Shown one piece after another: positions 1 to 64,000 of a stretch of DNA of 64,000 nucleotides. This stretch comes from Candidatus Roslinia caecavium (GTDB lineage: Bacteria; Bacillota; Clostridia; Monoglobales; Monoglobaceae), in assembly GCA_904419955.1 (NCBI GenBank), contig CAJFTO010000001.1, positions 1 through 64,000 on the forward strand, written 5' to 3'. The notes under the pieces were generated by a model. It had not been told where the DNA came from. It did no database searches and was given only the letters and a program-made list of their open reading frames with translations. Within the stretch, counting starts at the first letter, position 1. Each line of letters opens with the position of its first letter. Position numbers and translations under genes: made by a program.

Positions 1-37
1 TGCATTTCATTTCAACCGCCTTTATTATAGTATCTTT

Positions 38-66
38 ATTATACCATAATCTGACGATTTTTTCAA
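38..66 (-). promoter_or_regulatory. Outward sigma-A-like promoter at left edge
   Basis: On the minus strand TTGAAA (61-66) and TATAAT (38-43) are separated by exactly 17 bp. The promoter points off the left end of the window, so the gene it serves lies outside. It is divergent from the large pectinase gene. Confidence 0.6.
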
Positions 67-152
67 CAATTTTTTATGAATTTTTAGAGGTTACCTTAAA
101 ATTATATAAATCAAATCTTTTAAAAACCAGGAAAAAGGAGAGAAAGCAAAAA

Positions 153-3100
153 ATGAGAAAACAAAAAATTGTTAGTCTGGTTCTGGCGCTCGCTATGATC
201 TGCGCTTGTTTTACCGGCTCGTTCACTTTTGTTTCCGCAGCGGAAGACGACGCCGCAACCTTAGCCGAGGGCGCGGTCGTATATAACTTCAGCTCGACGG
301 AGCAAGCGGACGCGGTTAACGTCAAAGCTACCGACAGGTACTCGAGCCAAAGCGGATACGGCTTTGTCGAGACCGCTCAGTCGATCCCCGCGGGTTCGCC
401 GAGGTCGGTGGATCTCGACGGGATCGTTCAGGACGAAAGCGGCGTTAGTATAACCGAGACCGAGGCTACGACCTCGTACAGCAGTTCTTCGGACTACAAC
501 TACGGCGGTATCATATTCGGCTTCGACGCGGGCGACCCGGGAGCTTACAAGATCACCGTAAATACGACCGAAGGAACGACCTCCGATAACGCGCAGATAG
601 CCGTGTCGGGTATGGAAGCGAGAAGGATCACGGGTACCGGCGCGTGGGACGCGGCGGGGCTTGTAGCGCGCAACACGGTAGCCGTATGGAGCGGTAATTC
701 GTGGAGCTATAACTACGTATCCGCGGACGGATATATAGAAGTCGAGGTGGAGCCGAACGCGAGACCGAATTCGGACGGAACGACGGTCGGCATAGAGTCG
801 ATAGTCGTAGAGCCTATAGCCAACAATCCGGCCGACGGCAAGCCGACGATATTCATACTCGGCGACTCCACGCAGAAAACCTACACCTTTGAAGAGGACG
901 GCATGAGCTCGTGGGGACAGACGATATACAGACTGTTTGACTTAGACGAGGTCAACGTCGTCAACTACTCGATGGGCGGACGCTGTATGCGTTCGAGCTA
1001 CACCGAGGGCAGGTTCAACGACGTGCTTATGACCGCCAAAGAAGGCGACTACATACTTATCCACTCGGCGCATAACGACGAGAGACCGACCGAGATAAAC
1101 CAGAGATTCGGCGGCGGCTCAAACGACGAGCTCTATCCGCAGTGGCTGGATATGTACTGCGACGCGGCGACCGTAAGAGGCCTGAACACCGTGCTCGTAT
1201 CGGGCATGCCGAGGACTAACGACGGCGTTCCGATAACAACCTCCGAAAAACCGAACGGTTTCGATCCGGATTCGCCTACGTTCATGCAGAATAAGGCCGC
1301 GGAGAGTACGACCGATACGATAGAATATGTCGATCTGTTCCATCTTGCAAAGGATTATTTGGAGAAAATAGGCTCCGACGAGACCAAGAACATCTATCTG
1401 AGCCTCGAGGCCGGCGAATCACCGGGTAAGACCAACAGCGGTTCGTACGCTAACGGACACCCCGACGACAAGATAGACGGCACGCATTATAAAGAAGCCG
1501 CGGGCAAGGCGTACAGCAAGCTCATAGGCGAAGATATAGTAAGACAGGCTAACGAGACGGACAGCGTCGTTATGGATACCCTCGCGGGCTATCTCACGGA
1601 CGACGTTCAGGCCGGGAATTGGGATAACGTATTCCCCGAACAGAGGGCTAAGGACGTAACCGAGGTCGCTCTAAACGGAAACCCTGAAGGCTCGAGTTCG
1701 TACTACAGAAATCAGATAGAGAAAGCGCTTCAGCTCGGGATCATGGACACCGACGAGAACGACATGTTCAATCCCACGGACAACATGAAGACGAACGACT
1801 TCATCGCGGCGCTCTGCGCTATCTGGAGACTCGACGCCGCTGAGTTCAGCGAATTCTACGGCAGCGGCGATCTGACGCGCGAGGTCATGGCGGCTATTAT
1901 TTTAGACGCTTACGAATTAAAATTCGGCAAGGCTGCGGACGGATCGTGGAACAAACCCGCCTACATGACCGACTACAACGGAACGAACCTCTCGCCCGAC
2001 GACCCGAACTACGATCCTAACCTCACCGGACAGAGTTCGCAGTATTACCCGCTGGTAGGCTGGGGCGTTTTAGAGGATACGAACGAAATATCTAAGGAAT
2101 ACGCGGCCGACTTTATGGAGGTATACAACTTAGGTCTTATGAGAAGCGAGAAGGATCTGAGCCGCGTACAGATGATAAACGGCGCCGAGCTTGAACCGAA
2201 AACCTACGTCACAAGAGAAAAGGCGGCTAAGGAACTGTACTTCTTATTCGGACTCGTTCAAAACATAAAGACCGAGAACCAGGTTACGCAAGTTCCCGAA
2301 AACTACGGCGGCGCGGCCGAATACGACGTTGTATATACGCCGATAGACTACGCGGCTCCCGACTATGAATTTGAGAGCGTGCATATAGCCTTCGACGGCG
2401 CCGTATCCGTTACGCTTAAGTACAACGGTTCGGCTCAGGAGACGAACAAGCTCGCGGTACAGGTAAACGACGGCGAGATACAGTACTACGACGTTACCGG
2501 CTCGGGCGAAGTCCAGGGCATAGACGCTCGGCTCGGCGTGGGCGACACGGTTACGATGTACGTTCAAAAGAGCGATTCGGATACGACAAAGCTGAGCGCC
2601 GACAGAACGGCTACGTATCAGGAAATACCGGCTAAGGAATATATCGTCTCCACAGTCGCGGGGATCCAGAACGGAACATTGGCGCTCTCGGTACTGGGCG
2701 CGGAGACCGCGGAACTCTCAGCCGACGCTACGACCTGGTGGAAGGCGAGCGAGAGCGTTTCCACAAACGAAGTCCTGATGGAAGGTCTCACCTCGCTCAA
2801 CGACTTGACGTATACAAAAAATTCCGCGACTATCGACGGAGAAAATTTCTCGGGATATATAACCCACGCGGATGAAAACGGCGCGTTCCCGTACGATTCG
2901 AGCAGAAAGACCGCGCTCAGATTCGTCGCTCCGTCCGACGGCGTCCTCACGGCTTACGCCGTAAACATCGGAAATACAAAGAACTTCCTGATCGGCGACG
3001 AGGAGACAAGTACGATCATTACCCAGACCACCGGAACGTCCGGCAGAGACCAGAGCATAAGCGCTCCTGTCGAGGCGGGCAAATCGTATCTGATAACGAT

Positions 3101-6080
3101 CGCCGGTTCAAGGGGCAGATTCGTAGGCGTTTCGTTCACAGTGGGCGCGCCGGTCGTAACGACGACGGCGTACTCGGGCGATACGGTCGTAGTTACCGCG
3201 ACGCCGAACGAAGGTTTCTTCACTGAAGAGGTGACGGCTACCACCGCCGACGGCGACAACGTTACGGTCGTCAGCGACGGCGCTAACGCGTACAGCTTCA
3301 CGATGCCCGAATCCAACGTAAGCGTCAGCGCGGCGTTTGCGGAAGGTCAGGCTCCCGCGCCCGAACCGGAAAATGTGGTATACCGGATAAACAGCGCGTA
3401 CTTTGACGAAAACGGCTCCCTCTACGCGGATATCGAATATATCGGCGAGGATACCGCTCCCGCGGCTACGCTTATCGCGGCTTCGTATGACCAAAGCGGC
3501 ATAATGACCGACATGGCTGCGTTTGATATAAACGGTTCTCAAACCGTTAACGAGGCGGATATAACCAATCCCGTCGGCGGTTCCGTCAAACTCTATATCT
3601 GGAACAATATGGAGGATATGCAGCCTCTCAGCGAGGTCAAAGAGGTCGGAGACGCGCCTCAGACCGACAAGATCGTTTTGACCCAAGATAGCAGCGGAAC
3701 AAGAGAGAGCTATAATACGATAACCGAGGCTGTAAGCAGAGCGGCGGAGCTGAGCCCGGCGTCGGAAGACGAGCGCGTCGTGATCTCGATGCTTCCGGGA
3801 ACGTACAGAGAACAGCTCACTATAGACACGCCGTATATAACGTTTAAAAAGGCCGACAGCGCGGCCGTGCACAATATCGACGCGCTCGAAGACGGCGAGA
3901 AGGATCCGACTACCGGCACGTACCTGCCCGACGATTCTCAGGAGGTTATTATAACCTGGTACTACGGCATAGGCTATCAGTATAAGAGCGTAGGCGCGGA
4001 CGGCAGATACGACGCGGACCTTGCGGCAGGCTCCGCTACCGGCGCTTCGGGCAACGCGGTTCAGCGCTGGGGAGCGACCGTACTGCTCAACAGCGGCGCC
4101 CACGACTTTACAGCCGAGGATATAGTATTTGAGAACTCCTTCAACAGATATATGACCCAGGAAGAGCTCGACGACTATGTGACCGTAGAACCGAACGGAA
4201 CCAAACCCGTACGTACGGCAAACAGCGACGTCGCCGCCAACGACTATAACGAACGCGCGGCCACGATATATTCGCGCGGCGCGGATCGCGTCCAGATGCT
4301 GGGCTGTAAGTTCTTAAGCTCGCAGGATACCATGGGCACGGGCGGCAGGATGCTGTTCGACGACTGTTATATAGAGGGCAGAACCGACTATATGTGCGGC
4401 GGCGGCACGGTCGTATACAACAACTGCGATCTTATGGTATACGGCTACAGCGACACTAACGGTTCAGGCACGTTTACCGCGCCGCAAAGCCCGTTTGTGG
4501 ACGACGACTACGGCTACCTGTTCAACGAGTGCTATCTCGGCCACACCAAATCCGGAGTCAGCGGAGCCACGCTGGGTAGACCCTGGGGTCAGGACGCTCA
4601 CGTAACGTACAAGAACTGCGTACTTCAAGCCAGCGACACCGTCGTAGCTATCGGCTGGGCGGATATGAGCGGAAACAGAAAAGAAGACGCGTTCTTCAGA
4701 GAATATGGAACTAAATTGGCAAACGGCTTGAACGCCGACCTCAGCGGACGCCTCGACGGCACGATCCTTAACGACTGGTCGGTCTTAGAACACAATCCGT
4801 ATAACTACTTAGACGGAAACGACGGCTGGGATCCGTTAGACCTCGCAGGCGAATACGCGGGCGTTAATACGACGGCGGCGGAGACCACGCTCGAGATTCC
4901 CGAGGGGACGAGCAACCAAGTAGCCCTTCCCGCGGCTCCGTCCGGCTATGAATTTAGGTGGGAGTCCAACACCGAATACGCGGTAGTAAGCGACGACGGA
5001 GCTACGGTCAGAGTGATCAGACCGGCTAACGGCGAGGAACCGATCAGCACGACCATCACCCTCTACGTTCGCGAGACGGGCGATAACTCGATCGGAACGA
5101 GATCGACCATACCCGTCGTGATCAGTCCGACCACCGATACCGAAAACGTATTTACGGTAAGCGGAACGATCTCGATAGACGGCGCGGCGGCGGTTCAGGA
5201 CGTGACCGTTCACGTGGGCTTCTACTTAGGCGGCGCGCTTATCAAGCAGGTCGAGGCTACCATACCTCAGGGCGGCTCTTCGGCGCAGTACGAGGCTACC
5301 GGAATACCCGCGGGTTCGTACGACGTAGTATTTAATTCGTTGGTAGACGAGTATAAAGTCCTCGCTCCGACCGACGGCGCTACGACCGTTACCGGAACGG
5401 CCGGCGACTCGAACACGATAGACGCGACGGTAAGACGTCTTGTAAATAAGGAGTTTGGCGTTACGTCGTCTCCGACCTCGATCGGTTCGGGCGCGAGCGT
5501 CAATTCCAGCGGCGGCGCGTTCACTGTGACCGGTAACGGAACCGGCGGCGCATACTGGAACGTCTCGGATATGATACCCGATCTTTCGGATTCCGACACG
5601 GTCACGATTACGTTTACTGTCGACATGAGCGCTCCGTATCAAGCGAGCAATAACGGCGCGGCCATAGATATAACCAACGGCAGACCCGACAGTTTCAGTA
5701 TTTCCGCTGACGAAAACAGATATGCGAGAACGAACGCGGGTCGTTGGGATCAGCTAAATATATTCGACAACGGCGCGGGCGCGACGAGCGGGTCTTCCAA
5801 TAACGAGCGTCAGTGGCTGAACTGCTCCGGCAGTAAGTTTAACGCAAGCGAAGAGGCTCGGCTTCAGACGGTGGAGATAACCATCGACTACAAGAACTCT
5901 AAGACGACCGCAAGGGCTAAAGTCGCAAGCGCGGAAGAATGGCAGTCCTACGACGCGTTCACCGGCTTCCCTGCTAATCCCGACAAAGACGATCTCTATA
6001 TGTCGGTATATCCCGGCGACGCGGGTTCGAATACGTTTACTATTCAGGATATAAGCGTGGCTTATTCCGTATTTGAATAA
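153..6080 (+). CDS. Secreted multidomain pectin enzyme: SGNH (rhamnogalacturonan acetylesterase-like) esterase, SLH-like repeats and pectin methylesterase
   Basis: A 1975-residue exported protein. Residues 1-30 are a signal peptide with a probable cut after VSAA. A beta-rich N-terminal domain is followed by a GDSL/SGNH esterase of the rhamnogalacturonan acetylesterase type: G237-D238-S239 nucleophile motif, H307-N308-D309 block and a D442/H445 catalytic pair. Residues about 520-780 resemble degenerate SLH repeats. A beta-domain and an InlB-type repeat with 'FTMPESNVSVSAAF' follow, then a module of about 95 residues shared with two other proteins here (1075-1168). Residues about 1173-1560 are a pectinesterase with Q1391-D1392, D1412 and LGRPWG (R1476, W1478). 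Beta-sandwich domains close the protein. It should remove acetyl and methyl esters from pectin outside the cell. AAAGGAG lies 12 nt before the ATG. Domain families are clear, but exact specificity is inferred. Confidence 0.9.
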   Translation: MRKQKIVSLVLALAMICACFTGSFTFVSAAEDDAATLAEGAVVYNFSSTEQADAVNVKATDRYSSQSGYGFVETAQSIPAGSPRSVDLDGIVQDESGVSITETEATTSYSSSSDYNYGGIIFGFDAGDPGAYKITVNTTEGTTSDNAQIAVSGMEARRITGTGAWDAAGLVARNTVAVWSGNSWSYNYVSADGYIEVEVEPNARPNSDGTTVGIESIVVEPIANNPADGKPTIFILGDSTQKTYTFEEDGMSSWGQTIYRLFDLDEVNVVNYSMGGRCMRSSYTEGRFNDVLMTAKEGDYILIHSAHNDERPTEINQRFGGGSNDELYPQWLDMYCDAATVRGLNTVLVSGMPRTNDGVPITTSEKPNGFDPDSPTFMQNKAAESTTDTIEYVDLFHLAKDYLEKIGSDETKNIYLSLEAGESPGKTNSGSYANGHPDDKIDGTHYKEAAGKAYSKLIGEDIVRQANETDSVVMDTLAGYLTDDVQAGNWDNVFPEQRAKDVTEVALNGNPEGSSSYYRNQIEKALQLGIMDTDENDMFNPTDNMKTNDFIAALCAIWRLDAAEFSEFYGSGDLTREVMAAIILDAYELKFGKAADGSWNKPAYMTDYNGTNLSPDDPNYDPNLTGQSSQYYPLVGWGVLEDTNEISKEYAADFMEVYNLGLMRSEKDLSRVQMINGAELEPKTYVTREKAAKELYFLFGLVQNIKTENQVTQVPENYGGAAEYDVVYTPIDYAAPDYEFESVHIAFDGAVSVTLKYNGSAQETNKLAVQVNDGEIQYYDVTGSGEVQGIDARLGVGDTVTMYVQKSDSDTTKLSADRTATYQEIPAKEYIVSTVAGIQNGTLALSVLGAETAELSADATTWWKASESVSTNEVLMEGLTSLNDLTYTKNSATIDGENFSGYITHADENGAFPYDSSRKTALRFVAPSDGVLTAYAVNIGNTKNFLIGDEETSTIITQTTGTSGRDQSISAPVEAGKSYLITIAGSRGRFVGVSFTVGAPVVTTTAYSGDTVVVTATPNEGFFTEEVTATTADGDNVTVVSDGANAYSFTMPESNVSVSAAFAEGQAPAPEPENVVYRINSAYFDENGSLYADIEYIGEDTAPAATLIAASYDQSGIMTDMAAFDINGSQTVNEADITNPVGGSVKLYIWNNMEDMQPLSEVKEVGDAPQTDKIVLTQDSSGTRESYNTITEAVSRAAELSPASEDERVVISMLPGTYREQLTIDTPYITFKKADSAAVHNIDALEDGEKDPTTGTYLPDDSQEVIITWYYGIGYQYKSVGADGRYDADLAAGSATGASGNAVQRWGATVLLNSGAHDFTAEDIVFENSFNRYMTQEELDDYVTVEPNGTKPVRTANSDVAANDYNERAATIYSRGADRVQMLGCKFLSSQDTMGTGGRMLFDDCYIEGRTDYMCGGGTVVYNNCDLMVYGYSDTNGSGTFTAPQSPFVDDDYGYLFNECYLGHTKSGVSGATLGRPWGQDAHVTYKNCVLQASDTVVAIGWADMSGNRKEDAFFREYGTKLANGLNADLSGRLDGTILNDWSVLEHNPYNYLDGNDGWDPLDLAGEYAGVNTTAAETTLEIPEGTSNQVALPAAPSGYEFRWESNTEYAVVSDDGATVRVIRPANGEEPISTTITLYVRETGDNSIGTRSTIPVVISPTTDTENVFTVSGTISIDGAAAVQDVTVHVGFYLGGALIKQVEATIPQGGSSAQYEATGIPAGSYDVVFNSLVDEYKVLAPTDGATTVTGTAGDSNTIDATVRRLVNKEFGVTSSPTSIGSGASVNSSGGAFTVTGNGTGGAYWNVSDMIPDLSDSDTVTITFTVDMSAPYQASNNGAAIDITNGRPDSFSISADENRYARTNAGRWDQLNIFDNGAGATSGSSNNERQWLNCSGSKFNASEEARLQTVEITIDYKNSKTTARAKVASAEEWQSYDAFTGFPANPDKDDLYMSVYPGDAGSNTFTIQDISVAYSVFE
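3373..3660 (+). repeat. Shared extracellular module, copy 1 (internal)
   Basis: Residues about 1074-1169 of the pectinase. The pattern is a beta-rich stretch, then 'AASYDQSGIMTDMAAFDI', then a signature of the form K-hydrophobic-hydrophobic-hydrophobic-W followed by QPLS. The same layout closes the proteins ending at 42587 (+) and 55178 (-). Function unknown. Here it sits between the esterase half and the pectinesterase half. Confidence 0.65.
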
Positions 6081-6121
6081 AAAATAATTTTTAGAATTAT
6101 TTATAGATTTCTTTCCAATTG

Positions 6122-6150
6122 CAAGGCGCCTTTAAACGGGCGCCTTGTTT
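6122..6150 (+). terminator. Terminator of the pectinase gene
   Basis: A perfect 9-bp stem (CAAGGCGCC 6122-6130, GGCGCCTTG 6139-6147) followed by a short T tract. It lies 41 bp after the stop codon. The flank before the stem is nearly repeated before the next terminator at 6342. Confidence 0.8.
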
Positions 6151-6221
6151 AAATTATACCGTCTGTTTAAATATGAATATAATATTAAAATTGGCATTAC
6201 CCAAAAAGCGCGATCCGGTCA

Positions 6222-6250
6222 TTGTTTTATAAAAAATATATTTGTATAAT
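6222..6250 (+). promoter_or_regulatory. Orphan promoter with no ORF behind it
   Basis: TTGTTT (6222-6227), 17 bp, TATAAT (6245-6250). It reads into about 115 bp without a credible plus-strand ORF and ends at the hairpin at 6342-6367, so it may drive a small RNA. Confidence 0.45.
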
Positions 6251-6256
6251 AAAGAT

Positions 6257-6371
6257 GCGAGCGAAAAAGCGGTCTGATAAACCGTCTTTTCCCGATTTAA
6301 AAACGTTAATAATTTTAAATTATTAAGATTTCTTCCCAATTAAAAGACGTCCCCAAAGGCGTCTTTTCTTA
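6257..6371 (+). ncRNA. Candidate small RNA of about 115 nt
   Basis: Inferred from a promoter with ideal spacing (6222-6250) and a rho-independent terminator (AAAAGACG 6342-6349, CGTCTTTT 6360-6367, then CTTATTTT). The interval holds a small internal hairpin around GGTctgataaACC and no ribosome-binding site or ORF. The 6081-6442 gap holds only this, the pectinase terminator and the kinase-gene terminator. I recognise no known RNA family. Confidence 0.35.
6342..6371 (+). terminator. Terminator ending the candidate small RNA
   Basis: An 8-bp stem AAAAGACG/CGTCTTTT with a 10-nt loop and a T-rich tail. The 25-30 bp before it (around ATTATTAAGATTTCTTCCCA) closely match the flank of the pectinase terminator 223 bp upstream, which suggests a duplicated terminator unit. 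Confidence 0.65.
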
Positions 6372-6391
6372 TTTTACGCAGGCCTTCGCGA

Positions 6392-6422
6392 CAAAAAAAG
6401 AGGACGCTTTACGCATCCTCTT
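6392..6422 (-). terminator. Terminator after the APH-family kinase gene
   Basis: On the minus strand a stem AAGAGGA/TCCTCTT (6398-6422) is followed by seven T residues (6393-6399). It lies just after the minus-strand stop codon. Confidence 0.8.
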
Positions 6423-6442
6423 AAAATTATCGTAGTTTAATA

Positions 6443-7192
6443 TTATTCGTAGTCCACAACGTTGACCCATCTGCTGAGGAATTCCTTCTCCTCTTCCTTG
6501 CCCTTTACCGACTGCGAAGCCGCTACGATAGGCATCCACTTCTGTACGTACTGCTTAGCGGTATCGCTCTTCTTGCAGAACAGGTCGAGGTACTTGTCGG
6601 CCAGCTTTTCCTTGCCCTCGAGGCAGAACAGCAGGTAGGTCCTTGCGACGTCCGCGCTCGCGTTGCCCTGCGTAGCGTGCGACCAGTCGATGACGTACGG
6701 CGTTCCGTCGTCCTTGATTATGATATTGCTGGGGTTGAAATCGCCGTGACAGAGCTTATTGTGCTTGGGCATACCCTCGAGTCTGGTGTGCAGCTCGTAT
6801 CTCGTGGTAGCGTCGAATTTCGACTCGCTTATCTTTCTGTTCATCTTGTCCTTAAGCTTATTGAGCAGCGGCGCCTTATGGCCCTGAACCTCCATCTGAA
6901 GATCGACGAACATTTCGATGTATTCGTCCTCTTTGTCCGGGTTCTCCTCCATCAGCTCGGCTAAGGTCTTGCCCTCGATATAGTCTATCTTGATGACCCA
7001 TTTGCCGTCTATCTTTGTGACCTCGTTCAAAGCCGGGATATTAAGACCGGTCTCCTCGACTCTGGCCTGATTAAGCGCTTCGTTGAGGATATCCGCCTTG
7101 GAAAAATTCTCGCCGAATACCTTCAGTACCATATCGCCGTCTTTGTATATGACTTTATTAGGTCTTACCGCCAGTTCTTTCTCAAAACTCAT
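6443..7192 (-). CDS. APH-fold phosphotransferase (aminoglycoside/choline-kinase-like)
   Basis: A 249-residue cytosolic kinase-fold protein. The catalytic loop HGDFNPSN and the metal-binding VIDW segment are those of the aminoglycoside phosphotransferase / homoserine kinase / choline kinase superfamily. An N-terminal segment 'VIYKDGDMVLKVFGENFSKADILNEA' fits the nucleotide-binding lobe. I chose the ATG at 7192 because AAAGGAGAG lies directly upstream; the longer open frame to 7258 has no such site. The substrate cannot be told from sequence: a sugar, an amino alcohol or a drug are all possible. Similar genes are common in gut Clostridia and need not mean resistance. It lies downstream of adhE on the same strand with no clear terminator between them, so some co-transcription is possible. 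Confidence 0.8.
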   Translation of the reverse strand: MSFEKELAVRPNKVIYKDGDMVLKVFGENFSKADILNEALNQARVEETGLNIPALNEVTKIDGKWVIKIDYIEGKTLAELMEENPDKEDEYIEMFVDLQMEVQGHKAPLLNKLKDKMNRKISESKFDATTRYELHTRLEGMPKHNKLCHGDFNPSNIIIKDDGTPYVIDWSHATQGNASADVARTYLLFCLEGKEKLADKYLDLFCKKSDTAKQYVQKWMPIVAASQSVKGKEEEKEFLSRWVNVVDYE

Positions 7193-7349
7193 GGTTGCAC
7201 TCTCCTTTACATATATTTTTATATTTCTGAAATAAACAGCAGCTTTATATACGCTCATACCCGCGCGGCGCGTCTTTCAAACCGAACCGTGCGGGATAGA
7301 ACGTTATTCTCCGGCTCTCTCCGCCGGTCATTATCTAAACAAACACGCC

Positions 7350-9935
7350 TTATTCGCCGTAGTACGCCTTCAGGTACATCTCCTTGATCTCGCTCATCAG
7401 CGGGTATCTCGGGTTAGCTCCGGTACACTGATCGTCGAACGCCTGCTCGGTCATCTCGTCGAGCGTGTCGAGGAAGTACTTCTCGTCAACGCCGTAGTCC
7501 TTGATCGTCTTCTTGATGCCGACCTTCTCCTTAAGATCGTCGATCTTAGCGATCAGTTTCTCGAGCTTCTCTTCGTCGTCCTTGCCGTCGATACCCAGCG
7601 CCTCCGCGATCTCGGCGTATCTTGCGAGCGTGTGCGGATGGTCGTACTGCGGGAAGGTGCCCATCTTTGTCGGAACCTCGGCCGCGTTGAATCTTAAGAC
7701 CTCGTCTATCATCAGCGCGTTTGCGATACCGTGCGGCAGGTGGTGGAACGCGCCCAGCTTATGAGCCATGGAGTGGCAAACGCCGAGGAACGCGTTAGCG
7801 AACGCCATACCGGCCATCGTGGAAGCGTTAGCCATCTTCTCTCTCGCCTTCGGATCGTTAGCTCCGTCGTTATAAGCGCGCGGCAGATAGGTGAAGATGT
7901 TTCTGAGCGCGGTTATCGCGATACCGTCCGTGTAATCCGTCGCCATTACCGAAGCGTAAGCCTCGAGCGCGTGAGTCATCGCGTCTATACCGGTCGCCGC
8001 GGTCAAGCCCTTGGGCATAGTCATCATCATATCCGCGTCTACTATAGCCATGTTCGGCATGAGCTCGTAGTCCGCGAGCGGATACTTAACGCCCGTCTTC
8101 TCGTCGGTAATAACCGCGAACGGCGTAACCTCCGAACCGGTACCCGCGGAAGTCGGGATAGCTACGAAGTAAGCCTTCTCGCCCATCTTCGGGAATGTGT
8201 ATACGCGCTTACGGATATCGATAAATCTCATCGCCATATCCATGAAGTCAGCCTCGGGATGCTCGTACAGAACCCACATGATCTTGCCGGCGTCCATTGC
8301 CGAACCGCCGCCGAGAGCGATTATGCAGTCGGGCTCGAACGCGGTCATCGCCTTAGCTCCCTCCATCGCGCACTCGAGCGACGGGTCCGGAGCGACGTCT
8401 GAGAATACCGTGTATTTTATACCCATCTCGTCCAGCTTATCGGTGATAGGTTTGGTGTAGCCGTTGTTGTAAAGGAAGGAGTCGGTAACGATAAACGCCT
8501 TTTTCTTATTCATTACTGTTCCCAGCTCGTCTAAAGCTACGGGCAGACAACCTTTCTTAAAATAAACCTTTTCAGGCGCTCTAAACCAAAGCATGTTCTC
8601 TCTCCTCTCAGCGACTGTTTTAATATTGATAAGATGCTTAATTCCAACATTCTCGGATACCGAGTTTCCGCCCCAGGAACCGCAGCCCAGCGTCAGCGAC
8701 GGGTTGAGCTTGAAGTTGTATAGATCGCCTATGCCGCCGTGAGACGAAGGCGTGTTCACCAAGATACGGCAGGTCTTCATTCTCTCGCCGAATTCGGCAA
8801 GCTTCTCTTTCTCCGTAACGGCGTTTAAGTATACCGACGAAGTATGGCCGTATCCGCCGTCCGCTATCAGGTGTTCCGCCTTATCGCAAGCGTCCGAGAA
8901 GCTCTCGGCTCTGTACATAGCGAGCACCGGAGATAGTTTCTCGTGAGCGAATTCCTCGCTGATATCGACGCTCTCTACCTCGCCGATTAAGACCTTGGTC
9001 GTCTCGGGAACGTTAACTCCCGCCAGCTCGGCTATAGTATGCGCTTTCTGACCGACTATCTTGCTGTTCAGCGCGCCGTTGATTATCATCGTCTTTCTTA
9101 CCTTGTCTATCTCGTCGCCCTTTAAGAAGTAGCAACCGCGAGCTTCGAACTCGGCCTTTACCTTATCGTATACGCTGTCCAAAACTATAACGCTCTGCTC
9201 GGACGCGCAGATCATGCCGTTGTCGAACGTCTTAGAATGTATTATCGAACTTACTGCCAGAAGGATGTCGGCGGTGTCGTCGATGATCGCGGGAGTGTTG
9301 CCCGCGCCGACGCCCAGAGCCGGCTTACCCGACGAATACGCGGCCGTGACCATACCGGGTCCGCCCGTCGCCAGGATCGTGTCGCATTCCTTCATTACCA
9401 TATTCGTAAGTTCAAGCGAGGGAATATCTATCCATGATATTATATTTTCAGGCGCGCCGGCCTCTACCGCCGCGTCAAGAACTATCTTAGCCGCCGCTAT
9501 AGTGGACTGCTTAGCTCTCGGGTGAGGGCTGATTATGATACCGTTTCTCGTCTTAAGAGAAATAAGCGTCTTGAATATCGCGGTCGAAGTCGGGTTCGTA
9601 GTCGGTATGACCGCCGCGATAACTCCGAGCGGCTCCGCTATCTTCTTGATCCCAAACGCCGGTTCTTCCTCTATAACGCCGCATGTCTTGTCGTTTTTAT
9701 ACTTATTATAAATATACTCCGCCGCGTAGTTGTTCTTTATGACCTTATCCTCTACTACGCCCATGCCCGTCTCTTCAACGGCCTGCTTTGCGAGCGGGAT
9801 CCTCGCCTTGTTCGCGGCTATCGCCGCCGCCTTGAAGATCTTATCGACCTGCTCCTGCGTGAACTCAGCGTATTTCTGCTGAGCGGCTCTGACCTTTTTG
9901 AGTTCCAAAGCCAGTTCTTCTACATTAGTTACCAT
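7350..9935 (-). CDS. adhE: Bifunctional acetaldehyde-CoA / alcohol dehydrogenase
   Basis: A full-length 861-residue AdhE. The N-terminal half is a CoA-acylating aldehyde dehydrogenase with catalytic Cys243 in 'GMICASEQ'. The C-terminal half, from about residue 450, is an iron-dependent alcohol dehydrogenase with 'GTGSEVTPFAVITDEKTG', 'HSMAHKLGAFHHLPHG' metal-binding histidines and the typical 'GANPRYPL' end. It reduces acetyl-CoA to acetaldehyde and ethanol with NADH, regenerating NAD+ in fermentation, and members of this family form spirosome filaments. The gene has a leader of about 230 nt, two promoter-like sequences, and two Rex-like operators over the upstream promoter, so expression should rise when the NADH/NAD+ ratio rises. 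Confidence 0.97.
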   Translation of the reverse strand: MVTNVEELALELKKVRAAQQKYAEFTQEQVDKIFKAAAIAANKARIPLAKQAVEETGMGVVEDKVIKNNYAAEYIYNKYKNDKTCGVIEEEPAFGIKKIAEPLGVIAAVIPTTNPTSTAIFKTLISLKTRNGIIISPHPRAKQSTIAAAKIVLDAAVEAGAPENIISWIDIPSLELTNMVMKECDTILATGGPGMVTAAYSSGKPALGVGAGNTPAIIDDTADILLAVSSIIHSKTFDNGMICASEQSVIVLDSVYDKVKAEFEARGCYFLKGDEIDKVRKTMIINGALNSKIVGQKAHTIAELAGVNVPETTKVLIGEVESVDISEEFAHEKLSPVLAMYRAESFSDACDKAEHLIADGGYGHTSSVYLNAVTEKEKLAEFGERMKTCRILVNTPSSHGGIGDLYNFKLNPSLTLGCGSWGGNSVSENVGIKHLINIKTVAERRENMLWFRAPEKVYFKKGCLPVALDELGTVMNKKKAFIVTDSFLYNNGYTKPITDKLDEMGIKYTVFSDVAPDPSLECAMEGAKAMTAFEPDCIIALGGGSAMDAGKIMWVLYEHPEADFMDMAMRFIDIRKRVYTFPKMGEKAYFVAIPTSAGTGSEVTPFAVITDEKTGVKYPLADYELMPNMAIVDADMMMTMPKGLTAATGIDAMTHALEAYASVMATDYTDGIAITALRNIFTYLPRAYNDGANDPKAREKMANASTMAGMAFANAFLGVCHSMAHKLGAFHHLPHGIANALMIDEVLRFNAAEVPTKMGTFPQYDHPHTLARYAEIAEALGIDGKDDEEKLEKLIAKIDDLKEKVGIKKTIKDYGVDEKYFLDTLDEMTEQAFDDQCTGANPRYPLMSEIKEMYLKAYYGE

Positions 9936-10048
9936 AAGAAAAATCTCTCCTCTCAGATGGTTATATATTCTTAGTAATAATTTTCAATCGATTATTAAGC
10001 CGCCGCGTATCCGGACAGGCCTTATTGTAGTATATATCCTTTTAGTTA

Positions 10049-10077
10049 AATATAACCTAAAATTTAGTTTAAATCAA
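10049..10077 (-). promoter_or_regulatory. Second, proximal promoter candidate for adhE
   Basis: On the minus strand TTGATT (10072-10077), 17 bp, TATATT (10049-10054). It would give a leader of about 105 nt and lies downstream of the Rex-like boxes, so transcription from it may escape them. Confidence 0.4.
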
Positions 10078-10146
10078 TATTAAATATCGATTTCTTCGGA
10101 TATATTTTCAGACCGATCTCCGCCGCCTCGCGCCGAAGATTTATGT

Positions 10147-10164
10147 TTGTTAAATTTTTAACAC
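10147..10164. promoter_or_regulatory. Rex-like operator 1
   Basis: TTGTTAAATTTTTAACAC matches the clostridial Rex consensus TTGTTAANNNNTTAACAA at all but the last defined base. It covers the predicted transcription start of the distal adhE promoter. Confidence 0.7.
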
Positions 10165-10169
10165 TTGTT

Positions 10170-10198
10170 ATTATACACGCTTGTTAATTTTTTGTCAA
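10170..10198 (-). promoter_or_regulatory. Distal adhE promoter
   Basis: On the minus strand TTGACA (10193-10198), 17 bp, TATAAT (10170-10175): a perfect consensus promoter. The -35 box sits inside Rex-like operator 2 and the start site inside operator 1, an arrangement suited to tight repression. The rest of the 9936-10435 gap holds the adhE leader, in which I see no known riboswitch. Confidence 0.8.
10181..10198. promoter_or_regulatory. Rex-like operator 2
   Basis: TTGTTAATTTTTTGTCAA has two mismatches to TTGTTAANNNNTTAACAA, both in the right arm, and contains the adhE -35 hexamer. It is 34 bp from operator 1, centre to centre, about three helical turns. Confidence 0.5.
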
Positions 10199-10275
10199 TC
10201 ATTTTCGTTTCTATTTTTTCTACAAAAATTATCGTATCCGAAGCTAAATAATTGTCTACTATTGGGCATTTAGGC

Positions 10276-10304
10276 TTGCACAGGGCGTAAATATGTAATA
10301 TAAT
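10276..10304 (+). promoter_or_regulatory. Promoter for the DUF4330 / ligase operon
   Basis: TTGCAC (10276-10281), 17 bp, TATAAT (10299-10304). It is divergent from the adhE promoter and leaves a leader of about 125 nt. Confidence 0.65.
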
Positions 10305-10435
10305 TTATTTATAAATATTTTTAACCCGGCGTTTTGTGGACAGACTAATATTTATCGGGGCCGGCGCGGGCTTCGGCGGCGTTTAAATTGAACCGCAGTC
10401 GGAAGGCGGCGCGCTCTGAAAGGGGGCTTTGGAAA

Positions 10436-10981
10436 TTGCTCAGCAAAAAGATCGTTTGGAAATTTAATATAATAGATATACTTCTCATATTAATAGTTTT
10501 AGTAAGTATAATCTCATTGATATATAAATCGACGTTTGGAAGCTCGGACGCGCAGCTGCAGACGTTTTATGTGACCTACGTCTGCGAATCGACCCCGGCC
10601 GAAGTCGTAGGAAGTATAAAGGCGGGGGATAGCTGTATGGACGGAGACAGCAATATCTCGCTCGGCGTTCTTACAGAGTCGAGCTCCGAACCTTTAGAGA
10701 CGCCCGCGCCGCCTACCGCGACTCCGCGCGACGAGACGAGTTCCTCAAACGACGAAGGCGACGGAGAAGACAGCGACGGCGCGGCGAGCGTCGAGGGCGA
10801 AAACTCCGCGCCCGGCAAGTCGAGGGCGGTCTTTACGACCGAGGTGGAGGCGTACAAGTACGACCACGGCATATATATAGAGGATTCGGTCTACGTGCTC
10901 GGCAAACAGGTGAACTTGGTTATCGGAGACGCGATCTTCGATTCGTACGTCTCGAACATCGTAGCGGCGCCGTCCGAATAG
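10436..10981 (+). CDS. DUF4330-like membrane-anchored protein
   Basis: A 181-residue protein with one N-terminal membrane segment ('IIDILLILIVLVSIISLIY') after a short basic start, matching the layout of DUF4330 proteins encoded beside exopolysaccharide genes in Firmicutes. The centre carries a Ser/Thr/Pro/Glu/Asp-rich low-complexity insert of about 50 residues ('PTATPRDETSSSNDEGDGED'), then a conserved C-terminal part 'AIFDSYVSNIVAA'. I chose the TTG at 10436 because AAAGGGGG lies nine bases upstream; the longer frame starting at 10388 has no ribosome site. It is followed after 33 bp by the polymerase/ligase gene, so the two probably form an operon. A role in polysaccharide assembly is inferred from that pairing alone. 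Confidence 0.65.
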   Translation: MLSKKIVWKFNIIDILLILIVLVSIISLIYKSTFGSSDAQLQTFYVTYVCESTPAEVVGSIKAGDSCMDGDSNISLGVLTESSSEPLETPAPPTATPRDETSSSNDEGDGEDSDGAASVEGENSAPGKSRAVFTTEVEAYKYDHGIYIEDSVYVLGKQVNLVIGDAIFDSYVSNIVAAPSE

Positions 10982-11014
10982 CTTTAAGCGGCGTCTTTAA
11001 AGGAGGGATAGGAC

Positions 11015-12454
11015 GTGCTAAGCGAACTGAAACTTATATGGCTAAACAGCTATTTATGTTTCCTGACAGGCAAGCTGATCGGGTTTATTAAGCGCGTCCT
11101 GCCGCGCGTTAGGCGGCTGTTTAAGAACAGCTGCGTCTTCTACCTATATATCAAGATATATCAATTCATCAGAAAAAATAAATACGTCCAGATGTTTTTG
11201 AGCCCTCAGCAGCTCTTAAACGGCTGGTATTCGAGCATGTTCTACAAGAGTACGACCTATTTAACGCGGAAAATAGCGCTTCATATACCGAGATCTACCA
11301 TTCGCTACAAAAACATATACGTCGGCTACTTCTTCATGTTTATCATGCTGGTCCCCGAGGCGGTCTGGTATAACGTCATTATAATCCCGGCCTTCGCCTT
11401 TATCGCGCTGTTGTTTATCTCTCACCACAAGACGACGCATACCGGGATCCTGTTCGCGACCATAAACGTTATGCTCGCGGTGTTCGTGGCGGCGCTGGCT
11501 TTCGCCGTGCCTTTTTCGGCGTTTAAATCGATATGCTTTTTGATAGTAGCTATAGACTTCTTCTTTCTGGTTCCGTTCTCCATACGCTCTCAGGAGGATC
11601 TGAACGACGTGCTGATGTGTATATTCGTATCGGTCGTCATAATCAGCTTTATCGCCGTAATTCAGCACAGGTTCCACATGTTCGGCTACTTAAACGGCGT
11701 CCGCGCAGTCTACTTAGACAGCACGGTATTTTCAGAGGTAATGCTCCTCATGTTCCCGTTCGCGTTCGCGTATCCGCTTACTTTGGAGTCTAAGCCGAGA
11801 AGTATGCTGTACTCGCTGATACTCATAACCTTCTCGTTCTTCGTAGTGACCGCGACTCTATCCAGAACGGCTTATATTATTTTTCTGGTAGAACTTATAA
11901 TAGTGGTCTTTCTGATCGGCAAGAGATACATCGTAGCGCTGCTGTTTCTGCTGCCGTCGATCAACAGCCTTATCATAAGCAATATCGTCAGGTCGTGGCA
12001 GACCCAGGCGAGATATGGAAACATATTCGAGAATATATATAACTCGCTTTTGGATTTCTGGAATAACGGCTTCGGGGTAAACACCCAGAAATTCGTGGAG
12101 ATCTACAACAGTACGACCGCGGTGCGGAATACAGCGGAGGCGACGCTTCAGGCGCCTATAATGCATATAAACGCCGTCTACTTTAATATAATTATAGAGG
12201 TCGGCGCAATATTTATGCTCCTTTTCATGTGGTATACGGTCAGACTGGCTCACAGCTCGCTGACCTCGTTGTTCATGTCTACCCAAAAACAAAAGATAAT
12301 CTTCGCCGCGGGTCTGGCGTCGCTGATCGGCATATCCGTCTCGACCCTCTTCGAGTCGGCGATGATGTCGCCGCGTCTGCTCGTTTTGTACTGGGGAATG
12401 TTGGGCCTGCTGCGCTCCGGCAAAGTGATAAAGTACGGTCTGCTCGATATGTAG
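11015..12454 (+). CDS. O-antigen ligase / Wzy-like polysaccharide polymerase
   Basis: A 479-residue polytopic membrane protein with roughly ten to twelve hydrophobic segments and a long extracytoplasmic loop between about residues 320 and 390, as in the O-antigen ligase / Wzy_C family. Clostridia do not make lipopolysaccharide, so it most likely polymerises or attaches a capsular or teichoic-acid-like glycan outside the membrane. A soluble basic N-terminal region of about 90 residues precedes the first membrane helix. Translation starts at GTG 11015, eight bases after AAAGGAGGG. It is the second gene of the operon with the DUF4330-like protein. Substrate unknown. Confidence 0.75.
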   Translation: MLSELKLIWLNSYLCFLTGKLIGFIKRVLPRVRRLFKNSCVFYLYIKIYQFIRKNKYVQMFLSPQQLLNGWYSSMFYKSTTYLTRKIALHIPRSTIRYKNIYVGYFFMFIMLVPEAVWYNVIIIPAFAFIALLFISHHKTTHTGILFATINVMLAVFVAALAFAVPFSAFKSICFLIVAIDFFFLVPFSIRSQEDLNDVLMCIFVSVVIISFIAVIQHRFHMFGYLNGVRAVYLDSTVFSEVMLLMFPFAFAYPLTLESKPRSMLYSLILITFSFFVVTATLSRTAYIIFLVELIIVVFLIGKRYIVALLFLLPSINSLIISNIVRSWQTQARYGNIFENIYNSLLDFWNNGFGVNTQKFVEIYNSTTAVRNTAEATLQAPIMHINAVYFNIIIEVGAIFMLLFMWYTVRLAHSSLTSLFMSTQKQKIIFAAGLASLIGISVSTLFESAMMSPRLLVLYWGMLGLLRSGKVIKYGLLDM

Positions 12455-12505
12455 ACCGCGCGCGGCTCCTTTGCTCCCGGATCCCGACTTGAAGCGGCGA
12501 TACTC

Positions 12506-12535
12506 TTGACAAAATATGCGCGCATATGATACATT
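12506..12535 (+). promoter_or_regulatory. mntP promoter with a perfect palindrome in its spacer
   Basis: TTGACA (12506-12511), 18 bp, TACATT (12530-12535) with an upstream TG (extended -10). The spacer contains the perfect 14-bp palindrome ATATGCGCGCATAT (12514-12527), a plausible operator for a metal-sensing regulator. Confidence 0.55.
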
Positions 12536-12576
12536 ATAACAGTTCGTCCGGCCGGTCTTATCGGGCTTTTGAGGAT

Positions 12577-12604
12577 CCGCCTCGTTCGTTTGAGCGGGAG
12601 GCGG
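12577..12604 (+). promoter_or_regulatory. Leader hairpin before mntP
   Basis: CCGCCT (12577-12582) pairs with AGGCGG (12599-12604), and an inner stem CGTTC/GAGCG closes a GTTT loop. GGGAGG lies in the 3' arm, so folding could hide a ribosome site serving the upstream ATG at 12612. I could not fit the yybP-ykoY manganese riboswitch consensus to it. Confidence 0.35.
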
Positions 12605-12662
12605 TCTCTTTATGGCTGAAAATCGCGGCGAACAGAATAAATCAACGGGGAGAGAAATTCAA

Positions 12663-13229
12663 ATGGGAATCACCGAGCTTATACTGATAGCCGTAGGTCT
12701 TTCAATGGACGCTTTCGCTGTGGCGGTCTGTAAGGGGCTGTCCATGAACAGGATCAATTACAAACACACTTTTATAATAGCGCTCTTCTTTGGGGCCTTT
12801 CAGGGGATCATGCCGACCATAGGCTGGGCGCTCGGCAGGCAGTTCGCCGACTACATAAGCAATATCGACCACTGGATAGTGTTTATCCTGCTGGCGTTCA
12901 TAGGCGGAAAGATGATATACGAGGCTCTGCACGAAGACGAGGAACAGCTTGACGCCTGTACGTCCGTTCTCGATATAAAAGAGCTGTTTCTGCTCGCGAT
13001 AGCGACGAGTATAGACGCGTTGGCCGTAGGCATATCCTTCGCGTTCTTGGGCGTGGAGATAGTAAGCTCGGCGCTTCTGATCGCAGCTATAACTTTCGCG
13101 CTGTCATTTATAGGCGTCGCGATAGGCAATAAGTTCGGCAGTATGTTTCAGAAGAAAGCTGAGATCGCCGGCGGAGTTATACTTATAATAATCGGAATAA
13201 AAGTCCTTATAGAACATCTGTTTATGTAG
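12663..13229 (+). CDS. mntP: Manganese efflux pump MntP
   Basis: A 188-residue membrane protein with six predicted helices in two related halves. Each half carries the MntP signature with a membrane aspartate: 'SMDAFAVAVCKGLSM' near the start and 'ATSIDALAVGISF' in the middle. It exports Mn2+ and protects against manganese overload. The ATG at 12663 preceded by GGGGAGAG gives the normal family N-terminus 'MGITELILIAVGLSMDAF'. An in-frame ATG at 12612 would add 17 hydrophilic residues and cannot be excluded, because GGGAGG lies ten bases before it. The upstream promoter carries a spacer palindrome. Confidence 0.92.
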   Translation: MGITELILIAVGLSMDAFAVAVCKGLSMNRINYKHTFIIALFFGAFQGIMPTIGWALGRQFADYISNIDHWIVFILLAFIGGKMIYEALHEDEEQLDACTSVLDIKELFLLAIATSIDALAVGISFAFLGVEIVSSALLIAAITFALSFIGVAIGNKFGSMFQKKAEIAGGVILIIIGIKVLIEHLFM

Positions 13230-13275
13230 ATTAAAATCAGATGAAAACCAAACGTAACATCGACGCAAATACAAT

Positions 13276-13310
13276 AAGCGCCCCGCGTAAATAACACGCG
13301 GCGGCGCTTT
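13276..13310. terminator. Shared terminator between convergent mntP and the Na/Pi transporter
   Basis: A long GC-rich hairpin, AAGCGCCCCGCG (13276-13287) against CGCGGCGGCGCTT (13297-13309) with one bulge, flanked by A/T on both sides. It can act on both strands. Confidence 0.7.
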
Positions 13311-13329
13311 AATACTGCAATTTTAAATT

Positions 13330-15105
13330 TTACACGCTGTATTTTTCCATATAATGCTCGTAGTTTTCTTTATAGTCGCCCGGCATTTGAAGATGCAGCT
13401 GTTTCTTATACGCGTGTCTGTCCTCGGCTCTTGCGTCGTCGTTCGCCTGGAGTATGGACACTCCTATGTTAGAACAATGGTCGGCTATACGCTCCATATT
13501 GCTTATCATCTCCATATATATGACGCCTATCTCGACCGCGCACTGCTTCTTTTTAAGTCTTTCCATATGCATACGCTCGAGTTTCTCCTGTATGCCGTCG
13601 ATCACCTCCTCCAACGGCTCGATCTTACAGACTAAGGAAGTATCGTTCCACTTAAGCGCCTGCATACTTATCTCGACGATATTCTCGAGCGCGCTGAACA
13701 TAGTATTAAGACCCTGCTCCGCGTCCTGCGAGAATTTATTTCCGGCGTCTGTATACGAACGCATATTCTCGCAAAGGTTTATGCAGTAATCGCCAATGCG
13801 CTCTATATTATTTACGATATGGAAATACGCCGCCACGGTTATATTATCCGAATGACTTAGCTGAGTGTCCGATATCTGAGTCAAATAATCGGTCAGCCTT
13901 ATTTCGTAATCGTCAAGCAACTTTTCGTTTTCATATATCTCGGTAAAGAGTATGTCGTTGCCGGTCTTAAACGCTTTATGACAAAGCTGTACGTTCTTCT
14001 TAGAGACCGCGAACATATCCGACATAGTAGTCTGCACGTTATTGACCGCTATGGACGGAGTCGATAAAAATCTGCGGTCGAGCAGAGCGAACGGATCCCC
14101 GGTTTCGCCTTTCTCGTCTCCAGCCTTGTCTCTGATGGTCTTGTTAGCCAAGAATACCAGGAACTTGGTAAACGGCAGCAGTATAATAGTTACGGTTATA
14201 TTAAATACCGAATGGAATATCGATATCTGCGTCGCCCCGACCGGAGTATCCCAAAACGAGATCCCGACCAGCGCGTTTATGAGATAGATCGCCGTCAGGA
14301 ATATGATCGTTCCTATAATATTAAAATACAGATGTATCGCCGCCGCGCGCTTCGCGTTTTTGTTCGTGCCTATAGCCGATAAGACTGCGGTTATACACGT
14401 GCCTATATTCTGACCCATTATTATCGGGAACGCCGACGAGAACGCGACCGTCGTAGACGACGCCACCGCCTGGAGCATAGCCACCGAAGCGGAACTCGAC
14501 TGGATAACGGCCGTAACGCCCGCGCCTATGAGTATCCCGACGAACGGATTGCTGTCGGTCGCAAACAACTGCGACAACGCCGGGATCTCTTCAAACACGA
14601 CCTCCATCGCGCCCGACATATATTCCATACCGATGAATAATATACCTAAACCTACTAAAAATTCTCCCGCGATCTTCAGCTTCTTAGTATTGCAGAAAAA
14701 CAACAGACAGGCTCCGACAATTAGCGCCGCAGGAGCTATCGTCGATGGTTTTAAAAGCTCTAAATACCATACTCCGCCCGGCAGATCGCCTAAAGACACG
14801 ATCCACGCGGTGACCGTCGTTCCTATGTTCGCACCCATGATTATTCCTACCGCCTGATTCAGCGACAGTATGCCCGCGTTCACGAAGCCCACGACCATGA
14901 CCGTCGTGGCCGACGACGACTGGGTGACCCCGGCGACTACAGTACCCAAAAGAACCGACTTAAACAAATTTCCCGTGACCTTGTCGATTATAGTTTTGAG
15001 CTTCTCACCGGCCGCGTGTTCCAATCCGCTGCTCATCGTATTCATTCCGAAAAGGAACATTCCCAAACCGCCGAGCAGACTTAAAAACTGAATTGCTATT
15101 TCCAT
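13330..15105 (-). CDS. Na+/phosphate cotransporter with C-terminal PhoU-like domain
   Basis: A 591-residue protein of the Na/Pi cotransporter (NptA/YjbB) family. The N-terminal ~330 residues form two inverted membrane repeats, each with the QSSSA signature ('QSSSATTVMVVGF' and 'QSSSASVAML'). The C-terminal ~230 residues are cytosolic, helical and PhoU-like. It should import, or in some homologues export, phosphate with sodium. The start at 15105 follows AGGAGGAGCTG; the longer frame to 15123 is less likely. Upstream lies a row of four TTAA-type repeats spaced 11, 9 and 11 bp and a -10 without a -35, which is how PhoP/PhoB-activated promoters look. Confidence 0.88.
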   Translation of the reverse strand: MEIAIQFLSLLGGLGMFLFGMNTMSSGLEHAAGEKLKTIIDKVTGNLFKSVLLGTVVAGVTQSSSATTVMVVGFVNAGILSLNQAVGIIMGANIGTTVTAWIVSLGDLPGGVWYLELLKPSTIAPAALIVGACLLFFCNTKKLKIAGEFLVGLGILFIGMEYMSGAMEVVFEEIPALSQLFATDSNPFVGILIGAGVTAVIQSSSASVAMLQAVASSTTVAFSSAFPIIMGQNIGTCITAVLSAIGTNKNAKRAAAIHLYFNIIGTIIFLTAIYLINALVGISFWDTPVGATQISIFHSVFNITVTIILLPFTKFLVFLANKTIRDKAGDEKGETGDPFALLDRRFLSTPSIAVNNVQTTMSDMFAVSKKNVQLCHKAFKTGNDILFTEIYENEKLLDDYEIRLTDYLTQISDTQLSHSDNITVAAYFHIVNNIERIGDYCINLCENMRSYTDAGNKFSQDAEQGLNTMFSALENIVEISMQALKWNDTSLVCKIEPLEEVIDGIQEKLERMHMERLKKKQCAVEIGVIYMEMISNMERIADHCSNIGVSILQANDDARAEDRHAYKKQLHLQMPGDYKENYEHYMEKYSV

Positions 15106-15248
15106 AAAACAGCTCCTCCTCATTTATTTTTAAGCGCATATAATAAATTCACCTTGTCAAAACTATAAGCCCAAATCTAAACGCAAACGCTCCGCCTCTT
15201 CCCCGTAAAGCATACTGCGGATCGACCCGTCTATATAGGCCGACCGAT

Positions 15249-15312
15249 ATTATAGTTTAGCGCCGTACAGGCCGCGTTAAATTTATGTTAAGAAATTTAA
15301 CGCCAATTTAAC
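15249..15312 (-). promoter_or_regulatory. Pho-box-like repeats and activator-type promoter
   Basis: On the minus strand four TTAAAT/TTAAAT/TTAACA/TTAACG hexamers lie between 15311 and 15275, spaced 11, 9 and 11 bp. TATAAT follows at 15249-15254, and no -35 hexamer stands at the normal distance. This resembles the TTAACA repeats bound by Bacillus PhoP. The 15106-15485 gap holds this and the xylB promoter; I see nothing else in it. Confidence 0.5.
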
Positions 15313-15416
15313 CTAATTATATATTAACATCATTTTCGACAAAGCACAACAGGGAATTTTTCATATATTCTCCAATACGTTTTTGTATAGTTTTTATTAA
15401 TATTACATATTAGCGG

Positions 15417-15445
15417 TTGTATTCTTCATGCAGTTATGCTATAAT
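15417..15445 (+). promoter_or_regulatory. xylB promoter
   Basis: TTGTAT (15417-15422), 17 bp, TATAAT (15440-15445), giving a leader of about 35 nt. Confidence 0.7.
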
Positions 15446-15485
15446 GTTGATATATCACTATACGCAAAGAAGGGACGAAGTTAAA

Positions 15486-17018
15486 ATGAATTATTTGATA
15501 GGCGTTGATATCGGCACAAGCGGCACCAAGACCGTGCTTTTTGACGATAAGGGAAACTCTATAGCGAGCCATCTCGTGGAATATCCCATGTATCAGCCGA
15601 AGATCGGCTGGGCGGAGCAGGATCCCGAAGACTGGTGGCAGGCTACATATTCAAGCATTAAGGCTGTTGTAGAAAAATCCGGCGTTTCGCCGTCGGACGT
15701 TAAGGGCATAGGTCTCTCGGGTCAGATGCACGGCCTCGTTCTTCTGGACAAGGACGATAAAGTCCTGCGCCGCTCCATAATCTGGTGCGACCAGAGAACG
15801 ACCGCCGAGGCGGATCAGCTGACCGAACTGATAGGACGCGAAAGACTTATAGAGATCACCGGCAACCCGGCGCTCACCGGCTTCACGGCCGCTAAGATAT
15901 TATGGGTCAAGAACAACGAGCCGGAACTGTTTGAGAAAGCGGAGAAGATACTCCTGCCCAAGGACTACGTAAGACTCAGACTCACGGGCGAATTTGCGAC
16001 CGAGGTCTCGGACGCGAGCGGCATGCAGCTTATGGATATCAAAAACCGTTGTTGGTCGGACGAAGTTTTGGATAAGCTCGGTATTCCCAAGAGCAAGCTG
16101 GGCAAGATGTACGAATCCTGCGAGGTGACCGGCGGACTTACAAACGAGGCCGCGGAGCTGACCGGACTCAATCCCGGCACGATAGTGGTCGGCGGCGCGG
16201 GCGACCAGGCCGCGGGCGCGGTCGGCAACGGCATAGTTAAACCCGGAATAATCTCCTCTACGATAGGCACCTCCGGCGTCGTTTTCGCGCATATGGAGAA
16301 TATAGAGATAGACAAGGGCGGACGAGTTCATACGCTCTGCCACGCGATCCCCGGAAAATGGCACGTGATGGGCGTGACTCAGGGCGCGGGGCTGTCGCTC
16401 AAATGGTTCAGAGACAACTTCTGCCATGCGGAGATGGACGCGGCCGACGGTCTGGGCGTAGATCCGTACTATCTGATGGATCAGCAGGCGGAGAAGGTCG
16501 AAGCGGGCTGCGAGGGTCTTATATATCTGCCCTACATGATGGGCGAGAGAAGCCCTATCTTAGACCCTAACGCTAAAGGCATATTCTTCGGACTCAGCGC
16601 CAAGCACACAAAATACGATATGCTCAGAGCGGTTATGGAAGGCGTGGCTTACAGCCTTAAGGACTGCTACGACGTGATCAGGGCCATGGGCATAGACGCG
16701 TCCGAGGTAAGAGCTTCGGGCGGCGGCGGAAAGAGCAAGCTCTGGAGACAGATGCAGGCGGATATGTACAACTGCCCGATAAATACGATAAACGCATCCG
16801 AAGGCCCGGCGCTCGGCGTCGCGCTCCTTGCGGGAGTCGGCGCGGGGATATATAACAGCGTTCCCGAAGCGTGCGAGATCACTATATCGGTCAAAGATAC
16901 GACCGACCCGATCGCTGAAAACGCCGAGATCTACAACAAATACTTCGACGTATACCGCGGCGTATACGCGGGCGTTAAGGATCAGTTCAAGAAGATAGCC
17001 GAGATCCAAGCCGAATAA
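15486..17018 (+). CDS. xylB: Xylulokinase
   Basis: A 510-residue FGGY-family sugar kinase, the usual length for XylB. The N-terminal phosphate-binding motif is 'DIGTSGTKTVLFDDKG', followed by 'GLSGQMHGLVLLD' and 'WCDQRT', which separate xylulokinases from glycerol and gluconate kinases. The catalytic base is Asp240 in 'GGAGDQAAGAVG'. It phosphorylates D-xylulose to xylulose 5-phosphate, feeding the pentose phosphate pathway. The ATG at 15486 is preceded by AGAAGGGACG. The gene stands alone: no xylose isomerase, transporter or regulator is adjacent. Pentoses released from pectin side chains are a likely source of substrate. Confidence 0.95.
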   Translation: MNYLIGVDIGTSGTKTVLFDDKGNSIASHLVEYPMYQPKIGWAEQDPEDWWQATYSSIKAVVEKSGVSPSDVKGIGLSGQMHGLVLLDKDDKVLRRSIIWCDQRTTAEADQLTELIGRERLIEITGNPALTGFTAAKILWVKNNEPELFEKAEKILLPKDYVRLRLTGEFATEVSDASGMQLMDIKNRCWSDEVLDKLGIPKSKLGKMYESCEVTGGLTNEAAELTGLNPGTIVVGGAGDQAAGAVGNGIVKPGIISSTIGTSGVVFAHMENIEIDKGGRVHTLCHAIPGKWHVMGVTQGAGLSLKWFRDNFCHAEMDAADGLGVDPYYLMDQQAEKVEAGCEGLIYLPYMMGERSPILDPNAKGIFFGLSAKHTKYDMLRAVMEGVAYSLKDCYDVIRAMGIDASEVRASGGGGKSKLWRQMQADMYNCPINTINASEGPALGVALLAGVGAGIYNSVPEACEITISVKDTTDPIAENAEIYNKYFDVYRGVYAGVKDQFKKIAEIQAE

Positions 17019-17070
17019 TTTAATATAATACTAAAATCAAGCTTACTAAAAATATTAGTTCAAACACCTA

Positions 17071-17105
17071 AAGGGGGCGTCCGGAAACGATATCCGGCGC
17101 CCCTT
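17071..17105. terminator. Terminator between convergent xylB and SLOG genes
   Basis: AAGGGGGCG (17071-17079) pairs with CGCCCCTT (17098-17105), with an inner CCGG/CCGG stem and A/T-rich flanks on both sides. Probably bidirectional. Confidence 0.65.
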
Positions 17106-17134
17106 ATAAAAATTTTGGTGAGTTAGCAAAAATC

Positions 17135-17584
17135 TTAACCTACGACTTCATGCGGTCTCTGCTCGTTCAGCTTTATAATAAATTTGTCTTTTTTATAAGC
17201 GTATCTAAGCGTCGCGGCCGCTCCTCCGAAATCGTATTCGATATAGGCGATAACGGCGTTCGACATATCGACCATGTACTCGTTCCGCTTGATTATGGCC
17301 AATCTTTTGGGAACGTTTTCAAGTTCGGGATATATCGAATCGTCGTAGAGCTCTTTGTTATATTTTTTATCCAAATAGGGAAGAACAATCGTTGAACGTA
17401 TAAACGGGAACTGATCCTTGAGGTCCTTAACGACTCTCGCCGCCATCAGGTCGAAGTTGCCGTACCCGCCGAGCAGAAATCTGTTCGCGCCGCCCTCGAT
17501 CAGTATCTCAAGCCAATATCTAAGGTCCTCCTCGACCCTCGGTCCGTAAGATATTTTCCCATGCCCGCAAAATGTAACTACCAT
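17135..17584 (-). CDS. SLOG-family (YpsA/DUF1273-like) Rossmann-fold protein
   Basis: A 149-residue cytosolic protein. The N-terminus 'VVTFCGHGKI' followed by a helix and 'FLLGGYGNFDLMAARVVKDL' is the glycine-rich nucleotide-binding pattern of the SLOG/DUF1273 superfamily; 'KRNEYMVDMSNAVIAYIEYDFGGAAATLRYAYKKDK' is its second conserved block. SLOG proteins bind or process nucleotide-derived ligands and occur in stress, conjugation and defence settings, so no precise job can be assigned. There is no strong Shine-Dalgarno before the ATG. A minus-strand promoter (TTGACT 17650-17655, 17 bp, TAAATT) overlaps a 7-bp-arm palindrome. The surrounding 17.1-19.4 kb are more AT-rich than the rest of the window. 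Confidence 0.7.
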   Translation of the reverse strand: MVVTFCGHGKISYGPRVEEDLRYWLEILIEGGANRFLLGGYGNFDLMAARVVKDLKDQFPFIRSTIVLPYLDKKYNKELYDDSIYPELENVPKRLAIIKRNEYMVDMSNAVIAYIEYDFGGAAATLRYAYKKDKFIIKLNEQRPHEVVG

Positions 17585-17636
17585 AATATCATCATCTCTA
17601 TCTTATTTAAAATATTTATGTAAATAATTTATCATA

Positions 17637-17656
17637 TATTGACCTATAAGTCAATA
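17637..17656. promoter_or_regulatory. Palindrome between SLOG and XRE genes, candidate operator
   Basis: TATTGAC-CTATAA-GTCAATA, a perfect inverted repeat with 7-bp arms. It contains the -35 region of the SLOG gene promoter and lies 80 bp before the first XRE regulator, which may bind it. Confidence 0.5.
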
Positions 17657-17736
17657 TTTATGTTCAAAAATTCCCTATATTCAATTAATATTTTTATAAT
17701 ACTTTGATAAAATACAGGTATAAGCGAGGTGAAACT

Positions 17737-18069
17737 ATGGAGTACATAGAAATTGGCAAAAGAATTAGAGAAGCGCGATTAGCAAAAGGCTTTACGCAAG
17801 AATACTTAGCCGAAAAATTAAATATTGATTCCAGTTTCATCTCAAAGGTTGAAAACGGGCATAAAAGTACGAGTATGTCGCTATGCGTCGAAATCTGCAA
17901 ACTGTTGGACGTATCGCTCGACTACATCGTTCAAGACGTCGTTCCGGCCGCATATCAAAACGTCGCCGAACAGAGATTACGGGAATATCTTTCACAACTC
18001 AATAAAAAACAAACGGAATACGTTTTAAGTGAAATCGAAAATTTTATAAAATTTGTAAACGACAAATAG
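17737..18069 (+). CDS. XRE-family HTH regulator, copy 1
   Basis: A 110-residue regulator. Residues 6-60 are an XRE/Cro helix-turn-helix ('RIREARLAKGFTQEYLAEKLNIDSSFISKVENG'). The rest is a short helical tail 'VSLDYIVQDVVPAAY...' ending 'ENFIKFVNDK', probably for dimerisation. The ATG at 17737 follows GAGGTG. From codon 50 onward, and through the terminator, the DNA is almost identical to the next gene (about 18 differences in 240 bp by eye), whereas the DNA-binding half has diverged strongly. Target genes are unknown; the palindrome at 17637 is a candidate site. The low GC content compared with the flanks suggests acquisition by transfer. Confidence 0.82.
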   Translation: MEYIEIGKRIREARLAKGFTQEYLAEKLNIDSSFISKVENGHKSTSMSLCVEICKLLDVSLDYIVQDVVPAAYQNVAEQRLREYLSQLNKKQTEYVLSEIENFIKFVNDK

Positions 18070-18123
18070 GTATAGCGCGATATGATTGGACGCGAAGCCT
18101 ATTTGTTTTTTGCTTTCATGCCG
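17884..18123 (+). repeat. Direct repeat A1: 3' half of XRE gene 1 plus terminator
   Basis: 240 bp matching 18366-18605 at about 92 percent by eye, offset 482 bp. It covers the C-terminal dimerisation region, the stop codon and the terminator. The upstream halves of the two genes are not comparably similar. Confidence 0.85.
18063..18111 (+). terminator. Terminator overlapping the stop codon of XRE gene 1
   Basis: CAAATAGG (18063-18070) pairs with CCTATTTG (18098-18105), followed by six T residues. The TAG stop codon lies in the 5' arm. Confidence 0.75.
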
Positions 18124-18218
18124 AAGAATAATATATAACTTTTCGTTATAATAAAAATAACCAAATAGAATATTTCACCTGCAAAAATATTGTATAATTC
18201 AATTGAGGTGAAATAACC

Positions 18219-18551
18219 ATGGAACACAAAAAAATTGTAGAAAGAATTAGAAACACCCGACTGGCAAACGGGATAACTCAAGAACATCTATCAAATAAAT
18301 TAAAAAGAAATTCAGACTTTATCTATAAACTCGAAAGCGGACGTATAAAAATTACTTTGGAAATGTGCGTCGAAATCTGCAAACTGCTGGACGTATCGCT
18401 CGACTACATCGCTCAAGACGTCGTCCCCGCCGCATATCAAAATGTCGCCGAACAGCGATTACGGGGATACCTCTCGCAACTCAATAAAAAGCAAACGGAG
18501 TACGTTTTAAATGAGATCGAAAACTTTATAAAATTCGTAAACGACAAATAG
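18219..18551 (+). CDS. XRE-family HTH regulator, copy 2
   Basis: A 110-residue paralogue of the preceding gene. Its helix-turn-helix ('RIRNTRLANGITQEHLSNKLKRNSDFIYKLESG') shares only about half its residues with copy 1, including changes in the recognition helix, but the last 60 residues are nearly identical. Start ATG 18219 follows GAGGTGA. If the shared tail dimerises, the two proteins could form heterodimers with mixed DNA specificity (inference). An AT-rich inverted repeat AATATTT/AAATATT (18169-18191) just upstream may be its own operator. Confidence 0.82.
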   Translation: MEHKKIVERIRNTRLANGITQEHLSNKLKRNSDFIYKLESGRIKITLEMCVEICKLLDVSLDYIAQDVVPAAYQNVAEQRLRGYLSQLNKKQTEYVLNEIENFIKFVNDK

Positions 18552-18605
18552 GTATAGCGCGATATGATTGAACGCGAAGCCTATTTGTTTTTTGCTTTTA
18601 TGCCG
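18366..18605 (+). repeat. Direct repeat A2: 3' half of XRE gene 2 plus terminator
   Basis: Second copy of the 240-bp repeat that begins at 17884. Most differences in the coding part are at third codon positions, so the duplicated tail is under selection or recently converted. Confidence 0.85.
18545..18593 (+). terminator. Terminator overlapping the stop codon of XRE gene 2
   Basis: CAAATAGG (18545-18552) pairs with CCTATTTG (18580-18587), followed by T6. It is a copy of the terminator at 18063. Confidence 0.75.
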
Positions 18606-18726
18606 GAGCATGATAAATGTATGCCGAACGAATTGTTTATTTATATCGATGAATAATATCTTACCTTTAAGCAATACGGCTGATACGAGGTTGTTCGGAA
18701 CAACAGATATATTTTAAATAACGCTA

Positions 18727-18755
18727 TTGACATTTGATAGCATTTATGCTATCAT
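18727..18755 (+). promoter_or_regulatory. Toxin-antitoxin promoter with embedded operator
   Basis: TTGACA (18727-18732), 17 bp, TATCAT (18750-18755). Between them, and covering most of the -10, lies the inverted repeat TGATAGCAT-TT-ATGCTATCA (18735-18754, perfect 9-bp arms). This is the expected place for autorepression by the antitoxin. Confidence 0.8.
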
Positions 18756-18795
18756 AATTATAGAAATAAACTACTTATCTTTGGAGTATAATAAT

Positions 18796-19179
18796 ATGTA
18801 CAATGTTGAGTTTTATGAAAATGCAAACGGGGAATCGGAGTTGTGGAACTTTCTTGAGGCCCTACGTATCAAAGCTTCAAAAAGTAAGGACGCGCGCATA
18901 CAATATAAACAGATAAGTTTATATATTCAATTACTCCAAGATAACGGAACTCGACTCCCATCGGAGGTAACCAAACACATTATACACGATATTTGGGAAC
19001 TTCGTCCCGGACACAATCGAGTATTATATTTTTATTTTAAGGATAATACTTTTGTCCTTTTACATCAATTTAGAAAGAAATCGCAAAAAACCCCTCGTCG
19101 GGAGATAGAGAAAGCAATATCGGAGCGCAACGACTATCTTGCAAGGAAGGAGGCTGAAAAGCATGAGGACTTGGAATGA
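18796..19179 (+). CDS. HigB/RelE-like toxin (phage Gp49-like family)
   Basis: A 127-residue protein with the RelE/HigB toxin fold pattern: 'YNVEFYENANGESELWNFLEAL' at the start, then 'DIWELRPGHNRVLYFYFKDNTFVLLHQFRKKSQKTP', the core strands and basic loop of the Gp49-like HigB group. Such toxins cleave mRNA on the ribosome. Start ATG 18796 follows TTTGGAG. The toxin precedes its antitoxin, as in HigBA systems, and the two overlap by 17 bp. The promoter 40-70 bp upstream contains a perfect palindrome. The lower GC than neighbours fits a mobile accessory module. Confidence 0.88.
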   Translation: MYNVEFYENANGESELWNFLEALRIKASKSKDARIQYKQISLYIQLLQDNGTRLPSEVTKHIIHDIWELRPGHNRVLYFYFKDNTFVLLHQFRKKSQKTPRREIEKAISERNDYLARKEAEKHEDLE

Positions 19180-19435
19180 TTACAAAAATCATGTCAAATC
19201 TATTGACTCTAAAAACAGAAAAACGATTGAAGAGGTTGAATCCATCGCGTCCATAGTCGGCGCGGTTATAGAGCAAAGGAACAAACTTGGACTCAGTCAA
19301 CGCGAACTCGCTTCGCTTTGCGGCATGCCGCAGTCGTCCGTTGCGAGGATCGAATCGTTTAAAACAATCCCAAATCTGGAAACGTTACTTAAAATAATGA
19401 AGCCTCTTGGTTTAAAACTCACCGTATCAAAATAA
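19163..19435 (+). CDS. HigA-like XRE antitoxin
   Basis: A 90-residue helix-turn-helix protein ('GLSQRELASLCGMPQSSVARIES') with a short N-terminal helical part that would wrap the toxin. Start ATG 19163 follows AAGGAGG inside the end of the toxin gene, so translation is coupled. It should neutralise the toxin and repress the operon by binding the palindrome at 18735-18754. The C-terminal end 'LLKIMKPLGLKLTVSK' is typical of this antitoxin group. Confidence 0.88.
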   Translation: MRTWNDYKNHVKSIDSKNRKTIEEVESIASIVGAVIEQRNKLGLSQRELASLCGMPQSSVARIESFKTIPNLETLLKIMKPLGLKLTVSK

Positions 19436-19545
19436 ACACCCTATGCGACGCCCCCGGTTCAGGCGTATATACAGGGATTGTTGCAGGAATGAATTTTATA
19501 ATACGCCCGCGATCGATAATTAACGCCCCTTTCCCCTGCCGCCGT

Positions 19546-19582
19546 GCAAAAACGCGGAGCCGGTTCTATTCGCCGCTCCGCG
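19546..19582 (-). terminator. Terminator after the histidine kinase gene
   Basis: On the minus strand CGCGGAGC/GCTCCGCG (19553-19582) with further loop pairing is followed by TTTTTG. Confidence 0.75.
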
Positions 19583-19587
19583 CTATT

Positions 19588-21570
19588 CTATCCGTTCAGT
19601 TTTATATTAAAATCCTTAGTCCGCTTCGGCCTTAGTATCACGCTCGCTTTGAACAGGTCGCCGTCGGTTTTTATCTCGAGCCTTCCGCCCATCAGTTCGA
19701 CATAGCTTTTCGCTATCGCCAGACCGAGACCCGAACCCTCGCCGCTTCTGGACTTGTCGCCGCGGACGAATCTTTCGGTTATCTCTTCCTCAGAAAAATT
19801 CATCGGCGACGCGGATATATTTTTAAACTCCGTAACAAGTCCGCGTTCGTCTATAGCCTGGGTTATATAGACCCGCGTTCCCTTCATGGAGTATTTTACC
19901 GCGTTGCTTATAAGATTGTCGAACGCCCTCGACAGTTTCTTTCCGTCCGCCGAGGTCTCAAGGTCGTACTCGGGCATATTCAGGACGAATTCAAGCCCCG
20001 ACTTCTTTATCTCGCTGTCCAGCTCGGCGAGCGACTGTTTAAGCAGCAGCTTGACGTCGATATCTTCAAGCTCGACCTTCTCCGCGCCGCTCTGCGCTTT
20101 GGATATATCGAACAGATCCGAGGTCAGGTTCTTAAGCCGCGCGCTCTTTTGGCAGATTATCTTGACGTAGTCGTTCGCTTCCGCGGGGGTCAGCTTTTCC
20201 TTGGAGAGGAGATCGGCATAGTTTATTATCGAGGTCAGCGGAGTTTTAAGGTCGTGGCTGACGTTGGTTATCAGCTCCGACTTCATCCGCTCCGACTTCA
20301 CCGCGGTCTCGACCGACTTCCTAAGCCCGTCGCCTATCTCGTTCACATCGTCCGCGACCTCGCTCAAAAAGCCGTCCGGACAGCCGGTTATCCTATAGCC
20401 GAGATCGCCGCCGCGTATCCTTTTTATCCCCTGTCTCAAATTCTCAAAGCCGTTTAAGTATTTAAGTATCAGATACGCGCCGAGCGCCGTCGCCGCGATC
20501 GCGAGCATAAACGCGAACCAGCCGCCCGCTCCTGCTATCAGCGCCAAAATTATCAGCGTCAGCGAATATAATACGAGCGCGATTATTATCCTCTTACCCG
20601 AATAGCTCTTTGTAAACAGTCCGACCGTCCACGCGCAAGCTGATTTTACACATTTAAACGCCCATTTTAAGATTTTTACGCAGGTTCTCCACAACCAGCG
20701 GCATATTATCGCTATGACCGAGGTCTTTAAAAACATGCCGCTCTTTGCGTTTCTAACAACAGACTGCGAAAGCGTTATCAAAATAGCCGTCTCTATCGCC
20801 GTGAGCAGGACTATAAGGATATCCGGTTCGAACGGATTGTCCATGCCCGCCGCCATATCCAAGCATATCAAGCATCCGCATATATAGAGGACCGCCGACA
20901 ATATCGCCGCGCCAAGATTCAGCTCGACCCACACCCTGTCCACAAGCAGGCGATGCGTCTTGTCGTCGCCGCTCCTGCGTCCGGCCGCGAAGAGCAGGTA
21001 TATATACGCCAAAAATCCGACGACCAACAGTATCAAAACAATGCTGAAACTTCTGATAAAGCCGTCTCTGCCCGCTTCCCAGAGCGCTCTTTGCTCCGCC
21101 GCGAAGCCGTCGTTTAGCTTTACCATTACAGTATAGTCGCTGTAGGATTCGTAATACGTGTCCGCGCTTTCGTAAGAAGCGTAGTTGGGAGAACTTCCGT
21201 TATCCACTATCGAAAGCTCCGAGTCGAGATAATATCCCGGGTCGCTTATTGAATTATTAGTCACGACCACGCCCTGATAGAACATATAATACTCGACGTT
21301 ATACCGCTCCATCACCGCGTAATCCGCCTCGTCGGGGAGCCTGCCGTCGTCTATATCGCTCCTTAGCTTTGAGAGGTATCCGTCCGCGCCGTGCAGATTT
21401 TCCAATACCGTCTCGCTGTTTTCAAACCTGGTCTCAAAGCGATACGCCCCGCCGCTCAAGGCGTCGTAGAATATATCGTCCGCCGCTATAAACGCAGCCA
21501 GACACGCCGCCGCCAGACAGAGCGCGAACGCTAAGCATTTAAACCAAAAAGAATATACGATCTTTCTCAT
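19588..21570 (-). CDS. Membrane sensor histidine kinase
   Basis: A 660-residue kinase. An N-terminal helix (residues ~6-28) and an extracytoplasmic region of about 150 residues are followed by several membrane helices between about 190 and 390, so it is a multi-spanning sensor. Next comes a HAMP-like linker, the HisKA dimer domain with phospho-accepting His439 in 'NVSHDLKTPL', and an ATPase domain with 'DNLISNAVKYS' and 'GSGLGLAIAKSYVELMGG'. The start at 21570 follows AGGATGG. The partner response-regulator gene lies 142 bp upstream on the same strand. The signal is unknown. Large sensors of this type with OmpR partners often respond to envelope stress, but that is inference. Confidence 0.9.
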   Translation of the reverse strand: MRKIVYSFWFKCLAFALCLAAACLAAFIAADDIFYDALSGGAYRFETRFENSETVLENLHGADGYLSKLRSDIDDGRLPDEADYAVMERYNVEYYMFYQGVVVTNNSISDPGYYLDSELSIVDNGSSPNYASYESADTYYESYSDYTVMVKLNDGFAAEQRALWEAGRDGFIRSFSIVLILLVVGFLAYIYLLFAAGRRSGDDKTHRLLVDRVWVELNLGAAILSAVLYICGCLICLDMAAGMDNPFEPDILIVLLTAIETAILITLSQSVVRNAKSGMFLKTSVIAIICRWLWRTCVKILKWAFKCVKSACAWTVGLFTKSYSGKRIIIALVLYSLTLIILALIAGAGGWFAFMLAIAATALGAYLILKYLNGFENLRQGIKRIRGGDLGYRITGCPDGFLSEVADDVNEIGDGLRKSVETAVKSERMKSELITNVSHDLKTPLTSIINYADLLSKEKLTPAEANDYVKIICQKSARLKNLTSDLFDISKAQSGAEKVELEDIDVKLLLKQSLAELDSEIKKSGLEFVLNMPEYDLETSADGKKLSRAFDNLISNAVKYSMKGTRVYITQAIDERGLVTEFKNISASPMNFSEEEITERFVRGDKSRSGEGSGLGLAIAKSYVELMGGRLEIKTDGDLFKASVILRPKRTKDFNIKLNG

Positions 21571-21712
21571 TTTAATCCATCCTTGTATTATAAAGTAGTA
21601 GTTTTTAGCGTCCCTCTCCAAGGACATTCGCCGCGCTGTAGAGGATGCGGTTGATTGGTAAATCGCTTTCCTATAAATATCGAATACTGTCTCTTCAAAT
21701 AATTCGCCGCCG

Positions 21713-22414
21713 CTATTTCTCCAGTTTATATCCGATCCCCCACATCACCTTTATATATCTCGGTTGCTTGGGGTTGATCTCGATCTTTTCGCGGATATGA
21801 CGTATATGAACGGCGATGGTATTATCGCTGACCGCTACGTCTTCGTTCCATACCCTTCTGTAGATCTCGTCGGCCGAAAACACCTTGTTGGGATTTTTAA
21901 CGAACAGCTCGAGTATTTTGTACTCTATAGGCGTAAGCTTTACGTTTATCCCGTCCCGGCTCACGGTCTTCGCCTCCGTGTCCACGGACAGCCCGCCTAT
22001 CGTTATCGTCGATTCCGACGGCTTCTCCAGACCGCCGAGCGTCGTATAGCGTCTGAGCTGGGATTTTACCCGCGCGACCATCTCGGACGGATTAAACGGC
22101 TTGGTTATGTAGTCGTCCGCGCCCGCGGTAAGACCGAGTATTTTGTCCGCGTCTTCCGACTTCGCCGAGATCAGTATTATCGGTATATTCTTCGTCTCGC
22201 GTATCTTTAAAAGCGCGGATATCCCGTCCAGTTCGGGCATCATTATATCGAGGAGCATGAGATGGACCGTCTCGTTCATTGCAATATCCACGGCCTCGAG
22301 GCCGTTCGAGGCCTCCAACACTCTATAGCCCTCCGAACTCAAAAATATCCCTATGCTTTTTGTTATCTCCTTGTCGTCGTCTACTACCAATACCGTAAGC
22401 TCTGAATTATTCAA
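21713..22414 (-). CDS. OmpR/PhoB-family response regulator (TTG start)
   Basis: A 233-residue regulator. The receiver domain has Asp56 in 'LLDIMMPELDG', acidic residues 'VVDDDKE' near the N-terminus and a conserved Lys in 'DDYITKPFNPSE'. The C-terminal winged-helix domain has 'LTPIEYKILELFVKNPNKVFSADEI'. Translation must begin at TTG 22414, because GGAGGG stands seven bases before it and no ATG or GTG precedes the receiver domain. The kinase gene follows. Upstream are two TTAAGATTT direct repeats exactly 11 bp apart before a -10 lacking a -35, which suggests positive autoregulation. Confidence 0.93.
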   Translation of the reverse strand: MNNSELTVLVVDDDKEITKSIGIFLSSEGYRVLEASNGLEAVDIAMNETVHLMLLDIMMPELDGISALLKIRETKNIPIILISAKSEDADKILGLTAGADDYITKPFNPSEMVARVKSQLRRYTTLGGLEKPSESTITIGGLSVDTEAKTVSRDGINVKLTPIEYKILELFVKNPNKVFSADEIYRRVWNEDVAVSDNTIAVHIRHIREKIEINPKQPRYIKVMWGIGYKLEK

Positions 22415-22498
22415 ACCGCTTCCCTCCCGTTATTTTACTGTACGGCTTCAGGAACAGACCTATCGCGCCGCGCCGCTTATTTCTTGTCCTGTACTTAA

Positions 22499-22558
22499 AT
22501 CATAGCATGAAATTATTAGCTTTTTCTATAGGAAATTCTTAAGATTTGATTAAGATTT
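22499..22558 (-). promoter_or_regulatory. 11-bp direct repeats upstream of the two-component operon
   Basis: Read on the plus strand, TTAAGATTT occurs at 22539-22547 and 22550-22558, period 11 bp, the spacing bound by OmpR/PhoB-type dimers. On the minus strand TATGAT (22499-22504) could be the -10. The -35 position reads AGAAAA, so activation is likely needed. Confidence 0.5.
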
Positions 22559-22568
22559 AGGTATAACT

Positions 22569-22600
22569 CAAAAGAGGAGCCGAAAACGCGTCGGCTCCTC
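22569..22600 (-). terminator. Terminator after the DHHW gene
   Basis: A perfect 10-bp stem GAGGAGCCGA/TCGGCTCCTC (22574-22600) with a 7-nt loop, followed on the minus strand by TTTTG. Confidence 0.85.
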
Positions 22601-22626
22601 CAAAAGTCTTTTATATATTTCGCTGT

Positions 22627-23889
22627 TTATTCATATATCTGATGACAAAGTTCTATATAATCGGTGAAGTTGGTTCCTATTATATAATTAGTGATAAGGA
22701 AGTCGTCCACCGGATACTGCGCGAGGATATCGGTTATCTTCTGATCGAACGTTCTCGCATCTATCACAAGTATCTTGCTGTAGCCGCAGGCAAGCCAGGG
22801 TATCAGCGCGTTGGAATACGAATCCTTGATCATAAGCAGCGTCTTATTAGTCCCCGCCGCAGTGGATATATCGATAAACGGCTGGTCTCCGCCCATAAAC
22901 AGGTTATAGGTCGCGCCGAGTTCGGGGTTGAAGATCTTGCCGCTGTAGTCGAACCTCTCGCCCGGAACATACGAATACGTCACGCAGCTGAATGGTATGT
23001 CGTTCATATAATTCTTATAATAATAGATTATATCCTTATGGTTAGCAAGTCTCGGCTCCTGAGCCTGGTTGTAGAGATAACCGAGGAAGTCGTCGCTCTC
23101 GCACTGCTCGAAGTTGTTTATATCCAAAGACGGGATCCCCATCTCCCCGCTCATCTTATTATAAGCGTAATAAGCGCCGAGAGTCGTCCAGTGGTGATCC
23201 GTCCTAAAATAGACGTACTCCCCGTTGTCATAGTGTTCCTTAAGCGTGTCGTAGACGTCTATACTATGCACTCTGTCGCTAAAATTCTCATAGAAGTAGT
23301 TTATACTCTCCCTCTCGCTGTCGCCGACAGTGTTATACATCGGCAAAAAGTCGATCTGGGTCGGCATGAGCATCGCGTACAGGTTTATCTCCTGCGGAAG
23401 TTTCTCGGCGTAGAAGTTTACCATCTCGATATACTTCTCCCTCGCCTCCTCGTTTAGGTCGTAAACCTCCATGACCTTGTCCTCGGTCACGACAAGCCTG
23501 CTGTCCGTAGTGGAGCCGGTGCCCAGGTCGCCCTGAGTCTCGACGATCTTACCGAACGAGCTTATTCCCTTATTGCTGTTATACACCGAAGCTATATCCG
23601 TAAACACGCTTCTGTAACCCACGTTGTCCGAGAGATAGGTCTCAAACTCCGAGGTGAACTCGCCGTCGAACAGCCTCTGAAAGCTAAACTCCGGAAACGA
23701 CGCCAGGGTACGGTTTTCTTTCTGTCCGCTCGCCTCGTCCTTAGGCAGTACGACGACGAACACGAACGCCGCCGCGAGATAGAGCGCGAATATAACTATT
23801 AATATACAGTTGCGCACTCCCGCGACTGTAAATTTCTTTTGAGGCTGCGTCTGTTTAAATACCGATCTATTCGATTGGGATTGCTTCAA
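22627..23889 (-). CDS. DHHW-family (AlgJ/AlgX-like) SGNH protein for polysaccharide O-acylation
   Basis: A 420-residue protein with one N-terminal membrane anchor ('NCILIVIFALYLAAAFVFVVV') and a large extracytoplasmic domain carrying the name-giving motif 'RTDHHWTTLGAYYAYN'; 'LMIKDSYSNALIPWLA' provides the candidate serine of an SGNH-type hydrolase. Proteins of this family work with MBOAT acyltransferases to O-acetylate extracellular polysaccharide. The MBOAT gene is immediately upstream on the same strand (169 bp). I placed the start at TTG 23889: the ATG at 23898 directly abuts AAGGAG with no spacing, whereas the TTG stands nine bases away. Confidence 0.82.
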   Translation of the reverse strand: MKQSQSNRSVFKQTQPQKKFTVAGVRNCILIVIFALYLAAAFVFVVVLPKDEASGQKENRTLASFPEFSFQRLFDGEFTSEFETYLSDNVGYRSVFTDIASVYNSNKGISSFGKIVETQGDLGTGSTTDSRLVVTEDKVMEVYDLNEEAREKYIEMVNFYAEKLPQEINLYAMLMPTQIDFLPMYNTVGDSERESINYFYENFSDRVHSIDVYDTLKEHYDNGEYVYFRTDHHWTTLGAYYAYNKMSGEMGIPSLDINNFEQCESDDFLGYLYNQAQEPRLANHKDIIYYYKNYMNDIPFSCVTYSYVPGERFDYSGKIFNPELGATYNLFMGGDQPFIDISTAAGTNKTLLMIKDSYSNALIPWLACGYSKILVIDARTFDQKITDILAQYPVDDFLITNYIIGTNFTDYIELCHQIYE

Positions 23890-24058
23890 TTGTAACATCT
23901 CCTTATAAATCGCGGAAAGCTCTTTTCGCAGTCGAAAAAATTATTGAAGCCTATCCGCGCTTAGACAAAGTCTGCTATTCCGCCGTTTTTAAATTCGCAT
24001 AACTCCGAACTCCCGGCGCCGGCGTAAACGCTTGATTCTCAGCGCCGTATATATACGT

Positions 24059-25453
24059 CTAAAATCTAAAGTAGAGGAACGGGTTATACGATTCGCCGAC
24101 GAGCATGGTAAAGCAGAACGCCAGCAGAACCACTACCAAAACCGGGGCTACGACAAGCGCAACCGGTTTCATCTTCGCTTCCATAAACCGGTATCCGGCT
24201 CTCAGAACCGGAGTTGAGGCCACCGCGCAGAGCAGGAACAGCCACAGATTTGACAGCAGCGTCGAAAGCCCCGCGAAATCGTACAGCTCTCCGGTTCCGC
24301 CGAAGGCGCATATGAACCAGTTTTTAAGCGACTCGGTATCCGTATAATAGAATAGCGCCCAGCCGACTATTACTATCAGCATCGTATATATATGGTTGAT
24401 TACCGGCGGCAGATTCATCAGACCGCCTCTGAACGCCTTCTTCTCGATTATCAACAATATTCCGTAGTACAGACCCCAGAACACAAAGTTCCAGCTCGCT
24501 CCGTGCCACAGACCCGTCAGCATCCATACGACCATTATATTAAACAGCTGATGTTTTCTGTTGCCGCCGAGCGGGATATATACGTAATCTCTGAAGAACG
24601 TGCTCAGCGAGATATGCCATCTTCTCCAGAAGTCCGTTATATTCTTTGATATATACGGGTAGTTGAAGTTTTCAAGGAAATTGAACCCGAACATCCTGCC
24701 CATACCTATAGCCATGTCCGAATACCCCGAAAAGTCGAAGTATATCTGAAACGTATACGCGAGTATACCGACCCAGGCCGAAAGCGCGGACGACTCGAGC
24801 AGGTTTCCGTCCAGCATCGACGTCGCGATCGCGCCCATGCCGTTCGCCAGTACGACCTTCTTGACCATACCCTGAGTGAACCTCAATATACCGTAGCCGA
24901 ATGCCTTGGCGGTCACGACCCTGTGATCTATCTGCTTTTGTATATCTATGTATCGAACTATAGGCCCCGCCACCAGCTGAGGGAACAGCGATACGTAGCA
25001 GAGGAAGTTCACGGGATTCTTCTGAACCTCGACCTCGCCCCTATACATATCTATGTCGTACGTGAGTATCTGAAACGTGTAGAACGAGATACCGAGCGGC
25101 AGCGAGAATCCGTAAAACGGGATGTTCGTCCCGAGCAGAGCGTTGATATTCCCAACTATCCAGCCCGAATACTTGAACACGCCGAGCATACCCAGATTTA
25201 TCACCAGCGCCATGATCAGCGAGGCCTTGGCCTGCCACCTTCCGGAATATTTATCTATAAACAATCCAAAGAACCAGCCGACAAACGAGCTGAAGAGCAT
25301 ACCGAGCACCCATACCGGCTCGCCCCACGCGTAGAATATCAGCGAAGCGATTACAAGAACTACGTTTCTGTACGTAGTGTTTTTATTTATAAAATACAAT
25401 ACCAGTACGATCGGGAAGAATATTCCCAAAAACAACAGACTGGAAAAAACCAT
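24059..25453 (-). CDS. MBOAT-family O-acyltransferase (AlgI/DltB-like)
   Basis: A 464-residue polytopic membrane protein of the membrane-bound O-acyltransferase family. 'FWRRWHISLSTFFRDYVYIPLGGNR' and 'MLTGLWHGASWNFVFWG' contain the conserved region and the catalytic histidine (in LWHG). It would move acyl groups, normally acetyl, from the cytosol across the membrane onto a polysaccharide, with the DHHW protein completing the transfer. The ATG at 25453 follows GAAAGGAG. The window also encodes a Wzt-like exporter ATPase and a ligase, so several surface glycans are candidates. DltB is less likely because no dltA, dltC or dltD is nearby. Confidence 0.9.
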   Translation of the reverse strand: MVFSSLLFLGIFFPIVLVLYFINKNTTYRNVVLVIASLIFYAWGEPVWVLGMLFSSFVGWFFGLFIDKYSGRWQAKASLIMALVINLGMLGVFKYSGWIVGNINALLGTNIPFYGFSLPLGISFYTFQILTYDIDMYRGEVEVQKNPVNFLCYVSLFPQLVAGPIVRYIDIQKQIDHRVVTAKAFGYGILRFTQGMVKKVVLANGMGAIATSMLDGNLLESSALSAWVGILAYTFQIYFDFSGYSDMAIGMGRMFGFNFLENFNYPYISKNITDFWRRWHISLSTFFRDYVYIPLGGNRKHQLFNIMVVWMLTGLWHGASWNFVFWGLYYGILLIIEKKAFRGGLMNLPPVINHIYTMLIVIVGWALFYYTDTESLKNWFICAFGGTGELYDFAGLSTLLSNLWLFLLCAVASTPVLRAGYRFMEAKMKPVALVVAPVLVVVLLAFCFTMLVGESYNPFLYFRF

Positions 25454-25627
25454 GATCCCTTCGGCTCCTTTCTCAAACCAACAGCTCAGCGCCGAAACAA
25501 CGCCTTGTCCGCTCGGACGCTTTACGCCCGCGTCCTTCTATCCGCGCGTATCATGTTTTATTTTTTATATCAAAAAAACGTTAATCACATAGTACGCCAG
25601 TTTACAGTTTATTTTATAATGCTGACA

Positions 25628-25656
25628 ATTATAGCGCCTATAAAATTCAAAGTCAA
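25628..25656 (-). promoter_or_regulatory. Promoter of the MBOAT-DHHW operon
   Basis: On the minus strand TTGACT (25651-25656), 17 bp, TATAAT (25628-25633), leaving a leader of about 170 nt. In the 25454-25916 gap I otherwise see only the hairpin at 25871-25905 and AT-rich sequence. Confidence 0.7.
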
Positions 25657-25870
25657 TATTTATTGTTTTTATAACCTTAAAATTTAATTAAATTTTGAAG
25701 TCAAATGCGATTATTATGTAGAAAAAGAGCAAATTATATAAGTTTGTCTCAAAAATCCAAGTATCTTCAGCCTCGCTTAAACGTCTAAAATTCGACCGGC
25801 CGCTTCTCATATTAACAAAGCTCTCGTATCCGTCGCAATTCTATTTGTCTGCCGCTCCGACGCATAAACG

Positions 25871-25905
25871 AATACGCCGCCTGAGTTATATATCGGCGGC
25901 GTATT
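25871..25905. terminator. Hairpin after rsmG
   Basis: AATACGCCGCC (25871-25881) pairs with GGCGGCGTATT (25895-25905), an 11-bp perfect stem. T tracts on either side are weak, so termination efficiency is uncertain. Confidence 0.5.
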
Positions 25906-25916
25906 AATTAACTAAA

Positions 25917-26639
25917 TCATTTCTTATTTATTTTATTCTTATTTATCTTTTTCGCGTTCCTCGGATACGCGGGCGGAGTTGATTTTATCTTTTCTATCAC
26001 GACCAGCTTTCTCACTATATCGCTGCACGGAAGTTTTGCGGCGATCGTATCCGCGACCCTGCCGCCCAGGTTTCCTATCGTCGGCTTGGCCTGATCGAGC
26101 TCCTCCTCGACGTTTTCCGCCTTGAGCGCTATAAACTTTCCGCCGACTTTTACATACGGCAGACAATATTCGCATAATACTGTCATATTGGCGACGGCTC
26201 TCGAGACCGCGAGATCGTAGGCTTCGCGATAGCCCGGCTTCCGTCCCAGCTCCTCCGCGCGGGCGTGAATACAGCTCACGTTTTCAAGTCCGAGTTCGTC
26301 TTTCACCGCGTTTAGGAAATTGACCCGCTTGTTCAGGGAATCGACCAAAGTCAGATCGACATCCTCGCGCAGGATCTTTATCGGCAGACCCGGGAACCCG
26401 GCGCCCGTTCCGACGTCGATTATTTTAGCGCCCTTTTCTGCCCGGATAAAGCCGAGCGGGAGCGCGGAGTCCAAAAAATGCTTGACCGATATCCCCTCGT
26501 CGTCGGTTATCGCGGTCAGATTGAGCTTCTCGTTCCACTCCTTCAAAAGCCGGGAATATTCGGCGAATTTTTCGAGCGCGCCGTCCGTTATCTCGATATT
26601 AAGTTGTTTAAGTCCGTTTAAAAATATATCTCTGTTCAT
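25917..26639 (-). CDS. rsmG: 16S rRNA (guanine-527-N7)-methyltransferase RsmG
   Basis: A 240-residue SAM-dependent methyltransferase of normal RsmG length. The SAM-binding motif is 'IIDVGTGAGFPGLPIKI', followed by 'LVDSLNKRVNFL' and 'AYDLAVSRAVANM'. It methylates G527 of 16S rRNA. The tail is lysine- and asparagine-rich. The ATG at 26639 gives the family N-terminus, but no Shine-Dalgarno precedes it. A near-perfect promoter ends seven bases before the ATG, so the transcript probably begins at or next to the start codon. The gene is not next to gidA/mnmG or parAB here, its common neighbours. Confidence 0.95.
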   Translation of the reverse strand: MNRDIFLNGLKQLNIEITDGALEKFAEYSRLLKEWNEKLNLTAITDDEGISVKHFLDSALPLGFIRAEKGAKIIDVGTGAGFPGLPIKILREDVDLTLVDSLNKRVNFLNAVKDELGLENVSCIHARAEELGRKPGYREAYDLAVSRAVANMTVLCEYCLPYVKVGGKFIALKAENVEEELDQAKPTIGNLGGRVADTIAAKLPCSDIVRKLVVIEKIKSTPPAYPRNAKKINKNKINKK

Positions 26640-26646
26640 AATAAAA

Positions 26647-26675
26647 ATGATACCGTATCTTGTTTTTTTTGTCAA
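26647..26675 (-). promoter_or_regulatory. rsmG promoter predicting a leaderless mRNA
   Basis: On the minus strand TTGACA (26670-26675), 17 bp, TATCAT (26647-26652), then only seven bases TTTTATT before the ATG at 26639. A start at the usual distance falls on the A of ATG. Confidence 0.75.
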
Positions 26676-26716
26676 TATTTTTTGCATTTTAGAAGTCTGT
26701 TTTGACCGTCCCGGAC

Positions 26717-26745
26717 TTGACAAAATCGATAAAATGAAGTATTAT
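26717..26745 (+). promoter_or_regulatory. Ferredoxin promoter
   Basis: TTGACA (26717-26722), 17 bp, TATTAT (26740-26745), giving a leader of about 70 nt. It is divergent from the rsmG promoter, with about 40 bp between the two -35 boxes. Confidence 0.8.
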
Positions 26746-26820
26746 CATATTGAAAATGAAATTAAATTTAATCGACCCCGGTCGATTAGCAAAAGAATAA
26801 ACTATAGGAAGGTGAAAAGA

Positions 26821-26991
26821 ATGGCATATAAGATTTCCGACGCTTGTATTTCATGCGGAGCTTGCGCTGCTGAATGTCCCGTATCATGTATTTCAGAGGG
26901 CGACGGTCAGTACGTTATAGACGCTGATCAGTGCATAGAGTGCGGCAACTGCGCGAACGTCTGCCCCGTAGACGCTCCCGCTGCTGAATAA
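26821..26991 (+). CDS. 2[4Fe-4S] ferredoxin
   Basis: A 56-residue clostridial-type ferredoxin. Two cysteine motifs, 'CISCGACAAECP' and 'CIECGNCANVCP', each with three cysteines plus the one contributed after proline spacing, bind two [4Fe-4S] clusters. It carries low-potential electrons for pyruvate:ferredoxin oxidoreductase, hydrogenase and related fermentative enzymes. The ATG at 26821 follows AGGAAGGTG. It is a single-gene unit with its own consensus promoter and terminator, typical of a highly expressed ferredoxin. Confidence 0.96.
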   Translation: MAYKISDACISCGACAAECPVSCISEGDGQYVIDADQCIECGNCANVCPVDAPAAE

Positions 26992-27005
26992 TTCAAGTAT
27001 GAACC

Positions 27006-27039
27006 AAAAACGGAGCCCTGTTTCGGCGCTCCGTTTTTT
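27006..27039 (+). terminator. Ferredoxin terminator
   Basis: ACGGAGC (27010-27016) pairs with GCTCCGT (27028-27034), extended by A/T pairs and followed by TTTTTT. Confidence 0.9.
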
Positions 27040-27171
27040 CATATCAATTTTTCTTTTCTATAAACGATAGCTCTATGTTTATTATAACCGTTTTATGCTT
27101 TATTATTCGCTATGTAATTTATTGCTAAGCAGATAGGCTTCGTCTATTTTATTAATATATTACAAATATTA

Positions 27172-28107
27172 TTACTCCCCCGCGACAGACCTAAATACCT
27201 CCAATATCCTGAACATATCCTCAAACACCCGCTCCTTACCCTTCTCGTTCATTATCTCATGTCTCATTTTGGGATATATCTTATACCCCACCCATCTGTA
27301 TCCGGTCTCCTGAAGCCTGTTTACCGAACCTAAAAGCCGCTTTTTCGAGCCGACGCACGCGTCCTCTTCGCCCGCCAAAAATACGATCGGCAGATCCGGC
27401 TTACCCGCCGCGGCGTTTTTGTCCTGGTATATATCGTTCATCAGATCGAGCAGACAGAGATACCCGTTAAGCGTAAACGGAAAGCCGCACTTTTCGTCCT
27501 CGGTAAAGGCGCGCACTACCTCCTTGTCGCTGCAAAGCCACGCGTTCAGGCTTTTCTCACCTTTAAAGCTGTAGTTAAACACGTTGACGAACATATCGTT
27601 GAGCCGGCTGTCGCGCATATGGTCGTCGCCGTACTTCGCGTAATTCTCCGCGACCGGTCTTAAAAGGGTCACGGCGTCGTTCCAGCTCGGCGCGCCGCAG
27701 AGTATGAGCCCGTCTATCTCCGAATCGTATTTCTTTATATACGACCTCGCGACCATCGTTCCCATGCTGTGCGCGATCATAAAACACGGGAGATCGGGAA
27801 ACTCCTTTTTTATATACAGCGTTATCTGGCGTAGGTCTTCGACCACGGCATCTGCGCCGTTTTCGTAGAAGTATCCGAGATCGTCCTCCGATTTCACGCT
27901 CTCGCCGTGTCCTCTGTGGTCGTTGATTATGCAGACGTAGCCCTTCTCGGCAAAACGCTTCATTATTTCCAGATACCGCTCCTTCCGCTCGGTCATACCG
28001 TGCGAGAACTGTAAAATCCCGACCGGCCGGACGTCCGGGATGAGCGTCATAAGTCCGAGCGATAAGCTGTCGAACTGCGAGATCAATCTAAAAGTTTTAA
28101 GCTTCAA
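27172..28107 (-). CDS. Alpha/beta hydrolase, monoacylglycerol-lipase-like (TTG start)
   Basis: A 311-residue serine hydrolase of the lysophospholipase / monoacylglycerol lipase group. Features: 'ILQFSHGMTERKERY' (oxyanion strand), 'INDHRGHGES', nucleophile Ser114 in 'AHSMGTMVA', an aspartate in 'FLAGEEDACVG' and a C-terminal histidine in 'KMRHEIMNE'. No signal peptide, so it is cytosolic. The start is TTG 28107, eight bases after GGAGG; no ATG lies near. It probably cleaves a fatty-acyl ester, but the true substrate is not visible. Confidence 0.85.
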   Translation of the reverse strand: MKLKTFRLISQFDSLSLGLMTLIPDVRPVGILQFSHGMTERKERYLEIMKRFAEKGYVCIINDHRGHGESVKSEDDLGYFYENGADAVVEDLRQITLYIKKEFPDLPCFMIAHSMGTMVARSYIKKYDSEIDGLILCGAPSWNDAVTLLRPVAENYAKYGDDHMRDSRLNDMFVNVFNYSFKGEKSLNAWLCSDKEVVRAFTEDEKCGFPFTLNGYLCLLDLMNDIYQDKNAAAGKPDLPIVFLAGEEDACVGSKKRLLGSVNRLQETGYRWVGYKIYPKMRHEIMNEKGKERVFEDMFRILEVFRSVAGE

Positions 28108-28292
28108 TTTCTACGCCTCCTCCGTCCGCAAATTTTATCGATATCCGACATGTATTTATTCCGCCCGGCGCGAACACCGCCGCGCCGGACGCGAGTTATC
28201 GGAGAATTGAAAGGTCTGATTTTTTAATAATTCTTATGCTTTAATTATACCATATATCAAAGTTTTTTCAATATTTAAGCGCCTGAAACCGG

Positions 28293-30045
<1,753 letters not shown>

Positions 30046-31764
30046 CTACGCGCCGTATTTGCTCTCAGCCGCTTTTTCAAGGACCGCCTTGACCTCCGAT
30101 TCGGTCGCGCAGGACATCGCCTCAGCCGCTACCTTGTCGGCTTCCGCCTTGGTCCAGAGCGAGATATTCTTACGCGTTTTAAGTATGGATACCGGGTTTA
30201 CGCTGTACTCGTCAAGCCCGAAAGATACGAGCAGAGGAGCGAGCAGCGGATCGGCCGCGGCCTCGCCGCACATTCCGACCGTTATCCCGGCCTCGGAGCC
30301 GCATTCTATCACCCGCTTTATACTGCGCAGGACGGCCGGATTGTATACCGAGTACAAATACGCGACCTTGGCGTTGCCCCTGTCTACCGACATCGTATAC
30401 TGCGTGAGATCGTTCGTGCCTATACTGAAAAAGTCCGCCTCCTTCGCTAAAAGATCGGCTATCAGGCTCGCGGCCGCAGTCTCTATCATAACGCCTATCT
30501 GTATGTCGCGGTTATATTCCACGCCCTCCGCGTCCAGCTCGGCCATGATCGAACGCACCAACTCTTTGACCGCTCTCACCTCGTCGACGCAGGTCACGAG
30601 CGGGATCATTATCTTTATGTTTCCGAACGCGCTCGCTCTGAGCAGCGCCCTAAGCTGCGGCTTATACACATCCTCTCTTGCAAGGCAGAATCTGACGGCT
30701 CTAAAGCCCAAAAACGGATTCTCGTCCTTTTCAAGGCCCAAATAGGGTATGTCCTTGTCTCCGCCGACGTCCAGCGTGCGGATTATCACCGGCTTGTCTC
30801 CAAACGTAAGCGCCGCCTTTTTATACGCCTCAAACTGCTCGTCCTCGGATGGCAGGGCGTCGTTGTCCATATACAAAAACTCTGTTCTGAACAAACCTAT
30901 ACCCTCGGCGTCGCGCTCTGCGGCGGGTTTCGCTTCGTCCGCCGTGCCTATGTTCCCGACCAGCTCCACGACTCTTCCGTCGCCGGTTACGGTCGGCTTC
31001 CCCGCGTATTTGAGCAGTTCGCGCTTCTGCTCGTTGTATTCCTTCATCTTAAGAGTATACGTCTTTATCTCATCGTCGGTCGGATCTGCTATACATTCGC
31101 CCTTGATCCCGTCGACTATTACCTTATCCCCGTCGCTTAAGAGTTCTGTCACATTTTCGATGCTGAGTACCGCCGGTATCTCGAGCGCTCTGGCAAGGAT
31201 AGCCGAATGAGACGTCCGGCCGCCGGTCTCGGTAAGTATCCCTACTATGTTATCCTTATTGATCCCAGCGGTCATAGACGGCGTCAGATCGTTCGCCGCT
31301 ATCACGCTGTTCGGCGGCAGCGCGCTGAGATCGACGTCGGATATGCCGAGCATGATCTTAAGCAGTCTCGCCTTTATATCCCCTATATCGGCGGCGCGCT
31401 GTTTGGTCAGCTCGTCGTCGGTCGCCGCGAATATCCCGGCGAACATATCTAGAACCGCGGCGGTCGCCGCTTCGGCGGTAAGTCCGGTATCTATCTGACC
31501 CTTTATCTCGTCGGCTATCGAGGGATCCTGTATCATGAGCGTGTGTCCCATCAAGATCTCGGACTCCTTCTCGCCTATCCTCTCCCGCATATCCTCGGCC
31601 ATACGCGTAGTGTCTTCTACGAACTTATCCACGGCCTCCTCGAAACGCTTTTTCTCCTCTTCAGCGCTGAGCGCCGAGCTTTCTTCATACGCGATCTCCC
31701 GGCTTTTTACCAAGACCACGTTCCCGATTCCTATTCCCTCCGAACCGGCTATTCCTTTATACAT
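30046..31764 (-). CDS. ptsI: PTS enzyme I (phosphoenolpyruvate-protein phosphotransferase)
   Basis: A 572-residue enzyme I. The swivelling domain carries phospho-His186 in 'TGGRTSHSAILAR'. The C-terminal PEP-binding barrel has 'GIGLFRTEFLYM', 'IRTLDVGGDKDIPYL' and 'SIGTNDLTQYTMSVDRGN', and Cys in 'GMCGEAAADP'. It transfers phosphate from PEP to HPr. The ATG at 31764 follows GAGGTGG. ptsH lies upstream on the same strand but a clear terminator separates them, so ptsI is expressed either by readthrough or from its own promoter. Confidence 0.97.
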   Translation of the reverse strand: MYKGIAGSEGIGIGNVVLVKSREIAYEESSALSAEEEKKRFEEAVDKFVEDTTRMAEDMRERIGEKESEILMGHTLMIQDPSIADEIKGQIDTGLTAEAATAAVLDMFAGIFAATDDELTKQRAADIGDIKARLLKIMLGISDVDLSALPPNSVIAANDLTPSMTAGINKDNIVGILTETGGRTSHSAILARALEIPAVLSIENVTELLSDGDKVIVDGIKGECIADPTDDEIKTYTLKMKEYNEQKRELLKYAGKPTVTGDGRVVELVGNIGTADEAKPAAERDAEGIGLFRTEFLYMDNDALPSEDEQFEAYKKAALTFGDKPVIIRTLDVGGDKDIPYLGLEKDENPFLGFRAVRFCLAREDVYKPQLRALLRASAFGNIKIMIPLVTCVDEVRAVKELVRSIMAELDAEGVEYNRDIQIGVMIETAAASLIADLLAKEADFFSIGTNDLTQYTMSVDRGNAKVAYLYSVYNPAVLRSIKRVIECGSEAGITVGMCGEAAADPLLAPLLVSFGLDEYSVNPVSILKTRKNISLWTKAEADKVAAEAMSCATESEVKAVLEKAAESKYGA

Positions 31765-31911
31765 AATTTCCACCTCATCCGAATTAAAATTTTACTCCAA
31801 ATATGCGCCGACCGCTGTGGAATCCGGCTAAAGATTCTTCAAGAAACGACGCGCCGGAGTTAACGCGTCCCGCCGTCTTTTATACTCGGGCGCAGTCTGC
31901 GGTCGCTATAA

Positions 31912-31949
31912 TAAAAACCCTGCCCATATCGTTTCAGATTGAGCAGGGC
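31912..31949 (-). terminator. Terminator between ptsH and ptsI
   Basis: On the minus strand CCCTGC/GCAGGG (31918-31948) with further loop pairing is followed by TTTTTATT. It lies 50 bp after ptsH and 150 bp before ptsI. Confidence 0.75.
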
Positions 31950-31998
31950 GTTATACGTCTTATTTTAGATTATCTAGGCTTAGGCCGGATCGAAGGAC

Positions 31999-32253
31999 CT
32001 ACGCTTCCTGGAGCATCTCCTCGGCCTTCGCCATAGCCTCGTTCTCGTCCGGTCCGTCGCATTCTACCGTTATCTCGCTTCCGCATTTTATACAAGCCGC
32101 GATAACGTTCATTATGCTCTTGCCGTTATAGCTTTTATCGTTAAATTTAATAGTAACCTCCGAGTCGAATTGAGCCATAGCCTTTGTAAACAGACCCGCC
32201 GGACGCATATGCAGTCCTTCGCTGTTAGTGACCACTATATTTTTTGAAATCAT
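31999..32253 (-). CDS. ptsH: PTS phosphocarrier HPr
   Basis: An 84-residue HPr. With the start at ATG 32253 the active-site histidine in 'GLHMRPAG' is His15 and the regulatory serine in 'GKSIMNV' is Ser46, both at canonical positions. This decides against the GTG at 32262. AGGAG stands eight bases before the ATG. HPr passes phosphate from enzyme I to the sugar-specific EIIA proteins, and in Firmicutes phosphorylation at Ser46 by HPr kinase makes it a co-repressor with CcpA. No HPr kinase or sugar permease lies in the window. Confidence 0.97.
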   Translation of the reverse strand: MISKNIVVTNSEGLHMRPAGLFTKAMAQFDSEVTIKFNDKSYNGKSIMNVIAACIKCGSEITVECDGPDENEAMAKAEEMLQEA

Positions 32254-32668
32254 CTTTACCACTCCTTGGATATTATTTATATATAAAACTATTTAAACCC
32301 ACTTAAGGCTAATGTAAATTATATAGTAAATTTTTGGCGCCGTCAAGTATATTTTTGTGCATTATTCACTAACAAATAAAACTTGTACACAATAACTAAA
32401 CATTCGGCTCTTAAATCAACGTTTCATACAAATTTCATATCGTTTTTTATCTTTGCGGCGGCGCCGGATCCGAGAATCGATCAAAAATATTATTGCCACT
32501 TTGTCCGCGGTTATACTATGCGACAGGCTCGAAAACCGCGCTCTTAGCCTTGACAACGCTCAAATCGGGCGATATATAATATATTCGGTCAAGACGTTTT
32601 ATTGCAATATGGATTTTTTACGCAGGCCGTGTTATAATATATCTAACTTTGAATAAGGAGCTGATTTC
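32254..32668. other. 415-bp divergent gap between ptsH and the GNAT gene
   Basis: It contains the ptsH promoter (32318-32346) and two plus-strand promoter candidates near the GNAT gene: TTGACA at about 32550 and an extended -10 TGTTATAAT ending at 32638. The middle 200 bp show no ORF, repeat or convincing structure. Confidence 0.5.
32318..32346 (-). promoter_or_regulatory. ptsH promoter
   Basis: On the minus strand TTGACG (32341-32346), 17 bp, TATAAT (32318-32323), with a leader of about 58 nt. Confidence 0.75.
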
Positions 32669-33646
32669 GTGAATAAGATTCGCTTTGCCGAGCCGTCCGA
32701 TCTCGAGAATGTAAAGAACGCGTGGAACGTATGTTTCGACGATCCCGAGGACTATGTGGACTGGAACTTTAAACATAACTACGACTTCAAAACTACCGTA
32801 GTGGCGGAATGCGACGGAAAGTTCGCGTCGAATATGCAGCTCGTCCCCTACGACCTTTGCATAAACGGCGAGAGCATAAGTTCGTTTTATATAAGCGGCG
32901 TCGCGACGCTGCCCGAATTCAGGATGAGGGGTCTCGTCCGTTCTCAGTTCGAGTTCGCCCTGCCCGAAATGTTAAAACTCGGCGCGGCCGTAACCACGCT
33001 GATACCCTTCAAAAAGGAATTTTACGAAAAATTCGGGTATACGGTAGTATACGAACGGCATAAATTCAACCCTGAAAAAGCGCCGCGAGACGCAAAGATA
33101 TATAAAAGATCCGACATAGACGGCGCGGCTAAGGAGAAATTGATCGATACGCTCAACAGAATATACCGCTCCGACCTAAAAGGTAAAAACGGTTATATTT
33201 TAAGGACGCGGGACAACTGGAACAGACTGCTTGGCGCGCTTACCGTATCCGAAAGCGGCGCGGTCGCGCTCGCCCAAAACGAGAGCGGATATATAATGTC
33301 CGAAGGCGGCGAGGTATTGGAATTTCACGGCGATTTAGGAACTGAAATGCTCGAGTCGGGCGACAGACCGCCGTGTATGGCGAGAGTCGTGGACGCGAAG
33401 AAAGTCTTAGCGCTGTCCGCGCAAAGCTTCGACGGGGATATGAAGCTTAAGATCCGCGACGATATGATAGCCGAAAACAATAAGACTTTTCGGGTAAGCG
33501 GAAAGCGCTTGGAGGCGACCGATGCGGCGGCCGACATAGAACTGGATATAAGCGAGCTCACCGCGCTTTATTACGGCTTTAAAACCGACTCGCGGCTCGG
33601 CGGACTGTTTCGTTCACGCTCCACGTATTTCGAGGTACAGATATAA
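32669..33646 (+). CDS. GNAT acetyltransferase, Eis-like
   Basis: A 325-residue cytosolic protein starting at GTG 32669 after AAGGAG. The N-terminal GNAT domain includes 'ISGVATLPEFRMRGLVRSQFEFAL' (acetyl-CoA-binding strand and loop) and 'LIPFKKEFYEKFGYTVVYERHKF'. The second half and the C-terminal ~90 residues ('LKIRDDMIAENNKTFRVSG') resemble the SCP2-like domain of Eis-family proteins, whose terminal carboxylate acts in catalysis. Family members acetylate amines, including lysines and aminoglycosides; the natural substrate here is unknown. Confidence 0.85.
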   Translation: MNKIRFAEPSDLENVKNAWNVCFDDPEDYVDWNFKHNYDFKTTVVAECDGKFASNMQLVPYDLCINGESISSFYISGVATLPEFRMRGLVRSQFEFALPEMLKLGAAVTTLIPFKKEFYEKFGYTVVYERHKFNPEKAPRDAKIYKRSDIDGAAKEKLIDTLNRIYRSDLKGKNGYILRTRDNWNRLLGALTVSESGAVALAQNESGYIMSEGGEVLEFHGDLGTEMLESGDRPPCMARVVDAKKVLALSAQSFDGDMKLKIRDDMIAENNKTFRVSGKRLEATDAAADIELDISELTALYYGFKTDSRLGGLFRSRSTYFEVQI

Positions 33647-33661
33647 ACTCGGATAAAATTT

Positions 33662-33700
33662 AACGCCGGCGCCCTTATATTCGGCGCCGGCGGCGTTTTT
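33662..33700. terminator. Shared terminator between the GNAT and YitT genes
   Basis: GCCGGCGCC (33665-33673) pairs with GGCGCCGGC (33683-33691), extended by AACGCC/GGCGTT, with T5 on the plus strand. The genes are convergent. Confidence 0.8.
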
Positions 33701-33703
33701 GTA

Positions 33704-34579
33704 TTATCCCATCTTTGACAGTTTGACCGGGGCGAAGCCTTCTCCCATGATCTGGCTTACGTCCGAGACTATTATAAAAGCGCGGGGATCCTCGTTATAT
33801 ACTATCTCGCGCAGGATATGGTACTCCGGCGCCCGAACGACGCACATCAATACCTTCGTCTCCTTTCCGAAGTACGCGCCCTCGGCTTTAAGAAAGGTCG
33901 CGCCTCTCTCCATTCGCTCGAGTATAAGCTCCGCGATCCGCTTATTTTTTTCGGATACTATCAAAATATTTTTCCCCTTATCGACGCCGTAGACGATGCC
34001 GTCGATTATACGCGTTTGACAAAACAGGGCGACTATGCCGAACATTCCCGATTCGATATTTCTGAATACAATAACGGACGCGGCCAGCACGACCCCGTCT
34101 ATCAGCATGAGCACCTTGCCGATCTGGATATGCGGAAAGCGGCGCTCGGTAAGACACGAGATTATATCCGTGCCGCCGGTCGTAGAGCCGCGAAGAAATA
34201 TCGTTCCGAGTCCGATCCCCATAAACACTCCCGCAAAGACGGCGCCCAGCATCCTATCCCCCGAATACTGGGGAAAATACCTCGATACTATCAGGTCTAG
34301 CACGGCGCTGCAAATAACGATCGTCCTGACCGTTCTCAGCGCAAACCTCTTTCCTATAAGCCTGTACGCCAGGATAACGAGCGGGATATTTATAACCGCG
34401 CTCAAAAGTCCGACCGGCGCCCCGGTCAGATATTTTATCATTATAGAAACACCCGAGACGCCGCCGGGAGCTATATTGACCTTTTCCGAAAAACAGTATA
34501 TCCCGATCGCCAAAGCGAAAGCGCCGACTATATCGGCCAATATATTAAGCGTAAATTCCTTTAGTTTAAAGTTATCCAT
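33704..34579 (-). CDS. YitT-family membrane protein (DUF161/DUF2179)
   Basis: A 291-residue protein with five or six membrane helices in the first ~200 residues ('VPGGVSGVSIMIKYLTG'-type glycine-rich region, here 'APGGVSGVSIMIKY', and 'FLRGSTTGGTDIISCL') and a cytosolic C-terminal DUF2179 domain ('ILERMERGATFLKAEGAYFGKETKVLMCVV'). The family is very common in Firmicutes; its transport substrate has not been settled. It is monocistronic, convergent with the GNAT gene. Confidence 0.9.
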   Translation of the reverse strand: MDNFKLKEFTLNILADIVGAFALAIGIYCFSEKVNIAPGGVSGVSIMIKYLTGAPVGLLSAVINIPLVILAYRLIGKRFALRTVRTIVICSAVLDLIVSRYFPQYSGDRMLGAVFAGVFMGIGLGTIFLRGSTTGGTDIISCLTERRFPHIQIGKVLMLIDGVVLAASVIVFRNIESGMFGIVALFCQTRIIDGIVYGVDKGKNILIVSEKNKRIAELILERMERGATFLKAEGAYFGKETKVLMCVVRAPEYHILREIVYNEDPRAFIIVSDVSQIMGEGFAPVKLSKMG

Positions 34580-34807
34580 AATGAAAAATCAAATCCTCTT
34601 TAAGTATGATACGCGCGCGGCTTATACATTTTTATTCTAAGCTCCGTGCGATACCCGCTTGCTTGCAACCGATATATCCGGATATTATCGGTCCGTTATA
34701 ATTCGTTTCTCATTATAGTTTGCGTAAACGGCTTGGATAAAATACCTTTTAGGACTTTTTTATGTTGGTATTATTTATCTATTTATACATACGACGCGCG
34801 CCGCGCC

Positions 34808-36163
34808 CTATCTATCTGTTCCGCTCAGCCAATAAAACAGCTTCTTTCTTCTTATCCTGTAATAGACGAGTCCTACTATATCGGCCAGCGCCCAGCCTAT
34901 CGGAACCGACCACCATATCCCCTGGACGCCGATCGCGTCTATAGCCGACAGCGCGTACGCAAGCGCGACCCGCGTGCCGAGAGAGACAGCCGTAAGAACG
35001 ACCGACATGCCCGGCTTGCCCAGCGCTCTGTACAGCCCGTACAGCAGGAACAGACAGCCGATCCCGCAGTAGAAAGTCCCCTCTATCCTGAGATAGCGGA
35101 CGCCTTCGGCTATTATCGCGGTCTCTTCTCCGCTCACAAACATCAGCATAAGCGGCCGCGCAAAGATCCACACAGCGGCGGATATTATCACGCAAAAGAC
35201 CGCCGCGGTTAGAACCGCGCCCTTAAGTCCTTCGCGGATGCGCCGCTCCTTCTTCGCGCCGTAGTTCTGGGCTATGAAGGTCGAAAACGCGTTCCCGAAA
35301 TCCTGAACCGGCATATACGCGAACGAATCTATTTTGACCGCCGCCGCAAAAGCCGCCATGACCGTGGCGCCGAAGCTGTTTACCAATCCCTGTACCAATA
35401 ATATGCCTAGGTTCATAACCGACTGCTGAACGCAGGTCAGTACGGAGAATCCGGCGATCTCCTTGATCCTCTCCGCTCTTATGCGGCTGCTCCGCCGGTC
35501 TACCCTAAGATCCGGGCGCTTCGCCCATGCGTATACAGCGATACCTATCCCCGCGGCGTACTGGGATATGACCGTGGCCTCGGCCGCGCCTCCGACTCCG
35601 CGCCCAAGTCCTATAACGAACCACAGATCCAAAACGATATTCATCACCGCCGAGACCGCCAGAAATATCAACGGCGTCACCGAGTTCCCGACCGCTCTGA
35701 GCAGAGATGCAAAATAGTTATATAAAAACGTCGCGGCCAACCCGAAGAATATTATCTCGATATACTCGCGCATATCCCCTCTCACCTCGGAGGGTATATT
35801 CATAAATGTCAAGATCTGGTCGATAAACGCAAACACGGCTATGTTTAAAATCAACGTAAGCGCGGCGATGAATATGAACGATGTAAAGATACATTCTTTC
35901 AGTCCCCGCTCGTCCCTCTGTCCGAAATGGATCGAAAATACCGCGCCGCTACCCATACACAAGCCGAGCAGAATGGACGTCAAAAACGTCATAAGAGTGT
36001 AAGCCGAGCCGACGGCCGCCAAAGCGTTCGGACCTATGAACCGTCCGACTATCAGCGTATCCGCTATATTATAACACTGCTGAAGCAGATTCCCGAGTAT
36101 CATTGGCGCCGCGAAAAGCAGCATGGTCTTGACCACGGGTCCGCGAGTCAGATCCCCCGTCAT
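34808..36163 (-). CDS. MATE-family multidrug/Na+ antiporter
   Basis: A 451-residue, twelve-helix MATE transporter. The N-terminus 'MTGDLTRGPVVKTMLLFAAPMILGNLLQQCYNIADTLIVGRFIG' is spread over helix 1 and is highly typical (key residues: G-P-V, P-x-x-L-G, Q-x-x-Y-N-x-x-D). It exports organic cations or metabolites using Na+ or H+. I prefer the ATG at 36163 over 36169 because it stands seven bases from GAGGGGG, whereas the first ATG is too close. A different MATE gene begins at the right edge of the window. Confidence 0.9.
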   Translation of the reverse strand: MTGDLTRGPVVKTMLLFAAPMILGNLLQQCYNIADTLIVGRFIGPNALAAVGSAYTLMTFLTSILLGLCMGSGAVFSIHFGQRDERGLKECIFTSFIFIAALTLILNIAVFAFIDQILTFMNIPSEVRGDMREYIEIIFFGLAATFLYNYFASLLRAVGNSVTPLIFLAVSAVMNIVLDLWFVIGLGRGVGGAAEATVISQYAAGIGIAVYAWAKRPDLRVDRRSSRIRAERIKEIAGFSVLTCVQQSVMNLGILLVQGLVNSFGATVMAAFAAAVKIDSFAYMPVQDFGNAFSTFIAQNYGAKKERRIREGLKGAVLTAAVFCVIISAAVWIFARPLMLMFVSGEETAIIAEGVRYLRIEGTFYCGIGCLFLLYGLYRALGKPGMSVVLTAVSLGTRVALAYALSAIDAIGVQGIWWSVPIGWALADIVGLVYYRIRRKKLFYWLSGTDR

Positions 36164-36201
36164 ACGCATATCCCCCTCAAATTACGATTTTTCCGGAAAC
36201 T

Positions 36202-36230
36202 ATTATAGCCGATACCGACTCCGCCGTCAA
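36202..36230 (-). promoter_or_regulatory. MATE gene promoter
   Basis: On the minus strand TTGACG (36225-36230), 17 bp, TATAAT (36202-36207), about 30 bp before the start codon. Confidence 0.75.
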
Positions 36231-36280
36231 CCCGCGCGGGGACGCATTTTTTATACCGCATGATCGCTCGCTTGATTTTA

Positions 36281-36309
36281 TTGATATATCTAAAACGCTG
36301 TGTTATAAT
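36281..36309 (+). promoter_or_regulatory. araC-type gene promoter
   Basis: TTGATA (36281-36286), 17 bp, TATAAT (36304-36309), about 25 bp before the ribosome site. Confidence 0.75.
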
Positions 36310-36341
36310 TTTCTTATAATATAAAAAGGAGAGACGCGCAT

Positions 36342-37178
36342 ATGGAACTGTCGGAAATAAACTTAAGACAAACCGCTCTTATTCTCAAATCGCATGGAGA
36401 ATACTTTTTTGACAGCTCCTGGCGTTCGGACGCGCCGCTGGAGACTCAGTCAAGATTATTTTTCGTCCAGGACGGAGAGATGTATTACAAAATAGAGGGC
36501 AAGGACTACGTAGTTTCCAAGAACCAACTCGCTCTGATCCCCGAAAACCGCCGCGTCAAGTTCGGCGTCCTAAAGGACAAGCTTGTGCACCTCAGATTTT
36601 GCAACTTTAACGCCGCTTTCGGAAACAAGAGCATATTCGACTACTTAGAAGGCGACTGGGTGATTACCGTCGCCGATCCCGAGCGGACGATCGAACTATT
36701 CAAACGCTTCGACGCGACCGATAACGATAATCTGATCCGAGATTTTGTCCAGAAAAAGTTCTGCTTGGTTTCCCTCCTCGCCGAATTCATGGACGTATCG
36801 GATTTTAAGATCGCGGCCGAAAAAGAAAACTCAAAGATCGATTTTGTCGGGATCGCCGACTTTATACGCCGAAACGCAAATTCGACCGACCTGATCACTC
36901 TGCGTTTTCTCGCGGATATGGCGCACGTGCATCCGAGCTACTTCGCCAGGGAATTTAAAAAACACTACGGAAAATCGCCGATGCAATACGTACTTGACGA
37001 ACGCGTAGCCTCCGCCAAAAGACAGCTCGCCAACACCTCTCTGTCGATAAGCGCTATCGCCGAGAACATGCACTTTTCAAATCCCAAATATTTCTCAAAG
37101 TTTTTCAAAAGACGAACCGGCATGACGCCGAGTCAGTACCGAAACGATGCTAATAAAAATAATAGTTCTAATAGTTGA
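36342..37178 (+). CDS. AraC-family transcriptional regulator
   Basis: A 278-residue regulator. The N-terminal ~130 residues form a cupin-like ligand domain ('RLFFVQDGEMYYKIEGKDYVVSKNQLALIPENRR'), and the C-terminal ~100 residues are the double helix-turn-helix ('LADMAHVHPSYFAREFKKHYGKSPMQYV' and 'AENMHFSNPKYFSKFFKRRTGMTPSQYR'). It stands 165 bp before the GH95-like enzyme on the same strand and probably activates it in response to a plant sugar. Start ATG 36342 follows AAAGGAGAG. Confidence 0.92.
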   Translation: MELSEINLRQTALILKSHGEYFFDSSWRSDAPLETQSRLFFVQDGEMYYKIEGKDYVVSKNQLALIPENRRVKFGVLKDKLVHLRFCNFNAAFGNKSIFDYLEGDWVITVADPERTIELFKRFDATDNDNLIRDFVQKKFCLVSLLAEFMDVSDFKIAAEKENSKIDFVGIADFIRRNANSTDLITLRFLADMAHVHPSYFAREFKKHYGKSPMQYVLDERVASAKRQLANTSLSISAIAENMHFSNPKYFSKFFKRRTGMTPSQYRNDANKNNSSNS

Positions 37179-37199
37179 TATAGGTTCAATAAACACGAT

Positions 37200-37272
37200 A
37201 AAAGGTTCCATTATTTGATATAAATAATAATAGGGAACCTTTTGTGTCCTCTAAAAGGTTCCATTTTTGTGT
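37200..37272 (+). promoter_or_regulatory. Two mutually exclusive hairpins before the GH95-like gene
   Basis: AAAAGGTTCC occurs at 37200-37209 and again at 37253-37262; its complement GGAACCTTTT lies between them at 37234-37243. The middle segment can pair with either flank. The second hairpin (37234-37262) is followed by ATTTTTG and looks like a terminator. The first pairing would prevent it. This could be the araC terminator, an attenuator, or both. Confidence 0.6.
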
Positions 37273-37295
37273 CAAAGCGCTAAAATTGATATACG
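37267..37295 (+). promoter_or_regulatory. Tentative promoter of the GH95-like gene
   Basis: TTGTGT (37267-37272), 17 bp, TATACG (37290-37295). The spacer contains AAAGCGCT, the core of catabolite-responsive elements, but the outer cre bases match poorly. If used, transcription starts after the hairpins and bypasses them. Confidence 0.35.
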
Positions 37296-37343
37296 CACAC
37301 AGACTTATCATATACAAATTTTCTAAAATCAAGGAGGACAATT

Positions 37344-40300
37344 ATGAAAAAGCTGAAAAGAAAACTCTCGCTTATCATGAGTCTGCTTCTGGCGGCTACA
37401 ATACCCGGTATCCCGGCTATAGCTTCGCTGAGCGATACCGGCGTGAGCGTAGACGGAAGCGATATTCCGGACAGCGTAGCCGGGAAAATATCCTACAGCG
37501 ATACCTACGATCCTATAAGATGGATACGCCCCGGGACCGACGGCAGAAACGGAAGCGGTAACGACCCATGGCGAAACGGACTTGTGACCGGCAACGGACA
37601 GAACGGACTCATAGACGACGGAGCCCCCGAAAACGGAACTCTTATCTACCAGAACATGCAGTTCAACTTCCCGTCCAACGACCAGCGCGAGACGCCCGAG
37701 CTGGCGAGCGTAATGGACAAGGTCAAGCAGACGATAGTAAACGGCGGCTCCCCGTCGTCCGCGTCGTCTACGAGCGCTTCAAGCATACTGAACTCCCGCG
37801 CCGGAGAGTGGAGCTACGAAAACGGTCTTACAAGCGGAAGTTCGTGGCAGCTCAAGAACACCTACACATTCCACCCCGGCATGCAGCTTCGGCTTAAAAT
37901 GAACGGACTTGAAAACGGCGCCGAGGACAGCTTCTACCGCTATACCAACTACGAGACGGCGGAGATCGGCGCGGTATGGTCGGACGAAAGCGGAGAATGG
38001 GAGAGAAAGTCTTTCTCATCGAGAGAAGATAACGTAACGATCACCTCGGTAAAGGCGACCGACGGAAATAGGTCGTTCTCGATGGATCTGTCTATCGACG
38101 ACATCTCGGATATGTCTTCGGAAAATAAGATGAGCGGTTCGGTCGAGGATCTCCGATACAAGAAATTCTATAAGAACTCGGACGGCGAGCTTTACATAGG
38201 CTCGGTCGCTCACTATCCGAACTACGAAAACAGCGAGCTGAAAGACGGCGGCTTTGCCGGAGTCTCTAAGATAATCGTAAAGGGCGACGGCGCGGCGGTC
38301 AATATTACCGACGGCGCGACTCCCGTAGACGACAGAACGGACGAACAGAAAAACAACGGCGTTCCTAACGAGACCGTGATAAACGTCAGCGGCTCGTCGG
38401 TCGGAAGCAACTATACGTTCAACGCCGACCCGACCGTATCGGTTACGAACGCGGAGGAGATAATAATCATAACCAAATCCGCCCGGGATAAGGAGATGGG
38501 CGCGTTCGACGATTTCGCGGGCGCGACTTCGTACGCCCTTGTGGACGAGCTGGTCGCGGATACCAACTCCGCCGCCGCTAAGTATACGACGGACGGCGTA
38601 TTCAGCTACGACGCGGCTCTGGCTCCGCACGCTGAGCAGCACGGCGAGATATTTGGCCGCGCGGAACTTAACTTAAACGCGAGCGACGCCGACCGCGCTC
38701 TCGCAAACGAGGATCTGATCGCAAAGGCTAAGACTGAAGGCGAGAACGGAACGCTGAACCTCGCAATGCTCGAGCGTATGTACTACAACGGCAGATACGC
38801 GAACGTCTGCTGCAGCGGCTACCAAGTCCCGCGTCTCGGCGGTATATGGACCGGCGCGTGGAAGGTCGAATGGTCGGGCGACTACACGACCGACGCGAAT
38901 ATAAATCTTCAAGTGGCCGGAAACAACATCGGAGCTATGCCCGAATCTTCGCAGGGCTTTATAAACCTCCTGCTGAGGACGGCGTCCGACTGGGAGATCA
39001 ACGCTAAGCAGGTATACGGTATAGACGACGCTATATTCGTTCCTACGCGTATAGACGGAGACAGGGCGATGGTCGTCCACTTCAGCATGAGCTTTCCCGG
39101 ACATATCTGGAACAGCGGCGCGAGCTGGATGCTACTCCCGGTATACGAGTACTGGCAGTGCTACGGGAACCAACAGATACCGTTAGCCGACGACGTGCGC
39201 GAACTTCTCGAGGTTACGGAGAATACATACAACATGGCGACGCAGTGGTATTCGGACGAAGAGCCCGCTAAGGTCAACGACACTGTATATAATCTCAGAA
39301 ACACGCTCGGACTTACCGACGAGAGGGCGGAGCAGATACTCGAGCAGGGTTATTTCGATCTTGAAAAAGACATACTATTCCCGCTCCTTACCAAGACTTG
39401 CAACTTCTATACCGGACTTCTCACGCCGGAATATTATACAAAGGACGGCAAGGGCTATTACGAGGTGGGCAAGACGGAGCTGGCCGAGGACGAATACTAT
39501 ATGTTCGTGCCGAGCTATTCGCCCGAGAACTGCCCCGCGGGTTACAGCGGCCAGAGCTATCTGCAGATGAACGCGTCTATGGATATAGCCGCGGCGCGCG
39601 ACTGCTTTAATATGGCTCAGGAGATCGTAGCCGCGGTAGGCGGAGAGAGCGTCGACGGCAACGTCATTACCGCCGATCCGCAGAAGTGGCAGAGTTATAA
39701 GGAAAAACTTCCGCCCTATCTCTACGAACCGACCGGCGAGCTGAAAGAGTGGGCGATAAGCGACTACGGCGAGAACTACGGACACCGTCATATATCCCAG
39801 CTCTACGGACTCTGGCCGGGCTACGAGGCGAACAACGACCCCACGCTCTTCGACGGAGCCAAGGCGCTTATAGCGACAAAGAATTCATACCCGTCTAACG
39901 ACAACGTGGCCGGACACAGCTGGGTCCACAAGGGTCTTATCTCCGCCCGCGCCAAGTCGAGCGAAGGCGTTAAGGACGCGCTGCTGCCCATCGTGTCGCA
40001 GGAGATGCACTACAACTCGATGATGACGGCGCACAACACGAGCGGAAACCAGGCGTACTGCACCGACGGCGCTATAACCCCGCCCGCGATCCTGATAGAA
40101 TCTCTGCTCTACTCCGACGACCAAACGGTCGAGATACTCCCCGCCGTTATAGACGAGATGTTCGAGGCGGGCGGAAGCATAACCGGTCTTAAGACCCGCT
40201 CGGGCGGCGACGTATCCGAGCTTAAATGGACTTCGGACGGCGCCGAACTGACAATTACGAGCGCTGAAGAGATAGATCTAAAATGCGGCAGAGCCGTAGA

Positions 40301-42587
40301 GAGCGTAACAATAAACGGCGAACCCGCCGAGCTTGCAGCCGACGAGAACGGCGAGCCCCGCGTTAGGGTAAGCGGCGAAAACGTAAAGGTAGTATTCAGC
40401 TTTGCCGACATAAATAACGGAACATACTCGATCTCTACCGAAAACGGCGGCGTCATGCCTCGGACCTCTATCGACGCGAGCCCGGTCGTAACCGGAGAGA
40501 ACGCGGGCGAGGCGGCAAAGTGGAACATTGAGCGCAAAGCCGACGGAACTTATACGATCGAGAACGCGCTGCACGGCAGATATCTTGTAAACAACGGATC
40601 CGACGTATATATGAAGCGCGCGCCCGGACAGGACGAGAGTATGTACTGGCGCCTCGACGAGAACGGATATATCGCGGCCGTAAACGGGCAATATCTGAGC
40701 CTTGAAAACGGCGCGCTCACGCTCGGGACCAAAGGAGCAGTATTTACGTTTACCGCGGAGTCGGAAACTCTTACGCAGTACAGCGCGGACGCTATTACTA
40801 TCTCGACCGAGGCCGATCTTTCGCAGCCCGTCAATCCCGGAACGAGGATAGACTTTACCGGCGAGACGACTCCCGCGGCGGCGGAGAGCAAAACGATCGT
40901 CTGGAACGTGAGAGCCGAGGACTCAGCTTCTCTTACCGGCACATATTTCACCGACAACACGCTGAGGATCGGAACGGACGCTCTGTCTAAGACGCTTATC
41001 GTAACGGCTCAGTCCGAGGACGGCGCCTGCGTATCGAACGAACTTAGGATAACGGTTAGCGACACCGTGCAGGACGAGCTGAAATTCTCGCCCGTCCAGG
41101 ACGTTTTTGTAAGCGGCTGGAGCAACAGTTCCACATCCGACAAGGATACCAACTACAGCGACGACTCGCACGACTACCTCACCACGACGAATACTAAAAA
41201 CACGGACAAAAAATATACGCTTATAAAATTCGACATACCTACTCTCGGCGCCGAGGTTAAGGAAGAACTCTCTTCCGAGCTTGTTCTGACATACATGGAG
41301 CAGACCGAGCCGGACGGGATCGCATATTACGCATACGAGTATACCGGCGACTGGGACGAAAGTTCCGCGACCTGGAACTCTATAGGCGGAGATAGTTACG
41401 ACAAGGGAGATGCGATAGCCGAGGGCGTATACGACCGCGAAACCAAGCGAATGAGCTTCGCTCTTCCGGCGGATTATATAAAGAATAATTCCGGCAAGAC
41501 CGTAACTCTGCTCATCGACTCGCCGGACGCGACCGGAGTGCGCACCTTCTGGTACTCGCGCGAATCGGGCGACGAGAACACCGCGCCTGTGATTAATTTC
41601 TCGTACATAGTAGATACCTCGCAGGTCAAGACCGTAACCTACGGTCCATACTGGGCGGACGAGGTCGAGAACCGTCAGGGCTCGAGCGGCGACGACGCAA
41701 CCAACGATTTTGGAAACTTTAAGAACGTAGACGACGAGATAAAAGTATTCTTCCCAGACGCGGAAGACGGGGCGGCGATAGGCTCTTTTAAGAGGATCAA
41801 CGGCATCGACAACGGTTCGAGCGCCGGCTGGAGAGGATACGTTACAAAGACGATAGACGCGGAGGGCGCCGGAGATTATACGATATACGTGCTCGGCAAC
41901 ACCAACGCGGCCAACAGATCGATCGAGATAACGAACGAAACGACGGGCGAGAGCGCGGTATCCGCGCAGTCTTCCGAGCTTACGGAATATTCCACGTCAA
42001 ATTATATGCGGGTGTTCAGCGTAGAGCTCAGGCTCGAAAGAGGCGAAAACGCACTGCGTATCCAGGCCCCCGAAGGCGAAGCGGCGCCCAACTTTGTCGC
42101 GCTGCTCGCGACCGGAGAGATATACGGCTCCAGCGGTGAAAACCCTCCGCCGACGGCGACCCCGACTTCGGCTCCGACTCCGACGGCTACCCCATCGCCT
42201 ACTCCGACGGCCACGATCGCGCCAACGGCGACACCGACGGCGACCCCAACGGCAACCTCAACGCCCACTCCAACCGCAACTCCAACTCAAACTCCCGCGG
42301 CTGCGTATGAGATAATCTCGTATTCGGTAACCAACGACGGCGAGAAGGCGGTTGTAGAGAGCGCCGACGTGCGCGCAGAGGACGCGGAGAACGTAACGCT
42401 CTACACCGCGGCCTACAACGACGAGGGCGTTTTGGTCGGATTCGCCGAGAGCTCAGTCGAGGAAAGCGGCGAGAGCTTAGTCGTCGTAGGGCTTGAGACC
42501 GATCCGGCGAATACCGTAAAGATGTTCCTGTGGCGGGATATGCAGCCGCTGACGGATGCGAATGAGGTTTCGCTGGACGCGAAATAA
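37344..42587 (+). CDS. Secreted GH95-like glycoside hydrolase with carbohydrate-binding modules
   Basis: A 1747-residue exported enzyme with a signal peptide ending near AIA (residue 27). Residues ~50-1000 resemble GH95 (alpha-L-fucosidase / alpha-L-galactosidase). Counterparts of the known catalytic residues are visible: Asn519-x-Asn521 in 'DANINLQ', Glu728 in 'PSYSPENC' and Asp908 in 'YCTDGAIT', with 'GHRHISQLYGLWPGY' as a family block. Then come a ricin-type beta-trefoil (~1022-1150), a DNRLRE/CBM96-like domain (~1245-1427), a CBM6/35-like domain (~1429-1593), a Pro-Thr linker (~1598-1652) and the shared C-terminal module. It should remove L-fucose or L-galactose from pectin or xyloglucan outside the cell. 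It is preceded by an AraC regulator. Confidence 0.87.
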   Translation: MKKLKRKLSLIMSLLLAATIPGIPAIASLSDTGVSVDGSDIPDSVAGKISYSDTYDPIRWIRPGTDGRNGSGNDPWRNGLVTGNGQNGLIDDGAPENGTLIYQNMQFNFPSNDQRETPELASVMDKVKQTIVNGGSPSSASSTSASSILNSRAGEWSYENGLTSGSSWQLKNTYTFHPGMQLRLKMNGLENGAEDSFYRYTNYETAEIGAVWSDESGEWERKSFSSREDNVTITSVKATDGNRSFSMDLSIDDISDMSSENKMSGSVEDLRYKKFYKNSDGELYIGSVAHYPNYENSELKDGGFAGVSKIIVKGDGAAVNITDGATPVDDRTDEQKNNGVPNETVINVSGSSVGSNYTFNADPTVSVTNAEEIIIITKSARDKEMGAFDDFAGATSYALVDELVADTNSAAAKYTTDGVFSYDAALAPHAEQHGEIFGRAELNLNASDADRALANEDLIAKAKTEGENGTLNLAMLERMYYNGRYANVCCSGYQVPRLGGIWTGAWKVEWSGDYTTDANINLQVAGNNIGAMPESSQGFINLLLRTASDWEINAKQVYGIDDAIFVPTRIDGDRAMVVHFSMSFPGHIWNSGASWMLLPVYEYWQCYGNQQIPLADDVRELLEVTENTYNMATQWYSDEEPAKVNDTVYNLRNTLGLTDERAEQILEQGYFDLEKDILFPLLTKTCNFYTGLLTPEYYTKDGKGYYEVGKTELAEDEYYMFVPSYSPENCPAGYSGQSYLQMNASMDIAAARDCFNMAQEIVAAVGGESVDGNVITADPQKWQSYKEKLPPYLYEPTGELKEWAISDYGENYGHRHISQLYGLWPGYEANNDPTLFDGAKALIATKNSYPSNDNVAGHSWVHKGLISARAKSSEGVKDALLPIVSQEMHYNSMMTAHNTSGNQAYCTDGAITPPAILIESLLYSDDQTVEILPAVIDEMFEAGGSITGLKTRSGGDVSELKWTSDGAELTITSAEEIDLKCGRAVESVTINGEPAELAADENGEPRVRVSGENVKVVFSFADINNGTYSISTENGGVMPRTSIDASPVVTGENAGEAAKWNIERKADGTYTIENALHGRYLVNNGSDVYMKRAPGQDESMYWRLDENGYIAAVNGQYLSLENGALTLGTKGAVFTFTAESETLTQYSADAITISTEADLSQPVNPGTRIDFTGETTPAAAESKTIVWNVRAEDSASLTGTYFTDNTLRIGTDALSKTLIVTAQSEDGACVSNELRITVSDTVQDELKFSPVQDVFVSGWSNSSTSDKDTNYSDDSHDYLTTTNTKNTDKKYTLIKFDIPTLGAEVKEELSSELVLTYMEQTEPDGIAYYAYEYTGDWDESSATWNSIGGDSYDKGDAIAEGVYDRETKRMSFALPADYIKNNSGKTVTLLIDSPDATGVRTFWYSRESGDENTAPVINFSYIVDTSQVKTVTYGPYWADEVENRQGSSGDDATNDFGNFKNVDDEIKVFFPDAEDGAAIGSFKRINGIDNGSSAGWRGYVTKTIDAEGAGDYTIYVLGNTNAANRSIEITNETTGESAVSAQSSELTEYSTSNYMRVFSVELRLERGENALRIQAPEGEAAPNFVALLATGEIYGSSGENPPPTATPTSAPTPTATPSPTPTATIAPTATPTATPTATSTPTPTATPTQTPAAAYEIISYSVTNDGEKAVVESADVRAEDAENVTLYTAAYNDEGVLVGFAESSVEESGESLVVVGLETDPANTVKMFLWRDMQPLTDANEVSLDAK
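42148..42300 (+). repeat. Pro-Thr linker repeat
   Basis: Degenerate tandem repeats of the kind ACN-CCN-ACN-GCN encode a Thr/Pro/Ala-rich linker of about 50 residues between the binding domains and the terminal module. Such linkers are flexible, protease-resistant and often glycosylated. Confidence 0.85.
42304..42587 (+). repeat. Shared extracellular module, copy 2 (C-terminal)
   Basis: The last ~94 residues of the GH95-like enzyme, isolated by the linker. They end 'VKMFLWRDMQPLTDANEV', directly comparable to 'VKLYIWNNMEDMQPLSEV' in copy 1. Confidence 0.7.
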
Positions 42588-42683
42588 ACTGAGAGGATAA
42601 CCCAAAACTTCGCCAAAACAGGAAATTCGCGTACAGCGGCGCGGAACTTGCGGCGCAGGATATAGATTACGACAAAATAACTC

Positions 42684-42710
42684 GGGCGGACGACAAAAGA
42701 TCGTCCGCCC
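42684..42710. other. Perfect 10-bp hairpin without T tract
   Basis: GGGCGGACGA/TCGTCCGCCC with a 7-nt loop, about 100 bp after the GH95-like gene. No T run follows on either strand. It may protect the mRNA 3' end. Confidence 0.5.
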
Positions 42711-42762
42711 GCCCCATACAAAAGCAAAAAATTATTCCCTAGTAGATCGCAATTATACTTTC

Positions 42763-42791
42763 CCGGCGGAGCGCTCCGCCGGTTTCTTATT
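42763..42791 (+). terminator. Terminator after the GH95-like gene
   Basis: The perfect palindrome CCGGCGGAGCGCTCCGCCGG (42763-42782) is followed by TTTCTTATTT. It lies 175 bp after the stop codon and just before the convergent glycosyltransferase end. Confidence 0.75.
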
Positions 42792-42799
42792 TCAATATG

Positions 42800-43858
42800 T
42801 CAAAGCGGGCTTATATACTTCCTCTTTAGCTTATCGGCTTCCCTGAAGGCTGTTTTTAGCGTATCCAGATATAAATTCCCGGTCTCTCCGGTATACGCGA
42901 GCGGCTGTTTGAGTATCGCCGCTCTTCTCTCCTTATCGAACTCCATAAGCCCTTTTCTGCGCTCGGTGATCCTCAACTCCTCGTCTTTGGCCGTCAAGGA
43001 ACCGCCGTGTATCCTGTAATAGTACAGCGGCTTTTTAAAGCCCGAACGCTTTATCTTAAAGACCTCGTTCATACGCATCCAGTAATCGTAATCCTCAAAG
43101 CCGAACATATCGCCGTCGTAACCGCCTATTATATCCGCGGCCGACGCTCTGTACATAAAAGCCGCGCCTATCGTATTGTTGGCTTTAACATTCAAATTCA
43201 AGGTCGAATCCGGCAGGATCACGTTCCCGCTCCCCGGCGGATATTCGTACCAGCCGAAACCGCGAAGGATATCCCCGCTATGATCGATCAGTCTCATATT
43301 TGAATATACCATCGCCGCCTCTTTATCCCTATTCAGCTCTTCTACCGTCTCGGCGATAAATTCGCGGCGCATGATATTATCCGCGCTTATCCATGTGAAA
43401 AACTCGCCCCCGGCTATCTCGAAACCCCTGTTTAGAGCGGCGGGCAATCTGAGATTAGACTGACGCGCGGCCTTGACATGCGGATTCAATCTCGCGTACG
43501 CGTCGGCGATCTCGCCGCTATGATCAGTCGAGCCGTCGTCTACTATGATAAGCTCGATATTTTTATACGTCTGCGACAGTACCGATTCTATCGCGCCTAT
43601 TAGGTATTTATCCCCGTTATATACCGGCAAAACGACCGACACGAGTCCGCGCTCGCCCTTGGGCGTAAGCTCGCTCGCTTTGATATGATACTTTCGCCCA
43701 AACGCCTTTTTATACTCGGCGAACTCTCCGCAGCCGCCGCGCGATCTAAGAGCGCCTACTATCCGCTCTTTAAGCGTCCTCGCCGCGCCGGATATAAAAT
43801 ATCCAAACTCCGATCTCTTATCCGCTTTTGATCTTTTCGCAAAGCTCCCTATACGCAT
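42800..43858 (-). CDS. Family 2 glycosyltransferase B
   Basis: A GT2 enzyme of about 352 residues. The GT-A fold is clear: 'VSVVLPVYNGDKYLIGAIESVLSQTY' , 'ELIIVDDGSTDHSGEIADAYA', 'NRGFEIAGGEFFTWISADN' (metal-binding position) and 'GFEDYDYWMRM'. It transfers an activated sugar to a growing cell-surface glycan. I chose ATG 43858; a longer frame to 43888 is possible. Either way its start overlaps the end of the preceding glycosyltransferase gene by 41-71 bp, which suggests translational coupling. Third gene of the wzt-like operon. Confidence 0.85.
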   Translation of the reverse strand: MRIGSFAKRSKADKRSEFGYFISGAARTLKERIVGALRSRGGCGEFAEYKKAFGRKYHIKASELTPKGERGLVSVVLPVYNGDKYLIGAIESVLSQTYKNIELIIVDDGSTDHSGEIADAYARLNPHVKAARQSNLRLPAALNRGFEIAGGEFFTWISADNIMRREFIAETVEELNRDKEAAMVYSNMRLIDHSGDILRGFGWYEYPPGSGNVILPDSTLNLNVKANNTIGAAFMYRASAADIIGGYDGDMFGFEDYDYWMRMNEVFKIKRSGFKKPLYYYRIHGGSLTAKDEELRITERRKGLMEFDKERRAAILKQPLAYTGETGNLYLDTLKTAFREADKLKRKYISPL

Positions 43859-44909
43859 CCCTCTCACATTCCTTATAAAAGATCTCATAATATAAACCGT
43901 CGTCTCCGCGCGCTCGTTTTTTCAGCCGCAGGATCTCGCTCTGAGCTATTTCGGCTCTCTCGGCCGCGTACTCCGCCGTTATCTTCGAGCTTGAGTATCC
44001 GTCGGCGTAGAGTTTATACATGGTCAATATCCCGGCTCTGAGCGTGTTTCTGACATGCTCCTCGGTGTAGCGGTCCGGGCTTACGTTATGGATAACGACC
44101 GAATTCGGTTCGACTCCGACCCTCCAGCCGGCGCCGATCGCCTTAAAGCAGAGCGCGGTCTCCTCGCCGCCCGCATAGTCGCCGCCGCGTCTTCCGTAGC
44201 TCAGATCGAACCCGCCCAGCTCTAAAAGCGCCGATCTTCTGACCCCGAAATTCGCTCCGTACGGAAACTCATACTGCTTGGAGACCGTCCTGTACTTTTT
44301 ATAATTAACCGTATAGGCGCTCCATACCGATTCGCGCCCTTTAAGTATTATATCCGGCCTCGGCTCGGGCGAATTAAGCTCTATCACACCGCCTATTATA
44401 GCCGCGTCCGGATGTTTTCTGAACGCTTCCAGCATATACGCCAGACAGTTAAAGTCGCAGACCGCGTCGTCGTCTATATACAGCAGATACTCGCCCCTCG
44501 CATTTTCCGCGCCTGTGTTTCTGGCTCTCGACAACCCTATCTCCGGCTCGCGAATTACCCTTATATCGACGCCCGAATAAGCTCCTAAAAGCTCTTCTTC
44601 AAAGTCCGGGTCGGCCTTGCCGTTATTTACGACTACGATCTCATACTCGCTCGAATTCAAGGACTGGTTCGCCGCCGATCCGATCGCCTCGAGCGCCTGT
44701 TCTTTTCGGTCATATGTGCATATAACGACCGACAGCGGCAGAGCTTCCCGGCTTTGTTCGGATGCGCCGCGCTTTCTCCGGCGTCTTAGCCCGCCTTTAA
44801 AAGGGGTATAGTTCTTGACCTCGCAGGCCCCCTTTTTCAGCGCCAGTTTTAGCCCCGACCGGCTGAGGTCGACCGCGTTTGTCAGCGAAATATTTCCCTT
44901 GTTTCTCAT
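43818..44909 (-). CDS. Family 2 glycosyltransferase A
   Basis: A GT2 enzyme of 363 residues. A basic N-terminal stretch of about 45 residues ('GLRRRRKRGAS') precedes the GT-A domain: 'SVVICTYDRKEQALEAIGSAANQ', 'EIVVVNNGKADPDF', 'SRARNTGAENARGEYLLYIDDDAVCD' (DDD metal site) and 'GGFDLSYGRRGGDYAGGEETALCFK'. A C-terminal helical region of ~100 residues follows. The ATG at 44909 stands seven bases after GAAAGGA, only 11 bp after the ABC ATPase stop codon. Acceptor glycan unknown. Confidence 0.87.
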   Translation of the reverse strand: MRNKGNISLTNAVDLSRSGLKLALKKGACEVKNYTPFKGGLRRRRKRGASEQSREALPLSVVICTYDRKEQALEAIGSAANQSLNSSEYEIVVVNNGKADPDFEEELLGAYSGVDIRVIREPEIGLSRARNTGAENARGEYLLYIDDDAVCDFNCLAYMLEAFRKHPDAAIIGGVIELNSPEPRPDIILKGRESVWSAYTVNYKKYRTVSKQYEFPYGANFGVRRSALLELGGFDLSYGRRGGDYAGGEETALCFKAIGAGWRVGVEPNSVVIHNVSPDRYTEEHVRNTLRAGILTMYKLYADGYSSSKITAEYAAERAEIAQSEILRLKKRARGDDGLYYEIFYKECERDAYRELCEKIKSG

Positions 44910-44920
44910 ATTCGATCCTT

Positions 44921-46195
44921 TCAAAACGTTTCCGGCTTCCGATCTCCGGCAGAACTCTCCGAGTCCGTGGCGTCTCCGTCCTTCAAAGCCTCGACCTTCG
45001 CGTCGACCGTAACCAGCCCGTAGCGCTCCCTGCCTATCCCACCGACAGATTCGAACTCGGCTATGTTTTCGGCGTAATCGATATATTTTATAGGATATTC
45101 GCCGCGTATCTCCAAGCCCGCCGCAATAAAATATTTACCCGAGTTTAATACGTTCTTAAACTTAAATCTTATCCTATTCGCCCCGGAACTTAAAAGCCCG
45201 GAGCCGCGGAACTTCCCGCCCGGCGCCAGATATTCGGCGTCGGACACAACGAACAGGTCGAGTCCCGTCCGATCCTTTACCGCCAGCGACGCGGCCAGTT
45301 TGTCGAGCGGAGCGCTTTCAGGGATATTCAGCGCCATATCGACGGTTATGGTCTCGTTCGGCAGATACCCGGCTCTGTCCGGTATTACCGAGACGATAGC
45401 CCCGACCCCGCTGCCGAACCGGTTGAGCGCGCCTTTATCGCGCGTTTCGTTCTCGATTCCGGTTCCGCTCAGCTCGTGTTCTATATACTCGGCGGTGACT
45501 TTATTGGTCGCGCCGTCCATGACTATCCGTCCTTTTTCGAGCCAAATACAGCGTTCGCAGAACCTGCGCGCCGCGTCCAGATCGTGCGTGACGAAAATAA
45601 TGGTAACTCCCCTGCGCTTTAGCTCTTCAAGCCGCCCGAAGCACTTGGCCTGAAACCTGTAGTCGCCCACGGCGAGCGCCTCGTCTACGAGCAGGACGTC
45701 CGGCTCCGAGTTTACCGCCGCCGCGAACGCGAGACGCACCAACATGCCCGACGAATATGTCTTGACCGGCATGTCTATATATTCGCCAAGCTCCGCAAAC
45801 TCTATTATCCCGCCGAGAGTCTTTGCGGTCTCGGATTTGGGTACGCCGCTCAGAGCGCCGCTGAGAAATATATTCTCCCTCCCTGTGTATTCAGGGTTAA
45901 ACCCCGCTCCAAGCTCGATCAGCGCGGCGACCCTGCCATGTACGGCGACCGTTCCCGAATCGGGCGCGGTTATCCCCGCCGCGATCTTGAGCAGTGTGGA
46001 TTTTCCCGAGCCGTTTCCGCCTATTATGCCGATGCACTCGCCCTTTTTAATCTTCAGACTTACGTCTTTCAGCGCGGCCGTGAAGCCGTTTTCCTCGGAC
46101 TTTCTCATACCCGTCAGGTTCGCCTTAAAGGTCAGAAAATTATTCTTTGAAGCCGCGTAGTATTTGTTTATATTATTGATTTCTATGCTGTTCAT
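44921..46195 (-). CDS. Wzt-like ABC transporter ATPase for polysaccharide export
   Basis: A 424-residue protein. The ATPase domain (1-~240) has Walker A 'GGNGSGKSTLLK', signature 'YSSGMLVRLAFA' and Walker B 'DVLLVDEALAVGD', the sequence typical of Wzt/TagH/RfbB exporters. The C-terminal ~170 residues form a beta-sandwich like the Wzt carbohydrate-binding domain ('GYLPNETITVDMALNIPES'). It should power export of a lipid-linked glycan, perhaps selecting capped chains. Its permease (Wzm/TagG) is not adjacent or in the window. TATAAT ends six bases before the ATG at 46195 and no Shine-Dalgarno has good spacing, so the mRNA is probably leaderless. Confidence 0.9.
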   Translation of the reverse strand: MNSIEINNINKYYAASKNNFLTFKANLTGMRKSEENGFTAALKDVSLKIKKGECIGIIGGNGSGKSTLLKIAAGITAPDSGTVAVHGRVAALIELGAGFNPEYTGRENIFLSGALSGVPKSETAKTLGGIIEFAELGEYIDMPVKTYSSGMLVRLAFAAAVNSEPDVLLVDEALAVGDYRFQAKCFGRLEELKRRGVTIIFVTHDLDAARRFCERCIWLEKGRIVMDGATNKVTAEYIEHELSGTGIENETRDKGALNRFGSGVGAIVSVIPDRAGYLPNETITVDMALNIPESAPLDKLAASLAVKDRTGLDLFVVSDAEYLAPGGKFRGSGLLSSGANRIRFKFKNVLNSGKYFIAAGLEIRGEYPIKYIDYAENIAEFESVGGIGRERYGLVTVDAKVEALKDGDATDSESSAGDRKPETF

Positions 46196-46201
46196 ACGCT
46201 G

Positions 46202-46230
46202 ATTATACCATCCTTTGGATATTAAATCAA
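46202..46230 (-). promoter_or_regulatory. Promoter of the Wzt-like operon predicting a leaderless mRNA
   Basis: On the minus strand TTGATT (46225-46230), 17 bp, TATAAT (46202-46207), then CAGCGT and the ATG at 46195. The start site should fall on the ATG. Confidence 0.7.
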
Positions 46231-46287
46231 TACGGGCGCGCACGTCATATCCAGATGCATTGCGCTCTAATTTATTGAAATATTATA

Positions 46288-46316
46288 TTGCAACCGCTAC
46301 CGTTAAATGGTATCAT
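46288..46316 (+). promoter_or_regulatory. azlCD promoter
   Basis: TTGCAA (46288-46293), 17 bp, TATCAT (46311-46316), with a leader of about 45 nt carrying AAGGGAGA. Confidence 0.7.
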
Positions 46317-46367
46317 AAGAAACGCCGCTAAAACAGCTTTGCGCTTAATGTTAAGGGAGAATTAAAT

Positions 46368-46982
46368 ATGGAAGATAAAATAAAAATACTGTCCAAAGCG
46401 TTTAAATGCGCTTTCCCCTATACCATACCCATATTCGCGGGCTCGGTGGAATTCGTCGCCGTAAATATACTGCTCGGAGCTTTTAATCCGATCCAGGCGC
46501 TGGCTATGACCGTTATGATAAACGCCAGACACCTGTTTTACGGTCTCTCCATGCTGGATAAATACCGCGGGACCGGCTTTAAAAAGCTATATCTGATCTT
46601 TGGGATGTGCGACGAGAGCTTTTCCATTAACTATACCGCCGATATCCCTAAAGACGTCGACCGCGGCTGGTTCATGTTTTTTGTGACGGCGCTGAATCAT
46701 CTGTACTGGTTTACCGGCGCGACGCTTGGCGGGATCTTCGGTTCTCTGATAAATTTTAGTACCGAGGGTCTGGAATTTGTCATGACCGCGATGTTCGCAG
46801 TGATCTTTTTGGAGAGCTGGATGAAGGAAAAACGCCGCGCGAGCGCGCTGATAGGTATCTCTATTTCGGCGCTCTGCCTTATCGCGTTCGGCTCCGAGGA
46901 TTTCATCATCCCCGCTATGCTCGCAATGATCGGGGTCTTGACCCTGCTTCGCAAACCTCTTGAGAAAGGCGGCGATAAATAA
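46368..46982 (+). CDS. azlC: AzlC-family branched-chain amino acid exporter, large subunit
   Basis: A 204-residue membrane protein with five or six helices. The block '[27 protein letters not shown]' and '[17 protein letters not shown]' are AzlC family features, including the conserved N-A-R-H in the third helix. With AzlD it exports branched-chain amino acids and analogues. Start ATG 46368 follows AAGGGAGA. Its stop codon overlaps the azlD start (TAATG), so the two are translationally coupled. Confidence 0.92.
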
Positions 46983-47308
46983 TGACGAGCTCTCAGCAGA
47001 TCATAACTATAGCTATGGTCGTACTCGGAACGGCGCTGACGCGGTTCCTGCCGTTCCTGCTGTTCCCGGCGGGCAAACCGACCCCTAAATATATCAGGTA
47101 TCTGGGAAAAGTCCTGCCGCCCGCCGTATTCGGACTCTTAGTGGTCTACAGCTTAAAGAACGTCAACATTTTCGCGGGTTCCCGCGGCGTTCCCGAAGCG
47201 ATCTCCGTGGCGCTGGTCGCGGCGCTGCACCTGTGGAAGAGGAATATGTTACTCTCCATCGCGGGCGGAACGATCTGCTATATGGCGCTCGTGCAGTTTG
47301 TTTTTTAG
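46982..47308 (+). CDS. azlD: AzlD-family branched-chain amino acid exporter, small subunit
   Basis: A 108-residue protein with four hydrophobic segments; '[15 protein letters not shown]' near the N-terminus and '[19 protein letters not shown]' are typical of AzlD. It is required with AzlC for export. The ATG shares one base with the azlC stop. A hairpin GGCGGCGAT/ATCGCCGCC follows at 47335-47360 without a strong T tract. Confidence 0.92.
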
Positions 47309-47447
47309 CTTTAGCTTTTCTTAAATATTGAAATGGCGGCGATGAACAAAGATCGCCGCCCGCTGGATCAAATTGTTTTTAAGGGCTCCGGTCCGCAAAT
47401 TTATTCTTTTTACGCCGCTCCAACCAATATGGACTCAAACGCCGTAT

Positions 47448-47843
47448 TTAGATCTCTATCTCCCTGGGGTCGTCGGTAAAGGAATATATGGTCGCTTTGC
47501 CGCTTTCGAAACAGAACACGGTCATCAGATCGTCGTCTACTGTATACATACTCTTCAGCGCCGCCTCGTTCTCGTCCATCATAGCGACGCGGGCCTCTCT
47601 GCGGAGGTCCTCCTTGACTTCGCCCTCGACGCGGATCCATCTTCCTTTATACATGCCGCAGATCTCGACCTTTCCGTTTTTCTTCATCTGACGATATACC
47701 TTCTTTTGGTTGTTTGTGACAAAGTATAGCTTGTCTTCAAAAACGCAAACGGCGCCAAACGGTCTGACGCGAGGCTGTCCGTCCTCGCACGTCGCGAGAT
47801 AAAATGTTCCGCATCCTTTTAAAAACTCTAAAACTTCATTCAT
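47448..47843 (-). CDS. Pyridoxamine 5'-phosphate oxidase-like flavin protein
   Basis: A 131-residue split-barrel flavin-binding protein: 'CGTFYLATCEDGQPRVRPFGAVCVFEDKLYFVTNNQKKVYRQM' is the FMN-binding strand pair of the PNPOx-like superfamily. It is too short to be a true PdxH, so it is more likely a flavin reductase or F420/FMN-dependent detoxifying enzyme. The ATG at 47843 stands eight bases after AGGAG. It is divergent from an HxlR-type regulator, a common pairing in which the regulator controls the reductase. Confidence 0.85.
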   Translation of the reverse strand: MNEVLEFLKGCGTFYLATCEDGQPRVRPFGAVCVFEDKLYFVTNNQKKVYRQMKKNGKVEICGMYKGRWIRVEGEVKEDLRREARVAMMDENEAALKSMYTVDDDLMTVFCFESGKATIYSFTDDPREIEI

Positions 47844-47935
47844 TGTCAAATCTCCTTTCTAATAACGGGTTGATTTTTCCCGGTTTATGTTTATAATTAT
47901 ATTTATAAGGTTAAAAAATACAAGTACGATATTTA

Positions 47936-47951
47936 TTGATACCTGTATCAA
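47936..47951. promoter_or_regulatory. HxlR operator candidate
   Basis: TTGATAC-CT-GTATCAA, a perfect palindrome with 7-bp arms, immediately before the hxlR ribosome site in the 122-bp divergent gap. Binding there could block both the regulator mRNA and the flavin protein promoter. Confidence 0.65.
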
Positions 47952-47965
47952 AAAGGAGCGTATCT

Positions 47966-48304
47966 ATGGAAAAGAAAATCTTATTTGGGCGCTGTCCTTA
48001 CGTTACGGCGCAAAAGGTCCTAACTGGCAAATGGTCTATGTATATCCTATACCTTTTATCCGACGGACCGGTCCGTTTTAACGAACTGCTAAGACGAATG
48101 CCTGAAAAAATGACCCATACCACCTTATCTAGGCAGTTGAAAACTTTAGAGGACGAGGGATTGATCGTCCGCGTTGAATACCGGCAGGTCCCTCCGAAAG
48201 TTGAATACAGCATGAGTGAAATAGGCGAAAAGTTCAAAAATGTATTATCTGAGTTGGAAATATGGGGAAACGAATATATCGAATACTTAAACGGCGTACA
48301 ATAA
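47966..48304 (+). CDS. HxlR-family winged-helix regulator
   Basis: A 112-residue MarR-like winged-helix protein of the HxlR group: 'VLTGKWSMYILYLLSDGPVRFNELLRRMPEKMTHTTLSRQLKTLEDEGLIVR' is the DNA-binding core. A single Cys in 'FGRCPY' near the N-terminus is the position that senses electrophiles or oxidants in several HxlR proteins (HypR, QorR), so redox or quinone sensing is plausible. Start ATG 47966 follows AAAAAGGAG. It probably controls the divergent flavin protein through the palindrome just upstream. Confidence 0.9.
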   Translation: MEKKILFGRCPYVTAQKVLTGKWSMYILYLLSDGPVRFNELLRRMPEKMTHTTLSRQLKTLEDEGLIVRVEYRQVPPKVEYSMSEIGEKFKNVLSELEIWGNEYIEYLNGVQ

Positions 48305-48385
48305 TATTTAGGCGCTGAACGTTTGGCCTTTTACCGGCGAACGGGCGCAATTTTGCGAATTACTTTGTTTTAGACATAAATGCCA

Positions 48386-48426
48386 AAACGGGCGGAGAGC
48401 TTTCTGCATCGCCGCCCGTATTTTAA
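48386..48426. terminator. Shared terminator between hxlR and the YiiX-like gene
   Basis: ACGGGCGG (48388-48395) pairs with CCGCCCGT (48412-48419), flanked by AAAA and ATTTTAAAA. Works on both strands of this convergent pair. Confidence 0.7.
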
Positions 48427-48430
48427 AACT

Positions 48431-50050
48431 TCATCTCTTCCAAAAAGCGCGCGTGATAAAATCGTCCGACAGCATTATATTGTCCGGAAGATATACGGCG
48501 CCCTCTACGTCGTCTGCAAACAAGGCGCTCAGCGCCTCCTCTTTGGAAGGGCCTATTTCTATCCCGGCCTCGCCGTATAAAAGTTTGACCAGCTCGGCGC
48601 AGGTGACCTCCTTGGCGCCCAAGATATTATAATACCCAAAGTCATAGCCGTTAAATTCATTCTCGCCGCGTCCGGCGATCTCTTCTCGCTGCGCGTCGGT
48701 TATGCCGTTATATTTATACAGCGTTATCCTGTCCGTCTTCTGCCAGTATTCGTTAGACATAAGCTTTTCATAGTTCAAATAATCAAGCTCCTCGTCGCCT
48801 GATCCGACTCCGTACTCCGCGCTTCTGGCGTGAACCAGACGTAATGTCTCGCCGCTTAGCTTTTCGATCACGACCGCCGAATGATTGTTATAGCCGTACA
48901 GCGTGTTGTCGGCGCGGTTGCATAATATCACGTCGCCCGGCTCGGCTTCGGCGTAGAGCGCGGACCACCCGCTACGGCTGTCGGCCGCCTCCGGCTCCGG
49001 TATCCCGCTAAGAAGCGCCGCGTCGTATTTGGTTATATCCCCGATAGCTTCACGGAGCGCCGTCTCCCTTTCGCCAAGATCCAGACCGAGAACGTCGGTA
49101 TCATACTTACATCGCCAGTACGCGGCTTTCATTTCATTTACCAAATTTTCTTGGGCTATCTCCGGCGAATCCGAAACGCGCAGCATGCCGCCTTCGGTAT
49201 ACGTATAAAGCCCCTCGTCGTCCCCGCCGTAACCTTTTATACAAAACGTATCCGGAGCGAGACTAAACCATGCGCCCGGCTTGTTTTCGATCAGCTCGTT
49301 CTTATAGTTTACTATATACTCCGCAGTCCTTCCTTCCGCATCCGAATAATATAGCTTCCCTTCGCGGGCGTATACAAAAGCGTCGTCGTATTCCATATCA
49401 AGCGCCGCCGCTGCTGAAGCTATTTCCTCGATCGAATCCGCATAAGGCTCGGCTCGCCACAGATTCTCCGCCGCCGCGGCGTCGTCGCTCGATACCGACG
49501 TTGAGTTAAACTTAACTATGCCGTATTTATAGTCGTCCGCGCATATTATCCCTAAAGTCTTCGCGGCCAACTCCGGATCGGCGTAATATATCCCGTCTCT
49601 TTCAACGATCTTACGCTCGGCAAAGACGACCTCGGCGTCGACGATCGCAAGGTTCGTATTTAAAACCAAATATGAATCCTCTCCATTTCTGTCCGTAATC
49701 CTGATCAGCGGATATTTGCTCGACCTTTTTATTTCCGCGCCGTAAACGTCGGCTAAAAGGTTAAGCGGATAGTACGCAAAACCATCCTCGTCAAAGAACG
49801 GCCGCACGGAGTCCTCGCAATATAAATTATTATCGTATATAAACCCTTCTCCGTCCGCGCGCAGAAGAATCCGCCTTTCATATGCCGGCGCCTGAGAAAA
49901 AATCTCGCTTACTTCATTTTTGTCCAAAACGGACTCTGCCTTATAGAAAAATCCGACTTTTAAAAACGGCGACGCCGCGGCGATCAGAACGACCGCTACC
50001 GCCGCAGTTATTAGAATTATTAATCGTTTTTTGGTTAGTTTCTTGGTCAT
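48431..50050 (-). CDS. Membrane-anchored protein with copper-amine-oxidase-N-like and YiiX/NlpC-P60-like domains
   Basis: A 539-residue protein with an N-terminal membrane helix ('LIILITAAVAVVLIAA'). Residues ~75-175 resemble the copper amine oxidase N-terminal-like domain found in many Clostridial surface proteins. Residues ~345-539 have the features of a circularly permuted papain-like (YiiX/NlpC-P60) domain: 'AEPGDVILCNRADNTLYGYNNHSAVVIEK', with the candidate catalytic His in NNHS, comes before 'KEVTCAELVKLLYGE' with the candidate Cys. It may cleave a peptidoglycan or lipid-linked amide at the cell surface, but the substrate is unknown. The start follows AAGGAG. A small membrane protein gene precedes it by 102 bp. 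Confidence 0.7.
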   Translation of the reverse strand: MTKKLTKKRLIILITAAVAVVLIAAASPFLKVGFFYKAESVLDKNEVSEIFSQAPAYERRILLRADGEGFIYDNNLYCEDSVRPFFDEDGFAYYPLNLLADVYGAEIKRSSKYPLIRITDRNGEDSYLVLNTNLAIVDAEVVFAERKIVERDGIYYADPELAAKTLGIICADDYKYGIVKFNSTSVSSDDAAAAENLWRAEPYADSIEEIASAAAALDMEYDDAFVYAREGKLYYSDAEGRTAEYIVNYKNELIENKPGAWFSLAPDTFCIKGYGGDDEGLYTYTEGGMLRVSDSPEIAQENLVNEMKAAYWRCKYDTDVLGLDLGERETALREAIGDITKYDAALLSGIPEPEAADSRSGWSALYAEAEPGDVILCNRADNTLYGYNNHSAVVIEKLSGETLRLVHARSAEYGVGSGDEELDYLNYEKLMSNEYWQKTDRITLYKYNGITDAQREEIAGRGENEFNGYDFGYYNILGAKEVTCAELVKLLYGEAGIEIGPSKEEALSALFADDVEGAVYLPDNIMLSDDFITRAFWKR

Positions 50051-50152
50051 AACGACTCCTTATGTTATTTTTCAGACGGATCGTTATAATAGATCCGCGT
50101 TTTGATTTTTCCGGCTATAAACTCCGCTGTAGATTCAAAATCCGCCTTAATA

Positions 50153-50620
50153 TCACGCCGTCGGTTCCCGCATATCCGAGCGCCCGACGGCGGCTGAAAG
50201 CATATTATATATTTCCTCGGCCGGCTCTGTAGAATAAAAATCGCCGCTAAGTTCCATAAGTTTTCGATAAAGCTCGTCGTCTACGGCGACGCTCATAAGC
50301 GCGTCCGCTCCCGACGCTTGGTCGAGATATGCGACTATTTCGTCCAGATAATGGTTGTCTCTGTACGACGTATACGGCTGAAGAGTCGTCAGCAGGGCGC
50401 CGTGTTTTGTGTTTTCGGTATTTAAGCGATCAAGATAATCGCCTTCGTATGACAATTTGGTCATATTCCATAGGTTGAGGATCAATTCGCTATAGCTGTA
50501 TCTGAACCTGCCGTCTATTTCACTTTGCAGATAATACCTGTCATGATACAGCTTTGCGCAAACGCAGCTCAGCGTAATTACCGCAAGAGCAAGGACTATC
50601 GCGACAATATTTTTCTTCAT
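50153..50620 (-). CDS. Small membrane-anchored helical protein, function unknown
   Basis: A 155-residue protein I do not recognise. One N-terminal hydrophobic segment ('IVAIVLALAVITLSCVCAKLY') is followed by an extracytoplasmic helical region. The segment is not a convincing lipobox. Start ATG 50620 follows GAGGCG. It precedes the YiiX-like gene on the same strand and may be co-transcribed; a partner or inhibitor role would be speculation. Confidence 0.65.
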   Translation of the reverse strand: MKKNIVAIVLALAVITLSCVCAKLYHDRYYLQSEIDGRFRYSYSELILNLWNMTKLSYEGDYLDRLNTENTKHGALLTTLQPYTSYRDNHYLDEIVAYLDQASGADALMSVAVDDELYRKLMELSGDFYSTEPAEEIYNMLSAAVGRSDMREPTA

Positions 50621-50708
50621 TCGTTTCGCCTCAAATTCAAATATATTTTCACTTATTAACGCGACCGCACGGCTGTTTATCGCCCTCCGGAACCGCTCCG
50701 GATAAGGT

Positions 50709-51239
50709 CTATCTGCGCTCGTAAACCAGCTCGGTTATTCCATTATAAATTTGGGTACCGATCAGTTTAAGTTTAATCTCTCTTTCTATCTCTTCAAACA
50801 GGCGCGCGCCGGAGCCTAAAATCGTCGGTATTATAGCGATATGATAAACGTCGATCAGATCGGAGCGCATAAGCTGCCGCGCAATATTTGCTCCTCCGCA
50901 GATCCATATATTTTTACCCGGCCTCTTTTTCAATGTATTAACGACGTCGCAGGGATTTTCTTGCGTAAATATTATTCTATCCGTCGACGGCTCTTGCCTG
51001 TGCGTGATCACGTAGCTTTTTAAATCGGCGTAAACCCATTCCGACGGAGACAATTCAGTTATGATTTGATAATAAGTATTCCAGCCCATAACTACCGTAT
51101 CGACGTCTTTTATGAATATGGAATAGGTATCGATATTTTCCTCGCTCGAGCTTTGACCGACAATCCAATCCACCCTGCCGTTATTATCGGCGATATATCC
51201 GTCAAGACTCGCCGCGATAAACAATATTACTTTTCTCAT
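50709..51239 (-). CDS. Dihydrofolate-reductase-like / RibD C-terminal domain reductase
   Basis: A 176-residue protein: 'LFIAASLDGYIADNNGRVDWI', 'DTVVMGWNTYYQI', 'KNIWICGGANIARQLMRSDLIDVYHIAIIPTILGSGARLFEE' are the conserved blocks of the RibD C-terminal (bacterial DHFR-like) family, including the CGG/GGG pyridine-nucleotide loop. It is probably an NADPH-dependent reductase of a pterin-like or other small compound, not the main folate enzyme. Start ATG 51239 follows GGAGGAACG. Confidence 0.87.
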   Translation of the reverse strand: MRKVILFIAASLDGYIADNNGRVDWIVGQSSSEENIDTYSIFIKDVDTVVMGWNTYYQIITELSPSEWVYADLKSYVITHRQEPSTDRIIFTQENPCDVVNTLKKRPGKNIWICGGANIARQLMRSDLIDVYHIAIIPTILGSGARLFEEIEREIKLKLIGTQIYNGITELVYERR

Positions 51240-51342
51240 AGCTTCGTTCCTCCCTATACATTTAAGGCTCGATCGTCGGCGCTACGAAAACTCTCCCGAC
51301 GCCGCCTCCTTTTATGCAACTTTCGGCTTATCCATTGATTTT

Positions 51343-51371
51343 ATTATACTTCATCTTTGAACCCGTGTAAA
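51343..51371 (-). promoter_or_regulatory. Promoter of the DHFR-like gene
   Basis: On the minus strand TTTACA (51366-51371), 17 bp, TATAAT (51343-51348), with a leader of about 95 nt. Confidence 0.65.
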
Positions 51372-51432
51372 GGAAAATAGGATCTCATCCCGCCGCAAAA
51401 CCCGAGTTTAAGAGCCGCCCGCTCCGCAAACA

Positions 51433-51462
51433 CAAAATCCGGACGGCGCGGAAGCCGTCCGG
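51433..51462 (-). terminator. Terminator after the SLH-vWA gene
   Basis: CCGGACGGC (51439-51447) pairs with GCCGTCCGG (51454-51462); on the minus strand ATTTTGTG follows. Confidence 0.75.
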
Positions 51463-51477
51463 TATAAGTCGTATACA

Positions 51478-54400
51478 TTAAATCTTACGTCTTGTAACCG
51501 AGCTTATCGAATACAAGTCGAGCAGATCGTCAATTTTGCTTATATTATCGTTGCACATCGAGATAGCGGTCTCGCTGTCCGTCGTCCAGCCGATAAGGAA
51601 ATCGGCGACAGGCGTCAAGGTCTGAACGGCTATATACAACTGTTCCCCGGTCTTTCTCGCATTCAGCAGGTTGGTATACAGCTTTAAATCCTCCTCGCCG
51701 ACCGATCTGAATATCGCCGTATCCCTGTCGAAGCTGTATAAGACCTGACCTTTCAGTATCTCCGCCGTCTCCGCCATGACCATAGTCTTAATGGCCTCCG
51801 CTCCCGTCTCGGAGACGCCGAACACCGCGTCAATCACCGTAACTGCAAGAGTTACCCAGAATACTACCGACGATCCTACCGCCTTCGCCGCGGCCGATAT
51901 GACCGCGTCTACTCCCGCGGAGATCGTCTTATTGGCGACCAGATCGGCAAGCGGATTGAGTATCGTTCCAAGCTCGCTCTCGGCCGTAAGCTTAAGTTCC
52001 TTAGCGGCGGCCGCGAGAATCGGGTCGTCCGAACCCTCGAGCAGTTCGAGTATGTATATATTCTCGCTTATTATCTCGGCGTTGGCCTGAAGCGACGCCA
52101 TAGTAGTGATAAAATCGTACGCGTCGGTCAAAACCCCAATAAAGTCAAGCGCTCCGCTTATCTTCTCGCCCGTAGTCGGGATATCTATCGGGGTATCCTC
52201 TACCTTATTGACTATATTCTCCTGCTTGCTTATGCTTTCTCCAACGTCTATAAGCTCAAGCGTAAGCTCGTCGACCTTGTCAAGATCCCCCGCTTGAAGC
52301 GCCTGAGTCTCTATATCGAGCAGGTCTTGGTACATGTCCTCAAGCTCCTTGATCTTGTCGGGAGCGTTTTCGAAGTCCGTCGCCTCCGTGGCGCGTATCG
52401 CTTTTTTCAGACTGCCGGATATATCCTTTATTATCTCGACGCCCTTATCTACCGTCCGCGCCTCTTCTTCGGCTTCGCGTATATTATCGAACATCTTGGT
52501 AAGCGCGTCCTTAAAGACCGCTACCTGATCGTAGTTGGAGCCGAGCACGAAGTTGGCGGTAAACAGCGCGAGCTGCGCCGCCTCGTCGTTTTGCATATCT
52601 ATTGTAAAATTATACGCAAGATACAGCTCGGACTGAGCCGCGTAGTTTACTTCCGAATTTGTGAGCGAGACGGCGAACGGGTCGGTGTTATATACCTCTA
52701 CCTCTTGGTAGTCGTCGTACTGGTCGCCGTCCGAATTTACAAGCGTCGGATCCGATACCATCTGCATGTATATTCTGTTGTCAGATTCGGTTATGACCAA
52801 CTCCTCGCCGTTTAGCAGCCCGTCTCCATCGTAGTCCGCCGAAGCGCCAAAATGATAGCCCTCAAATGATTTTCCGTCGGTAGTCAAAAGCTCGCCGCTG
52901 TAGATCAGTTCGGTATAGTAATCGCTTATGCCGTCGTTGTTCGAGTCGTACGATCGATCGACCACTCCGGTCGCCTCCTCCCACGAAACCGTGTCGGCTC
53001 TTAGCGGGAATTGATCGTCCGCGTCCGGGATACCGTCGTTATCGCTGTCTTTGAAGTTAGGATCCGATTTCATTATATAATACACGTAAGCCGTAACTCC
53101 GTTCTGGATATCCTTGACGGACACGTTGGCGTTATCGACGACCTTCTCGCCCATTTCCTCGCCGTCGTTTAAGGTATCGGTATCGGTGTCGTACTTTGAG
53201 CTGTCCGTCTTAATAAATATTCCGTACTGGTTCCTCATACCCCTGGTCTCGATTATATCCGGCAGCGTATCCGCGTCCGTATCCTCGCCGTCCCAGCCTA
53301 TGCTCTCGCCTTTTATTTCCTTATATATGCCAATAAGTTCGTCGGCGGTGTCCGAAGTATAATACTCCCCTCCGGTCGTCTCGGCTATCGAGCGCAGGAC
53401 TTCTTCGTCGGTATCCGCGCCGAGGCTGACCGTGTTTATTACATAGCCCCTCTCCGCGGCTTCATACATCGCGTCCTCGTCGTACGAAGCCGTCTTTGAA
53501 TCCTGATTACCGTCGGTGAGCATGACTATCATCTTTTGAGTGTCTCTCTCTATCGCGTCCAAAATGGATATTCCCCGTCTTATCGCGCCGCTTATATCCG
53601 TGCCGCCGTTTGAGCCGAGATTAGATATTTGTTTCTGCAGCTCCGCCCAGTCGGCGATCTCGCCGACCGTTGTATATTCCACCTTCTCCGACGTCGAATC
53701 GGTAAATGTCGTCACCTGAAAGCCGTCCGAAGCCGCAAGCGAGCGGATAAAGTTATATACCGCGGTCGCGCGTACGTTATCCGGATCGTTATCCTCCATA
53801 CTGCCGGAATCATCGACCAGGAAAACCACGTCGTAGTACTGCATAGTATCCTGCGGTTGTTCGTCGCGCACCTCGGTCTGCGCCTCGCGCCATTCGTTAT
53901 ACCATTCTTCCTCGTCCACAAGCACGTACTCGCCAAGAGCCGTGTCCTCGAAGGAAACTTTATCATCCGAAGCGTCCACCTCGACGTCGTCTAAAAGAAC
54001 CATTCGCCCAAGTTCTTCGTCGTATCTCGCGACTCCGATATTATCCTCGTCTATCCCGATCGACGCGCCGTCGTAGCCGATAGTTATATCCGCGCTTTTT
54101 ATCGTGTTCATTCCGTACTTGCCGCTTATGTTTATGACCTGTCCGGCCGAACCCGCGGTCGACGCGGCGTATTTATCGTACTCGGTGACGTCCGCCGCGA
54201 CTATTCCGCCCAAACTATATGGAGACCGGCATACTACCTCTACGTCCTCGATCGGGCCTGAAGACGACGCTCCAAACTCTACGTAGCCCTCGGTCTCAAC
54301 GGTCTCGCCGACATATGAATCGCGATTCTCATACATGCGGTTTACAAGCAGGATCGCCGCTTCGCTGGTGACCGGTCCCAGCGGATCGATCATGTCGTCT

Positions 54401-54921
54401 CCGACTCCGTGGATAACCCCGTGGTCGTACGAATAGTTGACCGCCGCGAAGGCCCAGTCGTCTATCAGTCCGCCGTCGGCGAAGCTGTTTATGTTATACG
54501 TATATACCGTCGAAGTCGGAATAGCCCGCTCGATGCACCTCGTCATCATCACGCATATTTCCTGACGCGAGATCGGACTGTATGGATCGAACATAGTCGA
54601 CGACACGCCCCGCACGATCCCGGCGTTGTACGCCTTCAGTATCTCCTCGTTCGCAGTGTCCTCAAAGATCTCCGGAGCCGGCTCCAGCCCGATCCCGGTT
54701 ATCTTCTCGTAGAGCAGGACTACCAGCTCGCAGAACTCCTCGCGCGTCACGTTCTTTGCGTAGTCCGCAGTCAGCGGATCGGTTACAAGGCCGTTCGCTT
54801 TAGCGCGCTGAACCTCTTCGTACGCCCAGTCGCTCGGCTCGCTCTGCGCGAATACAAGCCCCGCCGGCGCCATGGTCAAAACCATTACTATAACCAACGC
54901 ATAGCTTATGAGTCTTTTCAT
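51478..54921 (-). CDS. Giant SLH / von Willebrand A / calcium-repeat surface protein
   Basis: A 1147-residue exported protein with a signal peptide ending in GLVFA (residue ~26). Three SLH repeats (~30-215; 'DWAYEEVQRAKANGLV', 'FDPYSPISRQEICVMM', 'VNYSYDHGVIHGVGDDMIDP') anchor it to the cell wall. A beta-region leads to a von Willebrand A domain with an intact MIDAS starting at Asp370 (D-x-S-x-S in 'DDSGSMEDND'). Residues ~550-745 hold five or more Asp-rich calcium loops of the thrombospondin-3/dockerin kind ('DSDNDGIPDADD', 'DYDGDGLLNGEE'). The C-terminal ~390 residues are helical with one hydrophobic stretch ('VVFWVTLAVTVIDAVFG') and match no family I know. The start at ATG 54921 is set by AAAGGGG. 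Likely adhesion or a surface scaffold. Confidence 0.85.
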   Translation of the reverse strand: MKRLISYALVIVMVLTMAPAGLVFAQSEPSDWAYEEVQRAKANGLVTDPLTADYAKNVTREEFCELVVLLYEKITGIGLEPAPEIFEDTANEEILKAYNAGIVRGVSSTMFDPYSPISRQEICVMMTRCIERAIPTSTVYTYNINSFADGGLIDDWAFAAVNYSYDHGVIHGVGDDMIDPLGPVTSEAAILLVNRMYENRDSYVGETVETEGYVEFGASSSGPIEDVEVVCRSPYSLGGIVAADVTEYDKYAASTAGSAGQVINISGKYGMNTIKSADITIGYDGASIGIDEDNIGVARYDEELGRMVLLDDVEVDASDDKVSFEDTALGEYVLVDEEEWYNEWREAQTEVRDEQPQDTMQYYDVVFLVDDSGSMEDNDPDNVRATAVYNFIRSLAASDGFQVTTFTDSTSEKVEYTTVGEIADWAELQKQISNLGSNGGTDISGAIRRGISILDAIERDTQKMIVMLTDGNQDSKTASYDEDAMYEAAERGYVINTVSLGADTDEEVLRSIAETTGGEYYTSDTADELIGIYKEIKGESIGWDGEDTDADTLPDIIETRGMRNQYGIFIKTDSSKYDTDTDTLNDGEEMGEKVVDNANVSVKDIQNGVTAYVYYIMKSDPNFKDSDNDGIPDADDQFPLRADTVSWEEATGVVDRSYDSNNDGISDYYTELIYSGELLTTDGKSFEGYHFGASADYDGDGLLNGEELVITESDNRIYMQMVSDPTLVNSDGDQYDDYQEVEVYNTDPFAVSLTNSEVNYAAQSELYLAYNFTIDMQNDEAAQLALFTANFVLGSNYDQVAVFKDALTKMFDNIREAEEEARTVDKGVEIIKDISGSLKKAIRATEATDFENAPDKIKELEDMYQDLLDIETQALQAGDLDKVDELTLELIDVGESISKQENIVNKVEDTPIDIPTTGEKISGALDFIGVLTDAYDFITTMASLQANAEIISENIYILELLEGSDDPILAAAAKELKLTAESELGTILNPLADLVANKTISAGVDAVISAAAKAVGSSVVFWVTLAVTVIDAVFGVSETGAEAIKTMVMAETAEILKGQVLYSFDRDTAIFRSVGEEDLKLYTNLLNARKTGEQLYIAVQTLTPVADFLIGWTTDSETAISMCNDNISKIDDLLDLYSISSVTRRKI

Positions 54922-55034
54922 AAACTCCAACCCCTTTTTATGTATTATTTTATTTATTTTATAAATCCAATTCAGAGATGCGAAAAATGTTAAAGTTCAA
55001 CAAATTTGTCGCGTTTATAAGCACATTTTTTATA

Positions 55035-55063
55035 ATTATAGCATATAACTTTCTATATGTAAA
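55035..55063 (-). promoter_or_regulatory. Promoter of the SLH-vWA gene
   Basis: On the minus strand TTTACA (55058-55063), 17 bp, TATAAT (55035-55040), with a leader of about 105 nt. Confidence 0.65.
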
Positions 55064-55093
55064 TATAAACAATTCATAAACTCAAAGATCGGC

Positions 55094-55136
55094 AAAAAAA
55101 CGGCGCCGGAGCCGCATAACGCAGACCCCGGCGCAG
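55094..55136 (-). terminator. Terminator after the second GH95-like gene
   Basis: On the minus strand GCGCCGG/CCGGCGC (55103-55134) is followed by TTTTTTTGCC. Confidence 0.8.
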
Positions 55137-55177
55137 TTCGTTTCATATTAAATTTTTACGCTTGCTCAGTCTAACGC

Positions 55178-58100
55178 TCACATTTCAAAGACGTCGACTA
55201 TAGGACTGAGCGGATGCTGCGCGTCTACCGAATCCCAGATAAATACTTTGACTTTCTCTGGCTCCGCGGCGCATCCTATATCTTGAACGATCTCGATACC
55301 GTCTCCGGCCTCGACCGTAGCGTCCGCGATATACGAGCCTATCAGCGAATCATTCGCGTCGTATACGGCGACTACCGCCTGACCGCTTCTGTCCTCAAGT
55401 CCGCCGTTTACGAGCTGGATCGTCGTCTCGCAGACTCCGTCCGACCAGACCGCGTCTTTTACCGAAGCGTCTATGATCCTCGACTCGTCCGGGACTCTTA
55501 TCTCAAAGTCGTCGAGCGTGATTACCTGCCACCAGCCGCCGTCTTCGCATATAAATTCTATACGGCTCAGCATAAGCTCTCCAAACTGAGCCTCGGACGC
55601 GCTTCCCACGGCGTCGGAACTCGACGGACTGAACCATGATCCTCCGGGCGTTTCAACGTCCGTACCGTTTATACTCAACTTATACTTATTATTTTGTCTG
55701 TCGAACTCAAAATCAAAGGTCGTCGTCTGCTGGAATATTCTGGAGTTTGCTCGCAGTATCTCATACTCAACGTTTTCGTTTCCATCTTCGCTCAGCGCTA
55801 TGAGCGAAAGCGTCGAGTTACCGCTCATATCGACGGTCAGCTTAAGCGTGGCGAAAGGCGTGTCGTTTGAATCTCTGAGCTTTATGTAATAATACGCGCC
55901 TGTCGATTCGGCGTCGTCGCACTTAAAGTACGCCTTGAATCTAAAGCTCATATCGTTTCCCAAAAGTTCGCTGACGGCCGCTTCCGCCTCCGACTCGTTC
56001 GCGCCCTTTGAGACCAGCTTGGATTTCGCGTTCTCGTCTATATTCAGAGCGAGCTGCAAGTCGTCGCCCCAGCTCGAACCGGTGCCAAATCTTAAAGCGT
56101 TGCTGCTTATTCCGAGATCCGAGCCGCGCTGAACTATCATTTTATCAGGGTCTCCCGTAAGTTCCCAGCCGTCCGCACCCGACATTACGTCGGTCAAAAC
56201 GGAGAGCTTTTCAAAATCTTCTTTATATTCCGAACTGAACCTGCGCCCGGTCGCAAGGCTCTCTATGTCCGACGCGCTGAGAGCTTTGGAATATATTCTC
56301 ACGTCGTCGATCATTCCGTCCCAAAAACCGGCGCTGCCCTCCTGATAGCCTGTTCCGGTATCGTTCGGCTTCGCGCCTATTCCCAGCGGCGCGAAATCGG
56401 TCTTAAGCGTTCCGTTGTATTTTGTATTGGCGACCTCGATACCGTTTCTGTACAGACGGATCCTCGAACCGTCCGCGACCGCGGCGACATGCTGCCAAAC
56501 GCCGGTCGGGAATACCGCGGATTCGGTACAACTCACCTCGTTCCCGTTCGCCTGCGCCGCGATTATACATAATTGTCCGCTTTGATAGTTAAGGCCGAGC
56601 TGCATCTGCCCCTTGTTGTTACCGCCCCAATTCTTGATAACGGTTCCCCATTCGGTCAAACTGTCGGCCTTGACCCACGCCGAATAAGTGGCCGTGTATT
56701 TAGGCTTTTCATAGTCGCCGAGCAGTACGTAGCTGTTCCTTCCGTTGAACTCGAGCGCTCCGCCCTTATAGCCCTCGGCCGCCGTCGCGTTTATTATCGG
56801 GGCGTCGTACCCGTTGCCGGAAGAATCGACCGCGATATTATTCTCGGTATCGTCGAGTCTCCAATACGCGACGTCCGGCAGCGTAAGCGGCTGTTCCTGA
56901 GAAGACGCTATCGGCTCTTCGGTATACTCCGGCGGCTCGGGCAGTCCGCCCTGAGGCTCGAGCGTATACGTTTTGCCCGCCTCGGTATTGAACGTATATC
57001 TGTCGCCGTCTGCAACAGCCGCGACTTCTTCGCCGTCCGAATAAACGAGCAGTCTCTTTCCGTCCCATGGATTCTCTACCGTACACGTCTCGCCTTTTTC
57101 GCTGTAGATCTCTGCGTACTGGGTAACTCCGTCCTTCTGAGCGGCGTTTACCAAGAACGCCCCTACCGCACGCATACGGGTAAAGTTCGCCTCGTGATCC
57201 GCCGGCCAAACCGGGAAGAATCTCAAAACGCCTTCCGTACTCTGCATGAGCATGGAGTTTATCGCCTCTATCGCGCCCGCGCCCTCGAGTCCGTGTCCGT
57301 CGCTCTGATATGTGAGGTTTGGCGCCTTTATCATCTCCAACCGCTCCTTGAGCTTATTCATCAGATCGGACGCCGGCCAGCCGACCCTTGCGCCCATTAC
57401 GAAAATATTCGCGAACGCGTTGCCCTGATTCCAGGAATCCATCACCTCGAGCGAATTTCTCGCAGTCTGCAAAAGCTCCGGATCGGAATCGAGTCCGATC
57501 AGACCGCCCGGGTATATCGACTGCATATTTACCGGGTTGTCGCCTACGCCCTCCGTCGCCATCTCCGGCCGGTTGTCCGCCTCTTTGAAAACGGTCTTGC
57601 CGTTATATTCCGTAGTCGGGAGATGGCTCATGTTCTCGAGTATATCGTTCCACTTCTCGCGTTTGTCCTCGTCCACGCCGAGCGTCTCGCTCATAGGTAT
57701 TATTTCCTGATATATTCTTGTGACGAACGCCACGTCCAATACCGGGTTTATATCGTTCGAACCGCTCCAGCTCTCTCTCGCGCTGCTCTCGTATACCGTA
57801 TATTTCCCCGTCTCCGGATTTATCTGTAAATATTCGTCCCAGAAATCCACGACCTCGCGCAGGTAGGGATAAGCTACGTCGCGCAGGAAATCCTCGTCCT
57901 TGGTATAATCGTAATACCACAGGAACGGGAGCGCCGCGAACGCCGCGTTAGCCTTCATGCCGCAGTCGAAGTAGGTCTCCATCCCCCACGGTCCTATATG
58001 CGTCGGATACTGCACGCCCGGCAGCCCGTTCGGATATTCAACGCCGTTGACGCTCTTTATATTCTTAGCGCGTTCCCTGCCGGCCGGAATGAAATCCAAT

Positions 58101-59308
58101 ATCGGCTGGAACATCGGATATATCTGGTCCAGTCTGTTTGACGAAGACATTCCGTTAAACGGACCGTAATAGTTATAATCCAAAGTATAGTCGCCGCTCC
58201 ACGCCGCAGTGTCGGTCGTTATCCAGTTTCCGAACAGTCCCGGAGGCGTCTTGCCGGTCCTCGCCGAGGCTCCCATGCTGTAGAGCGCTCCGTAATAGTA
58301 CTCCTCCAGCTGGCTGTCGTCTAAGGTCACGTATTCCTTGAGCCAATAATCCTTCCACCACGCCGCGCGGTCCGCGTCCAGCTCGCTCACTCTCTCTTCA
58401 TCCAACGCTTCCGCCGCGCTCAGCGCGTCCGGGATAGCCGTTCCGACTTCCTTACCGCCCTCTAAGCTGACCGTAAGATAAGCCTTGCCGTCCGCCGGGA
58501 CCGTAAATTCGATCGTAGAAACGCTCGTACCGTCGCTCGTCATGCTCACGTTCTCCGCGCCCAATACCTTGGCGCCCATAGCGGCGTAGCATACCCATTC
58601 GCCCCTTATAGGCGAAACTCTGGCCGCCCATACCGCGCCGCCGCGCACTCCCGCGGAGGTTATATAATCGGTGTTTATCTTAGTCCATATATCCGCCTGT
58701 ATATCCACGCTCTGTCCCGGCGTATCGGGCGATATTTCCACGACAAGCACGTTTTCATTGGGCGCCATCCACGCTCTCGTGCTAACCGGCGCTCCGCCGA
58801 AAGGCAGACTCGTTCTGACTTCCGCGTTTAAAATATCCTGGACCGCGCCGTATTCTCTTGAGTCCGCGTTCGAGTCGGCGTTCTTATTCTTTATATCGAT
58901 ACCGCCGACCGTCTTCGGCGAACCGTCGCCGCCGTCCGAATTGATATAACTCCAAAAATCCGACTTTGAGACGTAATACGTCTCGCTGTTATAATCTCCG
59001 CCCATAACGACCGCCATATCGCCGTTGCCGAGTATCGGCCCCTGCGTCATATTCGACGTTACCACGTTAGTGGGCGGCGCGCTCCAACTCCCGTAATATT
59101 GACCTATAAGGCTCTGTACGTTCGACCATTCGGTCAGCTCGTCAACGCTCACGTCGGTCTCCGCAAGTTCGAGCGTCTGTGAATCGACTGTCTTTACCAT
59201 CAGTTTTTCCTCCGTGTTCTCATCCGCAAAAACCGCGGCCGAGGACGAGCTAAAAAGTAACGCCGCCGCGATCCCCAACGAAATTATCCTATTTTTTCCG
59301 CTTCTCAT
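55178..59308 (-). CDS. Secreted (alpha/alpha)6-barrel glycoside hydrolase, divergent GH95-like, with LamG domain
   Basis: A 1376-residue exported enzyme with a signal peptide ending VFA (residue ~29). Residues ~60-780 look like a divergent GH95/GH65-type hydrolase: N-terminal 'GPILGNGDMAVVMGGDY', middle 'AAWSGDYTLDYNYYGPFNG' (where GH95 has its Asn-x-Asn site), and 'SDGHGLEGAGAIEAINSMLMQSTEGVLRFFPVWP' (family C-terminal block). The exact GH95 catalytic set is not clear, so another clan member is possible. A LamG-like lectin domain (~812-1010; 'VAYWRLDD', 'VWQHVAAVADGSRIRLYRNG'), a beta-sandwich (~1025-1275) and the shared terminal module follow. GGAGG precedes the ATG. It is directly downstream of lacI. 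Confidence 0.82.
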   Translation of the reverse strand: MRSGKNRIISLGIAAALLFSSSSAAVFADENTEEKLMVKTVDSQTLELAETDVSVDELTEWSNVQSLIGQYYGSWSAPPTNVVTSNMTQGPILGNGDMAVVMGGDYNSETYYVSKSDFWSYINSDGGDGSPKTVGGIDIKNKNADSNADSREYGAVQDILNAEVRTSLPFGGAPVSTRAWMAPNENVLVVEISPDTPGQSVDIQADIWTKINTDYITSAGVRGGAVWAARVSPIRGEWVCYAAMGAKVLGAENVSMTSDGTSVSTIEFTVPADGKAYLTVSLEGGKEVGTAIPDALSAAEALDEERVSELDADRAAWWKDYWLKEYVTLDDSQLEEYYYGALYSMGASARTGKTPPGLFGNWITTDTAAWSGDYTLDYNYYGPFNGMSSSNRLDQIYPMFQPILDFIPAGRERAKNIKSVNGVEYPNGLPGVQYPTHIGPWGMETYFDCGMKANAAFAALPFLWYYDYTKDEDFLRDVAYPYLREVVDFWDEYLQINPETGKYTVYESSARESWSGSNDINPVLDVAFVTRIYQEIIPMSETLGVDEDKREKWNDILENMSHLPTTEYNGKTVFKEADNRPEMATEGVGDNPVNMQSIYPGGLIGLDSDPELLQTARNSLEVMDSWNQGNAFANIFVMGARVGWPASDLMNKLKERLEMIKAPNLTYQSDGHGLEGAGAIEAINSMLMQSTEGVLRFFPVWPADHEANFTRMRAVGAFLVNAAQKDGVTQYAEIYSEKGETCTVENPWDGKRLLVYSDGEEVAAVADGDRYTFNTEAGKTYTLEPQGGLPEPPEYTEEPIASSQEQPLTLPDVAYWRLDDTENNIAVDSSGNGYDAPIINATAAEGYKGGALEFNGRNSYVLLGDYEKPKYTATYSAWVKADSLTEWGTVIKNWGGNNKGQMQLGLNYQSGQLCIIAAQANGNEVSCTESAVFPTGVWQHVAAVADGSRIRLYRNGIEVANTKYNGTLKTDFAPLGIGAKPNDTGTGYQEGSAGFWDGMIDDVRIYSKALSASDIESLATGRRFSSEYKEDFEKLSVLTDVMSGADGWELTGDPDKMIVQRGSDLGISSNALRFGTGSSWGDDLQLALNIDENAKSKLVSKGANESEAEAAVSELLGNDMSFRFKAYFKCDDAESTGAYYYIKLRDSNDTPFATLKLTVDMSGNSTLSLIALSEDGNENVEYEILRANSRIFQQTTTFDFEFDRQNNKYKLSINGTDVETPGGSWFSPSSSDAVGSASEAQFGELMLSRIEFICEDGGWWQVITLDDFEIRVPDESRIIDASVKDAVWSDGVCETTIQLVNGGLEDRSGQAVVAVYDANDSLIGSYIADATVEAGDGIEIVQDIGCAAEPEKVKVFIWDSVDAQHPLSPIVDVFEM
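55181..55480 (-). repeat. Shared extracellular module, copy 3 (C-terminal)
   Basis: The last ~100 residues of the second GH95-like enzyme, ending 'KVKVFIWDSVDAQHPLSPIVDVFEM'. The preceding 'VVAVYDANDSLIGSYIADAT' aligns with 'TAAYNDEGVLVGFAESSV' of copy 2. Confidence 0.7.
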
Positions 59309-59393
59309 ATTTTTACCTCCAATTCTATATACGTGAATTTTATATTTTACTCCGAAAAGCGTCTTTTTCTTCCCGCCCGCAGACGGCGAACAT

Positions 59394-60428
59394 CTATTTC
59401 ACGGAACCCCGCTTGATAATAAACGGCTCCATTTCTACGCTCTCTATCCTATCCGTATCTCCCGAGATCTTTTTGACAAGCGCCTCCGCCGCGATCTCTC
59501 CGAATCTCTCAAACGGCTGACATACGGACGTGAGCGGCGGAAATACGTACGACGCGTATCTCTCGTTGTCGAGCGAGATAACCCCGAACGCGTCCGGAAG
59601 ACGTATTCCCCGTATGTTCGCCTCCCTAATTACCGAGTAGCACTCGAACGACGTCGAAACCACGGCGTCGAACTCCATCTCGTCGAGCAGCCGGGCGGCG
59701 GCTTTATAATAGCCGTCCTTATTACCGGCTCCGACAAATCCATAATACCTTATAAATTCGACCCCGCTCGCTCCGCCTAAGTTCTTCGCGGCCCTCTCGC
59801 ACCCCTTGATCCTGTCCAGCTCGGCGCAGTTGAGTCTGTCCTCCCAGTCCTTTACGAGATAGACTATTTTTTTATAACCGCGCTCTATCAAATACTCCGC
59901 GGCGATGTAGCCGCTCTTTTCATAATCGATATCTATACTGCTCACACCCTCTATATCCTGCGCGCCCACGACGCACATAAACGGGATATCCAACTTCTTA
60001 AGCGTCTTTATGACCTCGTTCTCGCCTATCCCGACATAGGATAAGTATATCAATCCGTCTATCCTATTTTGCAGATAATATTCTTTAAAAAGCAGTTTGT
60101 CCTCCTGAGAATTTGAAAACATTATCAGCGAGAGATTTAAGCCGCCGAGCACATTCTGGATCCCTTTAAGCACCGGCGCCGCCGCGAACGACGTAAGATC
60201 CCATTCGGATAAAAAGCCTATCGCCTCGGCCTTAGACGTCCTCATGTTTCTGGCGTTTATATTCACCCGGTATCCAAGCCTGCGCGCCGTTTCTATCACC
60301 TTTTCCCTCGTCGCCGGATTTATCTTTTTATCCTGCGCGTTATTGAGCACAAACGACACCAGCGTCTGCGACACCCCGGCCTCTCTCGCCACGTCTTTAG
60401 AGGTTATTTTTCTCTTATCAGAACCCAT
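59394..60428 (-). CDS. LacI-family transcriptional regulator
   Basis: A 344-residue regulator. The N-terminal helix-turn-helix 'ITSKDVAREAGVSQTLVSFVLNN' and hinge helix 'RRLGYRVNINARNMRTSKAEAIGFL' are standard, followed by a periplasmic-binding-protein-like effector domain with 'RIDGLIYLSY', 'SSIDIDYEKSGYIAAEYLIERGY' and 'AFGVISLDNERYASYVFPPLTSVCQPFERFGEIAAEAL'. GGAGGG precedes the ATG. It lies 85 bp upstream of the GH95-like gene on the same strand and probably controls it and itself through the palindrome at 60474-60489. The inducer is likely a sugar released by that enzyme (inference). Confidence 0.94.
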   Translation of the reverse strand: MGSDKRKITSKDVAREAGVSQTLVSFVLNNAQDKKINPATREKVIETARRLGYRVNINARNMRTSKAEAIGFLSEWDLTSFAAAPVLKGIQNVLGGLNLSLIMFSNSQEDKLLFKEYYLQNRIDGLIYLSYVGIGENEVIKTLKKLDIPFMCVVGAQDIEGVSSIDIDYEKSGYIAAEYLIERGYKKIVYLVKDWEDRLNCAELDRIKGCERAAKNLGGASGVEFIRYYGFVGAGNKDGYYKAAARLLDEMEFDAVVSTSFECYSVIREANIRGIRLPDAFGVISLDNERYASYVFPPLTSVCQPFERFGEIAAEALVKKISGDTDRIESVEMEPFIIKRGSVK

Positions 60429-60473
60429 GCCTTCGCCCTCCGCTTCTATCGGTCCGTTATTGATCGATCGGTT

Positions 60474-60517
60474 ATTAATACGTATTAATTATATGCCCCC
60501 ATACTGCGAACGCGCAA
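60474..60517 (-). promoter_or_regulatory. lacI promoter with 16-bp palindromic operator
   Basis: On the minus strand TTGCGC (60512-60517), 18 bp, TATAAT (60488-60493). The perfect palindrome ATTAATACGTATTAAT (60474-60489), with the central CG typical of LacI-family sites, begins inside the -10 and covers the start site. The 60429-60729 gap holds this and the csoR upstream region, where TTGACA at 60667 lies before TAGTAT/TATAAT near 60690. Confidence 0.75.
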
Positions 60518-60729
60518 TCTTGAAAAACTTGATTTAATATAGAAAAATTTAATATTAAGACAGATTTATTAAAAATCAAACTCTTCTCCGGGCGAAATCG
60601 GAGCTTTTCTAAGCGTCTCCGCTCCGTATCGCGGCCGCCGAGAGAGCGGGAGCGCCCGCCCGACTTTTGACAAACCTCCCGCCGTATGTTAGTATAATAA
60701 ATAATCTTATTGCTGAAGAAGGTGAGTAT

Positions 60730-61005
60730 GTGAAACAATGTATGGACTCCGATAATCTGCACAGGCGGCTCAGTAAAATAATCGGTCAAATAAACGCGAT
60801 CAATAAAATGGTGGACGAGGATATCCCCTGCGAGGATATTTTGATCCAGATAAACGCCGCGAAAAAGGCGCTCCACAAGGTCGGGCAGATCGTCCTCGAA
60901 GGTCATCTGAACCACTGCGTCCGCGACGGCATCGAACACGGCGACGCAGATAAGACCATCGCCGAATTCGCCAAGGCGATAGAACATTTCTCACGAATGT
61001 CGTAA
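60730..61005 (+). CDS. csoR: CsoR-family copper-sensing repressor
   Basis: A 91-residue four-helix repressor of the CsoR/RcnR (DUF156) family. The three Cu(I) ligands have exactly the CsoR spacing: Cys in 'DIPCEDIL', His 25 residues later in 'EGHLNHC', Cys 4 residues after that. This distinguishes it from nickel, formaldehyde and persulfide sensors. The start is GTG 60730, four bases after GAAGGTGA; the longer frame from 60667 lies over the promoter. It precedes the metal ATPase by about 200 bp and should repress it through the boxes at 61138-61180. Confidence 0.92.
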   Translation: MKQCMDSDNLHRRLSKIIGQINAINKMVDEDIPCEDILIQINAAKKALHKVGQIVLEGHLNHCVRDGIEHGDADKTIAEFAKAIEHFSRMS

Positions 61006-61128
61006 TACTTAGCTTAGAGCTTTTAAATAAACTTCTATTCCGCGGCGCCGCGCTCTTAAAACGGCGCCGCCTTTATTTTGTATCCGCCGCTTTATAGATA
61101 TATTTCATTAAAAATTTCGCTTCCCCTC

Positions 61129-61180
61129 TTGACTCCGTATACCCGCGTATGTATAATATACATATACCCCCATATGTATA
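61129..61180 (+). promoter_or_regulatory. Promoter of the metal ATPase with tandem CsoR-like boxes
   Basis: TTGACT (61129-61134), 17 bp, TATAAT (61152-61157). Two copies of TATACCCNCNTATGTATA lie at 61138-61155 and 61163-61180, 25 bp apart. The first fills the spacer and -10, the second covers the start site. The A/T plus C-run pattern resembles known CsoR operators. Confidence 0.75.
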
Positions 61181-61210
61181 TTGGGAATAAACTTACAAGG
61201 AGAGTTCAAA

Positions 61211-63079
61211 ATGTTTAAAAAAGTCTGCGAGTTCTTTTCAGACGAGACCAAGCGCGATATATTATTCTTGGTCTTGTCGGCGGTCTCTTTGGTTTTCAGT
61301 TTTTTCGATCTGAAAATATACGTAATCGACGCCGCGTGGATAGCTATAGTCCTATGCGGCATACCAATAATAATCGACGCGATAAAGGGGCTTATCGCGA
61401 GCTTTGATATCAAGGCCGACGTGCTCGTCTCTATAGCGCTTATCGCCTCGGTGATAATAGGCGAGATATTCGCCGCCGGAGAGATAGCGTTTATAATGCA
61501 GCTCGGCGCGCTTTTGGAAGAGCTTACCGTCGCGAAAGCGAGAGCGGGTATCGAGAAGCTGGCGCTTCTCACCCCAACGACAGCGAGGCGGATGACGAAC
61601 GGCGCCGAGGAAATCGTTCCGGCCGAAAAAGTGAAAGTAGGCGACGTGTTGAGAGTGTTGCCGGGCGAGACCGTACCGGTTGACGGAACGATAGTCTCGG
61701 GACGGACCTCGATAGATCAGGCGGCGGTCACCGGCGAGTCCTTGCCGGTCGATAAGGGGATCGGCGACGAAGTGTCGAGCGGAACCATAAACCGGTTCGG
61801 CGCGTTCGAGATGAAGGCAACGCGCGTCGGAGAGGACAGCTGTATCCAGCGCATGATACGTCTCGTCCAGTCGGCCGACGCGGGAAAGGCCAAGATAGTC
61901 GGTCTGGCCGACAGATGGGCGACATGGATAGTCGTTATCGCGCTTTCCGCTGCGGCGATAACCTGGATCGTCACCGGCGAAATAATACGCGCTGTCACGA
62001 TCCTCGTCGTATTCTGTCCCTGCGCTCTCGTGTTGGCGACTCCGACCGCCGTAATGGCCGCGATAGGAAACGCCGCAAAGCATGGCTTTTTAGTCAAAGA
62101 GGGCGACGCTCTCGAGCGGCTCGCATATATATCCCATATAGCCTTTGACAAAACGGGAACTCTCACATACGGGAAACCCGAGGTCGCCGCGGTCGTAAGC
62201 GCGTCCGATAAATATACCGAAAAGCTTCTCTATGAGACGGCGGCCTGCGCGGAACTGTTGTCCGAACACCCTTTGGGAAAGGCGGTCGCGGACGGATACA
62301 AGAAAAAATACGGCGCCGACCCCAAACGCCCGGACGCTTTCGAAGCTCTGCCGGGTCTTGGAATTTCGGCTAAAATAGACGGACGGCATATATTAGCCGG
62401 AAACCTTAAACTTTTAAAGCAAAATAATATCTCCGTAGGGCGGAGTATCGAGGGCGCCGCCGCCGAATATATAAACGAAGGCTGCGCGCTGATATATCTC
62501 GCCTCGGACGGCGAGGCCGTAGGGTTGATCGCGCTTTCCGATACGCTGAGGGAGAACGCTCCGGAGACGATAGCGCGTATCAAGCGGAGCGGGATAACTC
62601 CGGTCCTCATGACCGGCGACAACGAAAACTCCGCGGGACATATCGCCAAAGCGGTCGGCATCGACGAGTTATACGCAAACTGTATGCCCGAGGATAAGCT
62701 GAAGATTATTGACGACTACGCCGATAAAGGAGAAAAGACCTGTATGATAGGCGACGGGATCAACGACGCGCCCGCGCTCAAGAAGGCGTTCGCCGGTATA
62801 GCGATGGGCGGCGTAGGGAGCGATATAGCCGTAGACGCCGCGGATATCGCGCTGATAAACGACGATATCAAAGAGATCCCGCATCTTCTGCGTCTGTCAA
62901 AGAGGATGATGACCACGATAAAGCTGAACCTTACTTTCTCGATGGCGCTAAACTTCGCGGCTATCGTTCTCGCGATAACCGGCGTTTTAAATCCGGTCGT
63001 GGGCGCGCTGGTACATAACGCCGGCTCCGTGCTGGTCATCCTAAACTCCGCGACTCTGCTCAAGACTAAGACGAAATAA
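61211..63079 (+). CDS. P1B-type heavy-metal-transporting ATPase, probably Cu(I) exporter, lacking an HMA domain
   Basis: A 622-residue metal pump. The ion-binding motif is Cys269-Pro-Cys271, the phosphorylated Asp313 is in 'DKTGTLT', the nucleotide-domain His353-Pro is in 'SEHPLGKA', and 'GDGINDAPAL' is the hinge. The usual N-terminal metal-binding domain is missing: the protein goes almost directly into membrane helix 1. The last helix reads 'LVHNAGSVLVILNSATLL', unlike the 'MSxSS' helix of classical CopA, so specificity is not certain. The adjacent CsoR and the operator boxes argue for copper. Start ATG 61211 follows AAGGAGAG. Confidence 0.87.
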   Translation: MFKKVCEFFSDETKRDILFLVLSAVSLVFSFFDLKIYVIDAAWIAIVLCGIPIIIDAIKGLIASFDIKADVLVSIALIASVIIGEIFAAGEIAFIMQLGALLEELTVAKARAGIEKLALLTPTTARRMTNGAEEIVPAEKVKVGDVLRVLPGETVPVDGTIVSGRTSIDQAAVTGESLPVDKGIGDEVSSGTINRFGAFEMKATRVGEDSCIQRMIRLVQSADAGKAKIVGLADRWATWIVVIALSAAAITWIVTGEIIRAVTILVVFCPCALVLATPTAVMAAIGNAAKHGFLVKEGDALERLAYISHIAFDKTGTLTYGKPEVAAVVSASDKYTEKLLYETAACAELLSEHPLGKAVADGYKKKYGADPKRPDAFEALPGLGISAKIDGRHILAGNLKLLKQNNISVGRSIEGAAAEYINEGCALIYLASDGEAVGLIALSDTLRENAPETIARIKRSGITPVLMTGDNENSAGHIAKAVGIDELYANCMPEDKLKIIDDYADKGEKTCMIGDGINDAPALKKAFAGIAMGGVGSDIAVDAADIALINDDIKEIPHLLRLSKRMMTTIKLNLTFSMALNFAAIVLAITGVLNPVVGALVHNAGSVLVILNSATLLKTKTK

Positions 63080-63180
63080 TTCGATCGGATTTTAAGATTC
63101 TCGTATAAGGCGCCGGTTTTCGGCGCCTTTTTCAGCTTAATCTTTCATTAAAATAAGTTAAATTTTCGTTAACGCATTTA

Positions 63181-63231
63181 TTGACATTTACCGCGCCGCG
63201 CTTTATAATAGATTTAGCTAACAGTGTTAGC
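63181..63231 (+). promoter_or_regulatory. TetR-MATE promoter and operator
   Basis: TTGACA (63181-63186), 17 bp, TATAAT (63204-63209): full consensus. The palindrome GCTAAC-AGT-GTTAGC (63217-63231) covers the start site, and a further half-site GGCTAAC lies at about 63258-63264. Autorepression by the TetR protein is expected. Confidence 0.8.
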
Positions 63232-63306
63232 CGCGCGATTTATCTGCGCGTACGCGGCGCGGCTAACGAGACTTTACAATAAATTTCTTCTAAAGGACTG
63301 GATATC

Positions 63307-63870
63307 ATGGCAAGGAAAGGGCTTTCATACGATATTATTTTATCGGAAGCCGTCGAATTGATAAAGGAGACGGGATTTAACGATCTGTCTCTGCATAAGC
63401 TCGCCGAGAGGCTCGGGGTCAAGACTTCGTCTTTGTATAAACATATATCGGGTAAGAACGACCTTATCGGCGGCATAAACCGTTTGGCTTTAGAGCGGCT
63501 CGACTCCGCGCTGAAGGCGGCTGTAAAAGGAAAGAAGCGGGGCGAGGCGCTGCTCGCGCTGTCTCTGGCGTACCGAGAATACGCGTCGGAGAATCCGGAG
63601 CTTTACAACGCCATAATACACATGCCGGTATGGGAGGACGAAAGCCTGAAGCGGCACGGTATGACCGTTATCGGCGCGTTCAGGCAGGTATTAGAGCAAT
63701 ACGGCCTCAGCGAAGAGGAGATATACCATTACAGCAGATGTTTTAGGAGCTGTATGCACGGATTCATCTCGCTGCAGAATTCCGGATTTTTCACGAAAGG
63801 GCCCTCTCCTGATGAGAGCTACGAACATATGATAAAAAAATTAATCTCGCTTGTTGAAGCGGAACGCTGA
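63307..63870 (+). CDS. TetR/AcrR-family regulator with WHG-type C-terminal domain
   Basis: A 187-residue repressor. Residues 8-55 are the TetR helix-turn-helix ('ILSEAVELIKETGFNDLSLHKLAERLGVKTSSLYKHISGKNDLI'). The C-terminal ligand domain has 'LALSLAYREYASENPELYNAII' and 'FRSCMHGFISLQNSGFF', the WHG-type pattern. Start ATG 63307 follows AAGGA. A MATE transporter begins 41 bp downstream, so this is most likely a drug- or metabolite-induced efflux operon controlled by the palindrome at 63217. Confidence 0.9.
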   Translation: MARKGLSYDIILSEAVELIKETGFNDLSLHKLAERLGVKTSSLYKHISGKNDLIGGINRLALERLDSALKAAVKGKKRGEALLALSLAYREYASENPELYNAIIHMPVWEDESLKRHGMTVIGAFRQVLEQYGLSEEEIYHYSRCFRSCMHGFISLQNSGFFTKGPSPDESYEHMIKKLISLVEAER

Positions 63871-63911
63871 TACAAGACGCTGTTAAATAAAACAATCGGA
63901 GGCGAATTATT

Positions 63912-64000
63912 TTGGCTAACAACCTATCTGATCATGCGGTAAAATATAAGATGATGACCGAGACCCCGGTTTCTAAACTGATAATACGTCTCGGCATACC
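63912..64000 (+). CDS. MATE-family efflux transporter, N-terminal fragment cut by window end
   Basis: 29 codons are visible. 'MMTETPVSKLIIRLGIP' is the classic start of a MATE transporter of the NorM/DinF-like Clostridial group. GGAGG stands nine bases before TTG 63912, the likely start; ATG ATG further in (about 63951) is the alternative. The gene runs past position 64000. Confidence 0.75.
   Translation, partial: MANNLSDHAVKYKMMTETPVSKLIIRLGI

Follow-up and report, generated by a model that had tools for sequence, protein, structure and literature searches.

The araC-GH95 locus

The window analysed here, a stretch of 64,000 nucleotides from Candidatus Roslinia caecavium, carries on its forward strand a gene for an araC-family regulator of 278 aa (36342-37178), followed after a spacer of 165 bp by a gene on the same strand for a GH95-like glycoside hydrolase of 1747 aa (37344-42587). 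The names given to these genes in a first-pass annotation hold, with an AraC-type HTH in the former (PF12833, E=1.1e-24; PF00165, E=2.3e-22) and a GH95 catalytic domain in the latter (PF22124, E=4e-44), which also matches PF14498 (E=3.7e-08). The hydrolase has an N-terminal signal-like hydrophobic stretch and its gene has a clear ribosome-binding site, AAGGAGG, just 5' of the start. A divergent MatE-family gene lies 5' of araC, so that araC and the GH95-like gene form an isolated pair. The G+C content of the spacer between them is 30%, against 51% for the window. A second GH95-like gene in the same genome may be split over two contig ends (G000:C22:2-655, C51:844-3690).

A strong promoter-like site for araC is found on the forward strand at 36281-36309 (TTGATA and TATAAT at a spacing of 17 nt, the latter preceded by TG) and has 11 of 12 consensus matches. 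The possible promoter of the GH95-like gene, on the same strand at 37286-37316, is weak, its TTGATA being combined either with CATATA at 17 nt (5+3 of 12 consensus matches) or with TATACA at 19 nt (5+4 of 12). The idea that the two genes share a promoter was rejected, as the resemblance is not significant (P = 0.14). Two further candidates were also discarded: a Cre/LacI-type operator at 37272, whose 10/14 match was equalled or beaten by about 7% of shuffles, and TTGATATA as a local regulator motif, which occurs 14 times in the window with 2.6 expected, but also 101 times in 864 kb and is therefore genome-wide and unspecific.

Three arms and two mutually exclusive hairpins

The spacer contains three short arms on the forward strand, all at exactly the positions first reported: arm 1, AAAAGGTTCC, at 37200-37209; arm 2, GGAACCTTTT, the exact complement of AAAAGGTTCC and followed by GTGT, at 37234-37243; and arm 3, again AAAAGGTTCC, at 37253-37262. 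The proposal that the middle arm can pair upstream or downstream, but never both, was borne out, since the shared arm at 37234-37243 gives two exclusive hairpins, H1 (arms 1 and 2) and H2 (arms 2 and 3). The 10-base word has no other copies in the window (0.11 expected; at least three copies in 0/100 shuffles) and only six beyond it in the 2.8-Mb genome, nine in total, and as those six are all lone, with no second copy nearby, a genome-wide repeat family is ruled out. When the 165-bp intergenic region was resampled 20,000 times with a Markov model, no 10-bp triple appeared. In the 864-kb sample of the genome, taken as stretches, on which the genome-wide statistics are based, this locus is the only one at which two hairpins have a middle arm of at least 9 bp in common, compared with counts of 1, 0, 0 and 0 in resampled sequence, while relaxed triples with a 7-bp shared arm are at chance level (10 real; 10, 3, 8 and 5 resampled). 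The three-arm arrangement is more than chance predicts, but, the longer case being unique and the 7-bp triples being at chance, it is a single standout and not a layout that the genome uses as a class.

H1 (37194-37247, forward strand) exceeds the 10-bp stem that was originally described: ACAC and AAAAGGUUCC pair with GGAACCUUUU and GUGU, so that an outer ACAC/GUGU pairing is added, and the loop holds an inner 7-bp stem, AUUAUUU/AAAUAAU. It folds with a dG of -16.8 to -17.1 kcal/mol (z = -4.9 for 37197-37248) and at about -17 kcal/mol is more stable than H2 at -13.6 kcal/mol. Its core, GGUUCC/GGAACC, is followed by UUUUGUGU, yet both UUUU and GUGU are also able to pair as part of the stem. Counted from the GGAACC core, the U score of the tail is higher for H1 (4.6) than for H2 (3.6); the U-run of H1, however, is only 4 long, and with UUUU counted as stem H1 is without a tail. 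The earlier view that a tail is confined to the downstream hairpin is hence one of two fair readings, which stands if UUUU is assigned to the H1 stem and falls if UUUUGUGU after GGAACC is counted as a tail. Inside the loop of H1, at 37216-37224, there is also an extended -10-like sequence, TGATATAAA, with a weak consensus match; a transcript begun from it, near 37231, would have H2 without H1.

H2 consists of the hairpin at 37234-37262 and the tail ATTTTTGT, the whole occupying 37234-37270 on the forward strand. Its stem of 11 pairs, 4 of them G-C, gives a stable stem-loop such as intrinsic terminators have, and a T-run lies directly after it (ATTTTTGTGT), with a U score in the middle of the range for the genome. 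Of 586 genes, 147 are followed within 150 nt by a terminator-like site; the median energy of these sites is -14.4, against which the -13.6 kcal/mol of H2 is ordinary. Its description as a terminator-like hairpin with an ATTTTTG tail is upheld, its pattern, energy and tail being typical of the terminator-like sites of this genome. With intrinsic (Rho-independent) terminators in general it shares a GC-containing stem of 10-11 bp, a loop of 7-9 nt, an immediate T-run, a position after a stop codon (both hairpins lie within 100 nt of that of araC) and an energy typical for the genome; it differs in that its 5' arm can also pair upstream and in that the G+C of its stem is below that of most terminator-like sites listed for the genome. 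In the minimum-energy fold of 37179-37285, UUUGAUAUAAA (37214-37224) pairs with the tail region UUUUUGUGUCAAA (37263-37275), a pairing that encloses H2 and hides its U-run.

Order of folding

Where two hairpins exclude one another, it is the order of folding and not geometry alone that decides whether they could act as a switch. The order was followed with partition functions on growing transcripts, in calculations that describe equilibrium only and take in no proteins, pausing or NusA. For transcript ends between 37243 and 37270, and with each of the five 5' starts used, H1 accounted for about 97% or more; when 8-12 nt were hidden in the polymerase, H2 reached at most 0.3% until position 37270. 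By these calculations H1 forms before H2 can and is dominant until the polymerase has moved beyond the T-run of H2, whereas blocking arm 1 brings H2 to >99%. A path search placed the saddle between the two hairpins 13.5 kcal/mol above H1, and its height suggests that their exchange would be slow relative to elongation. Because H1 is first and dominant, any switch at this locus would by default allow read-through and would depend on a factor that covers 37200-37209.

Search for a sensing signal and for relatives

No Rfam family was detected in the window at the gathering threshold, and the matches of rox2 and sau-19 to the spacer at lax Rfam thresholds, being far under the curated cut-offs, were rejected. 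The spacer has no ATG-started ORF that could encode a leader peptide; the GTG- and TTG-started frames in it are few and without an evident ribosome-binding site. Published screens for attenuators rely mainly on conservation (PMC2965389). The relatives compared were those of the family, the order and the species collection, among which there were no same-genus genomes, and no orthologous locus was found in any of these sets, of which the family set had 37 other members. The closest relatives of araC are paralogs in the same genome, with 33-45% identity. It had been suggested that the same three-part pattern be looked for in related genomes, and none of the 50 other genomes of the order had the three-arm word. 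A similarity search with the spacer DNA matched the ribosome-binding/start region of a few genes and nothing else, and the matches from a phage search were marginal and of the kind expected by chance.

Interpretation

The reading that we prefer, with a probability of roughly 0.55, is that the overlapping terminator-like hairpins of the spacer form an ordinary transcript end for araC, with some redundancy, and that the GH95-like gene is transcribed from its own weak promoter, probably in dependence on an activator. The araC transcript would then end at two overlapping, mutually exclusive terminator-like hairpins that are built from a locally duplicated word. H1, the first to form, about 20 nt beyond the araC stop codon, would either terminate transcription, by way of its GGUUCC/GGAACC core and the following UUUUGUGU, or let some of it leak, and H2, with the better consecutive U-run, would serve transcripts without a formed H1. 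Transcription of the GH95-like gene would begin near 37286-37316, at a promoter that the neighbouring AraC-type protein would most simply switch on.

Such a transcript end is favoured by the terminator score, energy and tail of H2, which are mid-range among the 147 sites, by the stability of H1 (-16.8 kcal/mol, z -4.9) and a core tail whose U score is above that of H2, by the TTGATA box and ribosome-binding site 3' of H2, and by the lack of an Rfam match or an ATG-started leader ORF. Against it count the weakness of the GH95 promoter and the lack of a significant likeness to the araC promoter (P = 0.14). The strength of H1 as a terminator is doubtful, its U-run of 4 being countable as stem, and should H1 fail to terminate, it would, by the folding calculations, be an inhibitor of H2 rather than a back-up. 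The first-pass annotation had left the choice between regulated read-through from araC and two redundant terminators; the second is the better fit, while regulation finds no support, H1 being dominant and no RNA family, ATG-started leader ORF or orthologous locus having been found.

An unlikely alternative, though the best placed of those considered, is that the repeats are candidate DNA sites of an AraC-type protein or other regulator that would activate the GH95 promoter, the hairpins being a by-product of opposed sites. A scan with the pattern AGGTTCMNTWWW picked out, besides the three arms, a degenerate fourth version of the word, AGGTTCAATAAA, at 37182-37193 on the forward strand, 21 bp before arm 1, so that AGGTTC words are present at 37182, 37203, 37240 (reverse) and 37256, all 5' of the GH95 promoter. 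The four matches are the only ones in the window and fall within 86 bp (0.46 expected in 64 kb), and they are the sole cluster in the genome; the 16 matches elsewhere are isolated, which can also be held against a regulatory role. Direct repeats with a spacing of about 21 bp are common targets of AraC proteins; here 21 bp separate the first copy from the second and 53 bp the second from the last, spacings of about 2 and 5 helical turns. The locus resembles AraC-type tandem operators in this spacing and in that a word is repeated close to a weak promoter next to araC, but one of the full copies is in inverted orientation, as an exact complement. There is, moreover, no copy 5' of araC itself, the similarity of the fourth copy is mostly AT-rich, and the exact 10-bp complementarity through AAAA/TTTT is beyond what a binding site needs and suits an RNA stem better.

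A true switch, in which H1 is the default antiterminator and H2 the terminator, is doubtful to a very slightly greater degree. A protein, a small RNA or a paused ribosome over 37200-37209 is the trigger proposed: it would free arm 2, H2 would form, and read-through from the araC promoter into the GH95-like gene would stop. Attenuators with exclusive terminator and antiterminator stems are a class for which screens exist (PMC2965389, which also cites that of Merino and Yanofsky). The locus shares with them a middle arm common to two exclusive stems, the later of which has a T tail, but it lies on the 3' flank of another gene and not in a dedicated leader, and the searches brought to light no sensor or aptamer, no leader peptide and no conservation. 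Exact mutual exclusion by 10-bp arms beyond chance, the folding of H1 until the T-run is passed and of H2 once arm 1 is blocked, and a strong araC promoter combined with a weak GH95 promoter all speak for a switch. Against it are the negative results of the searches for an aptamer, an RNA family or an ATG-started leader ORF in the spacer and for a conserved copy in any relative, and the araC coding sequence is the sole upstream part of the transcript; a ribosome terminating at 37178 is not expected, given its footprint, to reach arm 1 at 37200. Support for a switch goes no further than geometry. Its most specific form, at the 3' end of a regulator gene and with read-through as default, is highly improbable: binding of the arm 1 RNA, perhaps by a sugar-responsive protein or a small RNA, would turn the terminator on and cut the hydrolase gene off from the strong promoter. 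Were a switch real, the level of the regulator would be coupled to the neighbouring hydrolase gene via shared transcription.

Finally, it is improbable that the arrangement is neutral debris, in which a terminator arm and its tail (TAAAAGGTTCCATTnTT, TTTTGTGTC) were duplicated by slippage and the third arm has no function, for although there are direct repeats of 17 nt with 94% identity (37199, 37252), an exact TTTTGTGTC at both 37240 and 37265 and no such arrangement in any relative, the 10 bp of each arm are intact in a spacer of 30% G+C.

Elsewhere in the window, convergent genes that end at 33646 and 33704 have between them, at 33664-33692, a perfect G+C-rich hairpin of 10 bp. It is flanked on either side by a T-rich tail and looks like a shared two-way terminator.
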